NCBI RefSeq assembly: GCF_026802175.1
Contig: NZ_CP113797.1
Location: 1,899,026 to 1,963,025 of the forward strand
From: Thermocoleostomius sinensis A174
GTDB lineage: Bacteria; Cyanobacteriota; Cyanobacteriia; Elainellales; Elainellaceae
Direction of reading: 5' to 3'
DNA: 64,000 nucleotides
The notes under the pieces were generated by a model, which was not told the DNA's origin, did not search any database, and saw only the letters and a program-made list of their open reading frames with translations. Below are positions 1 to 64,000 of the stretch, piece after piece. The translations under genes were made by a program, and so were the position numbers. Numbering within the stretch: position 1 is the first letter of the stretch; each line of letters begins with the position of its first letter.

Positions 1-1
1 T

Positions 2-1009
2 GATGAAGAACTAGTCGATCGCCTCATGGCCCATCGTCGGTTGCATCGCGGCCCCAAAATTGTGGTGCTGGGTGGTGGCACTGGGCTTTCCACATTGCTG
101 CGTGGACTGAAAACCTACAGTGCTAATATTACGGCGATTGTCACGGTAGCGGATGATGGTGGGTCATCAGGACGCTTGCGGCGAGAAATCGGCGTGTTGC
201 CACCGGGCGATATTCGCAACTGCTTGGCAGCACTAGCCGATGAAGAAAAATTGCTGACGGAACTGTTTCAATATCGGTTTCGAGCGGGTGAGGGGCTGAA
301 CGGCCATAGCTTTGGCAACTTGTTTTTGACGGTGATGAGTGAAGTAACGGGCGATCTGGAGCAAGCGATCGCCGCGAGTTCAAAAGTCCTGGCAATTCGT
401 GGTCAAGTCTTGCCCTCTACCCTTACCGACATGCGGCTGTGGGCCGAACTGGCAGATGGACGCATTATCGAAGGAGAATCCAACATTACCAAAGCGGCTG
501 GCAAAATTGTACGCATTGGTTGCACACCGACCAATCCACCAGCCCTCCCCAAAGCCCTGCAAGCCATTGCTGAAGCTGATTATATTGTTATCGGCCCTGG
601 TTCGCTTTATACCAGCATTATTCCGAATCTATTGGTTCCAGACATTGCTGCCGCGATCGCTCGCCGCAAAGTTCCACGGGTGTATGTCTGCAACATCATG
701 ACGCAACCGGGTGAAACCGATGGCTTTACGGTCTCAGATCACATCCGTACAATTGATGAAGTTTGCGGTGCCCAATTGTTTGATGTGGTGCTGGTACAGA
801 AAACCTCTCCATCTGCCCAGTCCCTCATTCGCTATGCTCAAGAAGGCTCCCATCCAGTCTATTTTGATCGGGAAGCAGTGGGCTTGTTAGGACGACGGGC
901 TATTGTGGCCAATGTCATGGATGAAGATGAACAAGGATTGCTGCGGCATAGCTCTGAGCGCTTAGCCCGAATTTTGCTGCGTTGGTACACTCGAACTCAA
1001 GGGTTGTAG
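2..1009 (+). CDS. yvcK: YvcK/CofD-like (UPF0052) protein, 5' partial
   Basis: Member of the YvcK/CofD-like family. The B. subtilis homologue binds UDP-sugars and is needed for growth on gluconeogenic carbon; the cyanobacterial role is not established. Counting from the ATG at 26, the Gly-rich nucleotide-binding start [17 protein letters not shown] is at residues 11-27, followed by [12 protein letters not shown] at 41-52, [12 protein letters not shown] at 59-70 and [10 protein letters not shown] at 92-101, all family hallmarks. The reading frame stays open to the left edge (codons before the ATG give DEELVDRL). Cyanobacterial members usually carry an N-terminal extension, so the true start probably lies outside the window and 26 is likely an internal Met. 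The C-terminus (stop at 1009) is complete. Identity is firm; the start is unknown. Confidence 0.9.
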
Positions 1010-1208
1010 TATCAGTGAATGGGCAAAAGTGAACGGGCAAATGAGTTGACGAGGGATGGGTAGTGACCCTGATTCATCAATTTCAATAGCAGCGCGTAAA
1101 ATGGAAGCCTGATTCTGGCATTAGGGATGGTCAAGGTAGTATGGGCTGTTTACAAGCCGAGCAAAACTGGTAGGTGGAAAGAAGGTTGAGAAAATAAGGT
1201 TAAAAATT

Positions 1209-1805
1209 ATGTCTGAGGCGTTGTTGCGATCGTTGGTTTGGATGGATTATCGCCTAGCGGTCTTGTTTACAGTGATTTTTCCGCTGGTTTTGCTGATTTG
1301 GGCCCTTGTGAAACGGGCAGAAGCGATGCAGCGGCTGCTGATTATCTACTGGCGTGTGGCCAGTTTACTCGCTATTACTATCTATCTGATGATTGGTGGA
1401 TTTCCATTTAGCTTTATTCCAGCCGTGGCGGCCCGGGTGCTGATTCCGATCGGGCTATGGTTTTGGGTAGATCTCAACGAAGAAATTGACGATCAACGCC
1501 GCACTCCGCTGAAGCTAGCGTTCACCTCGTGGCGATGGGCGGTTACGGTCTACTGTGTGTTAGGTGTGTTGGCGACCCTTCCATTTCTTCAGTGCGCCTT
1601 TTCTACCGAAACGTTTGCCTCACCGTTTTGTCAAGTGTGGCTGGAGGCACCAATCGGCTTCAAGAATTTCTTCCATCCCAAAGTCAATAATGAAGGCTTT
1701 TTAGGGTTTCTCGGAATTGTAGGATTAATTATCTATGTCCTCTACCTGTCCTATTTTGTGGTCTTCCGGTTAGGCAAGCAAGGACGCACAGCGGTAGAGC
1801 AGTAG
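1209..1805 (+). CDS. DUF3177 family integral membrane protein
   Basis: A 198-residue protein resembling the cyanobacterial DUF3177 family, whose function is unknown. Five hydrophobic segments are visible at about residues 16-34, 44-62, 70-87, 108-127 and 163-186, so it is an integral membrane protein. An acidic/polar loop (DLNEEIDDQRR, residues 88-98) separates segments three and four. It lies 199 bases after the YvcK-like gene on the same strand and 56 bases before a small conserved gene, so the three may be co-transcribed. The ATG at 1209 has only a weak upstream AAGG. No enzymatic motif was seen. Family assignment is from memory of the sequence style. Confidence 0.75.
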   Translation: MSEALLRSLVWMDYRLAVLFTVIFPLVLLIWALVKRAEAMQRLLIIYWRVASLLAITIYLMIGGFPFSFIPAVAARVLIPIGLWFWVDLNEEIDDQRRTPLKLAFTSWRWAVTVYCVLGVLATLPFLQCAFSTETFASPFCQVWLEAPIGFKNFFHPKVNNEGFLGFLGIVGLIIYVLYLSYFVVFRLGKQGRTAVEQ

Positions 1806-1861
1806 TTGATAGTTGAGCGTTGAGCGTTCGAATGAGGGGTTAGCAATGGGGAGAGAGACTG

Positions 1862-2161
1862 ATGAACAGGTCGATCGGATTTCGCTTAGAGCAATACACG
1901 CTGAAGCGCCCGCAAGAAGTGCTGTTGGTGACGGCTGAAATAGCGGGTGAACGAGATCAGGTGGCCATTTTTCGTGGGTTTTCCAGTTCACTGATGCGCT
2001 CTACCCACCCCGACCCGGATGTGCCCGTTCTACCGGAAGAAGCCCAAATTGTGACCATCGATCGGTTGCAGAGTCCTTATAATCCTGCCTCGCCTCGCTA
2101 TATCCAACAAGGTTTGTCATTAGAAGAGATGCAAACACTTTTAGCAGAGGTGCAGGTTTAA
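1862..2161 (+). CDS. small conserved cyanobacterial/plastid-type protein (DUF7734-like)
   Basis: A 99-residue soluble protein of unknown function. It starts with an ATG 5-13 bases after a purine-rich GGGGAGAGAG, which supports the start. The sequence LKRPQEVLLVTAEIAGE followed by QVAIFRGFSSSLMR looks like a small beta-rich domain conserved in cyanobacteria; I recall it as DUF7734-like but am not certain of the accession. There is no signal peptide and no membrane segment. It follows the DUF3177 gene closely on the same strand. The last 15 residues form a predicted acidic helix (SLEEMQTLLAEVQ). Confidence 0.65.
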   Translation: MNRSIGFRLEQYTLKRPQEVLLVTAEIAGERDQVAIFRGFSSSLMRSTHPDPDVPVLPEEAQIVTIDRLQSPYNPASPRYIQQGLSLEEMQTLLAEVQV

Positions 2162-2432
2162 AAGAGCAAATTTGAACGAGATCGGCTGACAAACCTGTCT
2201 TTGGCGAGAGAACTATCTCAGGAATTTTGCGTACACTATCAAACAGATTGCACGCTAAGCTGCAAAGATTAAATTTTGTTTAATTTGTAGCAGTTTCGGA
2301 ACTCATCGCCGATTGCTTAATTGACAGAAATAGCACCTCCCTGTAATGGATTCCGTAACAGTTGATTGTGCGCTTTGCGGATAACCGTGTTATGCTCCGC
2401 TGTGAGTGTGATGTATGGAGTGAAAAAACAAT

Positions 2433-3923
2433 ATGGTGTTGTCTTCTGTGCCGCCGACTGAGACGGCGATCGCTGCGCCTCAAACCCACTCGAAGCCGGT
2501 GCGCTCGAATCCTGTTTCACCGAACTCGATTCAGCCCAGTTGGGGAGTTGTGTCATTGCCCTCGACTCGTTTATTTGGAACCGATGGCATTCGGGGACGG
2601 GTTGGCGATCTCTTGACCGCTCCACTAGCGCTACAGGTTGGCTTTTGGGCAGGACAGGTGCTTCGGCGGCATCATGGTGAGGCTGGCGCAATTGTAATGG
2701 GTCAAGACTCGCGCAATTCTAGCGATATGCTAGCGATGGCTCTGTCGGCTGGGCTAACGGCAGCAGGATTAGAAGTGTGGAATGTGGGTTTGTGTCCTAC
2801 ACCAGCGGTTGCTCATTTAACGAGTACAACCCCTGGGGCGATCGGGGGAGTGATGATTTCGGCTAGTCACAATCCTCCTGAAGACAATGGCATCAAATTC
2901 TTTAACGCAACCGGAGCTAAACTTTCTCCAGAATTGCAATCCGACATGGAAGCAGCCCTACGTGGTAACTTTTCAGACTACAAACCCATTTCGGCAAGTT
3001 GGGGACAGCAGCAGCATCGCGCCGATCTAGTGGCAAACTACCTCGAATCGCTTCAGCGACCCCTATTGCCCCAGCTAACGCTAAGTGGGTTGCGTATAGT
3101 TCTGGATCTAGCTTGGGGAGCCGCGACTTACATTGCTCCAAGGGTATTTACTGAAATGGGTGCCGAAGTCATCTGCTTGCACGATCGAGCGGATGGCGAT
3201 CGAATCAATGTCAACTGTGGTTCCACCCATCCACAACACTTGCAGGCAACGGTTCAAGCCTGTGGAGCCGATATAGGATTTGCATTTGATGGCGATGCCG
3301 ATCGGGTTATTGCTGTGGATGGACAAGGACGATTGGTAGATGGGGATTACATTCTTTACCTGTGGGGGCAAGCCCTGAAGCGAACCAACCAACTCCCCGA
3401 CAACTTGATTGTGTCAACCGTGATGGCCAACCTTGGCTTTGAACGAGCTTGGCAGCGGCAGGGTGGCACTCTGATTCGGACAGCCGTGGGCGATCAATAT
3501 GTTCATGCCGAAATGCAACGCCGAGGCGCAAAGCTGGGCGGCGAGCAGTCTGGACATATCCTCTGTCCCCATTATGGGGTGTCGGGTGATGGTTTATTAA
3601 CGGCGCTACACTTGGCTGCGCTGGTTCAGCAAACAGGCACTAGCCTAGCTGAGTTAGTCAATCAAAGCTTTCAAACCTATCCCCAAATTCTACGCAATGT
3701 GCGCGTAGACGATCGTGAACGGCGGCTGAACTGGCAACAGAGCGATCGCTTACAGCAAGCGATCGCTGATGCAGAAGCAGCGATGGGCGATCAGGGACGA
3801 GTATTAGTTCGTGCCTCTGGAACAGAACCCCTCATTCGCGTCATGGTAGAAGCCGTGAGTGCTGAACTAACCCATTATTGGACTGAGAGTTTAGTGCTGG
3901 CGGTGCAGCGGTACGTCGGTTAG
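2433..3923 (+). CDS. glmM: phosphoglucosamine mutase GlmM
   Basis: Converts glucosamine-6-phosphate to glucosamine-1-phosphate on the way to UDP-GlcNAc for peptidoglycan and polysaccharide; cytoplasmic, alpha-D-phosphohexomutase family. All four family loops are present: the phospho-serine loop [13 protein letters not shown] (S145), the metal-binding FDGDADR loop (near residue 290), the sugar-specificity loop GGEQSGH and the C-terminal phosphate-binding [10 protein letters not shown]. The GlmM-type opening [12 protein letters not shown] begins at residue 47. The first 45 residues (Ser/Pro-rich) are a non-conserved extension compared with the usual 445-460 residues. The ATG at 2433 is the first in frame; no strong ribosome site is evident, so a later start is possible. 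Confidence 0.95.
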
Positions 3924-4239
3924 GACGTTGGGGGTTGGGAGTTAAAGGTCAGGGAATTCGATAGTTTTTGAAATTGCCCGCCTTTCCCAACCTCTGCTTC
4001 CTTATGCCCGTTCTCTATCCGGTTGCACCGTATGCCCGACCCCTCTCAATCTCTTCTTGGCAAGGAGAGGAGCCGGTGGCGGTGGGGTGAATGCCATGCC
4101 GCATGACAACGAATGGGGATTAAACAAACGTAGCTAGAGCGCTTAGAACGACCTTGCTTCATCTACCCTTGATCTATTCTTTTGCTGGAACAACACGATC
4201 GAGTAGAATAACTCTCCGTGTACCTGATTGTGATTTTCT
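3924..4239. other. gene-free gap with a hairpin repeat remnant
   Basis: No credible gene was seen. The stretch carries G/C-rich repeat-like text. The clearest unit is an imperfect hairpin at 4051-4069, CTCTTCTTG pairing with CAAGGAGAG around a single G, with flanking ACCCC (about 4039) and GGGGT (about 4086) able to extend the fold. Similar elements occur at 29603, 37607 and 57658. The last 100 bases presumably hold the promoter of the permease pair; no confident -35/-10 pair was picked. Confidence 0.5.
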
Positions 4240-5289
4240 ATGCTGACAGCCAACCAGCTTAACAATGCGTTGACGCTGTTTTTTAGCCTAATGGTGGAAG
4301 CTATCCCCTTTTTGCTGCTCGGGGTGCTATTTTCTAGTGCTTTGTTGCTGTTTGTAGACGAGCGCAAATTGGTGGCAGCAGTTCCACGGCATCCTTTACT
4401 GGCAGCGTTGGCTGGTAGTTTAATTGGCTGCCTGTTTCCAGTTTGCGAATGTGGCAATGTGCCAGTGGCGCGGCGGCTGATCGTGCAAGGGGCCCCGTCG
4501 TCAATGGCGATCGGGTTTTTGTTGGCGGCTCCCACTGTGAATCCAATCGTGTTTTGGGCAACCTGGACGGCCTTTCGCGATCAGCCCGAAGTGGTATTTC
4601 TGCGAGTTGGCTTTACGTTGCTGATTGCCTCAATTGTAGGGTGGGTGTTTAGTACTCAGGCTGATTTGCGGCCGCTGTTGCAGCCAACGGTGACGCGAGC
4701 CATGCCCTCTCAATCAACTCAGGCGCGTTCCTCCTCAACTCGAAGCCATGGTAACGGCGCGACGACTGATTCAGACTTGGCGCTGCTGCAATCCGGTACG
4801 TTTCTGCTGGGAACCGGAACACAACCGCAGCGGTTGGATGACCCAGCTATGTTATCCACTAATCTGGCCTTGTCGCGCCCGTGGACAGATCGCCTGCCGC
4901 TGATGCTCGACAATGTTGTGCAAGAACTGCGGGAGTTAGGCGGGGTGCTGATTCTGGGAGCCGCAATCGCATCCATCATTCAAATTGCGGCCCCTCGCGA
5001 AGTGATTCTGGGATTGGGGCAAAACACCATCACCTCGATTTTGGCGATGATGTTGCTGGCCTGTGTTGTGTCCATTTGCTCGACCGTTGATTCATTCTTT
5101 GCCCTATCGTTTGCTTCTACTTTCACCACAGGCTCCCTATTGGCGTTCTTAGTCTTTGGGCCTATGATTGACCTGAAGAATATTGCCCTACTGTGGTCGG
5201 TGTTCCGAGCTAGAGCTATTATTTATCTGTTTGTTTTGGCTGCGCAATTAACCTTCCTGTTGTCTTTACTGGTGAATCTGTATATTTAG
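4240..5289 (+). CDS. YraQ/ArsP-like permease (UPF0718/DUF318)
   Basis: A 349-residue polytopic membrane protein of the permease family that includes YraQ, B. subtilis YcgR and the organoarsenical exporter ArsP. Two homologous hydrophobic halves (about residues 8-140 and 220-349) are separated by a hydrophilic Ser/Thr/Gln-rich linker (about 145-215). The family motif PVCECGNVPVARRL sits at residues 67-80 with C69 and C71, preceded by C64. The second half has a matching CSTVDSFFALSF motif. It is followed 125 bases later by a TIGR03943 protein, its usual partner. The transported substrate is unknown: thiol-rich motifs fit a metal or metalloid, but nothing here proves that. An ATG start at 4240 is used; no better upstream start is visible. 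Confidence 0.85.
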   Translation: MLTANQLNNALTLFFSLMVEAIPFLLLGVLFSSALLLFVDERKLVAAVPRHPLLAALAGSLIGCLFPVCECGNVPVARRLIVQGAPSSMAIGFLLAAPTVNPIVFWATWTAFRDQPEVVFLRVGFTLLIASIVGWVFSTQADLRPLLQPTVTRAMPSQSTQARSSSTRSHGNGATTDSDLALLQSGTFLLGTGTQPQRLDDPAMLSTNLALSRPWTDRLPLMLDNVVQELRELGGVLILGAAIASIIQIAAPREVILGLGQNTITSILAMMLLACVVSICSTVDSFFALSFASTFTTGSLLAFLVFGPMIDLKNIALLWSVFRARAIIYLFVLAAQLTFLLSLLVNLYI

Positions 5290-5414
5290 TTAACCAATCC
5301 GCTGATTCCTTATTGATTAGTGTTTCGTTCCTCAGTGATTATGCTCCTCGCTGTCGTGGCTTCAATGTCGCGATTGATGCGATTGATTTAGGCGATTGAT
5401 TCCCTGGTGCTGCA

Positions 5415-6242
5415 ATGACCGTTAAACCCAGTAAATCTAAGTTGACTATTTCCCAACGACGACGTGCCAGAAAAGCCAATGCGAAGAAGCGGAACCTGGC
5501 TTGGCTGCAACCGCTCATCGATATTCTGGCGATCGCTGCGTGGGGGGTATTGTTGCTGCGGTACTGGCTCACCGACAAAATTAACATCTTGCTGCATCCC
5601 GATTATGTGTGGCTAGCCTATTCGGCTGGCTTTTTCCTGTTGGGGTTGGCTGCTTTAAAGAGCGTGCAATGGCTACGGCAGAAGAAACAAGGGCAATCCT
5701 CGACAACCCCGCCCCATTTTTCGCTGTTTCCGCCTGGTTGGAGCAGCACCTTGTTATTCGCCGTGGCGCTGTTTGGGTTTTACTTTACCCCACAACCGTT
5801 TGCCAGTGATGTGGCGTTGAATCGGGGAGTGACTGAATCCCTGACTATGACTCGATCGCAACCGCAAGCCTTCCGATCGGCCACTGCCCCCGAAGAGCGA
5901 TCGCTGGTGGAATGGATTCGCACACTGAATGTTTACCCGGAACCCGATGCCTATACAGGGCAGAGAGCCAATGTAGAAGGGTTTGTCATTCACTCCAATG
6001 AGATTCCTGACAATTACCTGGTAATTGCACGCTTTGTTATCACTTGCTGTGCAGCCGATGTCTATCCAGTGGGACTACCTGTGAAGTTGCCAGCGGGCGA
6101 TCGATCGGCCCATCCGCCTGATCAATGGCTGCGCGTTGAAGGTCAAATGATCACAGAAACCCTTAAGAACAAGCGGCAACTGGTGATTGACGCCACAAGC
6201 TTGACGGAAATTCCGGAGCCAGACACTCCGTATGATTACTAA
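5415..6242 (+). CDS. TIGR03943/DUF1980 putative permease subunit
   Basis: Partner of the upstream YraQ-like permease, corresponding to B. subtilis YcgQ-type proteins. The 275 residues begin with a strongly basic tail (SKLTISQRRRARKANAKKR). Two or more membrane segments lie between about residues 33 and 125, followed by a C-terminal soluble domain. That domain contains VEGFVIHSNEIPDNYLVIARF and the family's VITCCAADVYPVGLPV motif with adjacent Cys. Family members are two-gene units with the permease; their cargo is undefined. The ATG at 5415 is the first in frame and lacks an obvious ribosome site. A strong hairpin just after the stop ends the unit. Confidence 0.85.
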   Translation: MTVKPSKSKLTISQRRRARKANAKKRNLAWLQPLIDILAIAAWGVLLLRYWLTDKINILLHPDYVWLAYSAGFFLLGLAALKSVQWLRQKKQGQSSTTPPHFSLFPPGWSSTLLFAVALFGFYFTPQPFASDVALNRGVTESLTMTRSQPQAFRSATAPEERSLVEWIRTLNVYPEPDAYTGQRANVEGFVIHSNEIPDNYLVIARFVITCCAADVYPVGLPVKLPAGDRSAHPPDQWLRVEGQMITETLKNKRQLVIDATSLTEIPEPDTPYDY

Positions 6243-6253
6243 CGAATAAACAA

Positions 6254-6281
6254 AACAGGAGTAGGAATGCCTACTCCTGTT
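6254..6281. terminator. bidirectional hairpin terminator between convergent genes
   Basis: A perfect 12-base stem (AACAGGAGTAGG at 6254-6265 and its complement at 6270-6281) closes on the loop AATG. Read on the minus strand it is followed by a T-rich run (TTTTGTTTATT), so it is well placed to stop transcription arriving from the GltS-like gene. On the plus strand it lies 11 bases after the TIGR03943 stop. Confidence 0.75.
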
Positions 6282-6390
6282 AATGCTCACGATGGAGCGC
6301 GCTTTTATCTACTTCGCAGAACACCAAACGCATTCCGGGCTATTCAAGAAGCTATTCAAGAAATAATCGCTTGGTTACGGGTTTGCTCTT

Positions 6391-7842
6391 TTAAACATGC
6401 GTGATTTCACGCCGTCGCTGTCTGCGATGTTGTTTGATGAGCAGATATCCCGCCACCAACCAAAACAGCAAGAGTCCGCCCGTGAGCAACAGCACTGGAA
6501 TAAGCCCAAATTGATTGACTAATGCCGGAGCCGCCGCCGTAAATAGTCCGCCTCCGACGATCGGCTCAAAGAAAAGCTGCTTGTAAGCAAAACTTTCAAA
6601 CGCGCCAGAGCGATTGTCAGGATCAACCATCCGCAACAGCAAAATCCCCGTGGCCGTTACGCCCATTGACTGACCCATATCGCCAATGCCCTTCTCAAAC
6701 CAGTAGTCGGGAAAAATCCGAGGCGCAAACCATAAGAAAATCAGCACATTCCAGAGAATGCCTAGCACGCTTAATGTCAAAAACGTGCCCAAGTTGCCAC
6801 CAATGACCGTCAGCGAGATTGATGCCAACGCCGTAATCACCACCACATCCAATGACACACCAGCAATACTTTTCATCAGGGGTTTGATGACCAATGGATG
6901 CAACCGCAAGCGCTCTAGGACGAGTTGCACAATGATGCCGCCGATCAGCGCCATGGGAAAAAGCGGCACAAACGACATAATTTCAAACCCAGTTTGTCCC
7001 CACGTTGCTGCCTCCAATAGCTTCAGTCCTTCTAAGATTAACCAACCGATAGCGACTGCCAGACCGACTAGCCCAAAGTTAATCGACAGCGGATCAATCA
7101 ACAGGTTGTGCATCAGCCGTGCTCGCCGCCGTTGAAATTCGGGAGGTTCGGGTTCGCTTTCAGTCAATTCAGGAAATTCACCCGGGTCTTCCACCGTTTG
7201 TGGCATCGATCGAATATATCCTTTGCGCCGGGCCCAATCGGCCAACGCCGTCCCGCAAACGATTCCAGACACAATACCCACTGTGGCCAGCCCCAACGCC
7301 AGATCCGGCCCATCGTCAAAGCCTAAGCTTCGCAAGGTATCGGCCATGCCCCCGGCTGTCCCGTGACCGCCTTCAAACCCAATTTCAATTAAGCAAGACG
7401 CGATCGGATTGGCTCCAAACAGCGGTATTAAAATCAGCAGTGTGGCTAAAATTCCAATCACGTATTGCCCCCAGGCTAAGGTTTGTCCAAAGACCACTTG
7501 AGGAGCCGCCTTGCGCCAGATTTCGCGAGGTCCGGGGATTGTTTCTCCGAGAAACAACGCAGCAAAGACAATATTGATAAAAATGCTGGGAGATTGCGAC
7601 CAAACCGTTCGCATGGCTTCGGGAAAGGTGCCTTGTGCCAAAGGAGCGTCAGGCCCAGCCAGTGCTGAGACAATCGCACCAAGCACTTGCGGTCCCAATA
7701 GCAGTGCCAGCACCCCAGCCACGATCGATTCTGGCAGATATAAGCGCTGAATCCAAGGAGATTTTTGTTTGATATAGCGACCCACCAACACCAAGATTGC
7801 GATGGTGATGAATGCAAAGAAAACGTCTCTTAAGTTAAACAC
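6391..7842 (-). CDS. GltS-like sodium:glutamate symporter family transporter
   Basis: A polytopic transporter resembling the Na+/glutamate symporter (GltS) family. The N-terminal hydrophobic half contains LPESIVAGVLALLLGP and the Gly-rich FEGGHGTAGGMADTL motif typical of the family's pore hairpin. The C-terminal half has MGVTATGILLLRMVDP, the matching motif. Between them is a cytoplasmic Glu/Pro-rich stretch (about residues 215-240 of the 483-residue form). An in-frame ATG exists at 7887. The GTG at 7842 is preferred because GAGGA lies five bases upstream and the protein then begins VFNLRDVFFAFITI. At 483 residues it is longer than E. coli GltS (about 400). The substrate is inferred from family only. 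Downstream is a hairpin terminator. Confidence 0.8.
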   Translation of the reverse strand: MFNLRDVFFAFITIAILVLVGRYIKQKSPWIQRLYLPESIVAGVLALLLGPQVLGAIVSALAGPDAPLAQGTFPEAMRTVWSQSPSIFINIVFAALFLGETIPGPREIWRKAAPQVVFGQTLAWGQYVIGILATLLILIPLFGANPIASCLIEIGFEGGHGTAGGMADTLRSLGFDDGPDLALGLATVGIVSGIVCGTALADWARRKGYIRSMPQTVEDPGEFPELTESEPEPPEFQRRRARLMHNLLIDPLSINFGLVGLAVAIGWLILEGLKLLEAATWGQTGFEIMSFVPLFPMALIGGIIVQLVLERLRLHPLVIKPLMKSIAGVSLDVVVITALASISLTVIGGNLGTFLTLSVLGILWNVLIFLWFAPRIFPDYWFEKGIGDMGQSMGVTATGILLLRMVDPDNRSGAFESFAYKQLFFEPIVGGGLFTAAAPALVNQFGLIPVLLLTGGLLLFWLVAGYLLIKQHRRQRRREITHV

Positions 7843-8444
7843 GGGAATCCTCGCATTGTAATGCAAAGTTGTAACGTACAACCGCACGATCAGGTTGCTT
7901 GGTGGCGATTGGGTGGTTGTACCGCTTCACGCCACCAAACTCGTTATCGCGTGCGGTAGCTACTACCAAGTTCTGGAATGGGAGTTTTAAGAGATGGTTT
8001 GAAATAGAATCAGTAGCTCAAACCACTATTTAGGAGGAACTCACTAAATAGAGAATAGAAATTAGAATCCTAAGCAGCGTTGCAAGTTGCTTCAAGCGTG
8101 AGGGCTTTTGATACTAAGCCGCCTGTAACTGACAGCTTTTTAGCCTTAATAAATCAAGCCGCCGCGTCTCTTGCCTACGCACCGTGCCTAGCACCTTAGT
8201 ATGGTGCACAGTTGCTATCGTGCGTAACGTTGGTATTCCTTTTTAAAGTCTATAACCGCAACTTATTTATTTTGCAGTAGCAATTATGACAGACTATGAA
8301 GTGCGGTTTATACCTTCCTCGCTGACCAAGCTGCTGTCGATGGGCAACTAGCATCATGGGCAATTGTTCTTAAGTGCTATGTAACCGCATTGGCTGCTGC
8401 AATTTGATTGACTGCTGCAATTTGCGTGTGCTTCCTTGCTCAGT
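7843..8444. other. gene-free gap upstream of the GltS-like gene
   Basis: About 600 bases with no convincing gene on either strand. It separates two minus-strand genes, so it should hold the promoter of the GltS-like gene and the 3' end of the ABC permease transcript. Small inverted repeats are present: CTATTTAG/CTAAATAG at 8026-8033 and 8044-8051 around GAGGAACTCA, and GTTGT-aacgt-ACAAC near 7869. None matches a regulator site I know. Confidence 0.4.
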
Positions 8445-9215
8445 TTAGTAGCCGCTCAATTTTCCTCGGCGCTTGGTTTCTCGTTCGGCTAGGCGAAACA
8501 GCAATAAGCCCACCCCTAAATAAAATGCGCCATTTAGAAAAGCGATCGTCAGCGTCACTGGATTCAACGCATTGCCGCGGGCCATGACATCGCGCAATAA
8601 GCCCACACTTGGCGTCATTGGCAGCAGATAGCCAACCAAGCGGGCTGAACCTGTCCAAGTCTCTACCGGAGCCGTGAATAAAAACAGCAGCGCAAACTGA
8701 AAAATGCTGAGTAATTGCTGAACCTGCTTCAGCAACAGTGCCAACGACCCCATTGCAAACGCAACACCGTAGGCGGCTGATAGCACCGCTAGTAAAGGAG
8801 GCAAAAGGGACGGTGGGAAGGCCAGTTGACTGCCGGTTAGCACCATAATGATCAGCAAAATGCTGAGATTCATGCCTAGGTTGAGAAGAAGGCTAGCAAT
8901 TGCTCGGGTAAGAAAGACTCGGGAGGCCCCATAGGGCGACAAAAAAAGCTGCTCGAGTGTGCCTGTTCGCGCCTCGTTTTGCAGCCCTCCGGCAATATCG
9001 CCCAAAATGAAAATCATGAGTGCCCACAGCACATAGCCAATAATGATGGCATCGAGGCGATCGCCAAACTGCACCTGTGGCCCAGCAATATACTGCACAC
9101 TGAGAAACAACCCGTAGAAAATCACAGTCGTGCCAATGATGCCACCAATTACCTCCGATAGATAGCGGAGCAATTGAATCCAACTGCGTTTGAGTTCTGC
9201 CAGAAAAAGGCTCAT
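8445..9215 (-). CDS. ABC-2 type transporter permease
   Basis: A 256-residue membrane component of an ABC exporter. About six hydrophobic segments are seen, with a C-terminal basic tail (RLAERETKRRGKLSG). The motif IAGGLQNEARTGTLEQLFLSP at the first cytoplasmic loop is typical of ABC-2 permeases. Its ATG overlaps the stop of the ATPase gene by four bases (ATGA), showing translational coupling and pairing. The family exports drugs, lipids, polysaccharides or peptides; nothing here identifies the cargo. The gene is the distal one of the pair, with a long gene-free stretch after it. Confidence 0.85.
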   Translation of the reverse strand: MSLFLAELKRSWIQLLRYLSEVIGGIIGTTVIFYGLFLSVQYIAGPQVQFGDRLDAIIIGYVLWALMIFILGDIAGGLQNEARTGTLEQLFLSPYGASRVFLTRAIASLLLNLGMNLSILLIIMVLTGSQLAFPPSLLPPLLAVLSAAYGVAFAMGSLALLLKQVQQLLSIFQFALLFLFTAPVETWTGSARLVGYLLPMTPSVGLLRDVMARGNALNPVTLTIAFLNGAFYLGVGLLLFRLAERETKRRGKLSGY

Positions 9216-10138
9216 GTGTTCTTTTCCTCCCTCACCAACTTGAGAAAAATATCTGTGAGGTTGGCTTGGTCTTTTTCCAAGCGAACGATTGGCAGGGGAT
9301 TGAGAAGATCTAAGACTGGGTAAAGCAATTCCGGTTTAGGCAAATAGAGTCGGTGATGGTGAATGACGGCCCCTAGGGCGCGAAGTCGCTGCGATCGCTC
9401 CAAATCCAGCGCTTGTTCTAGTTCAACGGTATAGGCCGTACCGGAAAATTGGCGAATCAACTGAGCCGTGGGTTCTTCCACAATGATCTTGCCTTGATTC
9501 ATAATGGCGACGCGATCGGACAATTCTTCGGCAATATGCAGTTGATGAGTAGTCAGCAGAATTGCTCGTCCCTCAGCAGCAATTTCCCGCACAAGCTGCT
9601 TGACGCTTTCGGTAGCTTCTACATCCAATCCCAATGTGGGTTCATCCAGCAACAGCAATTGTGGATCGTGAATCAGCGCTACAGCAATTGCCAGTTTTTG
9701 CTGCATACCGCGTGACAGGGTTTGCACTAGCGATCGGCGCTTCTCAACCAGTCCAAACCGCTCCAGCAACCTCTGCGACCGTTGCCGCGCGATTTTTGGC
9801 GATAGACCGCGCAACACGCCAAAATACTCTAAATTCTCTAGAGGATTGAGTCGCCAATACAGATTACGATTGCCTTCCAGCACAGCCCCCAACGATCGCA
9901 GCGCTTTTGGATCATGATGCGGATCGCGTCCGGCAATACGAACCTGTCCTGCATCTGGCAAAATTAATCCGGCCAGCATTTTAATAGTAGTGGTTTTGCC
10001 AGCGCCATTAGGACCTAAAAACGCTAGAACTTCTTGTTCAGCAATAGACAGCGATACGTTTTGAACCGCCGCGATCGATTTTCCTTGAGACCAATAAGAC
10101 TTGCGCAGGTGGTGCGCTTCCAGCACCGTCATAGCCAT
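9212..10138 (-). CDS. ABC transporter ATP-binding protein
   Basis: A 308-residue ATPase that powers the overlapping ABC-2 permease. Walker A LGPNGAGKT is at residues 41-49, the signature LSRGMQQ at 141-147, Walker B LLLLDEPTLGLD at 161-172, and the switch His in LLTTHQLHIAEEL. The C-terminal 80 residues form the accessory domain seen in CcmA/DrrA-like exporters. The start ATG at 10138 has a second in-frame ATG two codons later; either is possible. The exporter type is inferred from the ABC-2 partner. The preceding gene on the same strand is a Clp-fold protease 64 bases away, so co-transcription is possible but unproven. Confidence 0.88.
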   Translation of the reverse strand: MAMTVLEAHHLRKSYWSQGKSIAAVQNVSLSIAEQEVLAFLGPNGAGKTTTIKMLAGLILPDAGQVRIAGRDPHHDPKALRSLGAVLEGNRNLYWRLNPLENLEYFGVLRGLSPKIARQRSQRLLERFGLVEKRRSLVQTLSRGMQQKLAIAVALIHDPQLLLLDEPTLGLDVEATESVKQLVREIAAEGRAILLTTHQLHIAEELSDRVAIMNQGKIIVEEPTAQLIRQFSGTAYTVELEQALDLERSQRLRALGAVIHHHRLYLPKPELLYPVLDLLNPLPIVRLEKDQANLTDIFLKLVREEKNT

Positions 10139-10202
10139 GAGTTCGTAGCTTGAGGATGAATGCTCCTCTGTGAGGATAACAAACCTGACTTTACTTCTGC
10201 TC

Positions 10203-11063
10203 TTATCGGCGATTGGTTGGCTCTGGCGGCATCGGCCGACCTTGATAGGGCAACGGAATATATTGCACCGTGGGACGTCCAGATGAGGGTTGCGGATATA
10301 AATCCATCAAGTTGTAAATGGGTCTGGGCATACCAACACTAATGGGGAGTCCCAAGTCCTTTGCTTCTTCGACAGTGACCGGATAATCATGAGTGACGCG
10401 CCCAGTGGTCAGTGCTTCAATGATGCGATCGATGTTGCTAGGGTCAATTTTTTGCGTAGGAAAATTATCCTCTAGCAACGTGCGAACAAATCGCTGTACC
10501 TGGGCGATCGCCTTGCGGGCTAAATCGGCTGTAATCAGGGTTTGGTCATCTATTTCACTGATCGGCTTTTGCTCTACCACTGATAGCACACTGGCAGCGG
10601 CTACATTGCCCAACTGGGGGTCAACCGGGCCCAAGACAGCATTTTCATCCATGACAATTTCATCGGCCGCCATGGCTAACATCGTGCCACCGCTCATGGC
10701 ATAGTGCGGCACAAAGACTGTCACTTTGGCGCGATGGCGCACCAGCGCCCTGGCAATTTGCTCGGTGGCTAGTACCAGTCCACCTGGTGTATGCAAGATC
10801 AGATCGATCGGCACATCCGCAGGGGTTAGCCGGATCGCTCGTAGTACCTGCTCTGAGTCTTCGATGCTGATATAACGGGAAAGGGGAATACCAAAGAGGC
10901 TGATAGACTCTTGCCGATGAATCAAAATAATGGCCCGGGTGCCGCGCTGTTGTTCAAACGATCGAATGGCAGCTACTCGACGAGATTCTACAATTCGACG
11001 TTGAATGATGGGCTGAAGCGACGAGATCACTAAAAAGATGCCAAAAATATCGAAGAAGCTCAT
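10203..11063 (-). CDS. membrane-anchored SDH/ClpP-fold serine protease (PF01972-like)
   Basis: Resembles the SDH-type serine protease family (crotonase/ClpP fold, related to SppA and NfeD-like proteases). An N-terminal hydrophobic anchor (FFDIFGIFLVISSLQPII) is followed by a basic region. The soluble core has DLILHTPGGLVLATEQIA, then YAMSGGTMLAMAADEIVMD with the presumed nucleophilic Ser, then GPVDPQLG. The in-frame start at 11126 would add 21 residues; the ATG at 11063 is preferred because the protein then begins with the anchor and AGGGA lies upstream, giving 286 residues. The C-terminus is Pro-rich. Substrates are unknown; family members are thought to act on membrane proteins. Confidence 0.8.
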   Translation of the reverse strand: MSFFDIFGIFLVISSLQPIIQRRIVESRRVAAIRSFEQQRGTRAIILIHRQESISLFGIPLSRYISIEDSEQVLRAIRLTPADVPIDLILHTPGGLVLATEQIARALVRHRAKVTVFVPHYAMSGGTMLAMAADEIVMDENAVLGPVDPQLGNVAAASVLSVVEQKPISEIDDQTLITADLARKAIAQVQRFVRTLLEDNFPTQKIDPSNIDRIIEALTTGRVTHDYPVTVEEAKDLGLPISVGMPRPIYNLMDLYPQPSSGRPTVQYIPLPYQGRPMPPEPTNRR

Positions 11064-12005
11064 ACCAATTTCCCTGGAACAGCCGCTGAGATTACCAAGC
11101 GCTGCCCTTACCGTATCACAAACCATTCATGAAGCAGATCTACTCTTTGGTACTTCTCAAGTACAGCCATGACTCAATCGGCGGGGTGTCGCGACTATGG
11201 ATGGCTCCGGTTACTCTCACGCTATTGTTTGATAAGGCGCAAATCTTCGTAGAGCGATCGTCAAGCAACCTGGAGCCGTCTACGATCGAACCGTTAAGGC
11301 AACGATTTCACTCCCAGCACTGAAAATTTCAAGCTCGAATGTTCTGGAACAGTTTAGAATTCAGAAGTCGGGACTCAAAACCATCTAGAGAGGCGTTCTC
11401 ATAGTGATCGCATCCTGGATGACCTAAATGACTCCCTGATCAATCGGTTACTGAAATTCTTCTAGCGTTGGAGGATCTAGATTCTGTTTCCGGAGCAAAG
11501 ACCTGTCAATGCGAAAACAATTCTGGTGGAGGGCTAATTCAATTTTTCCTCCCTCAGGAAAAATTGAGTTTCCTTCCAAACTATTTGCAGTAGACCCCGC
11601 TCGGAAGAGGTGGGCGATCGTCCTCACATTTCACATTAATGATCTCAAGCAAATGGATCTCAAGCACGAGATGCCATGATTGAATCAGGTCGATCGCTGC
11701 ACAGATTATCCGTCCCCTTTCCTAGAATCTGCTACAGTAAATGGCCAATTGGAGGTGCAATCAACTGTACTTGAACAGACAATGACTCGCTGCTATTTTG
11801 TTGCACAAACGAATTACTGGAAGCGCGAGGCTGCAAGGCGCTCGGCTAGATGACGGACGTGAAATCACGGAATTCAGCGTAAGATGAAGTCTATTCAGGT
11901 AGAGATGACAAGCGATCTAATGAGGAATACGGTTATCTTGCAAAACCTCAGGGCGTTATTCTGCTGTCATTGTGGAAAAACTCAGTCTATTAAGATTAGC
12001 ACTAC
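11064..12005. other. long gene-free stretch upstream of pyrH
   Basis: More than 900 bases between a minus-strand protease gene and plus-strand pyrH without a convincing protein gene. A 64-codon open frame at 11129-11323 has no supporting features. The stretch contains a perfect 12-base-pair hairpin (11539-11567), described separately. The promoters of both flanking genes must lie here. An untranslated RNA is possible, but I could not identify one. Confidence 0.45.
11539..11567. repeat. strong isolated hairpin in a gene-free region
   Basis: A perfect inverted repeat: TCAATTTTTCCT at 11539-11550 and its complement at 11556-11567, loop CCCTC. It is not adjacent to any gene end. Either strand can form the hairpin; the plus strand is followed by GTTTCCTTCC, which is only weakly T-rich. 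It could be the terminator of an unannotated small RNA or a protein-binding palindrome. Confidence 0.55.
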
Positions 12006-12734
12006 ATGGGATTAACATACCAGCGGATTTTGCTGAAGTTGAGTGGCGAAGCGCTCATGGGCGATCTTGCCTACGGAATTGACCCCGAGGTCGTTCGCAG
12101 CATTGCTCAAGAAATTACGGAGATTGTCGCGGAAGGTGTTGAAGTGGCGATCGTGGTGGGAGGCGGCAATATTTTTCGTGGCGTCAAGGGGGCTGCCTCT
12201 GGCATGGATCGAGCGACGGCCGACTACATCGGCATGATTGCCACCGTAATGAATGCAATGACCCTACAAGATGCGCTGGAACGTAATGATGTGCAAACCC
12301 GCGTTTTAACGGCGATTGAGATGCAGGAAGTAGCAGAACCGTACATTCGGCGGCGAGCAATTCGACATCTGGAAAAAGGACGAGTCGTGATTTTTGGCGC
12401 AGGGTCGGGCAATCCCTTTTTCACTACCGACACCACGGCTGCCTTGCGGGCCGCCGAGATCAACGCCGAAGTTGTGTTCAAGGCAACCAAAGTTGATGGC
12501 GTTTACGATGCCGATCCAAAGCTAAATCCAGAGGCAAGACGATTCCAAAGCCTCACCTATTCCTATGTGTTGACCCATGATTTGCGGGTGATGGACACGA
12601 CGGCGATCGCTCTGTGTAAAGATAACAATATTCCCATCATCGTGTTCAACCTTTCGGTATCTGGCAACATTCGTCGGGCCGTTATGGGAGAATCGATAGG
12701 AACGATTGTAGGAGGCTCTTGTGAAATTATCTGA
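12006..12734 (+). CDS. pyrH: UMP kinase PyrH
   Basis: Uridylate kinase: phosphorylates UMP to UDP in pyrimidine nucleotide synthesis; cytoplasmic hexamer of the amino-acid-kinase fold. Hallmarks are [11 protein letters not shown] at residues 9-19, the Gly-rich [27 protein letters not shown], and the ATP-binding [13 protein letters not shown]. The length (242) is normal. The gene is followed by frr with a 14-base overlap, the widespread pyrH-frr arrangement linking nucleotide synthesis with translation. The ATG at 12006 is used. Confidence 0.97.
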
Positions 12735-13269
12735 AGTTGAAAGTCATATGCAAAAGGCGGTGGAGGCAACCCAGCGTTCCTTCAACACCATTCGCACGGG
12801 ACGAGCCAACGCTGCCATTCTCGATCGGGTGCAAGTGGAATATTATGGCACTCCTACGCCGCTGAAATCCTTGGCTGGCATCAGCACCCCTGACTCGACC
12901 ACAATCACCATCCAACCGTATGATCGCTCGTCGCTTAACCTCATTGAAAAGGCAATTCTCACCTCAGATATTGGACTAACCCCCAGCAACGATGGCTCGA
13001 TCATTCGGCTCAACATTCCACCGTTAACCAGCGATCGCCGCAAAGAGCTAGTGAAACAAGCGGCCAAAATGGCGGAAGAAGGCAAGGTTTCTATCCGTAA
13101 TGTGCGACGCGATGCGATCGACTCGATTCGAAAACAGGAGAAAGCGGGTGAGGTCTCGGAAGACGAGGCGCGCGATTTGCAAGACAATGTGCAAAAACTG
13201 ACCGACAAGTACATCCAGAAAGTGGAACAATTGCTAGCAGAAAAAGAAACCGATATCACAACGATCTAG
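12721..13269 (+). CDS. frr: ribosome recycling factor Frr
   Basis: Releases the ribosome from mRNA after termination, together with EF-G. The 182 residues have family features: [18 protein letters not shown] near the N-terminus, [27 protein letters not shown] and the long C-terminal helix hairpin ([19 protein letters not shown]). It starts with GTG at 12721, inside the pyrH coding region, with AGGAGG at 12710-12715 five bases upstream. The 14-base overlap with pyrH indicates translational coupling. The length is normal. Confidence 0.97.
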
Positions 13270-13503
13270 TTCTTGGAGCGAGGCTCTTGAATCGAGGGGC
13301 TGCTACCTGTCCTAGGGCGTAGATGATGGCTCTGTCGGCTTGCAGTCCGTCGAGTTGGGCTTCGGAGAATACCATCAAACAATGGTGCAGCAATGGCGAG
13401 GCAGCAGCGCTAAATTGGTTGTCGATCGCCCAGTTTGCTGTAACCAAGAGCTATAACGCTATGACAGGGGCAAACGCGATTTCAAGACACAGCAACTAAC
13501 CGC

Positions 13504-14154
13504 TTAGGCCATGCTATTTTCGATCGCCCATCGGGCCAATTCAGTCCGATTGTGCAAGCCTGTTTTGCCCAGCATATTGCTAACGTGGCTTTCGATCGTG
13601 CGTTGACTGACATTTAACTCCTCGGCAATTTCACGATTAGCCATGCCCCGTGCCACATATTGCACGACGCGCAACTCAGTGGGAGTTAGTTCTACATCGA
13701 AAGGTACCTGAATGCGAGGGGCAGAGTCAGCAGATTTTTCCTGGCGCTGAATTAAGCGAGACGCTTGCTTGAGAGAAGACTCAACTTGAGCTACCAACTC
13801 TTCTGGCTCAAACGGTTTCACCATGTAAACGTCTGCGCCCGTATTTAATCCTTTCACCCGGTCTTGGCTTTGACCTTTGGCTGAGAGAAACAAAACGGGA
13901 ATCCAGCTTGTGCGCGGATTTTTGCGAACGTGCTCAACCAACGAATAGCCATCCATTTGCGGCATCATGACGTCACAGATGATCATATCTGGAGTGTCTT
14001 GATCCAGCGTTTCCAGTGCTTCTTGACCATTCTCCGCTGTGATGACCTCATACCCTCGAAACTCCAGATAATCCTTCACCAATAGAATGAGGTTTGGATC
14101 ATCATCAATTAATAAAAGCCGCTTGTGCTCTCCCGCACCAGTTTCCTTACTCAT
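13504..14154 (-). CDS. NarL/FixJ-type response regulator (Ycf29-like)
   Basis: A two-component regulator with an N-terminal receiver (residues about 10-130) and a C-terminal LuxR-type helix-turn-helix (about 150-212). The receiver has the acidic pocket IDDDP (16-20), phospho-acceptor D61 in MIICDVMMPQMDG, and the conserved Lys in VKPFEPEEL. The HTH reads LTPTELRVVQYVARGMANREIAEEL, then TIESHVSNML. The single-receiver-plus-LuxR plan fits the cyanobacterial and plastid Ycf29 group, but I cannot separate this from other NarL regulators by eye. No kinase gene is adjacent, so it is an orphan here. It is convergent with frr. Confidence 0.85.
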   Translation of the reverse strand: MSKETGAGEHKRLLLIDDDPNLILLVKDYLEFRGYEVITAENGQEALETLDQDTPDMIICDVMMPQMDGYSLVEHVRKNPRTSWIPVLFLSAKGQSQDRVKGLNTGADVYMVKPFEPEELVAQVESSLKQASRLIQRQEKSADSAPRIQVPFDVELTPTELRVVQYVARGMANREIAEELNVSQRTIESHVSNMLGKTGLHNRTELARWAIENSMA

Positions 14155-14665
14155 GCTCCATTACTCACCATACTCAGGATGAATAGAGACCTGCGAATAT
14201 AATACCCAGTATTTCCACAGAACCTAAAAGTTGTTGGATTAGCTTTGGCAAGATTCTTCTCTGATGCAACAAGCAATTCGATTCAGCAGCGAAGAACCTT
14301 TGCCAAGCTTGGTGATTCAAAAACTGCCAACCAAAATTTGCAATAAATGATTCACCTAACTATAACCCTGATACTAGGATAACTGCTAAATCACGGTTCA
14401 AAACAGATGAAATCGCCGTTTCATGGTTTTGTATGGCCGTTATAATCAATTTTTTCTAAGCTCAGATCGTTGTAACCGAAGTTACCCAAAAAATTCAATA
14501 TCTATTGCGAATTTCACATTTAAATTTACTAGATCCATCTCTAGTTTCTGGGTCTAGATGGGTGGCGATCGTATCTACATGGCTATTGCAATGCTGAAAC
14601 TTGCAGCAAAACTTCCAGTCGCAGTATCTCAACTTCTCAAGTTTATCGGGCGGCTTGCCAGCAGT
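14155..14665. other. gene-free gap between two minus-strand genes
   Basis: About 510 bases without a credible gene on either strand. Part of it must carry the promoter of the NarL-type regulator. TATAAT-like hexamers occur near 14196 and 14440, but without a properly spaced -35 element I do not call promoters. No hairpin repeat of note was seen. Confidence 0.35.
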
Positions 14666-15205
14666 TTAATCGGTGGCTGTTGTGCCATGGGTTGGTAGAG
14701 GATGCACTAAAAATGCATACTCTTTGACAATTTGGTTATTGAGCAGATGCGCTTGAATAATTCGTTCGATTACCTCGGGAGTGGCACTGTGATACCAGAC
14801 ACCATCAGGGTATACCACCAGAATGGGCCCTTGCTGGCAAACTCGCAAACAGTTGGCTTTGGTGCGAAACACACAGGTGGGGCGATCGCTGGTTGGCTGA
14901 TCAAGCTTCAGTTCTTTCAGGCGACGCTTGAGGTAGTCCCACGCCGCCAAGCTATCGGCTTTGTCGCAACATTTGGGCACGGTTTGATCGGCACAGATAA
15001 ACACGTGGCGTTGAATCTGAGCAAGCCCTAGAGATTGAATGCAGTCTTGAAAATTAGGCGCGACTTGATCGATCACCCGCCTGTTGTTTGTCGTATTTTC
15101 ACTTGTCGTATGGTCATTGACTGTATTCGCACTCACCGTCTCGTTGGCAATATCAGGTTGGCTCGACATGAAAATTAAAGCAGGCGGATTGGGTTCATCG
15201 TCCAT
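14666..15205 (-). CDS. (2Fe-2S) ferredoxin-like protein, thioredoxin-fold type
   Basis: A 179-residue protein with a thioredoxin-like [2Fe-2S] ferredoxin domain (about residues 64-160). Candidate cluster ligands are C71 (HVFICADQ), C79/C80 (PKCCDK), C119 and C123 (KANCLRVCQQGP). The CQQGP turn followed by ILVVYPDGVWYH is characteristic of this domain. The first 60 residues are Asn/Thr-rich and probably disordered. An alternative start (MSSQPDI, residue 13) is possible; neither has a clear ribosome site. It probably transfers electrons in the cytoplasm; the partner is unknown. The gene is divergent from the polysaccharide glycosyltransferase. Confidence 0.82.
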   Translation of the reverse strand: MDDEPNPPALIFMSSQPDIANETVSANTVNDHTTSENTTNNRRVIDQVAPNFQDCIQSLGLAQIQRHVFICADQTVPKCCDKADSLAAWDYLKRRLKELKLDQPTSDRPTCVFRTKANCLRVCQQGPILVVYPDGVWYHSATPEVIERIIQAHLLNNQIVKEYAFLVHPLPTHGTTATD

Positions 15206-15349
15206 TGTAGAGTCTCAGTGTAGAGTCTGTTGTTGCTCTGTTAGTGCTTTAGATTGGAGCACTCTAGAGCCAGCTTTAGAGGAGGTTGGTTGCAGTCGAT
15301 CGCATTCCCTAAGGAGAATGGCGGAGTGGGGTTGTGTGGGAGGTGTGGA

Positions 15350-16471
15350 ATGAAAACAGCCGTGGTTCATGAGTGGCTGGTGACATATGCCGGTTCAGAA
15401 CGCGTGGTGGAACAATTGCTCAAGCTATATCCAGAGGCCGATCTCTTTAGTTTGGTTGAGTTTTTGTCAGAGCCACTTCAGACGTTTATTCAGCACAAAC
15501 CTGTCAAAACGTCGTTTCTTCAACATTTGCCGTTTGCTAATCCCCATTTTCGTCAATATTTACCGCTGATGCCGCTGGCGATCGAACAGTTTGACCTATC
15601 AGACTATGATCTGATTTTGTCGAGCAATCATGCGGTGGCTAAGGGGGTTCTGACTCGCGCCGATCAGTTGCATATTTGCTATGTGCACACGCCGGTTCGC
15701 TATGCCTGGGATTTGCAGCCGCAGTATTTTCAACCGGGTACGTCAGTAGCGCGAGGACTGCGCCGGACGATCGCCCAAGTTGTCTTGCACTATTTGCGGC
15801 TGTGGGATGTGGCGACGGTGAATCGTGTTGATCACTTCATTGCTAATTCTCGGTATGTGGCTCGGCGAATTTGGAAAACCTATCGTCGGGATGCAGCGGT
15901 GATTTATCCGCCCGTGAATGTCGAGCGATTTCAACCCACCGATCGCCGCGACGATTTTTACTTTACGCTGTCTCGGTTTGTGCCCTACAAACGAGTCGAT
16001 TTGATTGTGTCGGCGTTCAATCAACTGGGCTTGCCGATCGTGATCATTGGCGAAGGGTCCGACTGGAATCGAATTCAAGCCATGGCCAAGCCCAATGTCC
16101 GCCTGCTGGGACACCAACCCGACGAGGTGGTAATTGATTACATGCAGCGTTGTAAAGCCTTTGTGTATGCCGCCGCCGAGGATTTTGGTATTAGTCTGGT
16201 TGAGGCACAAGCAGCGGGTGCACCCGTCATTACATATGGCAAAGGTGGTGCAACGGAATCCGTGATTCCAGGCAAAACTGGCTTATTTTTCTCGGAGCAA
16301 ACCGTGGAAAGCTTAATAGAAATGGTGAAGTTGTTTGAATCTGGTGTATATCTATTCAATCCGGATTATTTGCGGCAAAATGCCGAACGTTTTACATCAG
16401 AGCAGTTTCGGTACAAAATTTCTCAGTTTATTGAGCAAAAATGGGCCCTTTTCAGCAAAGGAATGGCATAG
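15350..16471 (+). CDS. family 4 glycosyltransferase
   Basis: A 373-residue GT-B retaining glycosyltransferase. The N-terminal domain begins MKTAVVHEWLVTYAGSERV. The C-terminal GT4 domain has YFTLSRFVPYKRVDLIV, IIGEGSDW, VRLLGHQPDEVV and the nucleotide-sugar motif EDFGISLVEAQAAGAPVI with the family E-x7-E spacing. The frame extends upstream to 15254. I use the ATG at 15350 because GGGAGG stands just before it and homology starts there. It is 29 bases ahead of a WbaP-type initiating transferase, so both probably act in one exopolysaccharide or lipid-linked glycan pathway. The donor sugar is unknown. Confidence 0.88.
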   Translation: MKTAVVHEWLVTYAGSERVVEQLLKLYPEADLFSLVEFLSEPLQTFIQHKPVKTSFLQHLPFANPHFRQYLPLMPLAIEQFDLSDYDLILSSNHAVAKGVLTRADQLHICYVHTPVRYAWDLQPQYFQPGTSVARGLRRTIAQVVLHYLRLWDVATVNRVDHFIANSRYVARRIWKTYRRDAAVIYPPVNVERFQPTDRRDDFYFTLSRFVPYKRVDLIVSAFNQLGLPIVIIGEGSDWNRIQAMAKPNVRLLGHQPDEVVIDYMQRCKAFVYAAAEDFGISLVEAQAAGAPVITYGKGGATESVIPGKTGLFFSEQTVESLIEMVKLFESGVYLFNPDYLRQNAERFTSEQFRYKISQFIEQKWALFSKGMA

Positions 16472-16500
16472 AGTATTAGCGTGAGGAGTCATGGATTGCA

Positions 16501-17946
16501 ATGCAGCTTAACCGAACGTTACGACCTGCCATTTCGGCACTGGGTATTTCGACTCGCCCTTTGCCAACCTTTCTACTCATGATTGGCTCGGATTTGTTGG
16601 CATTAGGGCTAGCGGGGGTACTCAGTATCTACAGTCGCTTGTGGCTCTTTGAAGAACAATTTAATCCGTCGCTCTATTGGCAACTTACTCCTGGTTTGGG
16701 CTTGTTTATCGCGACCTATGCCATTATGGGGCTGTATCCCGGTGTGGCGATTAGTCCGGTAGATGAGTTGCGCTGGACAAGTTTATCCACGACGTTGATG
16801 TACTTAACGTTGACCGCAATGCTCTTGCTGGGGCGAGATGGAGAGGTATACGATCGCGGCGTATTTGTTTTGTCCTGGTTGCTATCGATTGTCTTAGTGT
16901 TAGTGGGACGGGCACTGGTGCGATCGTTGTTTGCTCATCGCCGTTGGTGGGGCTATCCGGTGATTGTGCTGGGAGCCGGAAAAACTGGAGACATGGTCAT
17001 TCGTACCCTGCGCCATCGACCAAGTATTGGACTAAAACCGGTGTTGGTCTTGGACGATAATCCAGATAAGCACGGGGTTTTGCAAGGGATTCCGGTGGTA
17101 GGGGGAGTCGCTCTGGCTCCTAAGTTAGCTCGCCGCCGCAACATTCCCTACGCGATCGTGGCGATGCCCGGTGTCCCTCGCGATCGGTTGCTCACGCTCA
17201 TTGAACGCTACGGTACAGCTTTTCCGCATCTGCTAATTATTCCCGATCTGTTTGAGTTTTCCAGTTTGTGGGTGTCGGCTAAAGATATGGGCGGCATTTT
17301 GGGGCTAGAGGTGCGCCAAACGTTGCTTTTGCCTGGGCCCCGGTTAGCCAAGTTTTTGATTGATCTGGTGGCAACGCTGATTGGCGGGTTGGTGATTCTG
17401 CCCCTCATCGGAGTGATTGCGCTGTTGATTCGGCTTGACTCGCCTGGCCCGATTTTCTATAGCCAACTGCGGATTGGGCAAAATGGGCAGCACTTCAAAG
17501 CCTGGAAGTTCCGCACTATGATTCGCAACGCCGACGAAGCCCTGCAAGCCTATCTCGATCGCCACCCCGATTTACGCGAAGCTTGGGAGCGCGATCAAAA
17601 ACTGCGCCGTGATCCTCGTATTACCCGCATAGGAGGATTTTTACGCCGAACCAGCCTCGATGAGTTACCGCAGCTTTGGAATGTGCTGCGCGGCGAAATG
17701 AGCTTGGTGGGACCTCGCCCGATCGTAGATGAAGAGGTGCAAAAGTACGGCAACAAGTTTGAACTGTATAAAAAAGTGCTGCCCGGACTGACTGGACTTT
17801 GGCAAATATCAGGTCGCAATAACATTACCTATGAAGAAAGAGTCAGCCTCGATGCCTACTATGTGCGGAACTGGTCAGTGTGGCTCGATGTCTATATTTT
17901 GCTGCGCACGATTTGGGTCGTGGTAAAGGGCGAGGGAGCCTATTGA
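16501..17946 (+). CDS. WbaP-type polyprenyl-phosphate glycosylphosphotransferase
   Basis: Membrane enzyme that starts exopolysaccharide repeat units by moving a hexose-1-phosphate to undecaprenyl phosphate. There are four N-terminal membrane segments (about residues 20-140). A nucleotide-binding-like CoA-fold region follows ([19 protein letters not shown]). A fifth membrane hairpin comes next, then the catalytic domain with [35 protein letters not shown] and [12 protein letters not shown]. The length (481) matches the WbaP family. It directly follows the GT4 glycosyltransferase and is convergent with fabH. The sugar is probably galactose or glucose by family, but this cannot be read from the sequence. 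Confidence 0.92.
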
Positions 17947-17980
17947 TCAACGAAGAATCGATCCAGGTTGACTTCACCAA

Positions 17981-18982
17981 CTAACCCCACCGGAAAATGG
18001 TGGCCCCCCAGGTTAAGCCAGCCCCAAATCCAGATGCGGCAATCACATCGCCGGGTTGAATAGTGCCGGCTCGTACCACTTCATCCAGAGCGATCGGAAT
18101 GGAAGCGGCCGAGGTGTTGCCATAGTTTGCCATGTTGCTGATTACTTTTTCGTTTGAAATCCCCAATCGCTGAGCCACGGCATCCAAAATGCGCTGATTG
18201 GCCTGATGCAGCAGCAGCCAGTCCACTTGCTCAACGGTGAGATTAGCCCGAAATAGTGCCTTTTCAATCACTTCAGGGACGCGCTTCACCGCAAATCGGT
18301 AGACTTCTTGTCCATTCATCGCGATCGGGTTAAAGGTGCCCTGTCCAACTGTCACAATCTCTCCTAAGGGATGGGGTTGAGGTTGATAGGACAATGTGAG
18401 GCAACCGTTTTGGCTGCCATCATTGTGCAGTTCAAAGCCCAATAGCCCGTCACTCACTGGAGACGCCTGCATCACAATTGCCCCTGCACCATCTCCAAAC
18501 AACACACAGGTGCGGCGATCGCTCCAATCCACCCAGCGCGATAAAATGTCCGCCCCAATCACCACAACCGTTTGATAGGTGCCAGTGCGGATAAATTGGG
18601 CGGCTGTCACCATACCAAAGACAAAGCCTGAACAGGCGGCTGTGAGGTCAAACGCGGCTGCTTTAGTGGCTCCCAGCGTTGCTTGAACTTGGCTTGCCGT
18701 GCCAAACAAATCGTCAGGAGTAGAGGTTGCCAAGATGATCAAATCCACCTCTGTCACTGATACCTTCGCCATAGCGAGGGCCTGCTGAGCCGCTTGAGCG
18801 GCGATCGATCGTAGAGATTCATTGGGAGCGGCAAGCCGACGCTGGCGGATACCCGTGCGTGTGCTGATCCATTCGTCTGAGGTGTCTACAATTTGACTAA
18901 GGCCCTGATTATCCAACACAACGGGCGGAACGGTAGAACCGCTCCCGGTGATGGCAATGCCTATTCCCGATTGATCTTGCAT
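17981..18982 (-). CDS. fabH: beta-ketoacyl-ACP synthase III FabH
   Basis: Condenses acetyl-CoA with malonyl-ACP to start fatty-acid synthesis. The Cys-His-Asn triad is intact: C117 in TAACSGFVFG, H259 in LLLHQANQRI and N289 in NYGNTSAASIP. The length (333) is normal. The ATG shares one base with the plsX stop (TAATG), so the two are translated from one message, the classic plsX-fabH cluster. fabD, often next in other bacteria, is absent; a convergent glycosyltransferase follows. Confidence 0.97.
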   Translation of the reverse strand: MQDQSGIGIAITGSGSTVPPVVLDNQGLSQIVDTSDEWISTRTGIRQRRLAAPNESLRSIAAQAAQQALAMAKVSVTEVDLIILATSTPDDLFGTASQVQATLGATKAAAFDLTAACSGFVFGMVTAAQFIRTGTYQTVVVIGADILSRWVDWSDRRTCVLFGDGAGAIVMQASPVSDGLLGFELHNDGSQNGCLTLSYQPQPHPLGEIVTVGQGTFNPIAMNGQEVYRFAVKRVPEVIEKALFRANLTVEQVDWLLLHQANQRILDAVAQRLGISNEKVISNMANYGNTSAASIPIALDEVVRAGTIQPGDVIAASGFGAGLTWGATIFRWG

Positions 18983-20016
18983 TATTCTCCGTCGGTAGCG
19001 GTCGCTTCAGTTTGCTGATATTGAGAGCGGATGCGATCTAATACCTGATTATCCACTGCCTCTTTGGCCAAGCGAATGGCATTAAAAATAGAAGGTGCTT
19101 GAGAACTGCCGTGGCTGATAATGCAAACGCCATCGACCCCCAATAGCAACCCACCTCCATGTTCGGCGTGATCAATTCGCTGTTTAATGCGTCGCAAATT
19201 GGGCTTCAACAATAGGGAACCAAGCCGACCCCGCCACCCTTGAGGAAGTTCTTCTCGCAGAATTTGTAGCAGCACTTCACCGATCGCCTCAGCAAATTTG
19301 AGCAAAACATTGCCCACAAACCCGTCACAGACGACCACATCAAAGCGTCCAGTTAGAACATCTCGCCCTTCTGCGTTGCCAATGAACGACAAGCGAGGAT
19401 TTTGATCCAGTAGTTCATAGGTGCGCAGAGCGAGTTCATTGCCCTTCGAGGATTCTTCTCCAATGTTCAGCAACCCAACCTGGGGATCTGAAATTCCAAG
19501 AACAAACTTAGAGTAGACCGATCCCATGACGGCAAATTGCTCTAAAAATTTGGGCCGACAGTCTACATTGGCGCCCACGTCCAAAATCAATACTGACTTA
19601 TTGGCCATGATGGTGGGCAAGACCGTTCCGATGGCCGGACGATCGATGCCGCGTAGACGCCCCAACCGCAACAAAGCGGCAGCCATGGCGGCTCCTGAAT
19701 GACCAGCAGATACAACGGCGTCAGCACGCCCTTGCTTGACTAAATCCATTGCAACGTTGATAGAAGCTTTCGGCTTACGACGGAGAGCACTAAGCGGTTC
19801 TTCGTGCATCTCAATCAAGCCTTCTGCTGGAACAATCTCCAGTTGCAAGGAGGGGCTGTGGTGCTCCATTTGAGCTTGAATTTGTTGAGGTTCGCCCACA
19901 AGCAAGACTTCAACCCCTAGCTCTGCCTGTGCTCTCAGCGCGCCTGCAACTATTTCAGCAGGGGCGTAGTCTCCCCCCATCGCGTCGATTGCGATCCGTG
20001 CCTGAGTCGATCCCAT
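18982..20016 (-). CDS. plsX: phosphate acyltransferase PlsX
   Basis: Makes acyl-phosphate from acyl-ACP for phospholipid synthesis; peripheral membrane enzyme. The family opening IAIDAMGGDYAPAEIV is at residues 8-23, followed by VSAGHSGAAMAAALLRLGR, LDVGANVDCRP, NIGEESSKGNEL and the C-terminal HGGGLLLGVDGVCIISHGSS. The length (344) is typical. It is the first gene of the plsX-fabH unit. A cluster of possible promoter sequence lies in the 138 bases up to rpaB. Confidence 0.97.
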   Translation of the reverse strand: MGSTQARIAIDAMGGDYAPAEIVAGALRAQAELGVEVLLVGEPQQIQAQMEHHSPSLQLEIVPAEGLIEMHEEPLSALRRKPKASINVAMDLVKQGRADAVVSAGHSGAAMAAALLRLGRLRGIDRPAIGTVLPTIMANKSVLILDVGANVDCRPKFLEQFAVMGSVYSKFVLGISDPQVGLLNIGEESSKGNELALRTYELLDQNPRLSFIGNAEGRDVLTGRFDVVVCDGFVGNVLLKFAEAIGEVLLQILREELPQGWRGRLGSLLLKPNLRRIKQRIDHAEHGGGLLLGVDGVCIISHGSSQAPSIFNAIRLAKEAVDNQVLDRIRSQYQQTEATATDGE

Positions 20017-20154
20017 TGATCAAAGTTGTAGAAACCTCACAAATTTTATCAGATGGACTCTACCCATTGGTGCAGCGAATTGACGCAGAAAGAAAGGATT
20101 GTGGTTAAGGGAACTATCTTGTAGTTAGTTTCTTTGTCGTTTTTTCCTGAGCGG

Positions 20155-20892
20155 CTATTTCCCGACTTCTTCACCGGGAGCCACAATCCGTTGGAATAGA
20201 TAGCCTGTGCCTCTGGCCGTAAGAATCAGTTCTGGATTACTAGGATCGTCTTCCAATTTGGCGCGTAGCCGAGAAATGTGAACATCTACCACCCGCGTGT
20301 CTACATGACGCTCGGGGGTGTATCCCCACACTTCTTGCAGGATTTCAGAGCGAGAGAAGGGTTCTCCCGATCGCCCCACTAGCAGTTCCAGCAAACTAAA
20401 TTCCATACCCGTTAGCCGAATCCGCTCATCGCCTTTATACACTTGGCGCTTATTGGTATCAATACGAATGCTGTTAATTTGAATCACACCGGAACTGGGA
20501 ATTCCTGACGTGCCCACTTTTTCAACACGGCGCAGCACCGATCGAATTCGTGCTTCAAGCTCTTTAGGCGAAAACGGTTTGACCACATAATCGTCAGCCC
20601 CAAGCTCCAGACCTGTAATGCGATCGGCGACATCGCCCAGAGCCGTCAGCATAATAATGGGAACATCTGACTCTTTGCGAAGCTCTTGACAGACGCCGTA
20701 ACCATCCAGCTTTGGCATCATGACATCGAGAACCACCAAATCTGGATTAGCGTTGCGAAAGGTTTCTAGCGCTTCTTCGCCATCGGCAGCGGTGACAACA
20801 TCATAACCAATCATGGAGAGACGAGTCTCTAAAATGCGACGAATGCTGGCTTCGTCATCGACAACTAGAATTTTTTCTTTATGATTTTCCAA
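20155..20892 (-). CDS. rpaB: OmpR-type response regulator RpaB (Ycf27)
   Basis: Essential cyanobacterial regulator of high-light and redox responses, the partner of kinase Hik33/NblS and binder of HLR1 sites. The receiver has VDDE at residues 11-14, phospho-acceptor D56 in LVVLDVMMPKLDGYG and Lys in VKPFSPKELEARIRS. The winged-helix DNA-binding domain (about 135-240) reads LTGMEFSLLELLVGR and EVWGYTPERHVDTRVVD. The sequence closely matches what I recall for RpaB, 245 residues. It is divergent from radA. No clear HLR1 repeat was found in the upstream region; an unrelated inverted repeat lies at 21019. The cognate kinase is not in the window. Confidence 0.92.
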   Translation of the reverse strand: MENHKEKILVVDDEASIRRILETRLSMIGYDVVTAADGEEALETFRNANPDLVVLDVMMPKLDGYGVCQELRKESDVPIIMLTALGDVADRITGLELGADDYVVKPFSPKELEARIRSVLRRVEKVGTSGIPSSGVIQINSIRIDTNKRQVYKGDERIRLTGMEFSLLELLVGRSGEPFSRSEILQEVWGYTPERHVDTRVVDVHISRLRAKLEDDPSNPELILTARGTGYLFQRIVAPGEEVGK

Positions 20893-21330
20893 TTTACTTC
20901 ACACTCCTTAGTGCGTCTTTTTCATCATTAATTTTCATCACTTTATCATTAAGATATTAGCCTATTCGATCGGAGATAGAACGCTGAACTTCTGATTAAA
21001 TCTACATTTCAACGTTTCTTAAGATTTATCTTAATGGTCTCAGTTTTTTAATCCTGTCAATCTCCGAAAGCCAGAAGGCATCAAGCTATAATCAAGGATA
21101 GAACAAATGTTCTTATTGGTTAGGAAGCGAGATCAAGTTCAAGCAATATATGGATATAAGAGAGCCATGCTTTGCTGTGACAGTTGGTCAGTCGCATGGT
21201 CAGTCACAGGTTTATCAGCGAACTTATCGAACGCAGGTTATCTGATAACACTTGATTTGATGGCGATATTTTTAAACACCGCTGGCTATTCACGTTAAGA
21301 ATGTTGTTGAAAAGTTGAGAAATTGTATCC
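20893..21330. other. divergent rpaB-radA intergenic region with inverted repeat
   Basis: About 440 bases holding the promoters of rpaB (leftward) and radA (rightward). A perfect 7-base inverted repeat, TTAAGAT-TT-ATCTTAA, lies at 21019-21034, about 130 bases upstream of rpaB. It could be a regulator site. I looked for the paired TTACA-type HLR1 motif bound by RpaB and found no good copy. A 63-codon open frame at 21107-21298 is judged not to be a gene. Confidence 0.5.
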
Positions 21331-22851
21331 ATGCCAAAACAACGATCGCAGCATGTGTGTAACGAGTGTGGGGCAGAATTCCCTCAATATTTCGGCAAGT
21401 GCCCTGCTTGCGGCGAATGGAATTCTCTGGTGGAAAAGATCGTGGCTCCAGTGACTTCGAATGGCCGCACAGCGGTCTTGGCCACCCGTTCTACGAGTAA
21501 AGCTCAAACTAAACAAGCCCCACAGTCGATTGCGGCTCTACCCCTTTCGCAAATTTCTGAACAGTCTCAGTATCGCTTTTCGTCCGGTTACACCGAGTTC
21601 GATCGGGTTTTGGGCGGCGGTATTGTCCCCGGTTCGTTAGTGCTGATTGGGGGTGATCCGGGCATTGGTAAATCAACACTGCTGCTGCAAGTGGCCAATC
21701 AGTTGACGCTGCAACACCGGGTTCTCTACGTCTGTGCAGAAGAGTCAGGACCGCAGGTGAAGTTGAGGGCGCAGCGGTTGGGTGTTGGCAGCAGGCAGGA
21801 AACAGAGAGGGAAGCGAAGGCAACTCAGAGTGCAGCGAACATCAAACATTTAAACTCTCAACGCCCGACGTCGGATTTGTACCTGCTGCCTGAAATTGAT
21901 CTCGAAACGGTATTAAAGGAACTAGAGTCATTACGCCCGCAGGTGGCAATCATCGACAGTATTCAAGCGCTCTACTTTGCTGCCCTCAGTTCGGCCCCTG
22001 GTTCAGTGGCACAGGTACGCGAGTGTACGTCAGCCCTGATGCAGGTGGCCAAGCGAGAAAGCATCACGCTATTTATTGTCGGACATGTGACTAAGGAAGG
22101 CGCGATCGCCGGGCCTAAAGTGCTGGAACATCTGGTGGATACAGTGCTGTACTTTGAAGGCGAACGGTTTGCCAGCCATCGACTGCTGCGATCGGTGAAA
22201 AATCGGTTTGGTGCTACGCATGAACTAGGCGTATTCGAAATGGTAGATGTGGGATTAGAAGAAGTGAAAAATCCCTCAGAATTGTTTTTGGGTAATCGTG
22301 ATGAAAAAACGCCGGGAACTGCGACCATTGTGGCTTGTGAAGGTACTCGGCCAATTGTGGTAGAGTTGCAAGCTCTCGTTAGCCCCACTAGCTATTCTTC
22401 GCCTCGGCGATCGACCACGGGTATTGAGTACAACCGCTTGCTGCAAATTTTGGCGGTGTTAGAGAAGCGCGTCGGCATTCCCCTTTCAAAGCTAGATGCG
22501 TATGTATCGGCATCAGGAGGATTAAACGTAGCTGAACCTGCCGCCGATCTGGGGGTGGCAGTAGCTGTGGCAGCCAGTTTCCGCGATCGAATCGTTGATC
22601 CTACTACGGTACTGATTGGCGAAGTAGGACTCGGTGGACAGGTGCGCCCCGTGTCGCAAATGGAACTGCGCTTGAAGGAAGCTGCCAAGTTGGGCTTCAA
22701 ACGAGCCGTCATTCCTGCTAGCCAAGTGACAACTAACCTGGATCTAGAAATTATTCCGGTCGCCAAAGTCGTTGATGCAATCGCTGCGGCGATGATCTCT
22801 GGGCGATCGACCCTGACCCAGCCAGATGCCATCACGGATATTGACCCTTAA
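21331..22851 (+). CDS. radA: DNA repair protein RadA
   Basis: RecA-like ATPase and branch-migration helicase in recombination. Zinc finger with C10, C13, C24 and C27 (CNECGAEFPQYFGKCPACGEW); Walker A GGDPGIGKST at residues 107-116; Walker B VAIIDSIQAL; the RadA-specific KNRFG motif (SVKNRFGATHELGVF); and a C-terminal Lon-protease-like domain (from about 370) with SASGGLNVAEPAADL. Unlike E. coli RadA, a hydrophilic insertion of roughly 25-30 residues (GSRQETEREAKATQSAAN and following) sits just after LRAQRLG. The length is 506 against about 460. The ATG start at 21331 is well supported by the zinc finger position. Confidence 0.95.
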   Translation: MPKQRSQHVCNECGAEFPQYFGKCPACGEWNSLVEKIVAPVTSNGRTAVLATRSTSKAQTKQAPQSIAALPLSQISEQSQYRFSSGYTEFDRVLGGGIVPGSLVLIGGDPGIGKSTLLLQVANQLTLQHRVLYVCAEESGPQVKLRAQRLGVGSRQETEREAKATQSAANIKHLNSQRPTSDLYLLPEIDLETVLKELESLRPQVAIIDSIQALYFAALSSAPGSVAQVRECTSALMQVAKRESITLFIVGHVTKEGAIAGPKVLEHLVDTVLYFEGERFASHRLLRSVKNRFGATHELGVFEMVDVGLEEVKNPSELFLGNRDEKTPGTATIVACEGTRPIVVELQALVSPTSYSSPRRSTTGIEYNRLLQILAVLEKRVGIPLSKLDAYVSASGGLNVAEPAADLGVAVAVAASFRDRIVDPTTVLIGEVGLGGQVRPVSQMELRLKEAAKLGFKRAVIPASQVTTNLDLEIIPVAKVVDAIAAAMISGRSTLTQPDAITDIDP

Positions 22852-22950
22852 TGCCAACTACTCGGTTCTTTGAACCCTGTCACATCGCGGTTCAAGCCGA
22901 GCCATTTGGGCAAACATCCAGCACAAACCAATTACTGCTCCAATCGATCC

Positions 22951-24801
22951 TTACTCTGATCCCGAACTAACGTTAACACTGGCATCAACAGCCGCTGTTT
23001 GTATGACCCACTGTTCTACCCCTGCCGCGATCGCCTCTGCTAGTTTTTCTTGTTCGCTAGGGTCTACGATCCATTCAAACTCGTTGGGATTAATCATAAA
23101 CCCCAACTCCAGCAACACCGCCGGAGCGACTGTCGGTCGAGTTAAGGCCAAATTATTCCAAAACACACCATAAGATGGGCGATCGAGTGTTTCGACCAGG
23201 TAGTTGTGCAGAAAAACAGCGAGACTATGGGTTTGAGTATTATACCAAAACGTGCCAACGCCTGCGGTATTTTCAGCATCGCCGGCGTCGGGCAAGGCAT
23301 TATAGTGAATGCTAAGGGCAATCGTGGGTTCTAATTGATCAATCAGCGCTACTCGATCTTGGGGATATAAATCAATATCGCCTTCGCGAGTCATGAGCAC
23401 CGTTGCACCCCGTGCAATCAGCCGATCGCGAATCAAGTTTGACACAACCAGCGTGACATCTTTTTCGGGATATCCCGTTGGACCTCGGGCACCCAAGTCT
23501 GCATCGCTGCCGTGCCCCGGATCAAGCAAGACGCGAACCCCTGCAAGCGGTCGTCGGGTTGATTGCTCGGGAGGATGTCGCAACGACAGCACCAGCGTGG
23601 TTCCTTCATAGCGAAGTTTATAGCCCCACTGTTGCACCGATTTGAGGTTGAATTGATATTGCACTTGTTCAGGGGTTGTTTGTTGCCAATCTAATCGCTC
23701 AATAATCGGATCATCATTAAGCAAGATTGTGTCGGTTTGGGCTGTGGTGTTGTGCAAGGTTAGGGTAAAAGTGCGATCGCCCTGTTGTACGCTGATTGGA
23801 ACCGGAACTTGTAGCGGAAAGGCAATCTCTGTCCATCCTTCTGTTTGGGTAGCCCGAATGCTGCGAATCAGACTGCGGGGAGGCACGGTAGTGGTTAACG
23901 GTTGAGTGTCTGATTGGCGAATCCAAGCACCATACTCTAGTCGCAACCAATCGCCATCCCGACCTGTAACGGCGGCTCGCGTCCCTTGAGGTAAGGGTGT
24001 CAACCGAGAGTGATCGGTGCTGGGTCCGGTACGGGTTGTTCCCGATTCCGCCGTTATTTCAATCACTGGCAAGTCGGAAGGCGACAGAATTCGCACCCGT
24101 CCGGTTCCCGGCTCCTGCACTGTTTCACCATTCAGGGTTAATTGAAATAGGGGAGTGCCCAAATCACCGGGTTGGGTTGTGCTAGTGCAGCCTTCATAGG
24201 AAGTGGCGATCGTGGTCGGAGCCGCGATCGGCTGGTTTTGCGAAGTTAAGACCGCAGAGTTGGGCGGCAAAGTAACCGCATCGGTTTGTGGCGATAGGGG
24301 AATCGTTTGTTGATTCAAGACCACACTTACCTCAGCATTAGCGGGGGCAATGGCACTAAAGCAAACAAGTTCACCGGGCAGCCGAGCAACTTCCGCCGCA
24401 GGAAGTAATGATCCGTCCCCAAAGGCAGTTCCCACTGGGGCAGGCGGTTCGGCGGCAACACGATTCACCACTAGGGTTAAGGTTTGGTCTTGATACTGCA
24501 ACGTGAACACATTCTCGCCGAACTCTAGGGGAAAGCTAGGCGCAAAATGACCCGCCGGGCTGCGATTGATCCGCTGACCATTGACCGTCACCTCCCCCTC
24601 CGGAGGAGCCGTCCCAATCAAAAAAATCTGTGGGGCGCTGGTTTCGTGTCCATTACTGGGATAAGCCACAAACAACGGTTGCTCCTCAGCCCACGCCACT
24701 GACGCGGTTGACACCAGTGTTGACACGATCGTTGTTCCTCCCATTGCAGCAACGCTGAACACGATGCTGCTTAGCCCTAGCCATCTTGAATCAATATTCA
24801 T
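22951..24801 (-). CDS. N-acetylmuramoyl-L-alanine amidase (Amidase_3) with AMIN and SH3-like regions
   Basis: Periplasmic enzyme that cuts the amide bond between peptide and glycan in peptidoglycan, AmiC type. An N-terminal signal peptide ends near TASVAWA (about residue 38). A Pro/Thr-rich region and an SH3-like stretch (TRTGPSTDHSRLTPLPQGT) follow, then an AMIN-like beta domain (about 310-410). The C-terminal Amidase_3 domain begins at about residue 420 and contains the zinc ligands: His in LLDPGHG, Glu in YPEKDVTLVVS, His in ALSIHYNALPD and the catalytic Glu in LLELGFMIN. At 616 residues it is longer than minimal AmiC because of the linker domains. It is convergent with radA. Confidence 0.93.
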   Translation of the reverse strand: MNIDSRWLGLSSIVFSVAAMGGTTIVSTLVSTASVAWAEEQPLFVAYPSNGHETSAPQIFLIGTAPPEGEVTVNGQRINRSPAGHFAPSFPLEFGENVFTLQYQDQTLTLVVNRVAAEPPAPVGTAFGDGSLLPAAEVARLPGELVCFSAIAPANAEVSVVLNQQTIPLSPQTDAVTLPPNSAVLTSQNQPIAAPTTIATSYEGCTSTTQPGDLGTPLFQLTLNGETVQEPGTGRVRILSPSDLPVIEITAESGTTRTGPSTDHSRLTPLPQGTRAAVTGRDGDWLRLEYGAWIRQSDTQPLTTTVPPRSLIRSIRATQTEGWTEIAFPLQVPVPISVQQGDRTFTLTLHNTTAQTDTILLNDDPIIERLDWQQTTPEQVQYQFNLKSVQQWGYKLRYEGTTLVLSLRHPPEQSTRRPLAGVRVLLDPGHGSDADLGARGPTGYPEKDVTLVVSNLIRDRLIARGATVLMTREGDIDLYPQDRVALIDQLEPTIALSIHYNALPDAGDAENTAGVGTFWYNTQTHSLAVFLHNYLVETLDRPSYGVFWNNLALTRPTVAPAVLLELGFMINPNEFEWIVDPSEQEKLAEAIAAGVEQWVIQTAAVDASVNVSSGSE

Positions 24802-25155
24802 TCAACTTTATCTAAACTATCCTGCTGCCACTTCTGGACTGTTACCACCGCTAAATAGTGCCCAGACGATTCAGACTGAGTTCACCAGACTTTTAGTATA
24901 CTTTGGCATCATCCTTTAGCATGGTTGCTGTTGTTTGCGCTACTGATTGGGCTATATATTCTCAGCAGCAAGTTGGACGGCTTTTTTTGCCCCTATTTTT
25001 TGCCCCTAGTTGTTCAAAGCGTTCTCTATTTCTTCTCGATTGATTGACATACTTCAAGCATCAGCCACAGAACAGCGACTTCTGGTTTGTCTGATGGCAG
25101 TGAATGCACATAGTTCGCAGTTACAAGTATAGTCCTCAACATAATGGAGAATCTT
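24802..25155. other. gene-free gap with short tandem repeat
   Basis: The divergent promoter region of the amidase and the DUF4278 gene. It contains an exact tandem duplication of TTTTTTGCCCCTA (24983-24995 and 24996-25008). No gene was seen. The tandem unit is unexplained and may simply be replication slippage. Confidence 0.45.
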
Positions 25156-25404
25156 ATGGAACTCACTTATCGCGGTTGTCAGTATCAGTTAAATCCTCAT
25201 CAGTTAAATCCTCAATCGATCGCTCGTCATCTGGGTCAGCGATTTGCAACCTATCGCGGTGTAGCCTATGAAATTTCTGCTCCTATTGCCGATACACCCA
25301 TCACCACTCGATCGATGCATCTGATTTATCGAGGGATTCCCTATCTTCCCTCTTATAAAACCCTGAATATTAATCCCGATTCACTCTCTCCTTGGATTGC
25401 ATAA
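25156..25404 (+). CDS. DUF4278 domain protein
   Basis: An 82-residue protein with two copies of the cyanobacterial DUF4278 motif: LTYRGCQYQL near the N-terminus and LIYRGIPYLPSY near residue 55, with an extra YRGVAYEI in between. Function unknown; related small proteins are common in cyanobacteria, often in several copies. An earlier in-frame ATG at 25144 exists, but the start at 25156 is preferred because GGAG (25146-25149) stands six bases upstream and the protein then opens MELTYRG like its family. A perfect hairpin follows the stop. Confidence 0.8.
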   Translation: MELTYRGCQYQLNPHQLNPQSIARHLGQRFATYRGVAYEISAPIADTPITTRSMHLIYRGIPYLPSYKTLNINPDSLSPWIA

Positions 25405-25422
25405 CTCAAATTGACCGAAGTA

Positions 25423-25447
25423 AAGGGCTTAGTTTAACTAAGCCCTT
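25423..25447. terminator. perfect hairpin after the DUF4278 gene
   Basis: AAGGGCTTAGTT (25423-25434) pairs exactly with 25436-25447 around a single T, so in practice a stem of about ten pairs with a small loop. It lies 18 bases after the stop codon. There is no clear T-run on either side, so it may be an attenuated or factor-assisted terminator or an RNA-stabilising structure. Confidence 0.6.
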
Positions 25448-25651
25448 CCTGCTGAAACACTAATTTGTCACCAATCGTAGTAATCACAGGCGCTCAGTTC
25501 AAAATCTAATACCATGCTTATCTTGTTACTGTTCAAGTGACTGAAATAGCAGTCATTTTTCTACTATTCATAGCTCATTGATATGCTACTCATACTACTA
25601 AACTCATACTACTAATAGGATAAATTAGATTACCTAGTAGGATAAATTAGA

Positions 25652-26704
25652 TTACCGATAGTCTTCTAAAAGACGATAACGATTGGAATCGGCTACATAC
25701 CGTCGTCCAGGGATTTCATCAGCCGGACGATTGCGCAACACTTGTCGTATATCGATGACTACTCGATCGACGTTAAGATGATAGCTATGCTCAGTTGGAT
25801 CAGCAAAGCGGGAAACCACCGCTGTACAATCGACTGGATACACATTGCGTGGTAATTGTAGCGGCTGTAGGGGGCCATCTGTGCCCAGTCTTGCAGGATT
25901 TCCCTTGAGGCGATCGCTGGCCCACAGCGCTAAATCATTGCGGTTGAAATATACGCTGACATGGCGAGTGGTGCGTGGCAACAAGTGCAGCTTATGGTCA
26001 TGATCAAACGCATCATCATCTTCGTCTGCTGCTAGCAGTAGAATTTGATCAAAAATGCGGGGAATCCGATTGCCCACAAATGTGCGAATTTCTTGTACTG
26101 CATGACGTAATACATAGGCCCCCATGCTATGCGTCATCAAATGTAGTCGTTGTTCACAGCGTTCTTCAGGCTGAGTTTGCATAATAAAGTCGGCAATTTT
26201 GAGAAAGCCACGCGCAAAGGCAGCACCTGATGCCGCTGCGTCTAACCGATCGTTGCGATAGGCAACCGCATTTTGCGATCGAGGATCGGTCAACAACAAC
26301 GAGCCGTCCGATGGCCAGGAGAACAAGCACATATTCAGCTTTAATGGATTACCAGGATTGAGTGGATCTTCAGCCGTGAGCCGTTGATGAATTTGAGCGA
26401 CTTGCCGCAGTGCATTGCGAAACGACGTGTTGAATCCGTGAATGAAAATTAGTGTATCTTCGGCTTCTTCCTGCATTTCGCGACGTACTTCTTCAAAAAT
26501 CGTTTGACTTCCTAAGAGCGGCGGATCGCTAAACAAGTTTTCTGGTGCAACTTGAATTTGAATTTGGTTAAAGTCTTCGCCTGTGACTTCAGCACGTCCA
26601 AAGCGTAAGTTCGCCAACCCATCTGGACTAAACTGGCTGCCGAAATCGCTAGGATTATCGACTGGAAGCGGATTGCGATTAGTGGCAAAGTAGATGGTTG
26701 ACAT
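25652..26704 (-). CDS. DUF900 alpha/beta hydrolase
   Basis: A 350-residue protein of the DUF900 alpha/beta-hydrolase family. The oxyanion-side motif DTLIFIHGFNTSF is followed by FSWPSDGS and the nucleophile elbow THSMGAYVLRHAV. The later AADEDDDAF and HVSVYFNRNDLAL segments are where the acid of the triad is expected. There is no signal peptide, so it is probably cytoplasmic. GAGGAG stands about 11 bases before the ATG at 26704. Substrate unknown (esterase or lipase activity would be typical of the fold). It is followed by AT-rich sequence with short direct repeats of GGATAAATTAGATTACC near 25618-25650. Confidence 0.85.
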   Translation of the reverse strand: MSTIYFATNRNPLPVDNPSDFGSQFSPDGLANLRFGRAEVTGEDFNQIQIQVAPENLFSDPPLLGSQTIFEEVRREMQEEAEDTLIFIHGFNTSFRNALRQVAQIHQRLTAEDPLNPGNPLKLNMCLFSWPSDGSLLLTDPRSQNAVAYRNDRLDAAASGAAFARGFLKIADFIMQTQPEERCEQRLHLMTHSMGAYVLRHAVQEIRTFVGNRIPRIFDQILLLAADEDDDAFDHDHKLHLLPRTTRHVSVYFNRNDLALWASDRLKGNPARLGTDGPLQPLQLPRNVYPVDCTAVVSRFADPTEHSYHLNVDRVVIDIRQVLRNRPADEIPGRRYVADSNRYRLLEDYR

Positions 26705-27193
26705 TACAACTTTTACTCCTCAAAGATTCCTGAAACGAATCTTTCTACTATTCCCTGCAATTGTCTCTTGCTTTCAGGATTGGAGATACGCTTCTTAACA
26801 CTCCTTATACGAAATTCTTGTTATGCGACATCAACTACTCCTTCTCTAGTGCTTTTCCTTCTCTATCTAGCGTTGTAAAATCTACACTCAAAACTTTTCC
26901 TACTATTTTTTATACTAACGAAATAAAACTGTGCTGCAAGTTTCTGAAGTTTTGCTAAAATTCGCCGCAGGATGATTATCTAATCCCTGCGTCTAGAATT
27001 TCATCCCTTCTCGTTGTCTTGTTTTTCCGTTGCCATCTACTGCCACAAAAAAGGCGAGCTTAGACTCGCCATGAGGGGTCTATATAATCTGGTCAAATGA
27101 GAAGAGAAATGAACTAGGAACACACAAATGGCAACTAGTTAGAGCGGCTAGCTCTTTCGCTCACTGTTCGTTGTCCTTTGCTTTAAGTGCAGC
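26705..27193. other. gene-free gap containing a minus-strand terminator
   Basis: Between two minus-strand genes. It holds the terminator of the 71-residue acidic protein gene (27047-27070, listed separately) and presumably the promoter of the DUF900 gene. An AT-rich open frame at 26761-26958 begins with TTG, has no ribosome site and is not called. Nothing else was recognised. Confidence 0.45.
27047..27070 (-). terminator. rho-independent terminator of the small acidic protein gene
   Basis: On the minus strand: GGCGAG, loop TCTAAG, CTCGCC, then TTTTTT. A compact G/C-rich stem followed by six T's is a textbook intrinsic terminator. It lies about 120 bases downstream of the stop of the gene at 27194-27409. 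Confidence 0.85.
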
Positions 27194-27409
27194 TTATAAG
27201 CTGTCAACTTTCTGCTGTGAATCGCTATCAGGCTCGCTGAACTTCTTGGCGTTTTCGTAGTCACTTTCTACGTTTGCAGATGGAGCTTGACGATCGCCCA
27301 TCTCAATTTCTTCTTCCATCACTTTAGCATCAAAGGATTCTTCACTTTCAGTGTCGTAGGGCGTTGTAATTTTATCGGTTTTTTTAGTAGATTCATCTGC
27401 GTTCGTCAT
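27194..27409 (-). CDS. small acidic, probably disordered protein
   Basis: A 71-residue protein with no recognisable fold. It is rich in Glu, Asp, Ser and Lys (for example ESEESFDAKVMEEEIEMGD) with almost no hydrophobic core. It is supported as a gene by AGGAG six bases before its ATG and by its own intrinsic terminator downstream. Function unknown; the composition suggests an intrinsically disordered or stress-related protein. It is divergent from the GH13 gene, 195 bases away. Confidence 0.65.
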   Translation of the reverse strand: MTNADESTKKTDKITTPYDTESEESFDAKVMEEEIEMGDRQAPSANVESDYENAKKFSEPDSDSQQKVDSL

Positions 27410-27604
27410 ACCGAACTCCTGGTTACGTATTAAATGTCATTCTCATCCTACAGAGGCAATTTGCAAGTCTAGACTGTCCACAGACAGATCTTCTGGTGAA
27501 TATACAGTTCTGTCTGTAGAAAGATGTGACTTGAGATTCTGTAGTTCAACAATTAGGGAGCACGCTGCATTATGTAATTTAATCCTTCAACTCTCTTAAC
27601 TTCT

Positions 27605-29257
27605 ATGCCAAAACCTATTGAATTCGCCTTGTTTGCACCGTACAACAAGGAAGCGGCCCTGATCGGCTCTTTCTCCGATTGGCAAGAAATTCCCATGCAG
27701 AAAGACAATCATGGCTATTTTAGAGCGACGGTTGACCTAGAGGACGGCGATTATCAATACAAATTTCGCGTTCGCTCTAGGAGTTGGTTTTTTGAACCAG
27801 ACAGTTGGGTTGATGTTGTCGATCCTTATGCAACGGATATTGACAACCCTACACAAAACGGCATTGTTCGCATTAAGGACGGGCGAAAAATTGTTGACAC
27901 TTATGTCTGGCAACATGATGATAAGCCTCTGCCTCCGGATCAGGCGTTGGTCATTTACGAAATGCACGTTGCTGACTTTTCGGGAGGCGAACCAGACCCC
28001 CATCCCCGCGGCAAATATAAGCATGCTCTTGAGAAGTTAGATTATCTGTGTGAGTTAGGCATCAATGCGATCGAACTAATGCCAGTTAAGGAATACCCAG
28101 GTGACTATAGTTGGGGATATAATCCCCGCTATTTTTTTGCCACTGAATCGAGCTATGGGTCTACAGAAGATCTCAAACATTTCATCGATGAGTGTCATGC
28201 TCGTGGTATTCGGGTGCTGATGGATGGAATTTACAATCACTCCGAAGCCGAAAGCCCATTAACCCAAATCGATCACGATTATTGGTATCATCATGATCCA
28301 AAAGATCCAGAGTTTAATTGGGGTCCAGAATTTAATTACGAACACTATGACGAAAACTTAGATACTTATCCTGCTCGTAAGTTCATTGGCGATACGGTTC
28401 GTTTCTGGATTAGCGAATATCATATCGATGGAATTCGCTACGATGCATCTCGGCAGATTGGTAACTATGATTTCTTGCATTGGATTGTTCAAGAAACCAA
28501 GAATACGGCCGGAGCAAAACCCTTTTACAACGTAGCAGAGTATATTCCTGAAGATCCGAGTATTACCAATTTTGATGGGCCCATGGATGGCTGTTGGCAC
28601 GACAGCTTCTACCACACGATCGTTCCACATCTGTGCGGTGAACGGTTTGATTTAGAAGAATTGAAGAACGTGATTGATTGCAAGCGGCAGGGATTTTTAG
28701 GCGCGACGAACGTGGTCAACTATCTGACCAATCATGACCACAATCATTTGCTAGCGGAGTTTGGCAACTTCGAGATTTTTGATCAAGCTGCCTTTAAGCG
28801 AGCTAAGCTCGGGGCGGCGCTACTAATGACCGCAGTAGGAATTCCCATGATCTGGATGGGTGAGGAGTTTGGCGAATACAAATCTAAGACGATCGAATCG
28901 GCAAAAATTGACTGGCAACTGCTCGGTAATGATGATAACAAAGGGCTATTTGAGTACTACAAAGGCTTGATCCATCTGCGCAAGTCGAATCATGCGCTTT
29001 ATACCGAAAATATCGACTTCTGCTTTGAAAATGCCGACGATCGCGTGTTTGCCTATTGTCGCTGGAATGAAGAAGGCTCGCGAGTCGTGGTCGTAGTCAA
29101 TTTTTCCGATAACTATTTGGCCAACTACACTATCTCCAACTTCCCTGCTGATGGCACGTGGCACGAATGGACCGGCAACTATGATGTAGATACGCAAAAC
29201 GGTAGTTTAACAATTGACCTACCGGAATATGAAGCAAAAGTGTTGGTTTGGCAATAA
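27605..29257 (+). CDS. GH13 alpha-amylase-family enzyme with N-terminal CBM48-like module
   Basis: A 550-residue glucan-active enzyme. Residues about 1-95 form a CBM48/E-set module (GSFSDWQEIPM, then YQYKFRV). The GH13 barrel follows, with region I as MDGIYNH (206-212), nucleophile D280 in IDGIRYDAS, acid/base E312 in NVAEY and stabiliser D378 in TNHDH, so it should be catalytically active. A C-terminal beta domain ends at VLVWQ. The order of modules resembles branching and trehalohydrolase enzymes, but it is shorter than GlgB (over 630) and its motifs are not those of TreZ, so the exact reaction (hydrolysis, branching or transfer) is open. It has no signal peptide, so it is cytoplasmic and likely glycogen-related. 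A strong terminator follows. Confidence 0.85.
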   Translation: MPKPIEFALFAPYNKEAALIGSFSDWQEIPMQKDNHGYFRATVDLEDGDYQYKFRVRSRSWFFEPDSWVDVVDPYATDIDNPTQNGIVRIKDGRKIVDTYVWQHDDKPLPPDQALVIYEMHVADFSGGEPDPHPRGKYKHALEKLDYLCELGINAIELMPVKEYPGDYSWGYNPRYFFATESSYGSTEDLKHFIDECHARGIRVLMDGIYNHSEAESPLTQIDHDYWYHHDPKDPEFNWGPEFNYEHYDENLDTYPARKFIGDTVRFWISEYHIDGIRYDASRQIGNYDFLHWIVQETKNTAGAKPFYNVAEYIPEDPSITNFDGPMDGCWHDSFYHTIVPHLCGERFDLEELKNVIDCKRQGFLGATNVVNYLTNHDHNHLLAEFGNFEIFDQAAFKRAKLGAALLMTAVGIPMIWMGEEFGEYKSKTIESAKIDWQLLGNDDNKGLFEYYKGLIHLRKSNHALYTENIDFCFENADDRVFAYCRWNEEGSRVVVVVNFSDNYLANYTISNFPADGTWHEWTGNYDVDTQNGSLTIDLPEYEAKVLVWQ

Positions 29258-29723
29258 TGCTTTATGGCAATGGATGAGATAGTTAGGGCTGTTTCAGAGG
29301 GTTAAAACCCGAAATGGATAGCTTTGATGAGCAAAACGGTTCTAATCACCTTTACATGGCTACAAAATAACGAACTTCTCAGTTTTGTGTCAGGGGTAGT
29401 TGTACGCTGCCCCTCTCTTTTTTCAATGACGATGGGTCGTCTCCACCGTGTGGAGGCTGATAACAGGACAAGAAGGACAGCGCTATAGTGGAAGACAGCT
29501 TGTTCATGAAATGATACTTTCGGCTAGATTCAAAGGAGGTAGCCTAGATAAATCCTTGGTGCTATGCCAATTCTTTGTCAGGCTGCCTAGAATTCCCCTT
29601 ACTGCCTGCGGCTCTTCTCCCTAACGAGGGGAGGTTGGGAGGGGTCGGTATATTGTGCAACCCAATAGAGAATGGGCATACACCAAAGACACCATTTAGT
29701 TTGTGATTGAGCGAGTGATCGAT
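29258..29723. other. gene-free gap with terminator and repeat remnant
   Basis: It holds the GH13 terminator (29392-29423), then a small hairpin CTCCAC-CGT-GTGGAG (29441-29455), and a G/C-rich repeat remnant at about 29603-29645 (CTTCTCCC ... GGGGAGG, then TTGGGAGGGG), similar to elements at 4051, 37607 and 57658. A perfect ribosome-site-like AAAGGAGGT at 29532-29540 is not followed by a credible gene. Confidence 0.5.
29392..29423 (+). terminator. rho-independent terminator of the GH13 gene
   Basis: Stem AGGGGTAG (29392-29399) pairs with CTGCCCCT (29407-29414) with one G-U pair, loop TTGTACG, followed by CTC and six T's (29418-29423). It lies 135 bases after the stop codon at 29257. Confidence 0.82.
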
Positions 29724-29942
29724 ATGTCTGAACGTGGAATCCAGGTTTGTCCAGTTTGCGGAGTAAAAATTCAAAAGCTGGTGACAGGCGATCGGGTACT
29801 GTTTGCCGTTGGCCCACCCGGAACCCGTGCTGCGCTTTGGGCAAAAGTTTGTAAATATACCGATAAAGCAGGCTGCATTAATCGAGACAAGAGTTCTATC
29901 GATTCCGTTAACCCACAGGATTATTACCAGTCTGAACAATAG
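29724..29942 (+). CDS. small zinc-ribbon-like protein
   Basis: A 72-residue protein with four Cys arranged as two pairs: C9-x2-C12 (VCPVCG) and C43-x7-C51 (KVCKYTDKAGC), consistent with one zinc site. Between them, TGDRVLFAVGPPGTRAALWA is strongly patterned, and the ending DYYQ resembles small cyanobacterial proteins I recall as conserved but uncharacterised. The frame can begin at 29703, but the ATG at 29724 fits family length; no strong ribosome site is visible. It lies 41 bases before the RMD1 gene on the same strand. Function unknown; nucleic-acid or protein binding would be the usual guess for a zinc ribbon. Confidence 0.7.
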   Translation: MSERGIQVCPVCGVKIQKLVTGDRVLFAVGPPGTRAALWAKVCKYTDKAGCINRDKSSIDSVNPQDYYQSEQ

Positions 29943-29983
29943 GGGAGAATCGCGCGATCGGTTTTCACCCGATAAAGTGATGT

Positions 29984-30784
29984 ATGTCAAATCCAATTTT
30001 TACAGACAAAGATTCATTCAAGTGCCGTGCTCTCTTTTTAGGAGAATCTCTAGATTTAAAAGCCCTAGAGACAACAGAACATTTAGGAACACAGCCCCTT
30101 GTAGTGACAGCCGGAGAGCAAGGATGCGCTGTGTTGTTTCGCTATGGAGCCGTGGTTGTCTTCGGGCTAGGACCGGTTGAAGAAGCATCCTTTCTAACCT
30201 ATCTCAAACCATTCGTGCGGCAACCGTTTGCTTCATCTGAAACCGAAGAAGCCATCTTAAAGCGTGACCAATCTGGCGGAGGACGGGTAGAGAATGGCGT
30301 GATTTGGCTACAGGAATTTAGCATCGAACGAGTACAAATTGTGGCTGATATTTTGGCAAAGAGTGTTGTTCTGGCTCATTACGAAACAGGAACAGGTAAA
30401 ATTTTTGATCAAATTGAACCCTTTGCCGATAGTTTACAGCGCACCACGCGCGATGAACGTTGGGGGAAAGAGGTACTGCGGCAATTAGGCCGAGCGTTGT
30501 CGATTCAGCACAAAATTGTGGGCCGAGTCGAAATCATTGATAAACCGGAACTGTTGTGGGATGCACCAGAACTAGAGCGGCTCTATTTACGCCTGGAAAA
30601 TGAATATGAAATTCGCGAACGCCATCTAGCCCTAGAGCGCAAGCTAGAATTGATTTCTCGTACAGCCGAAACGGTTTTGGATTTGCTTCAGCACAACACT
30701 GGACTGCGAGTAGAGTGGTATGTGGTGATTCTGATTGTGGTGGAAATTTTGCTGTCGCTCTACGATTTGTTTGTACAGGTGTAG
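29984..30784 (+). CDS. RMD1/DUF155 family protein
   Basis: A 266-residue protein of the RMD1/YagE (DUF155) family. In eukaryotes its members are mitochondrial inner-membrane proteins needed for mitochondrial translation or meiotic division; the bacterial role is unknown. Visible features: GAVVVFGLGPVEEASFL in the N-terminal half, AKSVVLAHYETGTGKIFD, the amphipathic DAPELERLYLRLENEYEIRE, and a C-terminal single membrane segment (WYVVILIVVEILLSLYDLF) that should anchor it with the bulk in the cytoplasm. It is preceded by the zinc-ribbon gene and convergent with the MgtC-like gene, the stops being five bases apart. Confidence 0.87.
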   Translation: MSNPIFTDKDSFKCRALFLGESLDLKALETTEHLGTQPLVVTAGEQGCAVLFRYGAVVVFGLGPVEEASFLTYLKPFVRQPFASSETEEAILKRDQSGGGRVENGVIWLQEFSIERVQIVADILAKSVVLAHYETGTGKIFDQIEPFADSLQRTTRDERWGKEVLRQLGRALSIQHKIVGRVEIIDKPELLWDAPELERLYLRLENEYEIRERHLALERKLELISRTAETVLDLLQHNTGLRVEWYVVILIVVEILLSLYDLFVQV

Positions 30785-30789
30785 CGCTT

Positions 30790-31257
30790 CTAACGTCTAC
30801 CTAGGCGAGTTTCAATTTTTTTCACTCCCCATAAAATAACAAAGGTGGCGATCGCTCCGAATGTGCCAATTTGCCATAGTCCACAACCGACCGCAATCCC
30901 GATCGCCATTGCGACCCAAATCGCAGCGGCTGAGGTTAAACCACGCACTCGTACTTGTCCAGATTCAGAGTTAGAGACGCTGACAATTTCTCCTGCTCCC
31001 AGGAAACCAATTCCTGTGACAATACCTTGAATGATGCGACTAATGGTGTCAGCTGTCTCTCGCACCATTCCCGATTGGACCGCAGTCATCACTAGCATGG
31101 CTGAGCCTAAGCTCACGAGCATATGCGTTCGCAGTCCGGCTGGCTTACTGTCCACCTCTCGTTCCCAGCCAATGAGACCACCCAAAATAACTGCTAAACT
31201 AAGGCGGATCACCACATCTTCCCAGCTAAGGGGATACAGTAATTCAATTCCCGTCAT
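30790..31257 (-). CDS. MgtC/SapB family membrane protein
   Basis: A 155-residue membrane protein with about four hydrophobic segments. The MgtC signature VILGGLIGWEREVDSKPAGLRTHMLVSLGSAM is split over the first two segments, then GIVTGIGFLGAGEIV and RGLTSAAAIWVAMAIGIAVGCG. MgtC proteins modulate Mg2+ and ATP-synthase or phosphate homeostasis; this short form lacks the C-terminal ACT-like domain of Salmonella MgtC. A TTG start at 31290 would overlap the DUF3288 gene; the ATG at 31257 with GGGAG upstream is preferred. It follows DUF3288 by 23 bases, so the two probably form an operon. Confidence 0.88.
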   Translation of the reverse strand: MTGIELLYPLSWEDVVIRLSLAVILGGLIGWEREVDSKPAGLRTHMLVSLGSAMLVMTAVQSGMVRETADTISRIIQGIVTGIGFLGAGEIVSVSNSESGQVRVRGLTSAAAIWVAMAIGIAVGCGLWQIGTFGAIATFVILWGVKKIETRLGRR

Positions 31258-31280
31258 TGGTATTGGCTCCCAGGTTAGGG

Positions 31281-31574
31281 CTAGCTCCAATCTTCACGTT
31301 GGCTTGCTCTGCCTCGATATACTTGTGCTGTTTGATGAAGCTGACGAGTTTTCTGGAACAGGTCTTCTTCAGTTAGCTGCCATTTTTCTAGAAGAGTGTC
31401 TAAATCGGTTTGAATGTCTCGTGCTCCTGGAAAGCCACGATAGCGAATGCGTAGGCGCGCCAATTCCGCTAAATTAAAATCTGTGGGTTGGTCGTTCAGC
31501 AGCGAGTTGACAATCTGCCGATCGCCACTATAGAGCGGGTGCTGCTGGTCTTTACGACCGGAATCATCAGCCAT
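31281..31574 (-). CDS. DUF3288 family protein
   Basis: A 97-residue soluble cyanobacterial protein of unknown function. The opening KDQQHPLYSGDRQIVNSLL is the DUF3288 hallmark, followed by DFNLAELARLRIRYRGFPGA and a helical C-terminus. A TTG three codons upstream could start it, but the ATG at 31574 is simpler. It is directly upstream of the MgtC-like gene on the same strand. There are no membrane segments or catalytic motifs. Confidence 0.82.
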   Translation of the reverse strand: MADDSGRKDQQHPLYSGDRQIVNSLLNDQPTDFNLAELARLRIRYRGFPGARDIQTDLDTLLEKWQLTEEDLFQKTRQLHQTAQVYRGRASQREDWS

Positions 31575-31802
31575 AGAACTCAAACCGAATCAAAAATCAA
31601 CATTCAAGCTAGCGTCGCTATATTTTATAGCGGTTTTGCAGTTGAATAGCGACAATGTATTGATTAAAAACTGTGACAAAACATAACAATCGCGTCAGGT
31701 TGTCGATCGTTTAAAAAGTCGTTTGCTATAGTGTCGCCACATCAGTTGTCTTTTGAGTAGATCAACTGTTGTATTGGAATTGCTTATATAGCGGGTAGGA
31801 CT

Positions 31803-32603
31803 ATGCCAACAGATCACCTCGAACCGTATCGACAAATGGCGCGTTCCATTCGGTTTGTGCCGCCACTTGACCGCAAGCAAACTTGGCAAAAGCCATCTGT
31901 ACTTGACTCCAGTTCGATCGCCACCCTTGCAACGGCAAGTGTCTCACCTCAGCGTGCATCTGTCCAATCTGCGGCTTCGGGTATGCTGCCCCACTTGTTG
32001 CCCGATCACACCACTCGTTTGATTCAAGCAGCCGTGTCTCGGCAGACTGTGTTACCCCCAATTTATGTATTGCCCGAAAGCATTGCCGATCGCATTAGTC
32101 GCCTTACCGATGCCGAGCTACCCTGTTCAGAACCGATCAGGTTTCAACCCAAAATTCCGCAACCCGATCCTAACTGGATGCCTGCAATGACAGAACCCGC
32201 CGTTTCGATCGATTCTGTTGCGTGGGAAGTGGCTTCTGAGGTGACGTATGCCCTTGAAGCAAGCCGTTCGGTCTGTGTTGACCCCGATGCAGCGAGTTCT
32301 GAGCAATCGAGTCATGAGGCGTCCAATAATTTGAATGCAGTCTCACAGGAGAACGGTACGTCGGCTTACTCGATCGCGCCAGTGTCGCAACGGCTTGAAC
32401 AAAACCTTTCTCAGGAGGTTGTTCACGATCAACTAAAAGCTCATCGCCCAGAATCCCTTGCCCGTGAACCAGCCCATGCAGCCGTAGAACTCAGTAGCCA
32501 TCTTAAAACGTCCGGTAAAAGTGGTGCAAAGATCAATGCAGCCCCCAAGGGGTTTGGTCAGGGAGTTCGATCGAAAAAGAAAAGTCGCCGTGATTCGCGC
32601 TAG
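31803..32603 (+). CDS. uncharacterised disordered protein with basic C-terminal tail
   Basis: A 266-residue protein I do not recognise. It is rich in Ser, Ala, Pro, Gln and Glu with few hydrophobic runs, so it is probably largely disordered. A short semi-ordered part is RLIQAAVSRQTVLPPIYVLP followed by ESIADRISRLTD. The last 30 residues are strongly basic and Gly-containing (GFGQGVRSKKKSRRDSR), a tail that could bind nucleic acid or acidic partners. The ATG at 31803 has TAGGA close upstream. There is no signal peptide. It stands alone, divergent from DUF3288. Codon use resembles its neighbours (many CGATCG). Confidence 0.6.
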   Translation: MPTDHLEPYRQMARSIRFVPPLDRKQTWQKPSVLDSSSIATLATASVSPQRASVQSAASGMLPHLLPDHTTRLIQAAVSRQTVLPPIYVLPESIADRISRLTDAELPCSEPIRFQPKIPQPDPNWMPAMTEPAVSIDSVAWEVASEVTYALEASRSVCVDPDAASSEQSSHEASNNLNAVSQENGTSAYSIAPVSQRLEQNLSQEVVHDQLKAHRPESLAREPAHAAVELSSHLKTSGKSGAKINAAPKGFGQGVRSKKKSRRDSR

Positions 32604-32743
32604 CTGACTGGATTAGACAGTGGGCGATTCCGAGCCGCATTGACCTCATCTGGAAAACGTCAGTACCCTTATTTGGCTACCACTCGGCAGCCGCGATCGA
32701 CGGCTTCGTTGCTGTGCGAATTTAGCTTTCTGGGGGGTGGCAC

Positions 32744-33013
32744 ATGAATTATCGCGATCGGCTCTCTCCCTGGTGCATTATCCAGCTTTTGCCCAAGATG
32801 CAGCGATCGGTGGTGGCGCGGTTTCGCAAACGCCATGATGCGGAGGCACATTTACGGGCATTGCGACGGCTGAATCCTGCGCTGCACTACGAGATTGTAT
32901 TTGATCCACCATTAGACGACGAAACCCCTGACGCATTAGACACATTGGCAGAGTCTTTAGTATTGGGTCAAGACGCCTGTGTCATTAAAATCCTGAATCA
33001 AAGTTGGCGATGA
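32744..33013 (+). CDS. small conserved basic protein
   Basis: An 89-residue cytoplasmic protein. The core SVVARFRKRHDAEAHLRALRRLNPALHYEIVFDPP has a positively charged helix followed by a beta-strand; the C-terminal half is acidic. Similar small proteins upstream of tRNA synthetase or housekeeping genes are known in cyanobacteria, but I cannot name a family. GGGGGGTGG lies directly before the ATG at 32744, a reasonable ribosome site. It ends 72 bases before the favoured ileS start and may be co-transcribed with it. Confidence 0.62.
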   Translation: MNYRDRLSPWCIIQLLPKMQRSVVARFRKRHDAEAHLRALRRLNPALHYEIVFDPPLDDETPDALDTLAESLVLGQDACVIKILNQSWR

Positions 33014-33085
33014 AGGAGCTTCTAGCCGATAATGGTTCGATACAATCTTTACAATGTCCCCTGCATTTTCTCTAATAATTTACCC

Positions 33086-35968
33086 GTGACTCTCACAGAA
33101 CCTGGAAGCTACAAAGACACTGTTAATCTACCGCAGACTAAGTTTGACATGCGCGCCAATGCCGTCAAGCGCGAGCCGGAACTGCAAACCTTCTGGAAAG
33201 AGAACCGAATTTACGAGAAATTGTCTGAGAGCAATCCGGGGGAACCCTTCATTCTGCACGATGGTCCGCCCTATGCCAACGGCGCATTGCACATCGGTCA
33301 TGCCCTCAACAAAACGCTGAAGGATATTATCAACAAATATCAACTGCTGAAGGGACACAAAGTGCGCTACATCCCTGGTTGGGACTGTCATGGACTGCCG
33401 ATCGAACTGAAAGTGCTGCAAGCCATGAAGCCGGAGGAGCGCAAAAATCTAACGCCCTTGGAACTGCGTCGCAAAGCCAAAGCCTGGGCCTTGGAACAGC
33501 AGCAGCAACAGTGCCAAAGCTTTATGCGCTACGGAATTTGGGGTGATTGGGATCATCCCTACCTCACGATGTTGCCGGAATATGAAGCGGCGCAGATTGG
33601 CGTATTTGGGCAAATGGTTTTGAAGGGTTATATCTATCGCGGCTTGAAGCCCGTCTACTGGAGTCCCAGTTCTCAAACAGCCTTAGCCGAAGCGGAATTA
33701 GAATATCCCGATGGACACACGTCGCGCAGTCTCTATGCTGCATTTCCGGTGGTGAGTTTGTCTAAGGCTGCTGCTGCCTTTCAGCCCTATCTCTCAGAAC
33801 TGGGCGTCGCCATCTGGACTACCACTCCTTGGACAATTCCAGCCAACTTGGCGGTTGCCGTCAATCCCGATCTGAAGTATTCCGTCGTGGAAGCTGCGGG
33901 TGGAAACCTGCCGTTCCGCTATTTGATTGTAGCCACAGAACTGGTGGAGCGCTTATCCAAACTATTTGCTACAGAACTGACCGTCAAAGCCACCGTATCT
34001 GGTAAAGATCTGGAACACAGCACCTATCGCCATCCCCTGTTCGATCGCGAAAGCCCGATCGTGATTGGCGGCGACTATGTCACGACCGAATCTGGTACAG
34101 GCTTGGTGCATACGGCTCCGGGGCACGGCATGGACGACTTTGCCGTCGGTCAGCGCTATGGACTGCCGGTTTTGTCTCCTGTAGATGATCTGGGCAATTT
34201 TACCGAAGAAGCGGGTCCGTTTGCCAGGCTAAATGTCCTCAAAGATGCTAATCCAGCCATCATCAAAGCGTTGTCCGAAGCGGGATCGCTGCTGAAGGAA
34301 GAAGACTATGTACATCGCTATCCCTATGATTGGCGCACCAAAAAACCCGTGATTTACCGCGCTACCGAACAGTGGTTTGCCTCAGTAGACGGCTTCCGCG
34401 ATCAGGCGATGCAGGCGATCGGCTCTGTCGAATGGATTCCAGCGCAGGGCGAAAACCGCATCACAGCGATGGTATCGGAGCGATCGGACTGGTGCATTTC
34501 TCGTCAGCGCAGTTGGGGTGTGCCGATTCCGGTGTTCTACGACGAAGCCACTAACGAGCCGCTGCTCAACGCAGATACTTTGAATCACATTCAGCAGATC
34601 TTTGCGGAGAAAGGCTCGGATGCCTGGTGGGAACTGTCGATCGAGGAGCTATTGCCGGAGAAGTACCGCCACGATGGCCGCACCTACCGCAAAGGCACCG
34701 ACACGATGGATGTCTGGTTCGATTCCGGCTCGTCCTGGGCAGCGGTAGTTAAACAGCGAGGCTTAGTCTATCCGGTGGATATGTATCTGGAAGGTTCAGA
34801 TCAGCACCGGGGCTGGTTCCAGTCCAGTTTGCTCACCAGTGTAGCCGTCAACGGCATTGCTCCCTACAAAACTGTCCTCACCCACGGCTTCACGCTGGAC
34901 GAACAGGGACGCAAGATGAGCAAATCGCTGGGCAATACTATCGATCCGGCGATCGTCATCGAAGGTGGCAAAAACCAGAAAGAGGAACCGCCCTACGGAG
35001 CCGATGTGCTGCGGCTGTGGGTATCGTCGGTGGATTATTCTTCTGATATGGCGATCGGGAAAAACATCCTCAAGCAAATTGCCGATGTCTATCGCAAAAT
35101 CCGCAATACGGCCCGATTTCTGCTGGGCAACCTGCATGATTTTGATCCCGCTCAACAGTCCGTTCCCTATGCTGAGTTGCCGGAACTCGATTGCTATATG
35201 CTGCACCGCATGACCGAGGTGTTTGCTGACGTTACCGATGCGTTTGAAAGCTATCAGTTCTTCCGCTTCTTCCAGACGGTGCAAAACTTTTGCGTCGTCG
35301 ATCTGTCTAACTTCTATTTGGATATTGCCAAAGATCGGCTGTATATCAGCACTCCTAATGCGGCACGGCGGCGCAGTTGCCAAACCGTGTTGGCGGTGGC
35401 CGTGGAAAACCTGGCCCGATCGATCGGGCCAGTTCTATCTCACCTGGCCGAAGATATTTGGCAATACCTGCCCTACAAAACGCCCTACCAATCTGTGTTT
35501 GAGGCGGGTTGGGTGAAACTGGAAGACGCCTGGAAACAGCCGGAACTTGCGAAAACCTGGGAGCAGTTGCGCAAAGTGCGGCAGGAAGTCAACCGCGTGC
35601 TAGAACAGTCCCGCAATGACAAGGCGATCGGCTCCTCGCTGGAAGCCAAGCTGTTACTATATGTCACCGATCTGGATCTGCGGCAAACACTAGCCTCGAT
35701 GAACCCAGCGGATAGCTTAAGCGGCGGCAATCGCGTTGATGAATTGCGCTATCTATTCCTTACCTCGCAGGTGGAATTGCTGGAAACGCCCGATCGCCTG
35801 GCCGGATTAAAATACCAATTCCAATCAGATGCACTGGGAATTGGCGTCGTCGATGCCGAGGGCGAAAAGTGCGATCGCTGCTGGAATTACTCGACGCATG
35901 TGGGTGAATCAAAATCACATCCGCTGCTTTGCGAACGCTGCGTTCCGGCGCTCGATGGAACATTCTGA
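33086..35968 (+). CDS. ileS: isoleucyl-tRNA synthetase IleS
   Basis: Class Ia aminoacyl-tRNA synthetase charging tRNA-Ile, with CP1 editing domain. HIGH motif in PYANGALHIGHALNKTL; tryptophan-rich editing segment WTTTPWTIPANLA with the TAPGHGMDD editing site; KMSKSLGNT; and a C-terminal zinc-binding domain with CDRCWNYS and CERC. The 960 residues suit a bacterial-type IleS. The frame continues upstream to an ATG at 33032, but the extra 18 residues are unlike the family. The GTG at 33086, giving VTLTEPGSYKDTVNLPQT, matches cyanobacterial openings. Neither start has a good ribosome site. The start is therefore uncertain, the identity firm. Confidence 0.96.
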   Translation: MTLTEPGSYKDTVNLPQTKFDMRANAVKREPELQTFWKENRIYEKLSESNPGEPFILHDGPPYANGALHIGHALNKTLKDIINKYQLLKGHKVRYIPGWDCHGLPIELKVLQAMKPEERKNLTPLELRRKAKAWALEQQQQQCQSFMRYGIWGDWDHPYLTMLPEYEAAQIGVFGQMVLKGYIYRGLKPVYWSPSSQTALAEAELEYPDGHTSRSLYAAFPVVSLSKAAAAFQPYLSELGVAIWTTTPWTIPANLAVAVNPDLKYSVVEAAGGNLPFRYLIVATELVERLSKLFATELTVKATVSGKDLEHSTYRHPLFDRESPIVIGGDYVTTESGTGLVHTAPGHGMDDFAVGQRYGLPVLSPVDDLGNFTEEAGPFARLNVLKDANPAIIKALSEAGSLLKEEDYVHRYPYDWRTKKPVIYRATEQWFASVDGFRDQAMQAIGSVEWIPAQGENRITAMVSERSDWCISRQRSWGVPIPVFYDEATNEPLLNADTLNHIQQIFAEKGSDAWWELSIEELLPEKYRHDGRTYRKGTDTMDVWFDSGSSWAAVVKQRGLVYPVDMYLEGSDQHRGWFQSSLLTSVAVNGIAPYKTVLTHGFTLDEQGRKMSKSLGNTIDPAIVIEGGKNQKEEPPYGADVLRLWVSSVDYSSDMAIGKNILKQIADVYRKIRNTARFLLGNLHDFDPAQQSVPYAELPELDCYMLHRMTEVFADVTDAFESYQFFRFFQTVQNFCVVDLSNFYLDIAKDRLYISTPNAARRRSCQTVLAVAVENLARSIGPVLSHLAEDIWQYLPYKTPYQSVFEAGWVKLEDAWKQPELAKTWEQLRKVRQEVNRVLEQSRNDKAIGSSLEAKLLLYVTDLDLRQTLASMNPADSLSGGNRVDELRYLFLTSQVELLETPDRLAGLKYQFQSDALGIGVVDAEGEKCDRCWNYSTHVGESKSHPLLCERCVPALDGTF

Positions 35969-36267
35969 TCGAGGTGGCGCTCGGTTACGTCTTCACTGAA
36001 ACTCGATTAGTGGGTCAAGAACCGCCCCTTGACCCTAAACAATTCCTCCAAGCCTGCCCTTTCTTAGAGGTAGACAGTTTCGAGTCATCCATCGACTGGC
36101 AATCCTAACTTCCTTTATGTTGCAGGATTAACTTGCTACATTTACAAAACAGTTAGTGATACTCTTCCCAAAAACTTGATTCAATGGTTGCGAGAATCGA
36201 AACGTTTGTAAGCTAATTTCGCAGGCATGCCATGCTGAGAATCGTCCATTGGTCGAGGAGTTCCTGT

Positions 36268-37557
36268 ATGGTACGGTTCCCTGTTCGATATTTCGTTGGC
36301 ACATTTACTGGGTTGTTGACACTTGCCAGTTTAACGGCTTGTTTGTCTATCAACCGTGATTCTGCAATCGCCCAGCCCACTTCACCAGAAACCTCTTCTC
36401 CAAGCCCATCTTCAACTATGACTCCGTCCACCATCAACCCGCAACTGGTCGCTGCCGATAATCAGTTTGGCTTTAAGCTGTTTTCCCAACTGATGCAGCA
36501 AGATGGTGAGCAAAACCTGATGATGTCGCCTACCAGCGTGGCGATCGCCCTCTCCATGCTCTACAACGGCGCTAATGGAGAAACACAGCAGCAGATTGCT
36601 TCAACGCTGGAACTACAAGGCTTGAGCCTAGAGGAAGTGAATCAGTCCAATGCAGATTTAGAAACTCTATTGGAACATGCTGATCCTCAAGTGAAATTGG
36701 CGATTGCCAACTCGTTGTGGGGCAATCAGGAAGTAGCATTTAAGCCAGACTTTATTCAGCGCATCCAAACGTTCTATGTTGCCGAAGTGGAAACCCTGGA
36801 CTTTAAAGACCCGGCAGTGGTGAACCGCATTAACGATTGGGTCAACCGCAACACCGAAGGTAAAATTCCAATCATCCTGAACGAAGTGCGCCCCGATGAC
36901 ATTTTGTTTTTAATCAATGCCGTGTACTTCAAGGGAGAATGGCAACAAGCCTTTGATGAAGCTAATACGAGCGATCGACCGTTTACTTTGCTAGATGGCA
37001 GCAGCAAACCCCATCCGTTGATGAGCCAAACGGGGAGCTATTTGTATCAGGAAAATGACCAGTTTCAAGCAGTGAGTTTGCCCTATGGCAATGGACGTTT
37101 GAGTATGTATGTCGTTTTGCCGCAAACTGATGTGCCACTGCCCCAGTTTTATGAGGAATTTCTCTCTGCCTCTAACTGGGATACGGTAATGACTGGCTTT
37201 ACTCGTCGGAATGGAACTGTAGAACTGCCGCGCTTTCGGTATGAATATGCCACCCGCCTCAATGATGCACTCCAAGCTCTGGGAATGCCCCTAGTGTTTG
37301 ACCCGAATGCCGCAGACCTAACGGGGCTGACCGATCAGGATAGCTACGTCAACGAAGTGCACCACAAAACTTTTATTGAGGTTAACGAAGAAGGCACCGA
37401 AGCAGCGGCTGTCACCTCCGTCGGGATTCGAGCCACATCGGCGCAAGTTCCGAGGGAACCCTTTATGATGACCGTCGATCGCCCCTTTTTCTGTGCCATT
37501 CGAGACAACGAAAGCGGCGTGATTTTATTTATGGGGTCAGTAGTGAATCCGGAATAA
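36268..37557 (+). CDS. serpin-family lipoprotein
   Basis: A 429-residue serpin (serine/cysteine protease inhibitor) predicted to be exported as a lipoprotein: signal segment with lipobox SLTAC near residue 26, then a Ser/Pro-rich linker, then the serpin fold from about residue 65 (NLMMSPTSVAIALSMLYNGA; FLINAVYFKGEWQ; SLPYGNGRLSMYVVLP). The hinge of the reactive loop reads EEGTEAAAVTSVG, the small-residue pattern of inhibitory serpins, and the loop ends before RPFFCAIRDNESGVILFMG. By hinge counting, the scissile region is near IRATSAQ. The ATG at 36268 with GAGGAG seven bases upstream is preferred over 36232. Target protease unknown. A nested inverted repeat follows the gene. Confidence 0.92.
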   Translation: MVRFPVRYFVGTFTGLLTLASLTACLSINRDSAIAQPTSPETSSPSPSSTMTPSTINPQLVAADNQFGFKLFSQLMQQDGEQNLMMSPTSVAIALSMLYNGANGETQQQIASTLELQGLSLEEVNQSNADLETLLEHADPQVKLAIANSLWGNQEVAFKPDFIQRIQTFYVAEVETLDFKDPAVVNRINDWVNRNTEGKIPIILNEVRPDDILFLINAVYFKGEWQQAFDEANTSDRPFTLLDGSSKPHPLMSQTGSYLYQENDQFQAVSLPYGNGRLSMYVVLPQTDVPLPQFYEEFLSASNWDTVMTGFTRRNGTVELPRFRYEYATRLNDALQALGMPLVFDPNAADLTGLTDQDSYVNEVHHKTFIEVNEEGTEAAAVTSVGIRATSAQVPREPFMMTVDRPFFCAIRDNESGVILFMGSVVNPE

Positions 37558-37606
37558 ACATGACCAGGCTGTTAATGCAATAGTCCAGACACTTTTGTGC
37601 CAAACC

Positions 37607-37669
37607 ACCCTCATCCTCCAACCCCTTTTCCCAAACAGGGAGAAGGCGAGCCGAATTGAGGATGAGGGT
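37607..37669. repeat. 63-bp nested inverted repeat (REP/MITE-like)
   Basis: Outer arms ACCCTCATCCTC (37607-37618) and their exact complement (37658-37669). Inside them is a second hairpin, CCTTTTCCC and GGGAGAAGG around AAAC. This arrangement is the same style as G/C-rich intergenic repeats found at 4051, 29603 and 57658 in this window. It lies 50 bases after the serpin stop and could also act as a transcription barrier ahead of the iron module. Confidence 0.75.
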
Positions 37670-37828
37670 CGAAAGTTGCGATGTGGCAAGGGTTTTCAGC
37701 ATTTCCACAAAAACCGTCCGAAGGATTGTTGATGGAACAACGTTTGAATAACCTGATTCACCTAGGTGCAATTGAAGGCTGGGGTGGCAGAACAGGCTAG
37801 TCGTAGAACCATAATTGTGTGACAATTT

Positions 37829-37843
37829 TGAGAAGGATTCTCA
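37829..37843. promoter_or_regulatory. Fur-type palindrome upstream of the iron module
   Basis: TGAGAAG-G-ATTCTCA: a 7-1-7 inverted repeat with one mismatch, close to the classical Fur heptamer pair. It starts 55 bases before the AraC-type regulator gene, in the position expected for an operator. Fur binding is inferred from motif and from the iron-uptake genes that follow. Confidence 0.65.
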
Positions 37844-37883
37844 TTTATAGTGAATTCATTGTTGCATCCCACGCCAGATTATT

Positions 37884-38888
37884 ATGCCGATTAGCTTATC
37901 AAATCGAGTTTACTGGGATTTATTTGAGGAAAGAGCAGAGTCTGAACAGGTGCATGGCTCAGACTCCTTTGATGTAACCTGGCTATATCCACCCCGTCTT
38001 GGACGTGGTTTTATGCGGCAAATGGAACTGCGTAAAGGCATTGATCTGATGATTTCTCAGTATCAACTTTACGACAATATAATCATTCAACTTCCAGAGC
38101 GAGAACATCCGATCGAATACAGCTTTGTTCTTGCAGGCAGCTTTAAATGTGGTACGTCCTGTTCAATTCAAGCTGGACAATATCTACTGTGTGGTAGTGG
38201 TGCGGCTCCGGTCGAGTCCACTGAAAGTTCTACAGAACAAATTTTGGAATTGAATGTTCACATTGAACCAGAACAGTTTTTAGCCCATTGGCAACATGCT
38301 CTTGAAGAAATCACTCCGGTGTTGCCATCCCTGATCCAATCCGATTCAAAACTCTACCTAACTCAGACTGGAACAACCACGCTTTTCATGCAGACGGCGG
38401 TGCAGCAGATTCTCCAATGTCCGTTTCACGGTATCACCAAACGGATGTATCTGGAAAGTAAAGTGTGGGAATTGTTAGCATTGCTAATTGAGCAAGAAAT
38501 GAATCGCTCCTTAAAGCAACATCGGTCTCTTTCTTGTGCCCATTCATTGAAACCCGATGATGTCGATCGCATTCATTATGCGAGAGAAATCCTGTTACAA
38601 CGGTTAGATAATCCACCCTCTTTAATTGAACTGGCACGACAGGTAGGGCTGAATGACTGTACCCTAAAACGAGGCTTTCGGCAGGTATTTGGACAAACTG
38701 CCTTTGGTCTTTTGCACGATTATCGGTTAGAGCAAGCTCGACAACTCCTAGAGGAACGGCGGTTAAATGTCACTGAAGTTGCTAGGGCGATCGGCTTTGC
38801 CAACCGCAGCTATTTTGCCTCTGCTTTTCGCAAAAAATTTGGTGTCAGCCCCAGAGAGTACTTAGCTCGATACAAAAATTCCGCCTAG
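37884..38888 (+). CDS. AraC-family transcriptional regulator (PchR-like)
   Basis: A 334-residue regulator with an N-terminal sensory domain of about 220 residues and a C-terminal AraC double helix-turn-helix (about 235-330). The DNA-binding part reads LARQVGLNDCTLKRGFRQVFG for the first HTH and VTEVARAIGFANRSYFASAFRKKFG for the second, ending in GVSPREYLARY, the AraC signature. It sits directly ahead of a TonB-dependent receptor and a siderophore-binding lipoprotein, the arrangement seen with PchR-type regulators that sense ferric siderophore. A Fur-like box lies upstream. The ligand is unknown. Confidence 0.9.
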   Translation: MPISLSNRVYWDLFEERAESEQVHGSDSFDVTWLYPPRLGRGFMRQMELRKGIDLMISQYQLYDNIIIQLPEREHPIEYSFVLAGSFKCGTSCSIQAGQYLLCGSGAAPVESTESSTEQILELNVHIEPEQFLAHWQHALEEITPVLPSLIQSDSKLYLTQTGTTTLFMQTAVQQILQCPFHGITKRMYLESKVWELLALLIEQEMNRSLKQHRSLSCAHSLKPDDVDRIHYAREILLQRLDNPPSLIELARQVGLNDCTLKRGFRQVFGQTAFGLLHDYRLEQARQLLEERRLNVTEVARAIGFANRSYFASAFRKKFGVSPREYLARYKNSA

Positions 38889-39007
38889 CGTTCAAATCAT
38901 TCCGTCTAATGGTCAATTCGATTGCCTGTTCGCCACCGTTTCTCGGTAGTTTATTGAAAATATTTCTTACTCATATTTGGGCAATAGTGGTGTGTGGCGT
39001 GAATCAA

Positions 39008-41551
39008 ATGCAGCGATCGATGGTTTGGATGTTTGTTTTGGGTTTGGTGGCTTCTCCGGCATGGGCAGGGGTCCAAGGGGTTGTGGAAGAAGCGAATGCC
39101 GAGTCAGGAATACTGGCCGCGGATATTCCTCAACTCAGTACTTTAGAGCAACCCGCGACCACCCTAGAGGAATGGCAGGTTGAAATAGCGCAATCGTTGG
39201 TGCAGGTGACGGGGGTGCAGGTAGATATTACCGCAACTGGCTTAGACATTATCTTGGAAAGTACAGGGCAACTCGCTGAACCCTCCCTCTCTGTGGTGGG
39301 AAATGCATTGATTGCCGATATTTCCAATGCCATTCTCGCCTTACCAGAGGGCAACGAGCTTCAGCAAACGAATCCGATCGAAGGGGTTGCCCTTGTTTCT
39401 ATAACGCAACGGAGCGATGGAGTTCGAGTCGCAATCACGGGCACAGTGGCTCCACCTACAGCAAACATTCGATCGGATGGGCAGGGATTGGTGTTGAGTG
39501 TAGCACCGGGAACTGAAGCGGCTGAAACGAACGAAGCGGCAATTCAAGTGGTAGTGACAGGGGAACTGGATCAAGGCTATGCCCCCAGTAATGCCACCAC
39601 CGCAACTCGGACGGATACTCCCTTACGCGACATTCCTCAATCGATTCAAGTTGTGCCCCAACAAGTCCTGCAAGATCGACGAGTGAGTCGCATTAGTGAA
39701 GCGTTGGAAAGCGTTAGTGGTGTGCAGGCAGACGATAGTTTTGGTGGAACGCTCGATCGCATTAACATTCGCGGATTTCAGGCCGATGTGTTTCTAGAAA
39801 ACGGGTTTCGTCGCAATGCCTTTAGCTCAACGGGGTTGGGGAATGCAGAATTAATTGAACGAGTTGAGGTTTTAAAGGGGCCCGCGTCGGTTCTCTACGG
39901 TAATATTGAACCTGGTGGTGTGGTGAATATTGTCACAGAGCAACCGCTTGCTGAACCACGATATCAGGTTGAAGGGGAAGTTGGCAGCTTTGGTTTGATC
40001 AGTCCTAGTTTGGATTTAACCGGACCGTTGAATGAAGCTAGGACACTCTTGTATCGCTTGAATGCACTGTATGAAGTAGAAGACGGATTCCGCGATTATA
40101 ACCAAAATCTCGATCGCTTTGTGATTGCACCGTCCCTGACTTGGAACCTGAGCGAGAATACCAACATTATCTTTGATGTATTTTATGCAGAAACCGATCG
40201 TCCATTTGATCGGGGAATTCCAGCCATTGGCGATCGCGTCGCCGACATTCCGCGCGATCGGTTATTTCAGAATCCAGATACCCTTGCTAGCACGGAGGAA
40301 GTGAGCATCAGCTATCGCCTAGAGCATCGCTTTAATGAGAACTGGAGATTGCGCAATGCCTTTCGCTATCTGTCAGTTGATACATTCGATTTCCGCCTGG
40401 AATCCTGGACTATTGAAGATTCGGGTCGCCTTGATCAGCGCTGGCGATCGAATGATGATTACCAAGAGTTTTATTCCTTGCAAACGAATGTGGTGGGCGA
40501 GTTTAACACAGGACCAATCGAACATACTTTACTGGCAGGTATAGATTTGAATCGGTCTACCAGCGTAGGACAACAACAGCGACTGCCAGGCGATCCGAGT
40601 TTCTTCACTAATATCTTTACTGCGGGAGCCGCTGATGTACCAAGACCCAGTACCGATGAACTGACGCTGATTGTGCGGAACAACAACAATCGACAGGATA
40701 ATTTGGGGATTTTTGTGCAAGACCAAATTGCCTTTACAGATAATCTAAAACTGTTGATTGGCGGTCGTTTTGATATCTTTGGTTACCGAGCATTAGACCT
40801 AACAACTAACTCCACCACTGAAGACACTGTAGAACGGTTTACGCCACGAGTTGGTATTGTTTATCAACCGATCGAACCACTCTCGCTTTACGCCAGTTAC
40901 AGTCAAGCCTTCAGCCCCAACTTGTTTGATGTGACTGCCGACGGCTCAGTCCTTAATCCAGAGATTAGCGAACAGTTTGAGATTGGCATACGCGGTGAGT
41001 TTTTGAACGATCGATTGATTGCAAATCTAGCAGTCTTTGAAATTACCAAACAAAATGTGGCGGCTCCCGATCCCGATAATCCAGATTTCTCCCTAGCTGT
41101 GGGGGAGATCCGCAGTCGCGGCATTGAATTTGATATTGCTGGAGAGATCTTTGCAGGCTGGAACATCATCGCATCCTATGCTTATGTTGACGCTGAAGTC
41201 ACCGAAGAAACCTTTATTCCAGTTGGCAATACGCCAGACAACGTCGCAGACCACACCGCCAGCCTGTGGACAACCTATGAAATTCAAGCGGGAACACTAC
41301 AAGGATTAGGCTTTGGACTAGGATTGTTCTATGTTAACAACCGTCCTGGTGATTTTGAAAATACCTACGAACTGTCGAGCTATCTGCGCACTGATGCGGC
41401 TTTGTTTTATCGACGCGATAACTGGCGGGCTGCCTTAAATTTCCAAAACCTCTTTGATGTAGACTACATTCGCTATAGTGAAGGATTTCGAGAAGCCAAT
41501 ACACCAGGACAACCGTTTTCTGTTATTGGCTCCATATCAGTCACGTTCTAG
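39008..41551 (+). CDS. TonB-dependent siderophore receptor with AMIN domain
   Basis: Outer-membrane gated channel for ferric siderophores. Signal peptide MQRSMVWMFVLGLVASPAWA, then an AMIN domain (about residues 45-160), a signature of cyanobacterial receptors. The plug (from about 195) has TDTPLRDIPQSIQVVPQQVL, RINIRGFQADVFLENGF and VLKGPASVLYGNIEPGGVVN. The 22-strand barrel ends in the terminal Phe (IGSISVTF). The frame opens at 38909. I prefer the ATG at 39008 because it puts a signal peptide at the N-terminus; a GTG at 38999 is also possible and none has a clear ribosome site. It lies between the AraC regulator and the binding protein. Confidence 0.9.
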   Translation: MQRSMVWMFVLGLVASPAWAGVQGVVEEANAESGILAADIPQLSTLEQPATTLEEWQVEIAQSLVQVTGVQVDITATGLDIILESTGQLAEPSLSVVGNALIADISNAILALPEGNELQQTNPIEGVALVSITQRSDGVRVAITGTVAPPTANIRSDGQGLVLSVAPGTEAAETNEAAIQVVVTGELDQGYAPSNATTATRTDTPLRDIPQSIQVVPQQVLQDRRVSRISEALESVSGVQADDSFGGTLDRINIRGFQADVFLENGFRRNAFSSTGLGNAELIERVEVLKGPASVLYGNIEPGGVVNIVTEQPLAEPRYQVEGEVGSFGLISPSLDLTGPLNEARTLLYRLNALYEVEDGFRDYNQNLDRFVIAPSLTWNLSENTNIIFDVFYAETDRPFDRGIPAIGDRVADIPRDRLFQNPDTLASTEEVSISYRLEHRFNENWRLRNAFRYLSVDTFDFRLESWTIEDSGRLDQRWRSNDDYQEFYSLQTNVVGEFNTGPIEHTLLAGIDLNRSTSVGQQQRLPGDPSFFTNIFTAGAADVPRPSTDELTLIVRNNNNRQDNLGIFVQDQIAFTDNLKLLIGGRFDIFGYRALDLTTNSTTEDTVERFTPRVGIVYQPIEPLSLYASYSQAFSPNLFDVTADGSVLNPEISEQFEIGIRGEFLNDRLIANLAVFEITKQNVAAPDPDNPDFSLAVGEIRSRGIEFDIAGEIFAGWNIIASYAYVDAEVTEETFIPVGNTPDNVADHTASLWTTYEIQAGTLQGLGFGLGLFYVNNRPGDFENTYELSSYLRTDAALFYRRDNWRAALNFQNLFDVDYIRYSEGFREANTPGQPFSVIGSISVTF

Positions 41552-41577
41552 GTTGCATTCCAGGTTACAAAATTCAC

Positions 41578-42564
41578 ATGTGGTTCGTTCCTCGTTTTCT
41601 TCGCTTTGTCCTACTCATGGGTTTGTCGATCGCCTTGGTCACATCCTGTGCTTTTGCATCATCTGATCGACTCTCAACTGTCTCAGGAGATTGTTATCGA
41701 GTACAGCATGTGATGGGTGAAACTTGTGTCCCTAATCAACCTCAACGAGTAGTCGTCCTAGATTCCATCACGTTTGAATATGTGACAGCCCTGAGCATCA
41801 AACCGATCGGGGCAACCCTCTCGGATCAATTTTCAGCACACTTGCAGAAAAATTTTACAGACATTATCAACATTGGCAACGCAGGTGAACCGAGCCTAGA
41901 GAAGATCCTGGCGCTTCAACCTGATCTAATCATAGGAGGCGACTATTACCAAACAATCTATCCTCAGTCCACTCAAATTGCCCCCACCCTTCTCTATGAA
42001 TTTGAACATAGCGGGCAATGGAAAGAGATATTCATGAACCTCGCTCAAATGCTGAAAAAGACAGAAATTGCTGAACAAGTAATGAATGATTACTATCAGC
42101 GATTGGATGAATTTAAGCAACAAATGGGAGAACGCTTAGAGCAAACCGACGTTTCTGTCGTTCGCATTTATCCCGATCGCATCAATCTATATCTCAAAGA
42201 TTCCTTCTGCGGCACAGTGTTGCAAGATGCCGGATTGCCGCGCCCCCCAGACCAAGATATTACTGCATCAGAGGCAAAAACTCGATTTGACAACGAAATT
42301 CAAGTGTCCATTAGCCGGGAACTTTTACATCAAGCGGATGGAGATGTGATGTTTGTGTGGACTGGTGAAAACACGGCTGATGCAAACCTGCAAGCTCAAA
42401 AAAAACTGGCAGAACTGACCGCTGATCCCTTGTGGCAACGGCTAAATGTCGTCCAACAAAACAAAATCTATCAAGTGCCAAGCTACTGGATTGGCAGTGG
42501 CCCGATCGCCGCAAATGCAGTGATTGATGATTTGTTCAAGTATTTGGTTGATGCTCCTGATTAA
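41578..42564 (+). CDS. iron-siderophore ABC transporter substrate-binding lipoprotein (FecB/FhuD type)
   Basis: A 328-residue periplasmic binding protein of the helical-backbone class. The N-terminal signal has lipobox LVTSC (Cys about 24). The core has PQRVVVLDSITFEYVTALSI, PSLEKILALQPDLIIGG and ends with IYQVPSYWIGSGPIAANAVID, all typical of ferric-siderophore binders. It follows the receptor by 26 bases, so receptor and binding protein are co-transcribed. No inner-membrane permease or ATPase genes follow, so it must use a transporter encoded elsewhere. A hairpin terminator-like structure lies downstream. Confidence 0.92.
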   Translation: MWFVPRFLRFVLLMGLSIALVTSCAFASSDRLSTVSGDCYRVQHVMGETCVPNQPQRVVVLDSITFEYVTALSIKPIGATLSDQFSAHLQKNFTDIINIGNAGEPSLEKILALQPDLIIGGDYYQTIYPQSTQIAPTLLYEFEHSGQWKEIFMNLAQMLKKTEIAEQVMNDYYQRLDEFKQQMGERLEQTDVSVVRIYPDRINLYLKDSFCGTVLQDAGLPRPPDQDITASEAKTRFDNEIQVSISRELLHQADGDVMFVWTGENTADANLQAQKKLAELTADPLWQRLNVVQQNKIYQVPSYWIGSGPIAANAVIDDLFKYLVDAPD

Positions 42565-42612
42565 GCGATATCGGGTTGTACTAGGTGAGGGATGAGTGCA
42601 GGGATTTAATTT

Positions 42613-42626
42613 TGAGAAAATTCTCA
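42613..42626. promoter_or_regulatory. second TGAGAA/TTCTCA palindrome at the end of the iron module
   Basis: TGAGAAAATTCTCA is a perfect 14-base palindrome embedded in ATTTTGAGAA...TTCTCATTA, the same context as the box at 37829. The spacing is one base shorter than a standard 7-1-7 Fur site. It lies after the last iron gene and before a convergent protease gene, so its role is unclear: a relict operator, a site for a lost downstream gene, or a regulator sink. Confidence 0.45.
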
Positions 42627-42630
42627 TTAG

Positions 42631-42660
42631 ACTAGAATAGTCTGAGTATTCTAGTTTCTG
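42631..42660 (+). terminator. hairpin at the end of the iron module
   Basis: A perfect 9-base stem, ACTAGAATA (42631-42639) with TATTCTAGT (42647-42655), loop GTCTGAG, followed by TTCTG. It is A/T-rich with a weak T-run, so a modest terminator at best, but placed about 65 bases after the stop of the binding-protein gene. Confidence 0.5.
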
Positions 42661-42727
42661 TTCCTATCAAGATTGCCGTGGCAATTCAAACTCAATTCAC
42701 CCTTGTTTTAGCATCTCAATTCAAACT

Positions 42728-44011
42728 CTATTCCTGTTGTGGTAACTGGCTGGGTACTGCCTCAGTTCGAATCAATAACATTTGCTCCTGACCATTGCGG
42801 GTTAGGGTTACCTGTAACCGACTGCCGACCTTGCTAGCTTCAACAATTTGTTGCAGAGCAGACGCATCGGTCACGGTTTGTCCATTCACCTGATGAATCA
42901 CATCTCCGGCGCGTAGTCCGGCCTTTGCGGCTGGAGAATCGGGCATTACTTTAGCAACTAGTACGCCCCGATCTTCATTCACGCTCAAGCCGCTATTGGG
43001 ATTATTATTGATGTCTTGTCTAATTTGAGGGGATAATGTAACCATCTGTACACCCAGATAGGCGTGTTCAACTTTGCCATTTTCCGCCAGTTGATTGGCA
43101 ATGCGCTCGACGGTATTAATAGGAATCGCAAATCCAATCCCTTGAGCATCCTGAATAATGGCAGTGTTCATCCCAATAACTTCTCCATCCTGGTTGAGCA
43201 GTGGGCCACCTGAATTACCGGGATTAATCGCTGCATCAGTTTGAATATAATCCACTCGTTCATTGGGCATACCCACCTGACCGCTAGAACGACCCGTCGC
43301 GCTAATGATGCCTGCCGTGACTGTATTGTCCAGACCTAACGGATTACCAATGGCGATCGCCCATTCTCCAGGTTGAAGATGATCTGAATGACTCAACTTA
43401 ACGGTGGGTAACTCCTTCGCTTCAATCTGAATCACTGCCACATCAGTCACCGGATCAGCACCCAGTACTTTTCCCTCGAAGGTACGACCATCTTTCAACG
43501 TGACCTGTACCGTATCTACGCCATTGACCACATGGGCATTCGTGATGATGCGGCCATCCGGACTTGTGATAAATCCAGACCCAATTCCTCGTTCAATCTG
43601 CTGGGAGGGCGGTTCAGGTAATTGATTGCCAAAAAACTGCCGGAAAAACGGATCATTAAAGATCTCTGGAGCCTGCGTTTCTACCGTTCGGGTTGCATCA
43701 ATGCGAACCACTGCCGGACCGACTTTTTGCACCACATTGGTAATGAAATTGGCATCGGCTGGCATCAAGCTGGAAGGAGATGAACCGGATGAAGTTGGAG
43801 CTTGAGCGATCGGCTGTTGAGAATGGTGAAAACCAGAATGCGTGACCCAATAATTACCACCGACAGCAATGCCTGCTCCCAGAAGAATCAGGGCGATCGC
43901 CTGCCCAAACTGATTGCGAACTGGACGAGGAGATGGGTGCAGTCGGTGGGTTTTAGGATCAAGAATAAACTCTGATGGAGAAGCGTTATTGTTAGGTTGT
44001 TCAGTTTGCAT
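42728..44011 (-). CDS. HtrA/Hho-type serine protease with PDZ domain
   Basis: Periplasmic or thylakoid-lumen quality-control protease of the HhoA/HhoB/HtrA group. One N-terminal membrane segment (about residues 36-53) acts as signal anchor. The trypsin-like domain has catalytic H160 in IITNAHVV, D190 in VTDVAVIQ and S267 in NPGNSGGPL. A C-terminal PDZ domain (about 330-415) has VMPDSPAAKAGLRAGDVIHQVNG split across it. The frame extends to 44077, but the ATG at 44011 gives a 427-residue protein with family-like start MQTEQPNNN. It is convergent with the iron module. Cyanobacteria usually have three paralogues; which one this is cannot be told. Confidence 0.93.
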   Translation of the reverse strand: MQTEQPNNNASPSEFILDPKTHRLHPSPRPVRNQFGQAIALILLGAGIAVGGNYWVTHSGFHHSQQPIAQAPTSSGSSPSSLMPADANFITNVVQKVGPAVVRIDATRTVETQAPEIFNDPFFRQFFGNQLPEPPSQQIERGIGSGFITSPDGRIITNAHVVNGVDTVQVTLKDGRTFEGKVLGADPVTDVAVIQIEAKELPTVKLSHSDHLQPGEWAIAIGNPLGLDNTVTAGIISATGRSSGQVGMPNERVDYIQTDAAINPGNSGGPLLNQDGEVIGMNTAIIQDAQGIGFAIPINTVERIANQLAENGKVEHAYLGVQMVTLSPQIRQDINNNPNSGLSVNEDRGVLVAKVMPDSPAAKAGLRAGDVIHQVNGQTVTDASALQQIVEASKVGSRLQVTLTRNGQEQMLLIRTEAVPSQLPQQE

Positions 44012-44784
44012 CGGAAAAACCTGCCGTTGAATACAAAGTTTAGAATGAAGTGAATCTACTCGATGAAGCGAACACAATCAAGGATTGATGAACAAACTCA
44101 CAATAGTCTGCTGATGTGTCAGGGTTATGACAAGTTGATGGCAGGTGCATGGATTCAGTTGTAATAGTCAAGATTTAATCTGACACTCGCTATAAACTCA
44201 GAACAAAGCAGAAGTGTCACAATGAATACATAAGACAACGATTATGAAATCCCCTTTTCCAGATCATTTTCTTCTTACAGGCTAGTTTCAAATTAAATTG
44301 AAAATTCGTATAAATAGAAAGGAAGATCTTTAAATTTGTTCAATAATTTCAATCTAATTTTAGGTATTTTTGTATTAAAATATACAAAATATTTACAAAG
44401 CAACCGTATTGCTGCTATGACAGACGTTAGAACAAGACGGTTCTCAAGTGTAATCGCTGCTCGCTGGATGAGAATATCAATCTCGGAGCAGGGAGTTAGG
44501 AATGAGGAGAAAAGAGTTGTCAGTCAACCAGCCAGTCGTGAAGTTGGCGCGACCTCCTCACCTTCTCAGACCATCATTTAACGCACTATCAAAACTCAAA
44601 ACTAATTGATTTACGCAAGCTTTCTCAATAAATTGATTGTGAACAGAATTGGTGAAAAAAGCATGTATACCGATACACAATTTGCTAAGTTTACAACCTG
44701 TCATCAAATTGTTAGATGGAATTATCAGGTTTATGATTGGTAGAAAAACATTAATTGTTAAGAAGCGAGTCAATAGCGGCGGTT
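44012..44784. other. long AT-rich divergent intergenic region
   Basis: About 770 bases between the leftward protease and the rightward phosphorelay genes, holding both promoters. The part from 44260 to 44400 is strikingly A/T-rich. A G-rich repeat-like tract (GGAGCAGGGAGTTAGGAATGAGG) crosses 44490. Open frames at 44336-44581 and 44649-44921 lack ribosome sites and protein-like composition and are not called. Confidence 0.45.
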
Positions 44785-46704
44785 GTGAAAATTCTATTAG
44801 TAGAAGACGACATACCAAGCGCATCAGTCCTATCAGAGGTAATCACAGCGCAGCACTATACTGTGGATGTAGCGTCAGATGGCGAAATGGGCTTGTACAT
44901 GGCAACATCTTGGGAATATGACCTCGTGTTGCTAGACTTACTGATTCCTAAGCTAGATGGCATTAGTCTTTGTCGGCAACTGCGCCATCATGGGTTTCAA
45001 AAGCCTATCTTATTGCTTACAGCTAAAGATTCCAGTAGTGATATCGTCAGAGGACTAGATGCGGGAGCCGATGATTATGTGACGAAGCCCTACGATTTAT
45101 CAGAGTTATTGGCTCGAATGCGGGCATTACTACGGCGAGGACAGGCTAGTTTGGCCCCAACCCTCCTAACATGGGAGCAGCTTTGCGTCAACCCTGTGTC
45201 GGCAGAAGTGACCTATCAAGAGCAAGTGCTTTCGCTGTCTCCTAAGGAATATGGTTTATTGGGGTTATTCCTCAGAAACCCACAGCGCATTTTTAGCCGC
45301 AGTGATATTATCGATCGCCTTTGGTCAATTGATGCGTCTCCCAGCGAAGGGGCCGTCACAAATTTAATTAAAGATTTGCGACAGAAATTAAAAGCGGCAG
45401 GCATGAAAACGGATCTGCTAGAAACCGTTTATGGATTGGGATATCGATTAAAGCCCCCCCCAACTCAATCTGCTACGTCAGCACACTCTAAACCGGGCGC
45501 TAAAGATAGTTCTAAATCGAAAGCCAGTACTGCATCGGCAACGGAACCTGTTGCAACCCAGAAACCAGCGCTTCAACCGAAAGACTTAACATCAATTTAT
45601 AAAGTCTTGGAGCGCTATCAACATACCTTTGCGGCCCGTGTGGTGACGCTGGAGGACATTCAACCCTGGCTGCAAGCTGGAACTTTAAGCCAACCCCAGC
45701 AACAAACAGCGGCCCAAGAAGCCCATCGCTTGGCGGGGGCGTTAGGCTCATTTGGCTATGAAGCAGGGTCACGCTTAGCCCGATCGATTGAGCAGTTGTT
45801 GATTCAGGATGCGCGCTTAGCCCCCGCGCAGATTGCTCAATTTACAGAACTTATCACTCAGCTAAAACACGAACTCGCCAAACCTCCCACCCCACTGGTC
45901 GATCGCCTGCCCAGTCCACCCGATGCATCGACCGTGCTCGTGGTAGATGCTGATACCACCTTCACTCACCCCCTTCAGCAAGCGGCGTTGGCGTGGGGAC
46001 TGCAAGTAGACGTAGCCACGAATTTCACAATTGCTAAGCAGAAGATGAGTGATGCATTGCCTGAGGCGGTGTTGCTGAGCCTCTCTGATTTGGCGCAAGA
46101 TGCTTCCCTCTTGCAAGAGCTAGCAGAGCAGTTTTCGACAGTGCCTGTCTTAGTTGTGACAGGAGAAGACCGTTTAACCGATCGGGTTGTGGTCTCTCGA
46201 TTTAGCATCAAGCGGTTTTTGCATAAACCCATTTCCCCAACCGAGGTATTAGAAGCAATTGTTCAAGTGCTGCCCCAGCCTCAAATGCCCGCCGCCAAGG
46301 TGATGATTTTAGATGATGATCCAATCATCCTAGAGGCACTGCGAGATTTGTTGCAACCGTGGGGACTGCACGTGACAACCCTACCTGATCCGCAACAGTT
46401 TTGGACAGTGCTGACTGCCACTCAGCCCGATCTGTTAGTGTTAGATTTGGAAATGCCAACCTTTAACGGAATTGATCTCTGCCGCGTGGTGCGACAAGAT
46501 CCAAAGTGGGGCAATTTACCAATTTTGGTGGTTACAGCACACACCCAGATGGAATCAATTCAACACGTATTTGCAGCCGGGGCTGATGATTTTATTGGCA
46601 AACCAGTCGTTGGACCAGAGTTGGTCACGCGCGTCATTAGCCGCATCGATCGCTCGCGCCTGCAACGAGAACTGGAAACCATGAAGCGGAGGGTGGGAAC
46701 ATGA
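44785..46704 (+). CDS. OmpR-type response regulator fused to Hpt and two further receiver domains
   Basis: A 639-residue multi-domain signalling protein. Order: receiver 1 (about 1-118; LVEDD, phospho-Asp in LVLLDLLIPKLDG, TKPYD); OmpR winged-helix (about 128-222; LSPKEYGLLGLFLRNPQRIFS); Ser/Ala/Lys linker; Hpt-like helical domain (about 265-360; His in AQEAHRLAGALGSFGYEAG); receiver 2 (about 378-490) in which the phospho-Asp position reads Ser (AVLLSLSDL); receiver 3 (about 505-625; MILDDDP, LLVLDLEMPTFNG, GKPVVG). The start is GTG at 44785, where family homology begins, rather than TTG at 44755. It overlaps the kinase gene by four bases (ATGA). It likely receives phosphate through its own Hpt and binds DNA. 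Confidence 0.9.
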   Translation: MKILLVEDDIPSASVLSEVITAQHYTVDVASDGEMGLYMATSWEYDLVLLDLLIPKLDGISLCRQLRHHGFQKPILLLTAKDSSSDIVRGLDAGADDYVTKPYDLSELLARMRALLRRGQASLAPTLLTWEQLCVNPVSAEVTYQEQVLSLSPKEYGLLGLFLRNPQRIFSRSDIIDRLWSIDASPSEGAVTNLIKDLRQKLKAAGMKTDLLETVYGLGYRLKPPPTQSATSAHSKPGAKDSSKSKASTASATEPVATQKPALQPKDLTSIYKVLERYQHTFAARVVTLEDIQPWLQAGTLSQPQQQTAAQEAHRLAGALGSFGYEAGSRLARSIEQLLIQDARLAPAQIAQFTELITQLKHELAKPPTPLVDRLPSPPDASTVLVVDADTTFTHPLQQAALAWGLQVDVATNFTIAKQKMSDALPEAVLLSLSDLAQDASLLQELAEQFSTVPVLVVTGEDRLTDRVVVSRFSIKRFLHKPISPTEVLEAIVQVLPQPQMPAAKVMILDDDPIILEALRDLLQPWGLHVTTLPDPQQFWTVLTATQPDLLVLDLEMPTFNGIDLCRVVRQDPKWGNLPILVVTAHTQMESIQHVFAAGADDFIGKPVVGPELVTRVISRIDRSRLQRELETMKRRVGT

Positions 46705-49700
46705 CGCTGCCATCACTCCGGCATTGGTATCGGCTGCGTTCAAAACCAAGTCATCGATCGCGCCCACAAATTCCACTCCGCCTTGCCCTGACCTTACCGT
46801 TTGTGCTGTTGACGGTCGGTACAACAGGATTAGTGGGATATTTGTCTTGGCGCAATGGACAACAGTCCATTCAAATTCTGGCCAGCCAGTTGATGAATGA
46901 AATCAGCGATCGAGTTTACCTCTATCTTGACAATTTTTTAGCCACTCCTCATCTTGTCAATCGGCTCAACGCTAATGCTGTGCGCCTGGGGCAAGTTGAT
47001 ATTACGAATCCAGAGAGCTTACAACGTCATTTTATCCAGCAACTTCAAACCTTCGATTCTGTCAGTCGCATTCATTTTAGTAATCCTCAAGGCGGTTATT
47101 TGGCAACTGGATTAGATGAACAAGGATTAACGGTTGCAACAACCGATCGCTTCCTGAAAGGAACTTTACGGGTATATGCCGTAGACAATCAAGGGAATCG
47201 TCAGGAACTGTTGGTAGAACAGCCCAGTTATGATGCTAGTCAACGTCCCTTTTATCGGGCAGCTATTCAGGGCAACCAACCTGTTTGGACATCTGTCTAT
47301 GTCTATGTGCCGACTTCCAGAGGGGCGGGGCTTTCAGCCAGTTATCCGCTATATGATGCAACTCAGCAGTTTCAGGGTGTCTTATCGACGGATCTGACCC
47401 TGAGCGCCATCCATCAATTTCTGAAAGGGCTACGGATTGGAACGGATGGCACGGTTTTCATTCTCGATCGGTCTGGGCTGATAATTGCCTCCGCCTTAGA
47501 CTCCCCATCTTCTACCCAAGCTTCCTATAATGAACCACGCAAGGCGAGCGATAGTCAGGAACCAGCAATTCGCTTAGCGGCGCAACAGATAGTGGACCAA
47601 TTGGTCCACTTCAGCCACATAAATTCGGCAACACAACTGCAATTCAACATCGCTGGAAAGCAGCAGTTTCTCCAGGTTACGCCATTTCAGGATGAGTTTG
47701 GGTTAGATTGGTTGATTGTGGTGACGGTTCCAGAAACCGCTTTCACCGGGCAGATCCAAGCCAACACTCGGATGACCCTGCTATTTAGTCTTGCTGCCCT
47801 GTTAGGCTCGATCGCGCTGGGGCTGTGGCTGAGTCGCTCGATTGCTCGCTCAATTCGGCGGTTGGGGCAATCAAGTGTGGCGCTGGCGGATGGAGCCTGG
47901 GATCGAGTGATTTCCCAAGATAGCACCATTGCTGAGTTGCAAGTGCTCAATACCTCGTTTGATCGCATGGCTGCTCAGCTTCAGCAGTCATTCAATCAAG
48001 TCAAAGAGGCGCTGCAAGACCATGAAACTCGGTTCCAGCAGTTGGCAACTGCCTCACCCGCAATCATTTATAGCGTTTTAGAAAATCCAGATGGGTCGGT
48101 TGAATACGAGTATCTCAGTGCCGCCTTTGAAGACATTTATGAAGTTGCAATCGCAGAGGTTCAGCAAGATACCACCATTCCCTTTTACCAAATTCATCCT
48201 GACGATCGAGCCACCTATCAACACGTCGCAAAGCACAGCGTAGAGACCATGCAGCCCTTTAAACATGAGTGGCGAATCATTACCCCCTCTGGCAAAATCA
48301 AATGGTTGCAAGCAAGTTCTCGACCAGAACGTCGCCAAGTGGGTGTTGTCTGGCATGGAGTTTGTTTAGATATTACCGATCGCAAACAAGCGGAGGAAGC
48401 CCTGCGCCAGAGCGAAGCACGCTGGCAGCGGATCGTATCTGCTGCTCCTGGGGCCATTTATACCTTTGTAAAGCGATTAGATCAGTCATTCTATTTTGAA
48501 TACATTAGCCCGGCGATCGAAGCAATCAACGAATTAACCGTCGAGCAGATGTTGCAAGAGCCGGCTCCGCTTTTGATTCATCCCGACGATCAAGCCAGCT
48601 ATGATGCGGCTGTGGCCCACAGTGCCGAAAGGCTGGAAGCTTTTTCCCATGAGTTTCGGATTATTACCCCTGCTGGCAAACTCAAGTGGCTCTATGCCAG
48701 TTCTCGTCCAGAACGACGGGAGAATGGTGAGATTGCCTGGTATGGCATTGTTTTGGATATCAGCGATTATAAACAAGCGGAGGAAGCCCTGCGCCAGAGC
48801 GAAGAACGTTGGCAATTAGCCATTTCTGGCAGCAATGATGGCATTTGGGATCATGACCTGCAAACCAACACCCATTACCTTTCTCCCCGATGTATGGACA
48901 TGTTGGGATATTCCTACGACGAAATTGATACCTTCGACAAGTGGGTGCAATACATTCATCCTGATGATCTGACCAGGTTGCAAGCCACATTTCAAGCTCA
49001 TGTCAATCACCAATTACCTAGTTATGCCTGTGAGTATCGCATGCGCTGTAAAGATGGTAGTTATAAGTGGCTCCTGGCACGGGGACAGGTACTTTGGGAT
49101 GAGCACGGAGTTGCAGTGCGGGCGGTGGGATCACTGACCGATATCACCGATCGCAAGCTGGCCGAAGCTGCCCTACGCCACAGTGAAGCCCGATTGCATA
49201 GTTTAACCTCGGCTGCCCCCGTTGCCATTTATTCATTAGTGCAGCATCACGATGGTTCCCTCGAGTTTGAATACATCAACCGAGTGGTAGAAGAATTTCA
49301 TGAAGTCAGCCTCGAGGAATTTACAGCAGATCCAAGCAGGATCATCATGGGACAAATGCACCCAGACGATCGCCAAGGCTATATTGACCTGTTCAACCGC
49401 AGTGCGGAAACGCTGGAACGGTTTCAGTATGAGTGGCGCATTCTTCCCCCTTCGGGTAAACTCAAGTGGCTACAAGCCCGATCGCAGCCGGAAAGACGAG
49501 AGAATGGCGATATTTATTGGCATGGGGTTGTGCTAGACATTACCGATCGCAAGTTAGCCGAAGCCGCTCTGCAACACAGTGAGGCTCGTTTCAAAAAAAT
49601 TGCAGCGGCCTCTCCAGCCCAAATATACATCTTCGCTTGCCAACCAGATGGTAGCCACAGGCGATTTAAGTATATCAGTCCCGGTATCCGTGAGATTCAA

Positions 49701-51779
49701 GAACTGGAACCTGAGCAAGTTCTAGACAATCCGAGGCTGACCTATGAACAAATTCATCCCGACGATCGCCAAGCTTACGACGAGGTTGCCAATCGAAGCA
49801 TTCAAGCGCTAAAACCCTTTTCTCATGAGTGGCGCATTGTTACTGCATCTGGCAAGCTCAAGTGGGTGCAAGCCAACTCCCGTCCCGAACAGCAACCCGA
49901 TGGGGAAATTATCTGGTATGGTGTCATGCTGGATATCACCGATCGCAAGCTGGCTGAAGCTGCCCTACGCCACAGTGAAGCCGCGTTGCGTCGGGCCCAA
50001 CAAGTTGCTCATGTTGGCAGTTGGGAAGTGGATGTGGCAACCGATCAAGTGACTTGGTCTGAAGAAAGCTTCCATATTTTTGGCTGGGATGTCACTCAAC
50101 CTGAACCCACCCTCTCGCGTTTTTACGATTTGATTCATCCCGACGATCGCCCATCCTTGCAACAAGCGGTCTCGCGAATCAGTACTCAGGGCGGAACCTA
50201 TAAAATTGAGTTTCGCGCACTTCAACCCGATGGTTCAATTCGCTATGTAGAAGCTAGAGGAGAAGGAATTAAAGACAAGAAAGGACACGTTGTGCGCCTG
50301 CTAGGAACCAATTTAGATATCACCGAGCGGCAGCAAGCCGAAGCGGCTCTACGACACAGCGAAGCAACTAAAAATCAAATCCTAAAAGCGATTCCAGATT
50401 TAATCATTTGGCTAACGGCTGACGGCACTTGCATTGATTTTATGGATGGCGGCAGCGTGACAAATCTTTATGTCAAATCAGACGCAATTGGTAGGAATGT
50501 AGCTGAGTTATTACCACCTCATTTAGCGCAATTACGAATGAATGCGATTCAACAAGTATTGCAAACGGGAGAGGTGCAAATCTATGAACAAGCGTTTATG
50601 ATTCAAGATACCATTCGCCACGAAGAAGTGCGCGTGATTGGTGTGGGAGATGACAGGATTCTAGTAATTGTACGAGACATTACCGATCGCAAACAGGCAG
50701 AAGCCGCCCTGCTTGATAGCGAAACCCGATTCCGTAGTGCCTTTTGGAATGCCCCCATCGGTATGGCATTGATTGGACTGGACAATCGCTGGATTAAGAT
50801 AAACCCCGTGTTGTGTCAGATGCTTGGCTATACCGAGCCGGAGCTACTGTCGATGCAGGCGTCTGCGCTGGTGCATCCGGATGATCTGAATCAGCTTCAA
50901 GATAGTCTGTTGCAACTTGGATCTGACACAAAGCCAAATGCACAAATTGAATTGCGCTATCACTGCTGCAATGGACAGATGATTTGGGGGTTGGTCAATC
51001 TCTCTGTGGTGCGAGATGCCCAAGGTCAACCGTTATATTATGTGGCGCAAATTCAAGACATCACCGAGCGACAAGCCATCGATCGCATCAAAAATGAATT
51101 TATTTCGATCGTCAGCCATGAACTGCGCACCCCTCTGACCGCCATTCGAGGATTTTTGGGACTGCTGGATACAGGAATTTACGACAACAAGCCCGACAAA
51201 GCCAAACACATGATTACCCAAGCGCTCACCAACAGCGATCGGCTGGTGCGATTGGTGAATGACATTCTCGACTTGGAGCGGCTATCGTCTGGCAGAGTGC
51301 AACTCGTGATGGAAGCGTGTCTGGCAGAAACCCTGTTGCAGCAAGCTGTGGCGGGTGTCCAGTCGATCGCCGATCAAGCCCACATTACCTTGGTTGTGGG
51401 CAGCACAACCGCCACCGTATGGGCCGCTCCCGACTCCATTATTCAAACCTTGACCAATTTACTGGGCAATGCCATCAAGTTCTCTCCAGATCATTCGGTG
51501 ATTACCCTAGCAGCCCAAGCCCAAGCAGACTCGGTACTCTTCTCTGTGACAGATCAAGGACGAGGCATTCCACCTGATAAATTAGAAACGATTTTTGGAC
51601 GGTTTCAGCAAGTCGATGTCTCAGACTCTCGACAAAAAGGTGGCACGGGGTTGGGGTTGGCCATTTGTCAAAGTATTATCCAGCAACACGGAGGTAACAT
51701 TTGGGCAGAAAGCACTTTGGGAGTGGGCAGTACCTTCTATTTCACGTTACCGTTCCCCCCTGGAGGTCTGCATGAATAG
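46701..51779 (+). CDS. large membrane sensor histidine kinase with eight PAS domains
   Basis: A 1692-residue kinase. TM1 (about 27-49), a periplasmic Cache-like sensor (about 50-350), TM2 (about 357-378), HAMP (about 378-432), then eight PAS/PAC units from about 440 to 1455. Seven carry the (I/M/V)HPDD signature; the seventh unit is divergent. Units 1, 2, 4 and 5 share HEWRI.T.SGK.KW-type text and look like recent tandem copies. HisKA has the phospho-His in IVSHELRTPLTAIRG (about 1473). The HATPase has NAIKFSPDHS, DQGRGIPPDKL and GTGLGLAICQSII. GGAGGG lies seven bases before the ATG. It overlaps the preceding regulator by four bases and the next receiver by eight. The periplasmic ligand is unknown. 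Confidence 0.93.
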   Translation: MTLPSLRHWYRLRSKPSHRSRPQIPLRLALTLPFVLLTVGTTGLVGYLSWRNGQQSIQILASQLMNEISDRVYLYLDNFLATPHLVNRLNANAVRLGQVDITNPESLQRHFIQQLQTFDSVSRIHFSNPQGGYLATGLDEQGLTVATTDRFLKGTLRVYAVDNQGNRQELLVEQPSYDASQRPFYRAAIQGNQPVWTSVYVYVPTSRGAGLSASYPLYDATQQFQGVLSTDLTLSAIHQFLKGLRIGTDGTVFILDRSGLIIASALDSPSSTQASYNEPRKASDSQEPAIRLAAQQIVDQLVHFSHINSATQLQFNIAGKQQFLQVTPFQDEFGLDWLIVVTVPETAFTGQIQANTRMTLLFSLAALLGSIALGLWLSRSIARSIRRLGQSSVALADGAWDRVISQDSTIAELQVLNTSFDRMAAQLQQSFNQVKEALQDHETRFQQLATASPAIIYSVLENPDGSVEYEYLSAAFEDIYEVAIAEVQQDTTIPFYQIHPDDRATYQHVAKHSVETMQPFKHEWRIITPSGKIKWLQASSRPERRQVGVVWHGVCLDITDRKQAEEALRQSEARWQRIVSAAPGAIYTFVKRLDQSFYFEYISPAIEAINELTVEQMLQEPAPLLIHPDDQASYDAAVAHSAERLEAFSHEFRIITPAGKLKWLYASSRPERRENGEIAWYGIVLDISDYKQAEEALRQSEERWQLAISGSNDGIWDHDLQTNTHYLSPRCMDMLGYSYDEIDTFDKWVQYIHPDDLTRLQATFQAHVNHQLPSYACEYRMRCKDGSYKWLLARGQVLWDEHGVAVRAVGSLTDITDRKLAEAALRHSEARLHSLTSAAPVAIYSLVQHHDGSLEFEYINRVVEEFHEVSLEEFTADPSRIIMGQMHPDDRQGYIDLFNRSAETLERFQYEWRILPPSGKLKWLQARSQPERRENGDIYWHGVVLDITDRKLAEAALQHSEARFKKIAAASPAQIYIFACQPDGSHRRFKYISPGIREIQELEPEQVLDNPRLTYEQIHPDDRQAYDEVANRSIQALKPFSHEWRIVTASGKLKWVQANSRPEQQPDGEIIWYGVMLDITDRKLAEAALRHSEAALRRAQQVAHVGSWEVDVATDQVTWSEESFHIFGWDVTQPEPTLSRFYDLIHPDDRPSLQQAVSRISTQGGTYKIEFRALQPDGSIRYVEARGEGIKDKKGHVVRLLGTNLDITERQQAEAALRHSEATKNQILKAIPDLIIWLTADGTCIDFMDGGSVTNLYVKSDAIGRNVAELLPPHLAQLRMNAIQQVLQTGEVQIYEQAFMIQDTIRHEEVRVIGVGDDRILVIVRDITDRKQAEAALLDSETRFRSAFWNAPIGMALIGLDNRWIKINPVLCQMLGYTEPELLSMQASALVHPDDLNQLQDSLLQLGSDTKPNAQIELRYHCCNGQMIWGLVNLSVVRDAQGQPLYYVAQIQDITERQAIDRIKNEFISIVSHELRTPLTAIRGFLGLLDTGIYDNKPDKAKHMITQALTNSDRLVRLVNDILDLERLSSGRVQLVMEACLAETLLQQAVAGVQSIADQAHITLVVGSTTATVWAAPDSIIQTLTNLLGNAIKFSPDHSVITLAAQAQADSVLFSVTDQGRGIPPDKLETIFGRFQQVDVSDSRQKGGTGLGLAICQSIIQQHGGNIWAESTLGVGSTFYFTLPFPPGGLHE
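51093..51266 (+). repeat. 174-bp block identical to 53913-54086 (copy 1)
   Basis: This part of the first kinase's HisKA region is base-for-base identical to 53913-54086 in the second kinase, while sequence on both sides differs at many synonymous positions. A further 34 bases (51036-51069) are identical to 53856-53889. Constant offset 2820. Confidence 0.95.
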
Positions 51780-52146
51780 ACATATTCTTGTCGTCGATGA
51801 TGAGGCATCTCTACGTGATCTGGCTTGTACCTGTTTGGAAGATTTGGGCGGCTGGAATACTACAGCGGCCGCATCAGGACAGGAAGCCTTGGCAAAAGCG
51901 GAGTCCATCCCTCTAGATGCTATTCTTCTCGATGTTTCGATGCCCGAAATGGATGGGTTTCAGTGCTATGAACAGCTTAAAGCCAATCCCACCACTCAGT
52001 CTATTCCGGTGGTGCTGCTGACGGCAAAAGTCTTGCCAGACGATCGCACTCGATTTGCCCAAATGGAAATTGCAGGGGTGATCACAAAACCCTTTGATCC
52101 CGTTTCGATTTGTGATCAACTTTCTGAACTGCTGCACTGGACTTGA
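51772..52146 (+). CDS. CheY-like single-domain response regulator
   Basis: A 124-residue stand-alone receiver. Acidic pocket VVDDE (residues 8-12), phospho-Asp in AILLDVSMPEMDGF, Thr in VLLTAKVLPDD and Lys in ITKPFDP are all present. It starts with ATG at 51772 inside the end of the kinase gene (8-base overlap), with GGAGG five bases upstream. It has no output domain, so it is likely a phosphate shuttle between the two kinases and the Hpt-bearing regulator, or a target binding another protein. Its stop overlaps the TTG start used for the second kinase. Confidence 0.93.
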   Translation: MNRHILVVDDEASLRDLACTCLEDLGGWNTTAAASGQEALAKAESIPLDAILLDVSMPEMDGFQCYEQLKANPTTQSIPVVLLTAKVLPDDRTRFAQMEIAGVITKPFDPVSICDQLSELLHWT

Positions 52147-54593
52147 GCACAGATGTTAGTAAAACAAAGACTTCCCTGATGGTTGCTCCTCTTTTACACT
52201 GGCTTTACTTCCCCAAGCGATCGGCTAAGACACCATCGCAGCGTACAACAGTTCCGTTACATTTGGTTTTAATCGTACCATTTGTCTTGCTATCAACCGG
52301 GGCTGTTGGAATTGTAGGATACCTGTCTTGGCGCAGTGGGCAGCGAGCAATTAGTGATGTGGTTGAACAACTGCAAGCCAAAATTGGTGACCACATTGAA
52401 GAAAAACTGACGGTTTATTTAGAGACGCCGCACTTAATTAATCGAATCAATGCCGATGCCGTGCAACGGGGAGAACTCAATGTTACAAGTCGAACCAGTG
52501 AGCGCTATCTTTGGCAACAAATTCAACGATTTGAGTCAGTCAGTTGGATTTACTATGGCTCCGAGCAAGAAGGAAGTTTCGTGGGTATCACGCGAGCGAA
52601 TCCCGATCGATCGCTGCAAATTGTAGTCAATGATGCCACAACGAACTTTGAAGGCCACTATTACACGGTTGATTCACAAGGTAATCGGCAGCAGCGGGTG
52701 CAGGTCATTTCCTCAATCTATGACGCCCGCAGTCGTCCCTGGTATCAAACGGCGGTGCAAAAAAGACAGGCCAGTTGGAGCGAAATTTATCAAACCTTTG
52801 AGCTACCAAGTTTGATTATTAGCGCAGCATTACCTCTATACAACACCTCTGGCGATGTGCTTGGAGTGGTAGGAGCCGATCTGGATTTAGAAGATATTAG
52901 TCACTTTCTTGCCAGTCTAGAGATCAGCCCATCAGGTCAAGCATTCATTGTGGAACGATCGGGGCAGTTGGTAGCCAGTTCTGCTTCTGAAACTCCTTAT
53001 CGTTTTAATGAACGGCTGCGACAACCACAGCGGTTGCTTGCCATTGAAAGCACTGATCGATTAATTCAATCGGCGGCTCGGCACTTGAATCAGCAGTTTG
53101 GTAGCCTTGACAGCATTCTTGGTGAACAGCAGTTGGATTTTTACCTATCCGGTCAGCGCCAATTCTTACGAGTTTTACCCTTCCGCGATCGACGCGGCAT
53201 TGATTGGTTAATTGTCGTTGTTGTGCCCGAGTCGGATTTTATTGCCCAAATTTACGCCCAACGTCGCACAACCATTGTGCTTTGCACGCTAGCCTTGCTG
53301 GGAACAATCGCACTGGGGCTGTGGATGTCTCGGTGGATTTCCTATCCCATTCAACAGTTGAGTCAAGCTAGCGGATTGTTAGCTCAGGGAGATTGGCACG
53401 AACCGCTAAACGAAGATAGCCCCATCACAGAACTACAAGTATTGACGCATTCCTTTAATTACACCGCTACTCAACTCCAGCAATCGTTCTGTCGAGTGCG
53501 CACGGCGCTGGAAGAGTCGCAAGAGAAATTTACTGACAGTGAAGCCCGCTTTCGTCATGCCTTTCATGATGCTCCTATTGGTATGGCGTTGATTGGATTA
53601 GACGATCGCTGGCTACAAGTGAATCCGATGCTGTGCGATATGCTCGGCTATCCTGAAACTGAACTATTGACGATGACAGCCTCAACTTTGGTACATCCAG
53701 ATGATCTCAGCAAGCTAAACCACAATATCCAGCAACTCTCCCAGTCAGACGATCGCAATGCTCAAGTGGAGTTGCGCTACTGTTGTCAAGACGGCCGGGT
53801 GGCGTGGGGACGGCTCAGCCTCTCGTTAGTGCGTGATGTTGAAGATTGCCCCTGCTATTATGTGGCGCAAATTCAAGACATCACCGAGCAACATGCCATC
53901 GATCGGATGAAGAATGAATTTATTTCGATCGTCAGCCATGAACTGCGCACCCCTCTGACCGCCATTCGAGGATTTTTGGGACTGCTGGATACAGGAATTT
54001 ACGACAACAAGCCCGACAAAGCCAAACACATGATTACCCAAGCGCTCACCAACAGCGATCGGCTGGTGCGATTGGTGAATGACATTTTGGAGTTGGAACG
54101 ACAATCATCGGGGCGGGTGCAGTGGGTGATGGAAGTGTGCCAGGCCGCAACGCTAATCAACCAAGCCATCGCTGGGATGCAATCGATCGCCGATGAAGCC
54201 TTAATTAACCTAGTTGTGTCCTCTGCAACTGGCTCGGTCTGGGCGGCTCCAGATGCCATGATTCAAACGCTGACCAATTTGCTAAGCAACGCCATCAAAT
54301 TTTCTCCACCCCATTCGATCATCACCCTGTCGGCACAACCACACCTCAATCACGTTTTGTTTCAAGTCAAAGATCAAGGACGGGGCATTCCAGACGATAA
54401 ACTGGAAATGATTTTTGAGCGCTTTCAGCAAGTGGATGTATCTGATGCTCGGCAAAAGGGCGGTACGGGGTTAGGACTGGCCATTTGTCAAAGCATTATC
54501 CATCAACATGGCGGAAAAATTTGGGTAGAGAGCCACATAGGGGTAGGCAGTACTTTCTACTTCACGATTCCGTCATCTCCCTCCTCCTTATGA
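52143..54593 (+). CDS. membrane sensor histidine kinase with one PAS domain
   Basis: An 816-residue kinase built like a shortened version of the first. TM1 (about 38-60), a periplasmic Cache-like domain, TM2 (about 376-396), HAMP, one PAS (about 464-588) closest to PAS unit 8 of the large kinase, HisKA with phospho-His about 599 (IVSHELRTPLTAIRG) and HATPase with NAIKFSPPHS and GTGLGLAICQ. The TTG at 52143 overlaps the previous stop (TTGA), typical of coupling; an ATG at 52179 is an alternative. No good ribosome site is seen for either. The two kinases share the extracytoplasmic plan (YLSWR.GQ) and clearly arose by duplication. Confidence 0.92.
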   Translation: MSTDVSKTKTSLMVAPLLHWLYFPKRSAKTPSQRTTVPLHLVLIVPFVLLSTGAVGIVGYLSWRSGQRAISDVVEQLQAKIGDHIEEKLTVYLETPHLINRINADAVQRGELNVTSRTSERYLWQQIQRFESVSWIYYGSEQEGSFVGITRANPDRSLQIVVNDATTNFEGHYYTVDSQGNRQQRVQVISSIYDARSRPWYQTAVQKRQASWSEIYQTFELPSLIISAALPLYNTSGDVLGVVGADLDLEDISHFLASLEISPSGQAFIVERSGQLVASSASETPYRFNERLRQPQRLLAIESTDRLIQSAARHLNQQFGSLDSILGEQQLDFYLSGQRQFLRVLPFRDRRGIDWLIVVVVPESDFIAQIYAQRRTTIVLCTLALLGTIALGLWMSRWISYPIQQLSQASGLLAQGDWHEPLNEDSPITELQVLTHSFNYTATQLQQSFCRVRTALEESQEKFTDSEARFRHAFHDAPIGMALIGLDDRWLQVNPMLCDMLGYPETELLTMTASTLVHPDDLSKLNHNIQQLSQSDDRNAQVELRYCCQDGRVAWGRLSLSLVRDVEDCPCYYVAQIQDITEQHAIDRMKNEFISIVSHELRTPLTAIRGFLGLLDTGIYDNKPDKAKHMITQALTNSDRLVRLVNDILELERQSSGRVQWVMEVCQAATLINQAIAGMQSIADEALINLVVSSATGSVWAAPDAMIQTLTNLLSNAIKFSPPHSIITLSAQPHLNHVLFQVKDQGRGIPDDKLEMIFERFQQVDVSDARQKGGTGLGLAICQSIIHQHGGKIWVESHIGVGSTFYFTIPSSPSSL
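53913..54086 (+). repeat. 174-bp block identical to 51093-51266 (copy 2)
   Basis: Second copy of the identical HisKA-coding block. The divergence resumes abruptly at 54087 (GACATTTTGGAG here, GACATTCTCGAC in copy 1). Confidence 0.95.
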
Positions 54594-54709
54594 CTGATGA
54601 ACAACGATAGTCCTTAGCGAAGCAGAAAGACCCTCAAACGTTGACTAGCGAACCAAGTAACCCCTTCCATCGATTATTCTGAAAGAGGCGATCACACTCA
54701 GCTTGAGAC

Positions 54710-55414
54710 ATGGCACGCGGCGATCAAATTTATGTACTGCGCCCTTTGATGGGAATGGACGGCGTCTACGAACACCACGGCATCGATTGTGGCGATGGCA
54801 CAGTAATTCACTACTCGAAAAGTGGTGATGAGGCAGAGATTGCTCGCACCTCTTACGAAGCGTTCAGTTGGGGCAAGCCAGTGTTTGTCAAGCACTATGC
54901 AACATCCTATGTCCCCGATGTAGTAGTAGCACGAGCAGAGAGCCGATTGGGAGAACGTCAATACAACTTGCTGTCGAACAATTGCGAACATTTTGCCAAT
55001 TGGTGCAAAACGGGTCGCAACGAAAGCTACCAGTTGGCTGAATATGGACTGGATGCAACTCGGCTTAGCCCGATCGCATCGCGGCAGCTTGTCACAGAGG
55101 CAACTCAAGAGGGCGATCCACTCAAAGCTATGGAACTGTATACTCAGGCTCTCGGCAATTTAACCGCGACGCAAAATCGCTTACAAGCCCAATATAATCA
55201 AGCGCAAGATCAGGTGCTGACGTGGCATCGAGTGGCAGATTTGGCTTTGAAGCAGGGACGAGAAGACTTGGCACGGGCAGCATTAGAGCGGAAGGTGACC
55301 TACAAGCAACAGGCCACAAAACTACAGGCGCAAATTGCCCAACTGATTGAAACGCAAGAAACGATCAAACGCAACAGTGCTGGTTTGAAGCAGAAAATCA
55401 CTTCCCATCTTTGA
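54710..55414 (+). CDS. LRAT-like (NlpC/P60 superfamily) protein with C-terminal coiled coil
   Basis: A 234-residue protein. Residues about 1-110 match the LRAT/H-rev107-type papain-like fold: YEHHGIDCGDGTVIHYS supplies His22/23 and His34, and the catalytic Cys92 lies in LLSNNCEHFANWCKTG. Such domains act as acyltransferases or thiol hydrolases on lipids or peptides. The C-terminal half (about 130-230) is Gln/Ala/Leu-rich and strongly helical, probably a coiled coil. There is no signal peptide. It starts 116 bases after the phosphorelay genes on the same strand, separate or loosely linked. Substrate and role unknown. Confidence 0.8.
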   Translation: MARGDQIYVLRPLMGMDGVYEHHGIDCGDGTVIHYSKSGDEAEIARTSYEAFSWGKPVFVKHYATSYVPDVVVARAESRLGERQYNLLSNNCEHFANWCKTGRNESYQLAEYGLDATRLSPIASRQLVTEATQEGDPLKAMELYTQALGNLTATQNRLQAQYNQAQDQVLTWHRVADLALKQGREDLARAALERKVTYKQQATKLQAQIAQLIETQETIKRNSAGLKQKITSHL

Positions 55415-55575
55415 AATTCCTGTAGATATCTAACGGATACTTAATGAGGAGGTGGTTGCAAGTCCTTCCAGCACTTTAAATCTCTATGAATTTTCTCTAT
55501 CCGACTCCACTTTGCCACTTCTAATCATCTTCTAATCCTCCTCTTAGGTGCCAACGTCCATAAATCTTCAGCAAA

Positions 55576-55600
55576 GCAAAAATCCCCACTTGCGTGGGGA
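55576..55600 (-). terminator. rho-independent terminator of the GlsB/YeaQ gene
   Basis: On the minus strand TCCCCAC, loop GCAA, GTGGGGA, followed by TTTTTG. It lies about 50 bases downstream of the GlsB/YeaQ stop. Confidence 0.85.
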
Positions 55601-55649
55601 CCTGCTCGATGCACCAACTATTTGAGGAGCTTTTCAATACAATCAATGA

Positions 55650-55922
55650 TTAGAGTGCGCTACGGCGCGTTGCAGCATAGTAGATGAACAAAGCAATCAT
55701 GGCACCAATAATGGCTACGATGATACCCCCAATGCTGAGACCGGCTGCCGTCAGCGATAGGGTTCCGGTGGTCAGCAGGTTATAGAGAGAACCGCCAACA
55801 AACGCACCAATAACACCCAGAATTAATGTACCAAGAATGCCGCCGCCTTGATGTCCGGGATAAAGAGCCTTTGCAATAGCGCCAGCGATCAAACCTAATA
55901 CAATCCAAGCCAAGATATTCAT
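55650..55922 (-). CDS. GlsB/YeaQ/YmgE family small membrane protein
   Basis: A 90-residue inner-membrane protein with three hydrophobic segments (about 2-18, 27-47, 60-84). The Gly-rich text IVLGLIAGAIAKAL and GGGILGTLILGVIGAFVGG is the family signature. Relatives are transglycosylase-associated or stress-induced proteins of unknown mechanism. GAGGA stands seven bases before the ATG, and a textbook terminator follows, so this is an independently transcribed small gene. Confidence 0.92.
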   Translation of the reverse strand: MNILAWIVLGLIAGAIAKALYPGHQGGGILGTLILGVIGAFVGGSLYNLLTTGTLSLTAAGLSIGGIIVAIIGAMIALFIYYAATRRSAL

Positions 55923-56220
55923 TGTTATTTCCTCAGTAAAACTGTGATTGTGCAGAACTTTATTTCGTTCGTTTTCTGATGTTTTTAATTTAGCAAGTTT
56001 GCATCAGTCGATCGCCTATCCGAAGGGGGAGGCGCGTTCTCACAAAAGGGAGAGGTTGCTGCCTGCGGAGTCTCTATCGCAGCGGTGAAGGCAAGGAAAA
56101 GCTTGTGCGCGTTGATGTACGCTAGTCTCTGTACTCAGCAATTTTTTCTTGCCACCGCAAACTTTTTATCAAACTCCTTCGTCATTTCCCTCTATTACTG
56201 TCTCGCGTTTCTCATCTTTC

Positions 56221-57594
56221 ATGAACGGCATTGCTGCGATTCTGTCACTGCTTTTGGCTCAAACTCCTGCGCCACCGCCTCCTTCCCCACAAGAAACAGT
56301 ACGCTTGCAAGAAGTGCGAGCGTTGCCAGGGCAACTAGATGACGTACTCGTTTTTAACAGCAATAGCCCAGAGTTAATTGGAACAGAAGGTATTTTGCTG
56401 TCTACTTTTCCTGCCGATGGCAAGCAATACCCGACTGCCCATCTCAATCTTGCGCTGCAAGGGCGCTTTGATATTTTTGCTCACCATGTCTTTAGGGCAT
56501 TGTCTCCTGAAGATCTGCGTAGCGTGTACTTAGGAGTGGTTGCCTACAATCCAGGAATAGAACCTGTCACGATCGAGGTTTTGCAAGCAGCTAGCTATCT
56601 TAGTCAACCCGATGCTCCCTTTATTGATCTACCCTCGTCGGTTGATAATGCAGCGGGCAATGTGTACGCCGGGCCAGGCAGCCGGGTCATGAACGACGTG
56701 CTGCGGGGTCAGCGACAGACCATGTTTCCACCCACGATCGTGATTCCGCCCCAATCCTATCAACTGCTGCTAAATCTGCCGATTCCGGTGGCAACGCTCG
56801 ACCCACCGTTGAATGGGCGATCGACCCTGATGCGAGTGCGGAGTAGTGGCCCGGTGTATGTAGCCAGTTTGGCGCTGATGGCTAGGGACACCGATGAGGG
56901 CAGCGAACGTGCTCCCGATCTGGCAGAATGGCAAGCATTGTTGGAAACAGGCGACTTGGCTGGCCCACGCGATCGTCCTCCGACATTGCTAGATAACACG
57001 GCTCCGATTAACGAAATTATCTATGGCCGAGTGGCAGGAGTGGCGCAGGGGTCCCGATGGCAAGCACAGGTCACCGATCGCCCTACCAACGCTGAACTCA
57101 CCATTCCTGAACCGGGTCGTGCCTTTTCCTATGGGCTGAGTACTTTAGTGCGTGGTCGATTGGGAACCGAACAAGTGCAAACAGCCCCGTTGCTGGTGCG
57201 CTATCCTGACACAGCCTATCAGGCCCACGGCAATTATGGGATTCAGTATGATCTCACCTTGCCGTTGCACAATCCCAGTACTGAGGCTCGGACGGTGACA
57301 ATTGCCCTGGAAACCCCAATCAAAGAAGATATATTAACGGAAGCTGGCTTGCGTTTTTTTGATCCATTGCCCACCCAAACCTTTTTTCGAGGAACTGTTC
57401 GGATTCGCTTTACGGACGATCGCGGCTTACCACAAACTCGCTATGTGCATTTAGTGCAACGTCGGGGACAAATGGGCGATGCGTTGGCCGTCCTCAACTT
57501 AGCGGCCGGCGAGCGGCGCTTGGTGGAGGTGAGTTTTCTGTATCCACCCGACTCAACCCCACCCCAAGTTTTGACCCTTCAAACCTTACCCTAA
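56221..57594 (+). CDS. DUF3370 family exported protein
   Basis: A 457-residue protein of the cyanobacterial DUF3370 family, function unknown. It starts with a short hydrophobic signal (MNGIAAILSLLLAQT) followed by a Pro-rich spacer (PAPPPPSP). The body is beta-rich; recognisable parts are LPGQLDDVLVFNSNSPEL, EGILLSTFPA, LPIPVATLDPPLNGRSTLM and the closing LNLAAGERRLVEVSFLYPPD. The frame opens at a TTG (56149), but the ATG at 56221 puts the signal peptide at the N-terminus. It is probably periplasmic or surface-associated. It is divergent from the GlsB gene. Confidence 0.85.
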   Translation: MNGIAAILSLLLAQTPAPPPPSPQETVRLQEVRALPGQLDDVLVFNSNSPELIGTEGILLSTFPADGKQYPTAHLNLALQGRFDIFAHHVFRALSPEDLRSVYLGVVAYNPGIEPVTIEVLQAASYLSQPDAPFIDLPSSVDNAAGNVYAGPGSRVMNDVLRGQRQTMFPPTIVIPPQSYQLLLNLPIPVATLDPPLNGRSTLMRVRSSGPVYVASLALMARDTDEGSERAPDLAEWQALLETGDLAGPRDRPPTLLDNTAPINEIIYGRVAGVAQGSRWQAQVTDRPTNAELTIPEPGRAFSYGLSTLVRGRLGTEQVQTAPLLVRYPDTAYQAHGNYGIQYDLTLPLHNPSTEARTVTIALETPIKEDILTEAGLRFFDPLPTQTFFRGTVRIRFTDDRGLPQTRYVHLVQRRGQMGDALAVLNLAAGERRLVEVSFLYPPDSTPPQVLTLQTLP

Positions 57595-57657
57595 GTCAAA
57601 TCTAAGCAATCTCTGAATCAGTAAGTAAACAGGTTTAGTGTTGCCACCATGTCAACT

Positions 57658-57776
57658 ATTTTGCCCTCACCTCTTTAGCCCTCGTCTCCCAAAGCTAGGA
57701 GAGAAGGGAGTTTGAGCAAATTCTTACTTCCTTCTCCCAAGCTTAGGAGAAAGGAAGGGGATGAGGGTGATGGAGT
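57658..57776. repeat. double-hairpin G/C-rich intergenic repeat
   Basis: Two tandem imperfect hairpins: CCCTCGTCTCC with GGAGAGAAGGG, and TTCCTTCTCC with GGAGAAAGGAA, separated by about 20 bases. The element begins with GCCCTCACC and ends with GATGAGGGTGA, allowing a larger fold. Same family as the elements at 4051, 29603 and 37607. It lies in the 311-base gap between DUF3370 and the alcohol dehydrogenase; the rest of that gap shows nothing else notable. Confidence 0.7.
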
Positions 57777-57869
57777 ACCAGCCAGTGTTTTAATTTAATA
57801 AAGTTGCACATTGCGTTAATGTTAATACTTCCGAAAGGTTCATGCTTGCAGAGCGCGCGTAACGGATAA

Positions 57870-59018
<1,149 letters not shown>

Positions 59019-59032
59019 GAAAAACCACCATC

Positions 59033-59884
59033 ATGTCTGATGCTCTAACCGTGATTAACCAATATGCTTGCTTCAATGGCACCGTTGGTTTTTATCGTCA
59101 TGCGTCCCAGGTGTGCAACTGCGAGATGCGATTTGCCGTGTTTGTGCCACCGCAAGCGAAACAAGCTTCTGTGCCAGTGCTCTATTATCTGTCGGGGCTG
59201 ACCTGCACCGAAGAAAACTTCACCACCAAGGCTGGAGCGCAGCGCTATGCGGCAGAGTATGGCTTGATGTTGGTGGCTCCCGATACCAGTCCCCGAGGAG
59301 AAGATGTACCCGATGCGGAGGATGCTTGGGACTTTGGCAAAGGGGCCGGATTCTATGTGGATGCAACGGAATCTCCCTGGAATCAGCACTATCACATGTA
59401 CAGCTATGTAGTAGACGAACTGCCCACCCTGATTCACGCTAATTTTCCCGTGCAGCCCGATCGCACTGGAATTTTTGGGCACTCGATGGGTGGCCATGGA
59501 GCACTGATCTGTGGACTCAAGCATCCCGATCGCTATCGTTCAATCTCCGCCTTTGCACCAATCTCCGCCCCTAGCCAATGCCAATGGGGACAAAAAGCCT
59601 TCTCTGGCTATCTAGGAACCGATCGAGCCGCTTGGCAAGATTATGATGCCACTGAATTAATCAAGCGTGGAGCACGAATCGAGCGAGCGATTTTGATTGA
59701 TCAGGGGACCGAGGACACTTTTCTGGCGCAACAGCAACTCTTACCAGAAGTGTTTGCCGCCGCCTGCGAGCAGGCAGGTCAGCCCGTCACCTTGCGAATG
59801 CAGCCAGGCTATGATCACAGCTACTACTTTATTGCCACCTTCATAGGCGATCACATTCAACATCATGCCGCCGCGTTGACCTAA
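59033..59884 (+). CDS. fghA: S-formylglutathione hydrolase
   Basis: Splits S-formylglutathione into glutathione and formate, the second step of formaldehyde detoxification. Esterase-D fold alpha/beta hydrolase, 283 residues. Nucleophile S151 in FGHSMGGHGAL; triad Asp in IDQGTEDTFL; His in GYDHSYYFI; the LSGLTCTEENF motif near residue 53 is diagnostic. It follows the class III dehydrogenase by 14 bases, so both are made from one message. The length is normal. Confidence 0.96.
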   Translation: MSDALTVINQYACFNGTVGFYRHASQVCNCEMRFAVFVPPQAKQASVPVLYYLSGLTCTEENFTTKAGAQRYAAEYGLMLVAPDTSPRGEDVPDAEDAWDFGKGAGFYVDATESPWNQHYHMYSYVVDELPTLIHANFPVQPDRTGIFGHSMGGHGALICGLKHPDRYRSISAFAPISAPSQCQWGQKAFSGYLGTDRAAWQDYDATELIKRGARIERAILIDQGTEDTFLAQQQLLPEVFAAACEQAGQPVTLRMQPGYDHSYYFIATFIGDHIQHHAAALT

Positions 59885-60001
59885 CCCAACGGGCGTGAAG
59901 GGGGGTTCCCAGGATTTCTGCTTGTGCCCCTTTCTCTCACTCCGCCTTCCCCGTACAATAGCGTTGATTATTCTCTCTAACCGTGTCTGGCTGGAATCAC
60001 C

Positions 60002-60271
60002 ATGACTCGAACCTACCACGCTCGCATTTACATCACGCTCCGCCCTTCTGTCCTTGACCCAGCCGGAACCGCTGTGCAATCCGGGTTACAACATTTGGGC
60101 TATGACAACGTCGAGCAAGTGCGCATCGGTAAATATGTAGAACTGATGTTGCGAGCAGACGATGAAGCCACCGCACAAAGCCAACTCGATCGCATTTGTG
60201 ATCAGCTTTTAGCCAATCCCGTAATTGAAAATTATCGATTTGAACTAACCGAAGTAGAAGCGGTTGTGTAA
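60002..60271 (+). CDS. purS: phosphoribosylformylglycinamidine synthase subunit PurS
   Basis: Small structural subunit of the three-part FGAM synthase (PurS-PurQ-PurL) in purine synthesis, bridging glutaminase and synthetase. The 89 residues have the family features ITLRPSVLDPAGTAVQSGLQHLG and IGKYVELML, ending NPVIENYRFELTEVE. The ATG at 60002 is used; the gap to the formaldehyde genes is 117 bases. purQ, its frequent neighbour in other cyanobacteria, is not adjacent; a PLP enzyme follows instead. Confidence 0.92.
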   Translation: MTRTYHARIYITLRPSVLDPAGTAVQSGLQHLGYDNVEQVRIGKYVELMLRADDEATAQSQLDRICDQLLANPVIENYRFELTEVEAVV

Positions 60272-60382
60272 TTTAGCAAAATTATTATGAGATTTTCTGT
60301 AGAATTTGATTGTGAACACTACAGATACTCAACTGTTCCGACTCCTGACTCCCGACTTCCGACTCCCCACCCCCTATCCCCC

Positions 60383-61633
60383 ATGCCCCTCGCTCCCACC
60401 CAATCACTTCAGCTAGAGTATGTACGTCAACAGTTCCCGGCTCTACTAGGGGACTGGATTTTCTTTGACAATGCAGGCGGCTCGCAAATCCTCAAGCCAG
60501 TTGTCGATCGCATCAGCGAATATTTGCTGACATCGAATGTGCAACTAGGAGCCAGCTATGCTATTTCGCAATTAGCCGGAGAGCGAGTTTTGTGTGCCCG
60601 AGAAGCGGTTGCCACGCTGCTCAACGCCGCCAGTTCGACTGAAGTTGTCATGGGCGGTTCCACCTCATTGCTGCTACGAATTCTATCGCTGTGTTTGGTA
60701 CAGAACTGGACAGTAGGCGATGAAGTGATTGTCACCAATACCGATCATGAAGCGAATGTCAGCCCTTGGATGGACTTGAAGCAGCAGGGCATTGTTGTAA
60801 AAACCTGGCGACTTAATCCTGATACTCTAGAACTTCAGCTAGATGATTTAGAAGCCTTGATGACACCCCGCACCCGCTTGGTCGCTGTCACTCACGCTTC
60901 GAACATTCTTGGCACAATTAATCCTATTCGCCAGATTGCCGATCGCGTTCACACCTACGGAGCCATGCTCTGTGTGGATGGCGTTGGCTATGCGGCCCAT
61001 CGCTTGGTGGATGTGCAGGCGTTGGACGTAGACTTCTATGCCTTCAGCTTTTACAAAACCTATGGCCCGCATTATGCCGTGCTGTATGGTAAGCAAGCGC
61101 ATCTGTTGTCGTTGCCAAGCATTAATCATTACTTTATTGAACAAACCGACATTCCTTATAAGTTTCAACCTGGTAATGTCAATTATGAATTGAGCTATGG
61201 AGTGCTGGGGCTGTGCGATTATCTCAGCCATCTGGCGACGTTGCATGACCCAACGGCGATCGAACAATCTCCACGACAGCGCATGGTGCAAGCCTTTGAT
61301 CTGATCCGGTCTCATGAAGCCATCCTGGGCGATCGGTTGCTGTGCTATCTCAACAGCCAGCCCAATGTCCGTATCATCGGTCATCCCCGCGCGAATCCAG
61401 ACGATCGAGTCCCCACGATTTCGTTTGTGGTAGATGGCATCGATAGCGCCACGATTCCGCCACAGCTTGACCCGCACCGCATCGCCATCCGCTATGGTGA
61501 TTTTTACGCTAAACGTCTGATCGAAGAGTTGGGATTGACTGCGCAACATGGTGTGGTGCGCGTTAGTATGGTGCATTACAACACCCTTGCCGAAGTCGAT
61601 CGCCTTATCGAGTGCTTCGATCGAGTATTTTGA
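60383..61633 (+). CDS. cysteine desulfurase-like PLP enzyme (TIGR01976 type)
   Basis: A 416-residue class V aminotransferase-fold protein of the cysteine-desulfurase-like subgroup. It has FFDNAGGSQILKPVVD near the N-terminus, HEANVSPWMDL (His stacking on PLP), VTHASNILGTINPI, CVDGVGYAAHR (Asp binding the pyridine N), and the PLP lysine in FSFYKTYGPHYAVLYG. The C-terminal HGVVRVSMVHYNTLAEVDRLI is typical. Whether it truly releases sulfur is unproven for this subgroup. The frame begins at 60287, but residues before 60383 are read through a CTGACTCC-type repeat, so the ATG at 60383 is preferred. A hairpin terminator follows. Confidence 0.9.
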   Translation: MPLAPTQSLQLEYVRQQFPALLGDWIFFDNAGGSQILKPVVDRISEYLLTSNVQLGASYAISQLAGERVLCAREAVATLLNAASSTEVVMGGSTSLLLRILSLCLVQNWTVGDEVIVTNTDHEANVSPWMDLKQQGIVVKTWRLNPDTLELQLDDLEALMTPRTRLVAVTHASNILGTINPIRQIADRVHTYGAMLCVDGVGYAAHRLVDVQALDVDFYAFSFYKTYGPHYAVLYGKQAHLLSLPSINHYFIEQTDIPYKFQPGNVNYELSYGVLGLCDYLSHLATLHDPTAIEQSPRQRMVQAFDLIRSHEAILGDRLLCYLNSQPNVRIIGHPRANPDDRVPTISFVVDGIDSATIPPQLDPHRIAIRYGDFYAKRLIEELGLTAQHGVVRVSMVHYNTLAEVDRLIECFDRVF

Positions 61634-61636
61634 TTT

Positions 61637-61691
61637 CGCTGAAGTTTAGCGCCAGAGCCGCTAAACTTCAGCGAGTGCGCGCTCGCTTTTT
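61637..61691 (+). terminator. strong compound terminator between convergent genes
   Basis: A perfect 15-base stem (61637-61651 with 61659-61673, loop CCAGAGC) starts four bases after the desulfurase-like stop. Overlapping its right arm is a second hairpin GCGAG-TGCGCG-CTCGC followed by TTTTT (61671-61691). The structure overlaps the last codons and stop of the convergent DedA gene, so terminator and coding sequence are shared. Confidence 0.8.
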
Positions 61692-62285
61692 CTGGCGCTT
61701 ACGTTGAAGTAGCCAAATACTGACCCCGATGGCGAATGCAATTAAAACGATCGTAGACACTGGCCCGAAAAACTGCTCCACCAATTGATAGTTCTCTCCT
61801 AACACATAGCCAGCATAGGTGAGAAACGTCACCCACAGCAGCGTGCCAGCGAAAGAGAACACTAAGAAAGGGAGCATTCCCATTTCTTCAAACCCAGCGG
61901 GAATGGAAATATAGGTACGGATACCTGGAACGAAGCGACCAAAGAAGACCACTAGGCTCCCGTGGCGATCGAACCAGCGTTTTGACCGATCAATGTCTTC
62001 TCCAGTCAGACTAAGCCATTTGCCATGTTTATCGACCCAACGGCTCATGCGTTTCTCTCCAACCCATCTGCCTAACCCGTACCACAGCAAGGTGCCCAAT
62101 ATCGTTCCGCAAGTTCCGGCTAAAACCGTCAAAGGAAAGCTCAAATTACCTTGTTGCACTGTAAATCCGGCAAGTGGCATAATCAATTCTTCAGGAACGA
62201 ACGGAACAAAGTTTTCCAAAAGCATTAAGCACAGAATGCCTACGTAGCCCAGAGAAGAAATAACTGTTGTCAACCAATCGAGCAT
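61668..62285 (-). CDS. DedA family membrane protein
   Basis: A 205-residue integral membrane protein of the DedA/VTT family, whose members act in membrane-lipid (undecaprenyl-phosphate) recycling and proton-dependent homeostasis. Family marks: LLENFVPFVPEELIMPLAGF with the re-entrant Pro/Glu motif, GTILGTLLWYGLGRWVGE, and FFGRFVPGIRTYISIPAGFEEM with the essential Arg residues. The C-terminus is basic (QRKRQKKRARTR). The 3' end overlaps the terminator hairpin of the convergent gene. Confidence 0.93.
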   Translation of the reverse strand: MLDWLTTVISSLGYVGILCLMLLENFVPFVPEELIMPLAGFTVQQGNLSFPLTVLAGTCGTILGTLLWYGLGRWVGEKRMSRWVDKHGKWLSLTGEDIDRSKRWFDRHGSLVVFFGRFVPGIRTYISIPAGFEEMGMLPFLVFSFAGTLLWVTFLTYAGYVLGENYQLVEQFFGPVSTIVLIAFAIGVSIWLLQRKRQKKRARTR

Positions 62286-62934
62286 AGAGTTTGAGTTTGC
62301 AGAAGAATTGCAGTCCCATCATTGTTTTGTATTTCTCTAGCCGTTGGCATCTCACTAATTATGTATCTTTACGTGTATTTTTCAAGGTGTTTAGGTAGAG
62401 AGGGTAGTCATTCGGCGGGCGGTATAGCTTATATCGTAAGGTGCTGAGGGTATCAAGATACACTTGACCCGTCTAACACCTTCCTTAAGTAGATGAAGAT
62501 ACCTTAAAAAGTTTCTATTTCTTTCATCAGGGTAGATGCGAGTAATCGCTTCTGCTTCTATGGTTTTAAGATGGTGCGAACAGTTGCGATTGTGCTTAGG
62601 TTCAGATTTCATCGTCATGACCATGCTCACCTATCCAAGCTTTATGGCTGGACACGCGCTACAGCAATTGTGATGATGAATTGGCAGTGACCTACGGCGG
62701 GCTATCCATGAGCGCATCAGTAAGTGACCAACAGATAAAGATACGGATAGAGATACAGAATCTCTGGAGATCTATAGAGATCTATGGAAGAGATCTATAG
62801 ATCTGAACTATAGACGGGTGCACATGAAAAGGGCGCATTTTCCATCACTCAAACAGGCAGATCAATTGTTTCAATTGTTTGAGATGGTAATGAGGTAGAA
62901 ATACCCTGCAAACGTCTCTGGAGGAAAAGCAACG
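62286..62934. other. gene-free gap with AGATCT palindromes
   Basis: About 650 bases without a convincing gene. An open frame on the minus strand at 62391-62630 (79 codons) shows no ribosome site or family resemblance. The notable feature is a cluster of AGATCT palindromes at 62768-62804, listed separately. The right end carries GGAGG (about 62922) as ribosome site for the next gene. Confidence 0.45.
62768..62804. repeat. clustered AGATCT palindromes
   Basis: AGATCT-ATAG-AGATCT at 62768-62783 and the perfect 14-base palindrome AGATCTATAGATCT at 62791-62804, seven bases apart. Related half-copies (CTATAGA) flank it. The position, about 130-165 bases upstream of the gene at 62935, would suit an operator, but no regulator can be named. 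Confidence 0.5.
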
Positions 62935-63441
62935 ATGGTTTTATATATTAGTGAAGCGCTGAGGCGAAGCACTCCTTATCGAGCCGCTTCTGCGATCGAA
63001 GAACACCGACGGGTGATTGGGATTTCTCTAATTGCGGGTTCGATTGGGTTTTGGTGTATGCAATTGGGAACAGAAAAACAAACCTACACCGTGACTTTGC
63101 CACCGAATTCTTTTAGTACAGGAGAAACGCATACCGCCGAAAAGTACATTGATTTTCCCAAGGAAGACTTCAAGATGGGAACTGTAGTCGAGCCTATCCA
63201 TACGATCGAAACTAGCCGGGGCGATCGGCTTGCTTTTCGTCCTACGCAATACCCCCTGACAGTTGACACAAAGCTAGCGGGTTTTTTACTGCGACAATCA
63301 CAAATTTTAGTAAATGTCGTTGAAGTGTGGATTAACGGCGAGAAGCAAGGCTACTTTGATTTCTATCAAGATCGGTTTGTGACATCAAATACGGAAAACG
63401 CTAAGCAACAGACGATCGCCGATTTAAGATTTGAGCGTTGA
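62935..63441 (+). CDS. uncharacterised membrane-anchored protein
   Basis: A 168-residue protein I do not recognise. One hydrophobic segment (VIGISLIAGSIGFWCMQLG, about residues 27-45) is preceded by a basic, Arg-rich cytoplasmic start, so it is probably a type II membrane protein with the rest outside. The outer part is beta-rich and polar (TYTVTLPPNSFSTGETH, QSQILVNVVEVWINGEKQG). GGAGG stands about ten bases before the ATG. No homology-type motif was found. It is convergent with the LysR regulator. Confidence 0.65.
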   Translation: MVLYISEALRRSTPYRAASAIEEHRRVIGISLIAGSIGFWCMQLGTEKQTYTVTLPPNSFSTGETHTAEKYIDFPKEDFKMGTVVEPIHTIETSRGDRLAFRPTQYPLTVDTKLAGFLLRQSQILVNVVEVWINGEKQGYFDFYQDRFVTSNTENAKQQTIADLRFER

Positions 63442-63522
63442 AGCGAATGCGAATTTCTTAGACAAACCTGTGGTGCATCACCAAACTATATTTTATAAGC
63501 AAAAATTTGATTAAAAGATGCG

Positions 63523-64000
63523 TTATAGAATCAATTGACGAGCAATTTCTAGAAACCGTTCAACAATTGGAGAAACATCCGATCGTCGCCAAGCAATAGC
63601 AATTTCAGCTTTCGGTGTAGGCTCCTGTAGCGGTTTATAAATTACGCCTGTACGCTGCAAATTTTGTAGAGAAATTGGAACAATCGCTACCCCAATTTCA
63701 GCCGCCACTAAACTCACAATCGTCTGCATTTGAATGGCTTCCTGCACCACATTCGGACTAAAGCCAACCTGTTGACACAAACTAATGATTTGATCGTACA
63801 GTCCGGGAGCCAGCGGTCGAGGAAACAGCACAAAGGCTTCGTGAGCAAGCTGTTGGAGTGAGACATGATGCTGACATGCTAGCGGGTGCTGTTCTGGTAA
63901 AGCCACCACTAGTGATTCCTGCAAAATAGTGAATGCGGCAAAGGTTGGATCGTCCACTGGCGGACGGATCAATCCCACATCCAAGCGCCGATCGTGCAAC
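63523..64000 (-). CDS. LysR-type transcriptional regulator, 5' partial (substrate-binding domain)
   Basis: The C-terminal effector-binding domain of a LysR regulator, running off the right edge. Recognisable text: LDVGLIRPPVDDP (start of the type-2 periplasmic-binding fold), LVVALPEQHPLA, AHEAFVLFPRPLAPGLYDQI, IVSLVAAEIGVAIVP and the closing IAIAWRRSD. These match the BenM/CatM-like group that senses aromatic or related acids, but the ligand cannot be told. The DNA-binding helix-turn-helix lies outside the window; the first in-window codons are internal. It is complete at its C-terminus (stop at 63523). Confidence 0.88.
   Translation of the reverse strand, partial: LHDRRLDVGLIRPPVDDPTFAAFTILQESLVVALPEQHPLACQHHVSLQQLAHEAFVLFPRPLAPGLYDQIISLCQQVGFSPNVVQEAIQMQTIVSLVAAEIGVAIVPISLQNLQRTGVIYKPLQEPTPKAEIAIAWRRSDVSPIVERFLEIARQLIL

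Follow-up and report, generated by a model that had tools for sequence, protein, structure and literature searches.

The cyanobacterial regulator RcaC carries an internal Hpt domain. It belongs to the RcaE-RcaF-RcaC system of complementary chromatic acclimation in Fremyella diplosiphon, which combines a stand-alone CheY-like receiver with a multi-receiver OmpR-type regulator (PMC4390838, PMC8256508). RcaC has been described with three CheY-like domains (PMC4390838), and a title cited in PMC5784247 terms the relay a four-step phosphorelay. In far-red photoacclimation, the RfpA-RfpB-RfpC set comprises a kinase, a CheY-like receiver and an RcaC-like regulator that are kept together (PMC4390838). 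The cassette described here shares with RcaE-RcaF-RcaC the stand-alone CheY-like receiver and an OmpR-type regulator with several receivers, but RcaE is a light sensor kinase whereas this cassette has two periplasmic dCache kinases. With RfpA-RfpB-RfpC it shares the adjoining kinase, CheY-like receiver and RcaC-like regulator; unlike our cassette, that set has one kinase with another type of sensor and sits in a photosynthesis gene cluster. Several different sensor kinases converge on one relay in the Bacillus Kin-Spo0F-Spo0B-Spo0A and Vibrio LuxN/LuxQ-LuxU-LuxO systems. There, the kinases are scattered in the genome, whereas here they lie in one block.

The window that we analyzed is the whole stretch of 64,000 nucleotides from Thermocoleostomius sinensis A174, whose 5.81 Mb genome is assembled in one contig. 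Four plus strand genes lie at 44785-54593, with successive overlaps of 4, 8 and 4 bases. The first, at 44785..46704 (+), encodes a 639 amino acid response regulator; its GTG start is kept in orthologues, which supports the start at 44785. It is followed by k1 at 46701..51779 (+), a sensor kinase of 1692 amino acids with the order dCache_1-HAMP-PASx8-HisKA-HATPase and without a C-terminal receiver (Pfam, TIGR00229), then by a stand-alone CheY/RcaF-like receiver of 124 amino acids at 51772..52146 (+) (Pfam Response_reg), and then by k2 at 52143..54593 (+), a dCache_1-HAMP-PAS-HisKA-HATPase sensor kinase (Pfam) of 816 amino acids from a TTG start. The regulator and k1 overlap by 4 bp (ATGA, 46701-46704) with a GGAGG upstream, and k1 and the receiver overlap by 8 bp (51772-51779) with a GGAGG preceding the receiver ATG. 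The overlap of 4 bp between the receiver and k2 (TTGA, 52143-52146) is the least certain of the three because it needs translation of k2 from the TTG at 52143. A second in-frame start for k2, an ATG, lies 36 bases further, at 52179, which is 33 bp beyond the receiver stop; from this start k2 has 804 amino acids and the overlap is absent. Upstream of 44785, no promoter, terminator or operator rose above shuffled sequences, and a lone short direct repeat was found. The four genes may be read as a single transcript.

This layout agrees with the first-pass annotation, which had read from the letters four same-strand genes overlapping by 4, 8 and 4 bases: all the reading frames were found where it had placed them and the overlaps can be read directly from the sequence. 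Its description of an 8-PAS kinase, a CheY-like receiver and a 1-PAS kinase is matched by Pfam, with TIGR00229 counting eight PAS domains in k1, and the periplasmic Cache-like sensors that it assigned to both kinases are found by Pfam as dCache_1 followed by HAMP. The two extra receivers that it gave to the regulator are present as well, yet one of them lacks the phospho-acceptor Asp.

The regulator has the order REC-wHTH-Hpt-pseudoREC-REC (in Pfam, three Response_reg, Trans_reg_C and Hpt). REC1 spans residues 1-119 with the acceptor Asp51, the OmpR-type wHTH residues 128-222, a linker of low confidence residues 227-269, and the Hpt domain residues 268-365 with His314; then come the pseudo-receiver REC2 (residues 382-495), in which Ser432 replaces the Asp, and REC3 (residues 505-638) with Asp554. 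The Hpt domain scores 36.7 bits, against a Pfam cut-off of 24.6. In an alignment of 48 rows, in which the window protein occurs twice, the REC1 Asp51 is kept in 46, the Hpt His in all 48 and the REC3 Asp in 45. At the REC2 Asp position, the nearest clade (n=6, window protein included) has Ser in five proteins and His in one. The AF2 model of the regulator matches the Pfam borders and places His314 within a helix (303-322); given its low pTM of 0.29, we used the model for domain borders and not for domain arrangement. In the stand-alone receiver the acceptor Asp lies in the motif ILLDVSMP, and the acidic pair and the Lys are present. On paper, one relay path thus appears intact, as Asp51, His314, Asp554 and the acceptor of the stand-alone receiver are all there. 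With an Asp-bearing N-terminal receiver joined to an OmpR-type wHTH, an internal Hpt with its His, and C-terminal receivers, the regulator is, by its domain content, of the RcaC/RfpB type, and the neighbouring kinase and stand-alone CheY-like receiver are those of an Rca/Rfp cassette. A GAF or PHY light-sensing domain was absent from both k1 and k2 in Pfam, and both inputs are dCache_1-HAMP.

The best PDB sequence matches of the k2 sensor are PctA and PctB, and its AF2 model matches the dCache folds of PctA, PctC, Mlp24 and PscC with Z scores of 19-21. Amino-acid-binding dCache_1AA domains share the motif Y121 R126 W128 Y129 Y144 D173 in PctA numbering, and dCache_1 domains bind other ligands too (PMC10104139). 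In k2 all six motif residues are found (Y193 R198 W200 Y201 Y216 D246; codons at 52719..52880, +), and in k1 five of the six (Y177 R182 F184 Y185 Y200 D231; codons at 47229..47393, +), with F184 in place of W. The complete motif is also seen in the nearest orthologous kinases L064, L065, L066 and L068 and is missing in L070, L072 and L084, so its presence is informative. In fold and in all six ligand motif residues k2 is thus like PctA, PctB and PctC; those proteins are chemoreceptors, whereas k2 and k1, the latter with F for W, are histidine kinases. Our best guess is that the ligands of k1 and k2 are amino acids or near relatives, with other dCache ligands being possible. Among the k1 orthologues (L064-L068 and L070) the number of PAS domains ranges from 5 to 11, and divergence is much faster in their dCache sensors than in the accompanying regulators.

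RcaC-like regulators are widespread among the relatives of this organism. At least one was found in 31 of the 36 genomes of the same family (E <= 1e-100), the order-level search giving the identical 36 genomes. Phylum-wide, at E <= 1e-130, at least 21 of 156 genomes have one, a minimum because the number of candidates scored was small. A scan of genome contigs with the single regulator protein gave no match; an alignment-based contig scan gave about six cyanobacterial matches, the remainder being mostly ordinary OmpR regulators. The full-length matches that carry names are all cyanobacterial, including Nostoc, Richelia, Pleurocapsa and an Oscillatoriales MAG. The same genome encodes five more RcaC-like regulators that have an Hpt and one or more C-terminal receivers, and a broken one besides. 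Among 73 RcaC-like loci, which were picked as best matches and not randomly, a kinase comes next on the same strand in 39 (overlapping in 14 of these), a stand-alone receiver continues the run in about 30, and the kinase is fused in six. Orthologous loci shared no recognised neighbour genes, the neighbours being annotated for two-component domains. The block is co-directional and holds all relay steps, as the first-pass annotation had said and as the four genes and their domains confirm; its view that having these steps together is special does not hold, since the order regulator, kinase, receiver is common and the relay is of the RcaE-RcaF-RcaC/RfpA-C-B type. We therefore rejected a novel four-gene arrangement, the first three genes being a common cassette. 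The first three genes recur in about 30 of the 73 loci, and a second kinase within the same run is seen only in the present cassette and in L080. L069 was flagged as a third two-kinase locus and rejected as a split kinase fragment.

The sensors of partner kinases elsewhere are diverse and include GAF-PHY (L029, L101), ETR1_N (L083), CHASE3 (L033, L103) and PAS domains. In a tree in which the GAF-PHY-linked (Rfp-like) cassettes stand in for RcaC and RfpB sequences, the window regulator groups with regulators adjoining dCache kinases. A second dCache RcaC-type cassette (L034, G000:C1 about 1969700-1976100) lies in the same genome about 31 kb downstream; its kinase has six PAS domains, its receiver overlaps by 8 bp, and its regulator, split by a frameshift within the wHTH, stops behind the Hpt and so has neither REC2 nor REC3. 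Also in this genome, L029 (G000:C1 about 5052600-5057500) is an Rfp-like set of an RcaC-like regulator, a GAF-PHY-PAS kinase and a stand-alone receiver, and its kinase is without PAS_2, as in knotless phytochromes. In L083 a kinase of the ETR1_N (ethylene-receptor) type, at 6650-8659, lies between the RcaC-like regulator and the stand-alone receiver, and in L073, L077, L239 and L245 the RcaC-like regulator and a PAS histidine kinase form a single polypeptide.

The DHp hairpin of histidine kinases bears the phospho-His together with the residues that determine which receiver is the partner. In k1 and k2 it is identical across 59 residues, and the likeness extends to the DNA. A tract at 51036..51266 (+) in k1, covering the end of the last PAS domain, the linker and the whole DHp hairpin, recurs in k2 at 53856..54086 (+) as 231 bp with five mismatches. 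All five fall in the first part of the tract, and its final 174 bp (53913-54086 in k2) are identical in the two genes. The borders are sharp, with a base identity of about 66% in the flanks. At third codon positions k1 and k2 are 98% identical in the DHp versus 47% in the adjoining PAS and CA parts, and either kinase compared with close orthologues in other genomes gives 41-58% in the DHp. In 20,000 codon shuffles the longest identical run was 52, far short of 174 bp. The next-longest identical run among all aligned kinase pairs, of 64 bp, occurs in two paralogous cassettes which resemble each other along their whole length. A search of the genome showed that k1 and k2 hold the sole two close copies, and a mobile or repeat sequence was rejected on this count. 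A DHp identical at the DNA level is not known from the Bacillus Spo0 or Vibrio Lux relays. A literature search on gene conversion of histidine kinase DHp regions gave nothing on the subject, and a broader one a passing mention for myxobacteria.

The first-pass annotation had taken the input as duplicated, and k2 could have arisen as a simple tandem copy of k1 with loss of seven PAS domains: the two are 57% identical in the PAS and 74% in the CA domain, and the CA-domain tree unites them with cassette kinases in a single clade (96/87). We consider this quite improbable, as the k2 sensor shares 52% identity with a dCache protein from a different genome and only about 41% with the k1 sensor, and the sensor tree joins k1 to L067 (100/100) but places k2 among dCache proteins that are not part of RcaC cassettes (96/98); for the sensor, a whole-length tandem duplication was therefore rejected. 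A different sensor lineage together with a shared CA clade points to a sensor of foreign ancestry joined to a cassette-type catalytic module and, judged from these trees, k2 is a mosaic. The simple reading of the tract is a recent gene conversion between k1 and k2; of the two directions, k1 to k2 is the likelier, as orthologous loci have k1 as their resident kinase. An assembly or sequencing artefact is very improbable. The frameshift in the L034 regulator could hint at local sequence errors, but the genome is in one contig, the borders are sharp, the five mismatches lie in the first part of the tract and a 231-bp repeat should be short for current reads. One tentative explanation, to which we give not quite even odds, is that conversion limited to the DHp keeps two kinases of unlike sensor ancestry on one relay, a foreign sensor having been plugged in. 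Another hypothesis, somewhat doubtful but a serious contender, is that the tract arose without any selected wiring. Conversion requires local identity and the DHp is the best conserved part of these kinases (90-97% amino acid identity to close orthologues), so a chance recombination between neighbours would start there, with k2 already acting on the same receiver. Yet the outcome, two kinases with one DHp, would be unchanged, and k2 retains an open frame, its full set of kinase motifs and every residue of the ligand motif.

The reading that we prefer for the cassette as a whole, with a probability of roughly 0.55, is an RcaC-type relay in which two periplasmic amino-acid-type sensor kinases converge, via one DHp, on the stand-alone receiver; its ligand class, wiring and target genes are all putative. 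In such a relay the different dCache_1 domains of k1 and k2 would each recognise a small molecule, most likely an amino acid or something closely related, and each kinase would autophosphorylate its own DHp histidine. Because the hairpins are identical, both kinases would phosphorylate the same partner, most likely the receiver encoded between them, which would pass the phosphate to His314 of the Hpt and from there to Asp51 of REC1, controlling the OmpR-type DNA-binding domain. REC3, with its intact Asp554, may be an alternative entry point or a phosphate sink, and REC2 a non-phosphorylated pseudo-receiver. In 44 complete cassettes the DHp distances, corrected for the wHTH, follow the stand-alone receiver with a partial r of 0.38, REC1 with 0.32, the Hpt with 0.29 and REC3 with 0.26, and the stand-alone receiver follows REC1 (0.47) and the Hpt follows REC3 (0.39); these values are close together and partly reflect shared history. 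The pattern fits a path from DHp to receiver, Hpt and REC1, as the stand-alone receiver and REC1 face the same Hpt, and it would also allow direct transfer from the DHp to REC1 or REC3. A branched relay, with the kinases acting directly on REC1 (or REC3), the stand-alone receiver draining phosphate or forming an output of its own and the Hpt serving mainly back-transfer, would agree with the covariation of the DHp with REC1 and of the Hpt with REC3, with some RcaC-like loci that lack a stand-alone receiver or a neighbouring kinase, and with the L034 regulator ending before REC2. We regard it as unlikely, since a stand-alone receiver is what most often follows the kinase and covaries best with the DHp, and in the studied relative RcaE acts on RcaC through RcaF (PMC8256508). 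Of the path suggested by the first-pass annotation, the route from kinase to receiver, Hpt and OmpR receiver is thus the best supported, while the C-terminal receiver that it offered as another first step is found on neither kinase.

The relay itself is ordinary and well precedented in its parts; what is new here is the presence of two unlike dCache sensors on one cassette, together with the unexpected DHp conversion tract. Sequence covariation is the usual basis for arguing how a signalling pathway gains a new input and still stays specific, and this cassette is a natural test case, with two kinases in one gene block, different sensors, an identical phosphotransfer hairpin and a complete relay alongside. 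If conversion does keep both kinases on one relay, the part that determines specificity would evolve in concert while the sensors stay different. Our data also suggest that RcaC-type relays, which are known for light colour, are a general switch whose sensors can be exchanged; in this cassette they would probably respond to amino acids.
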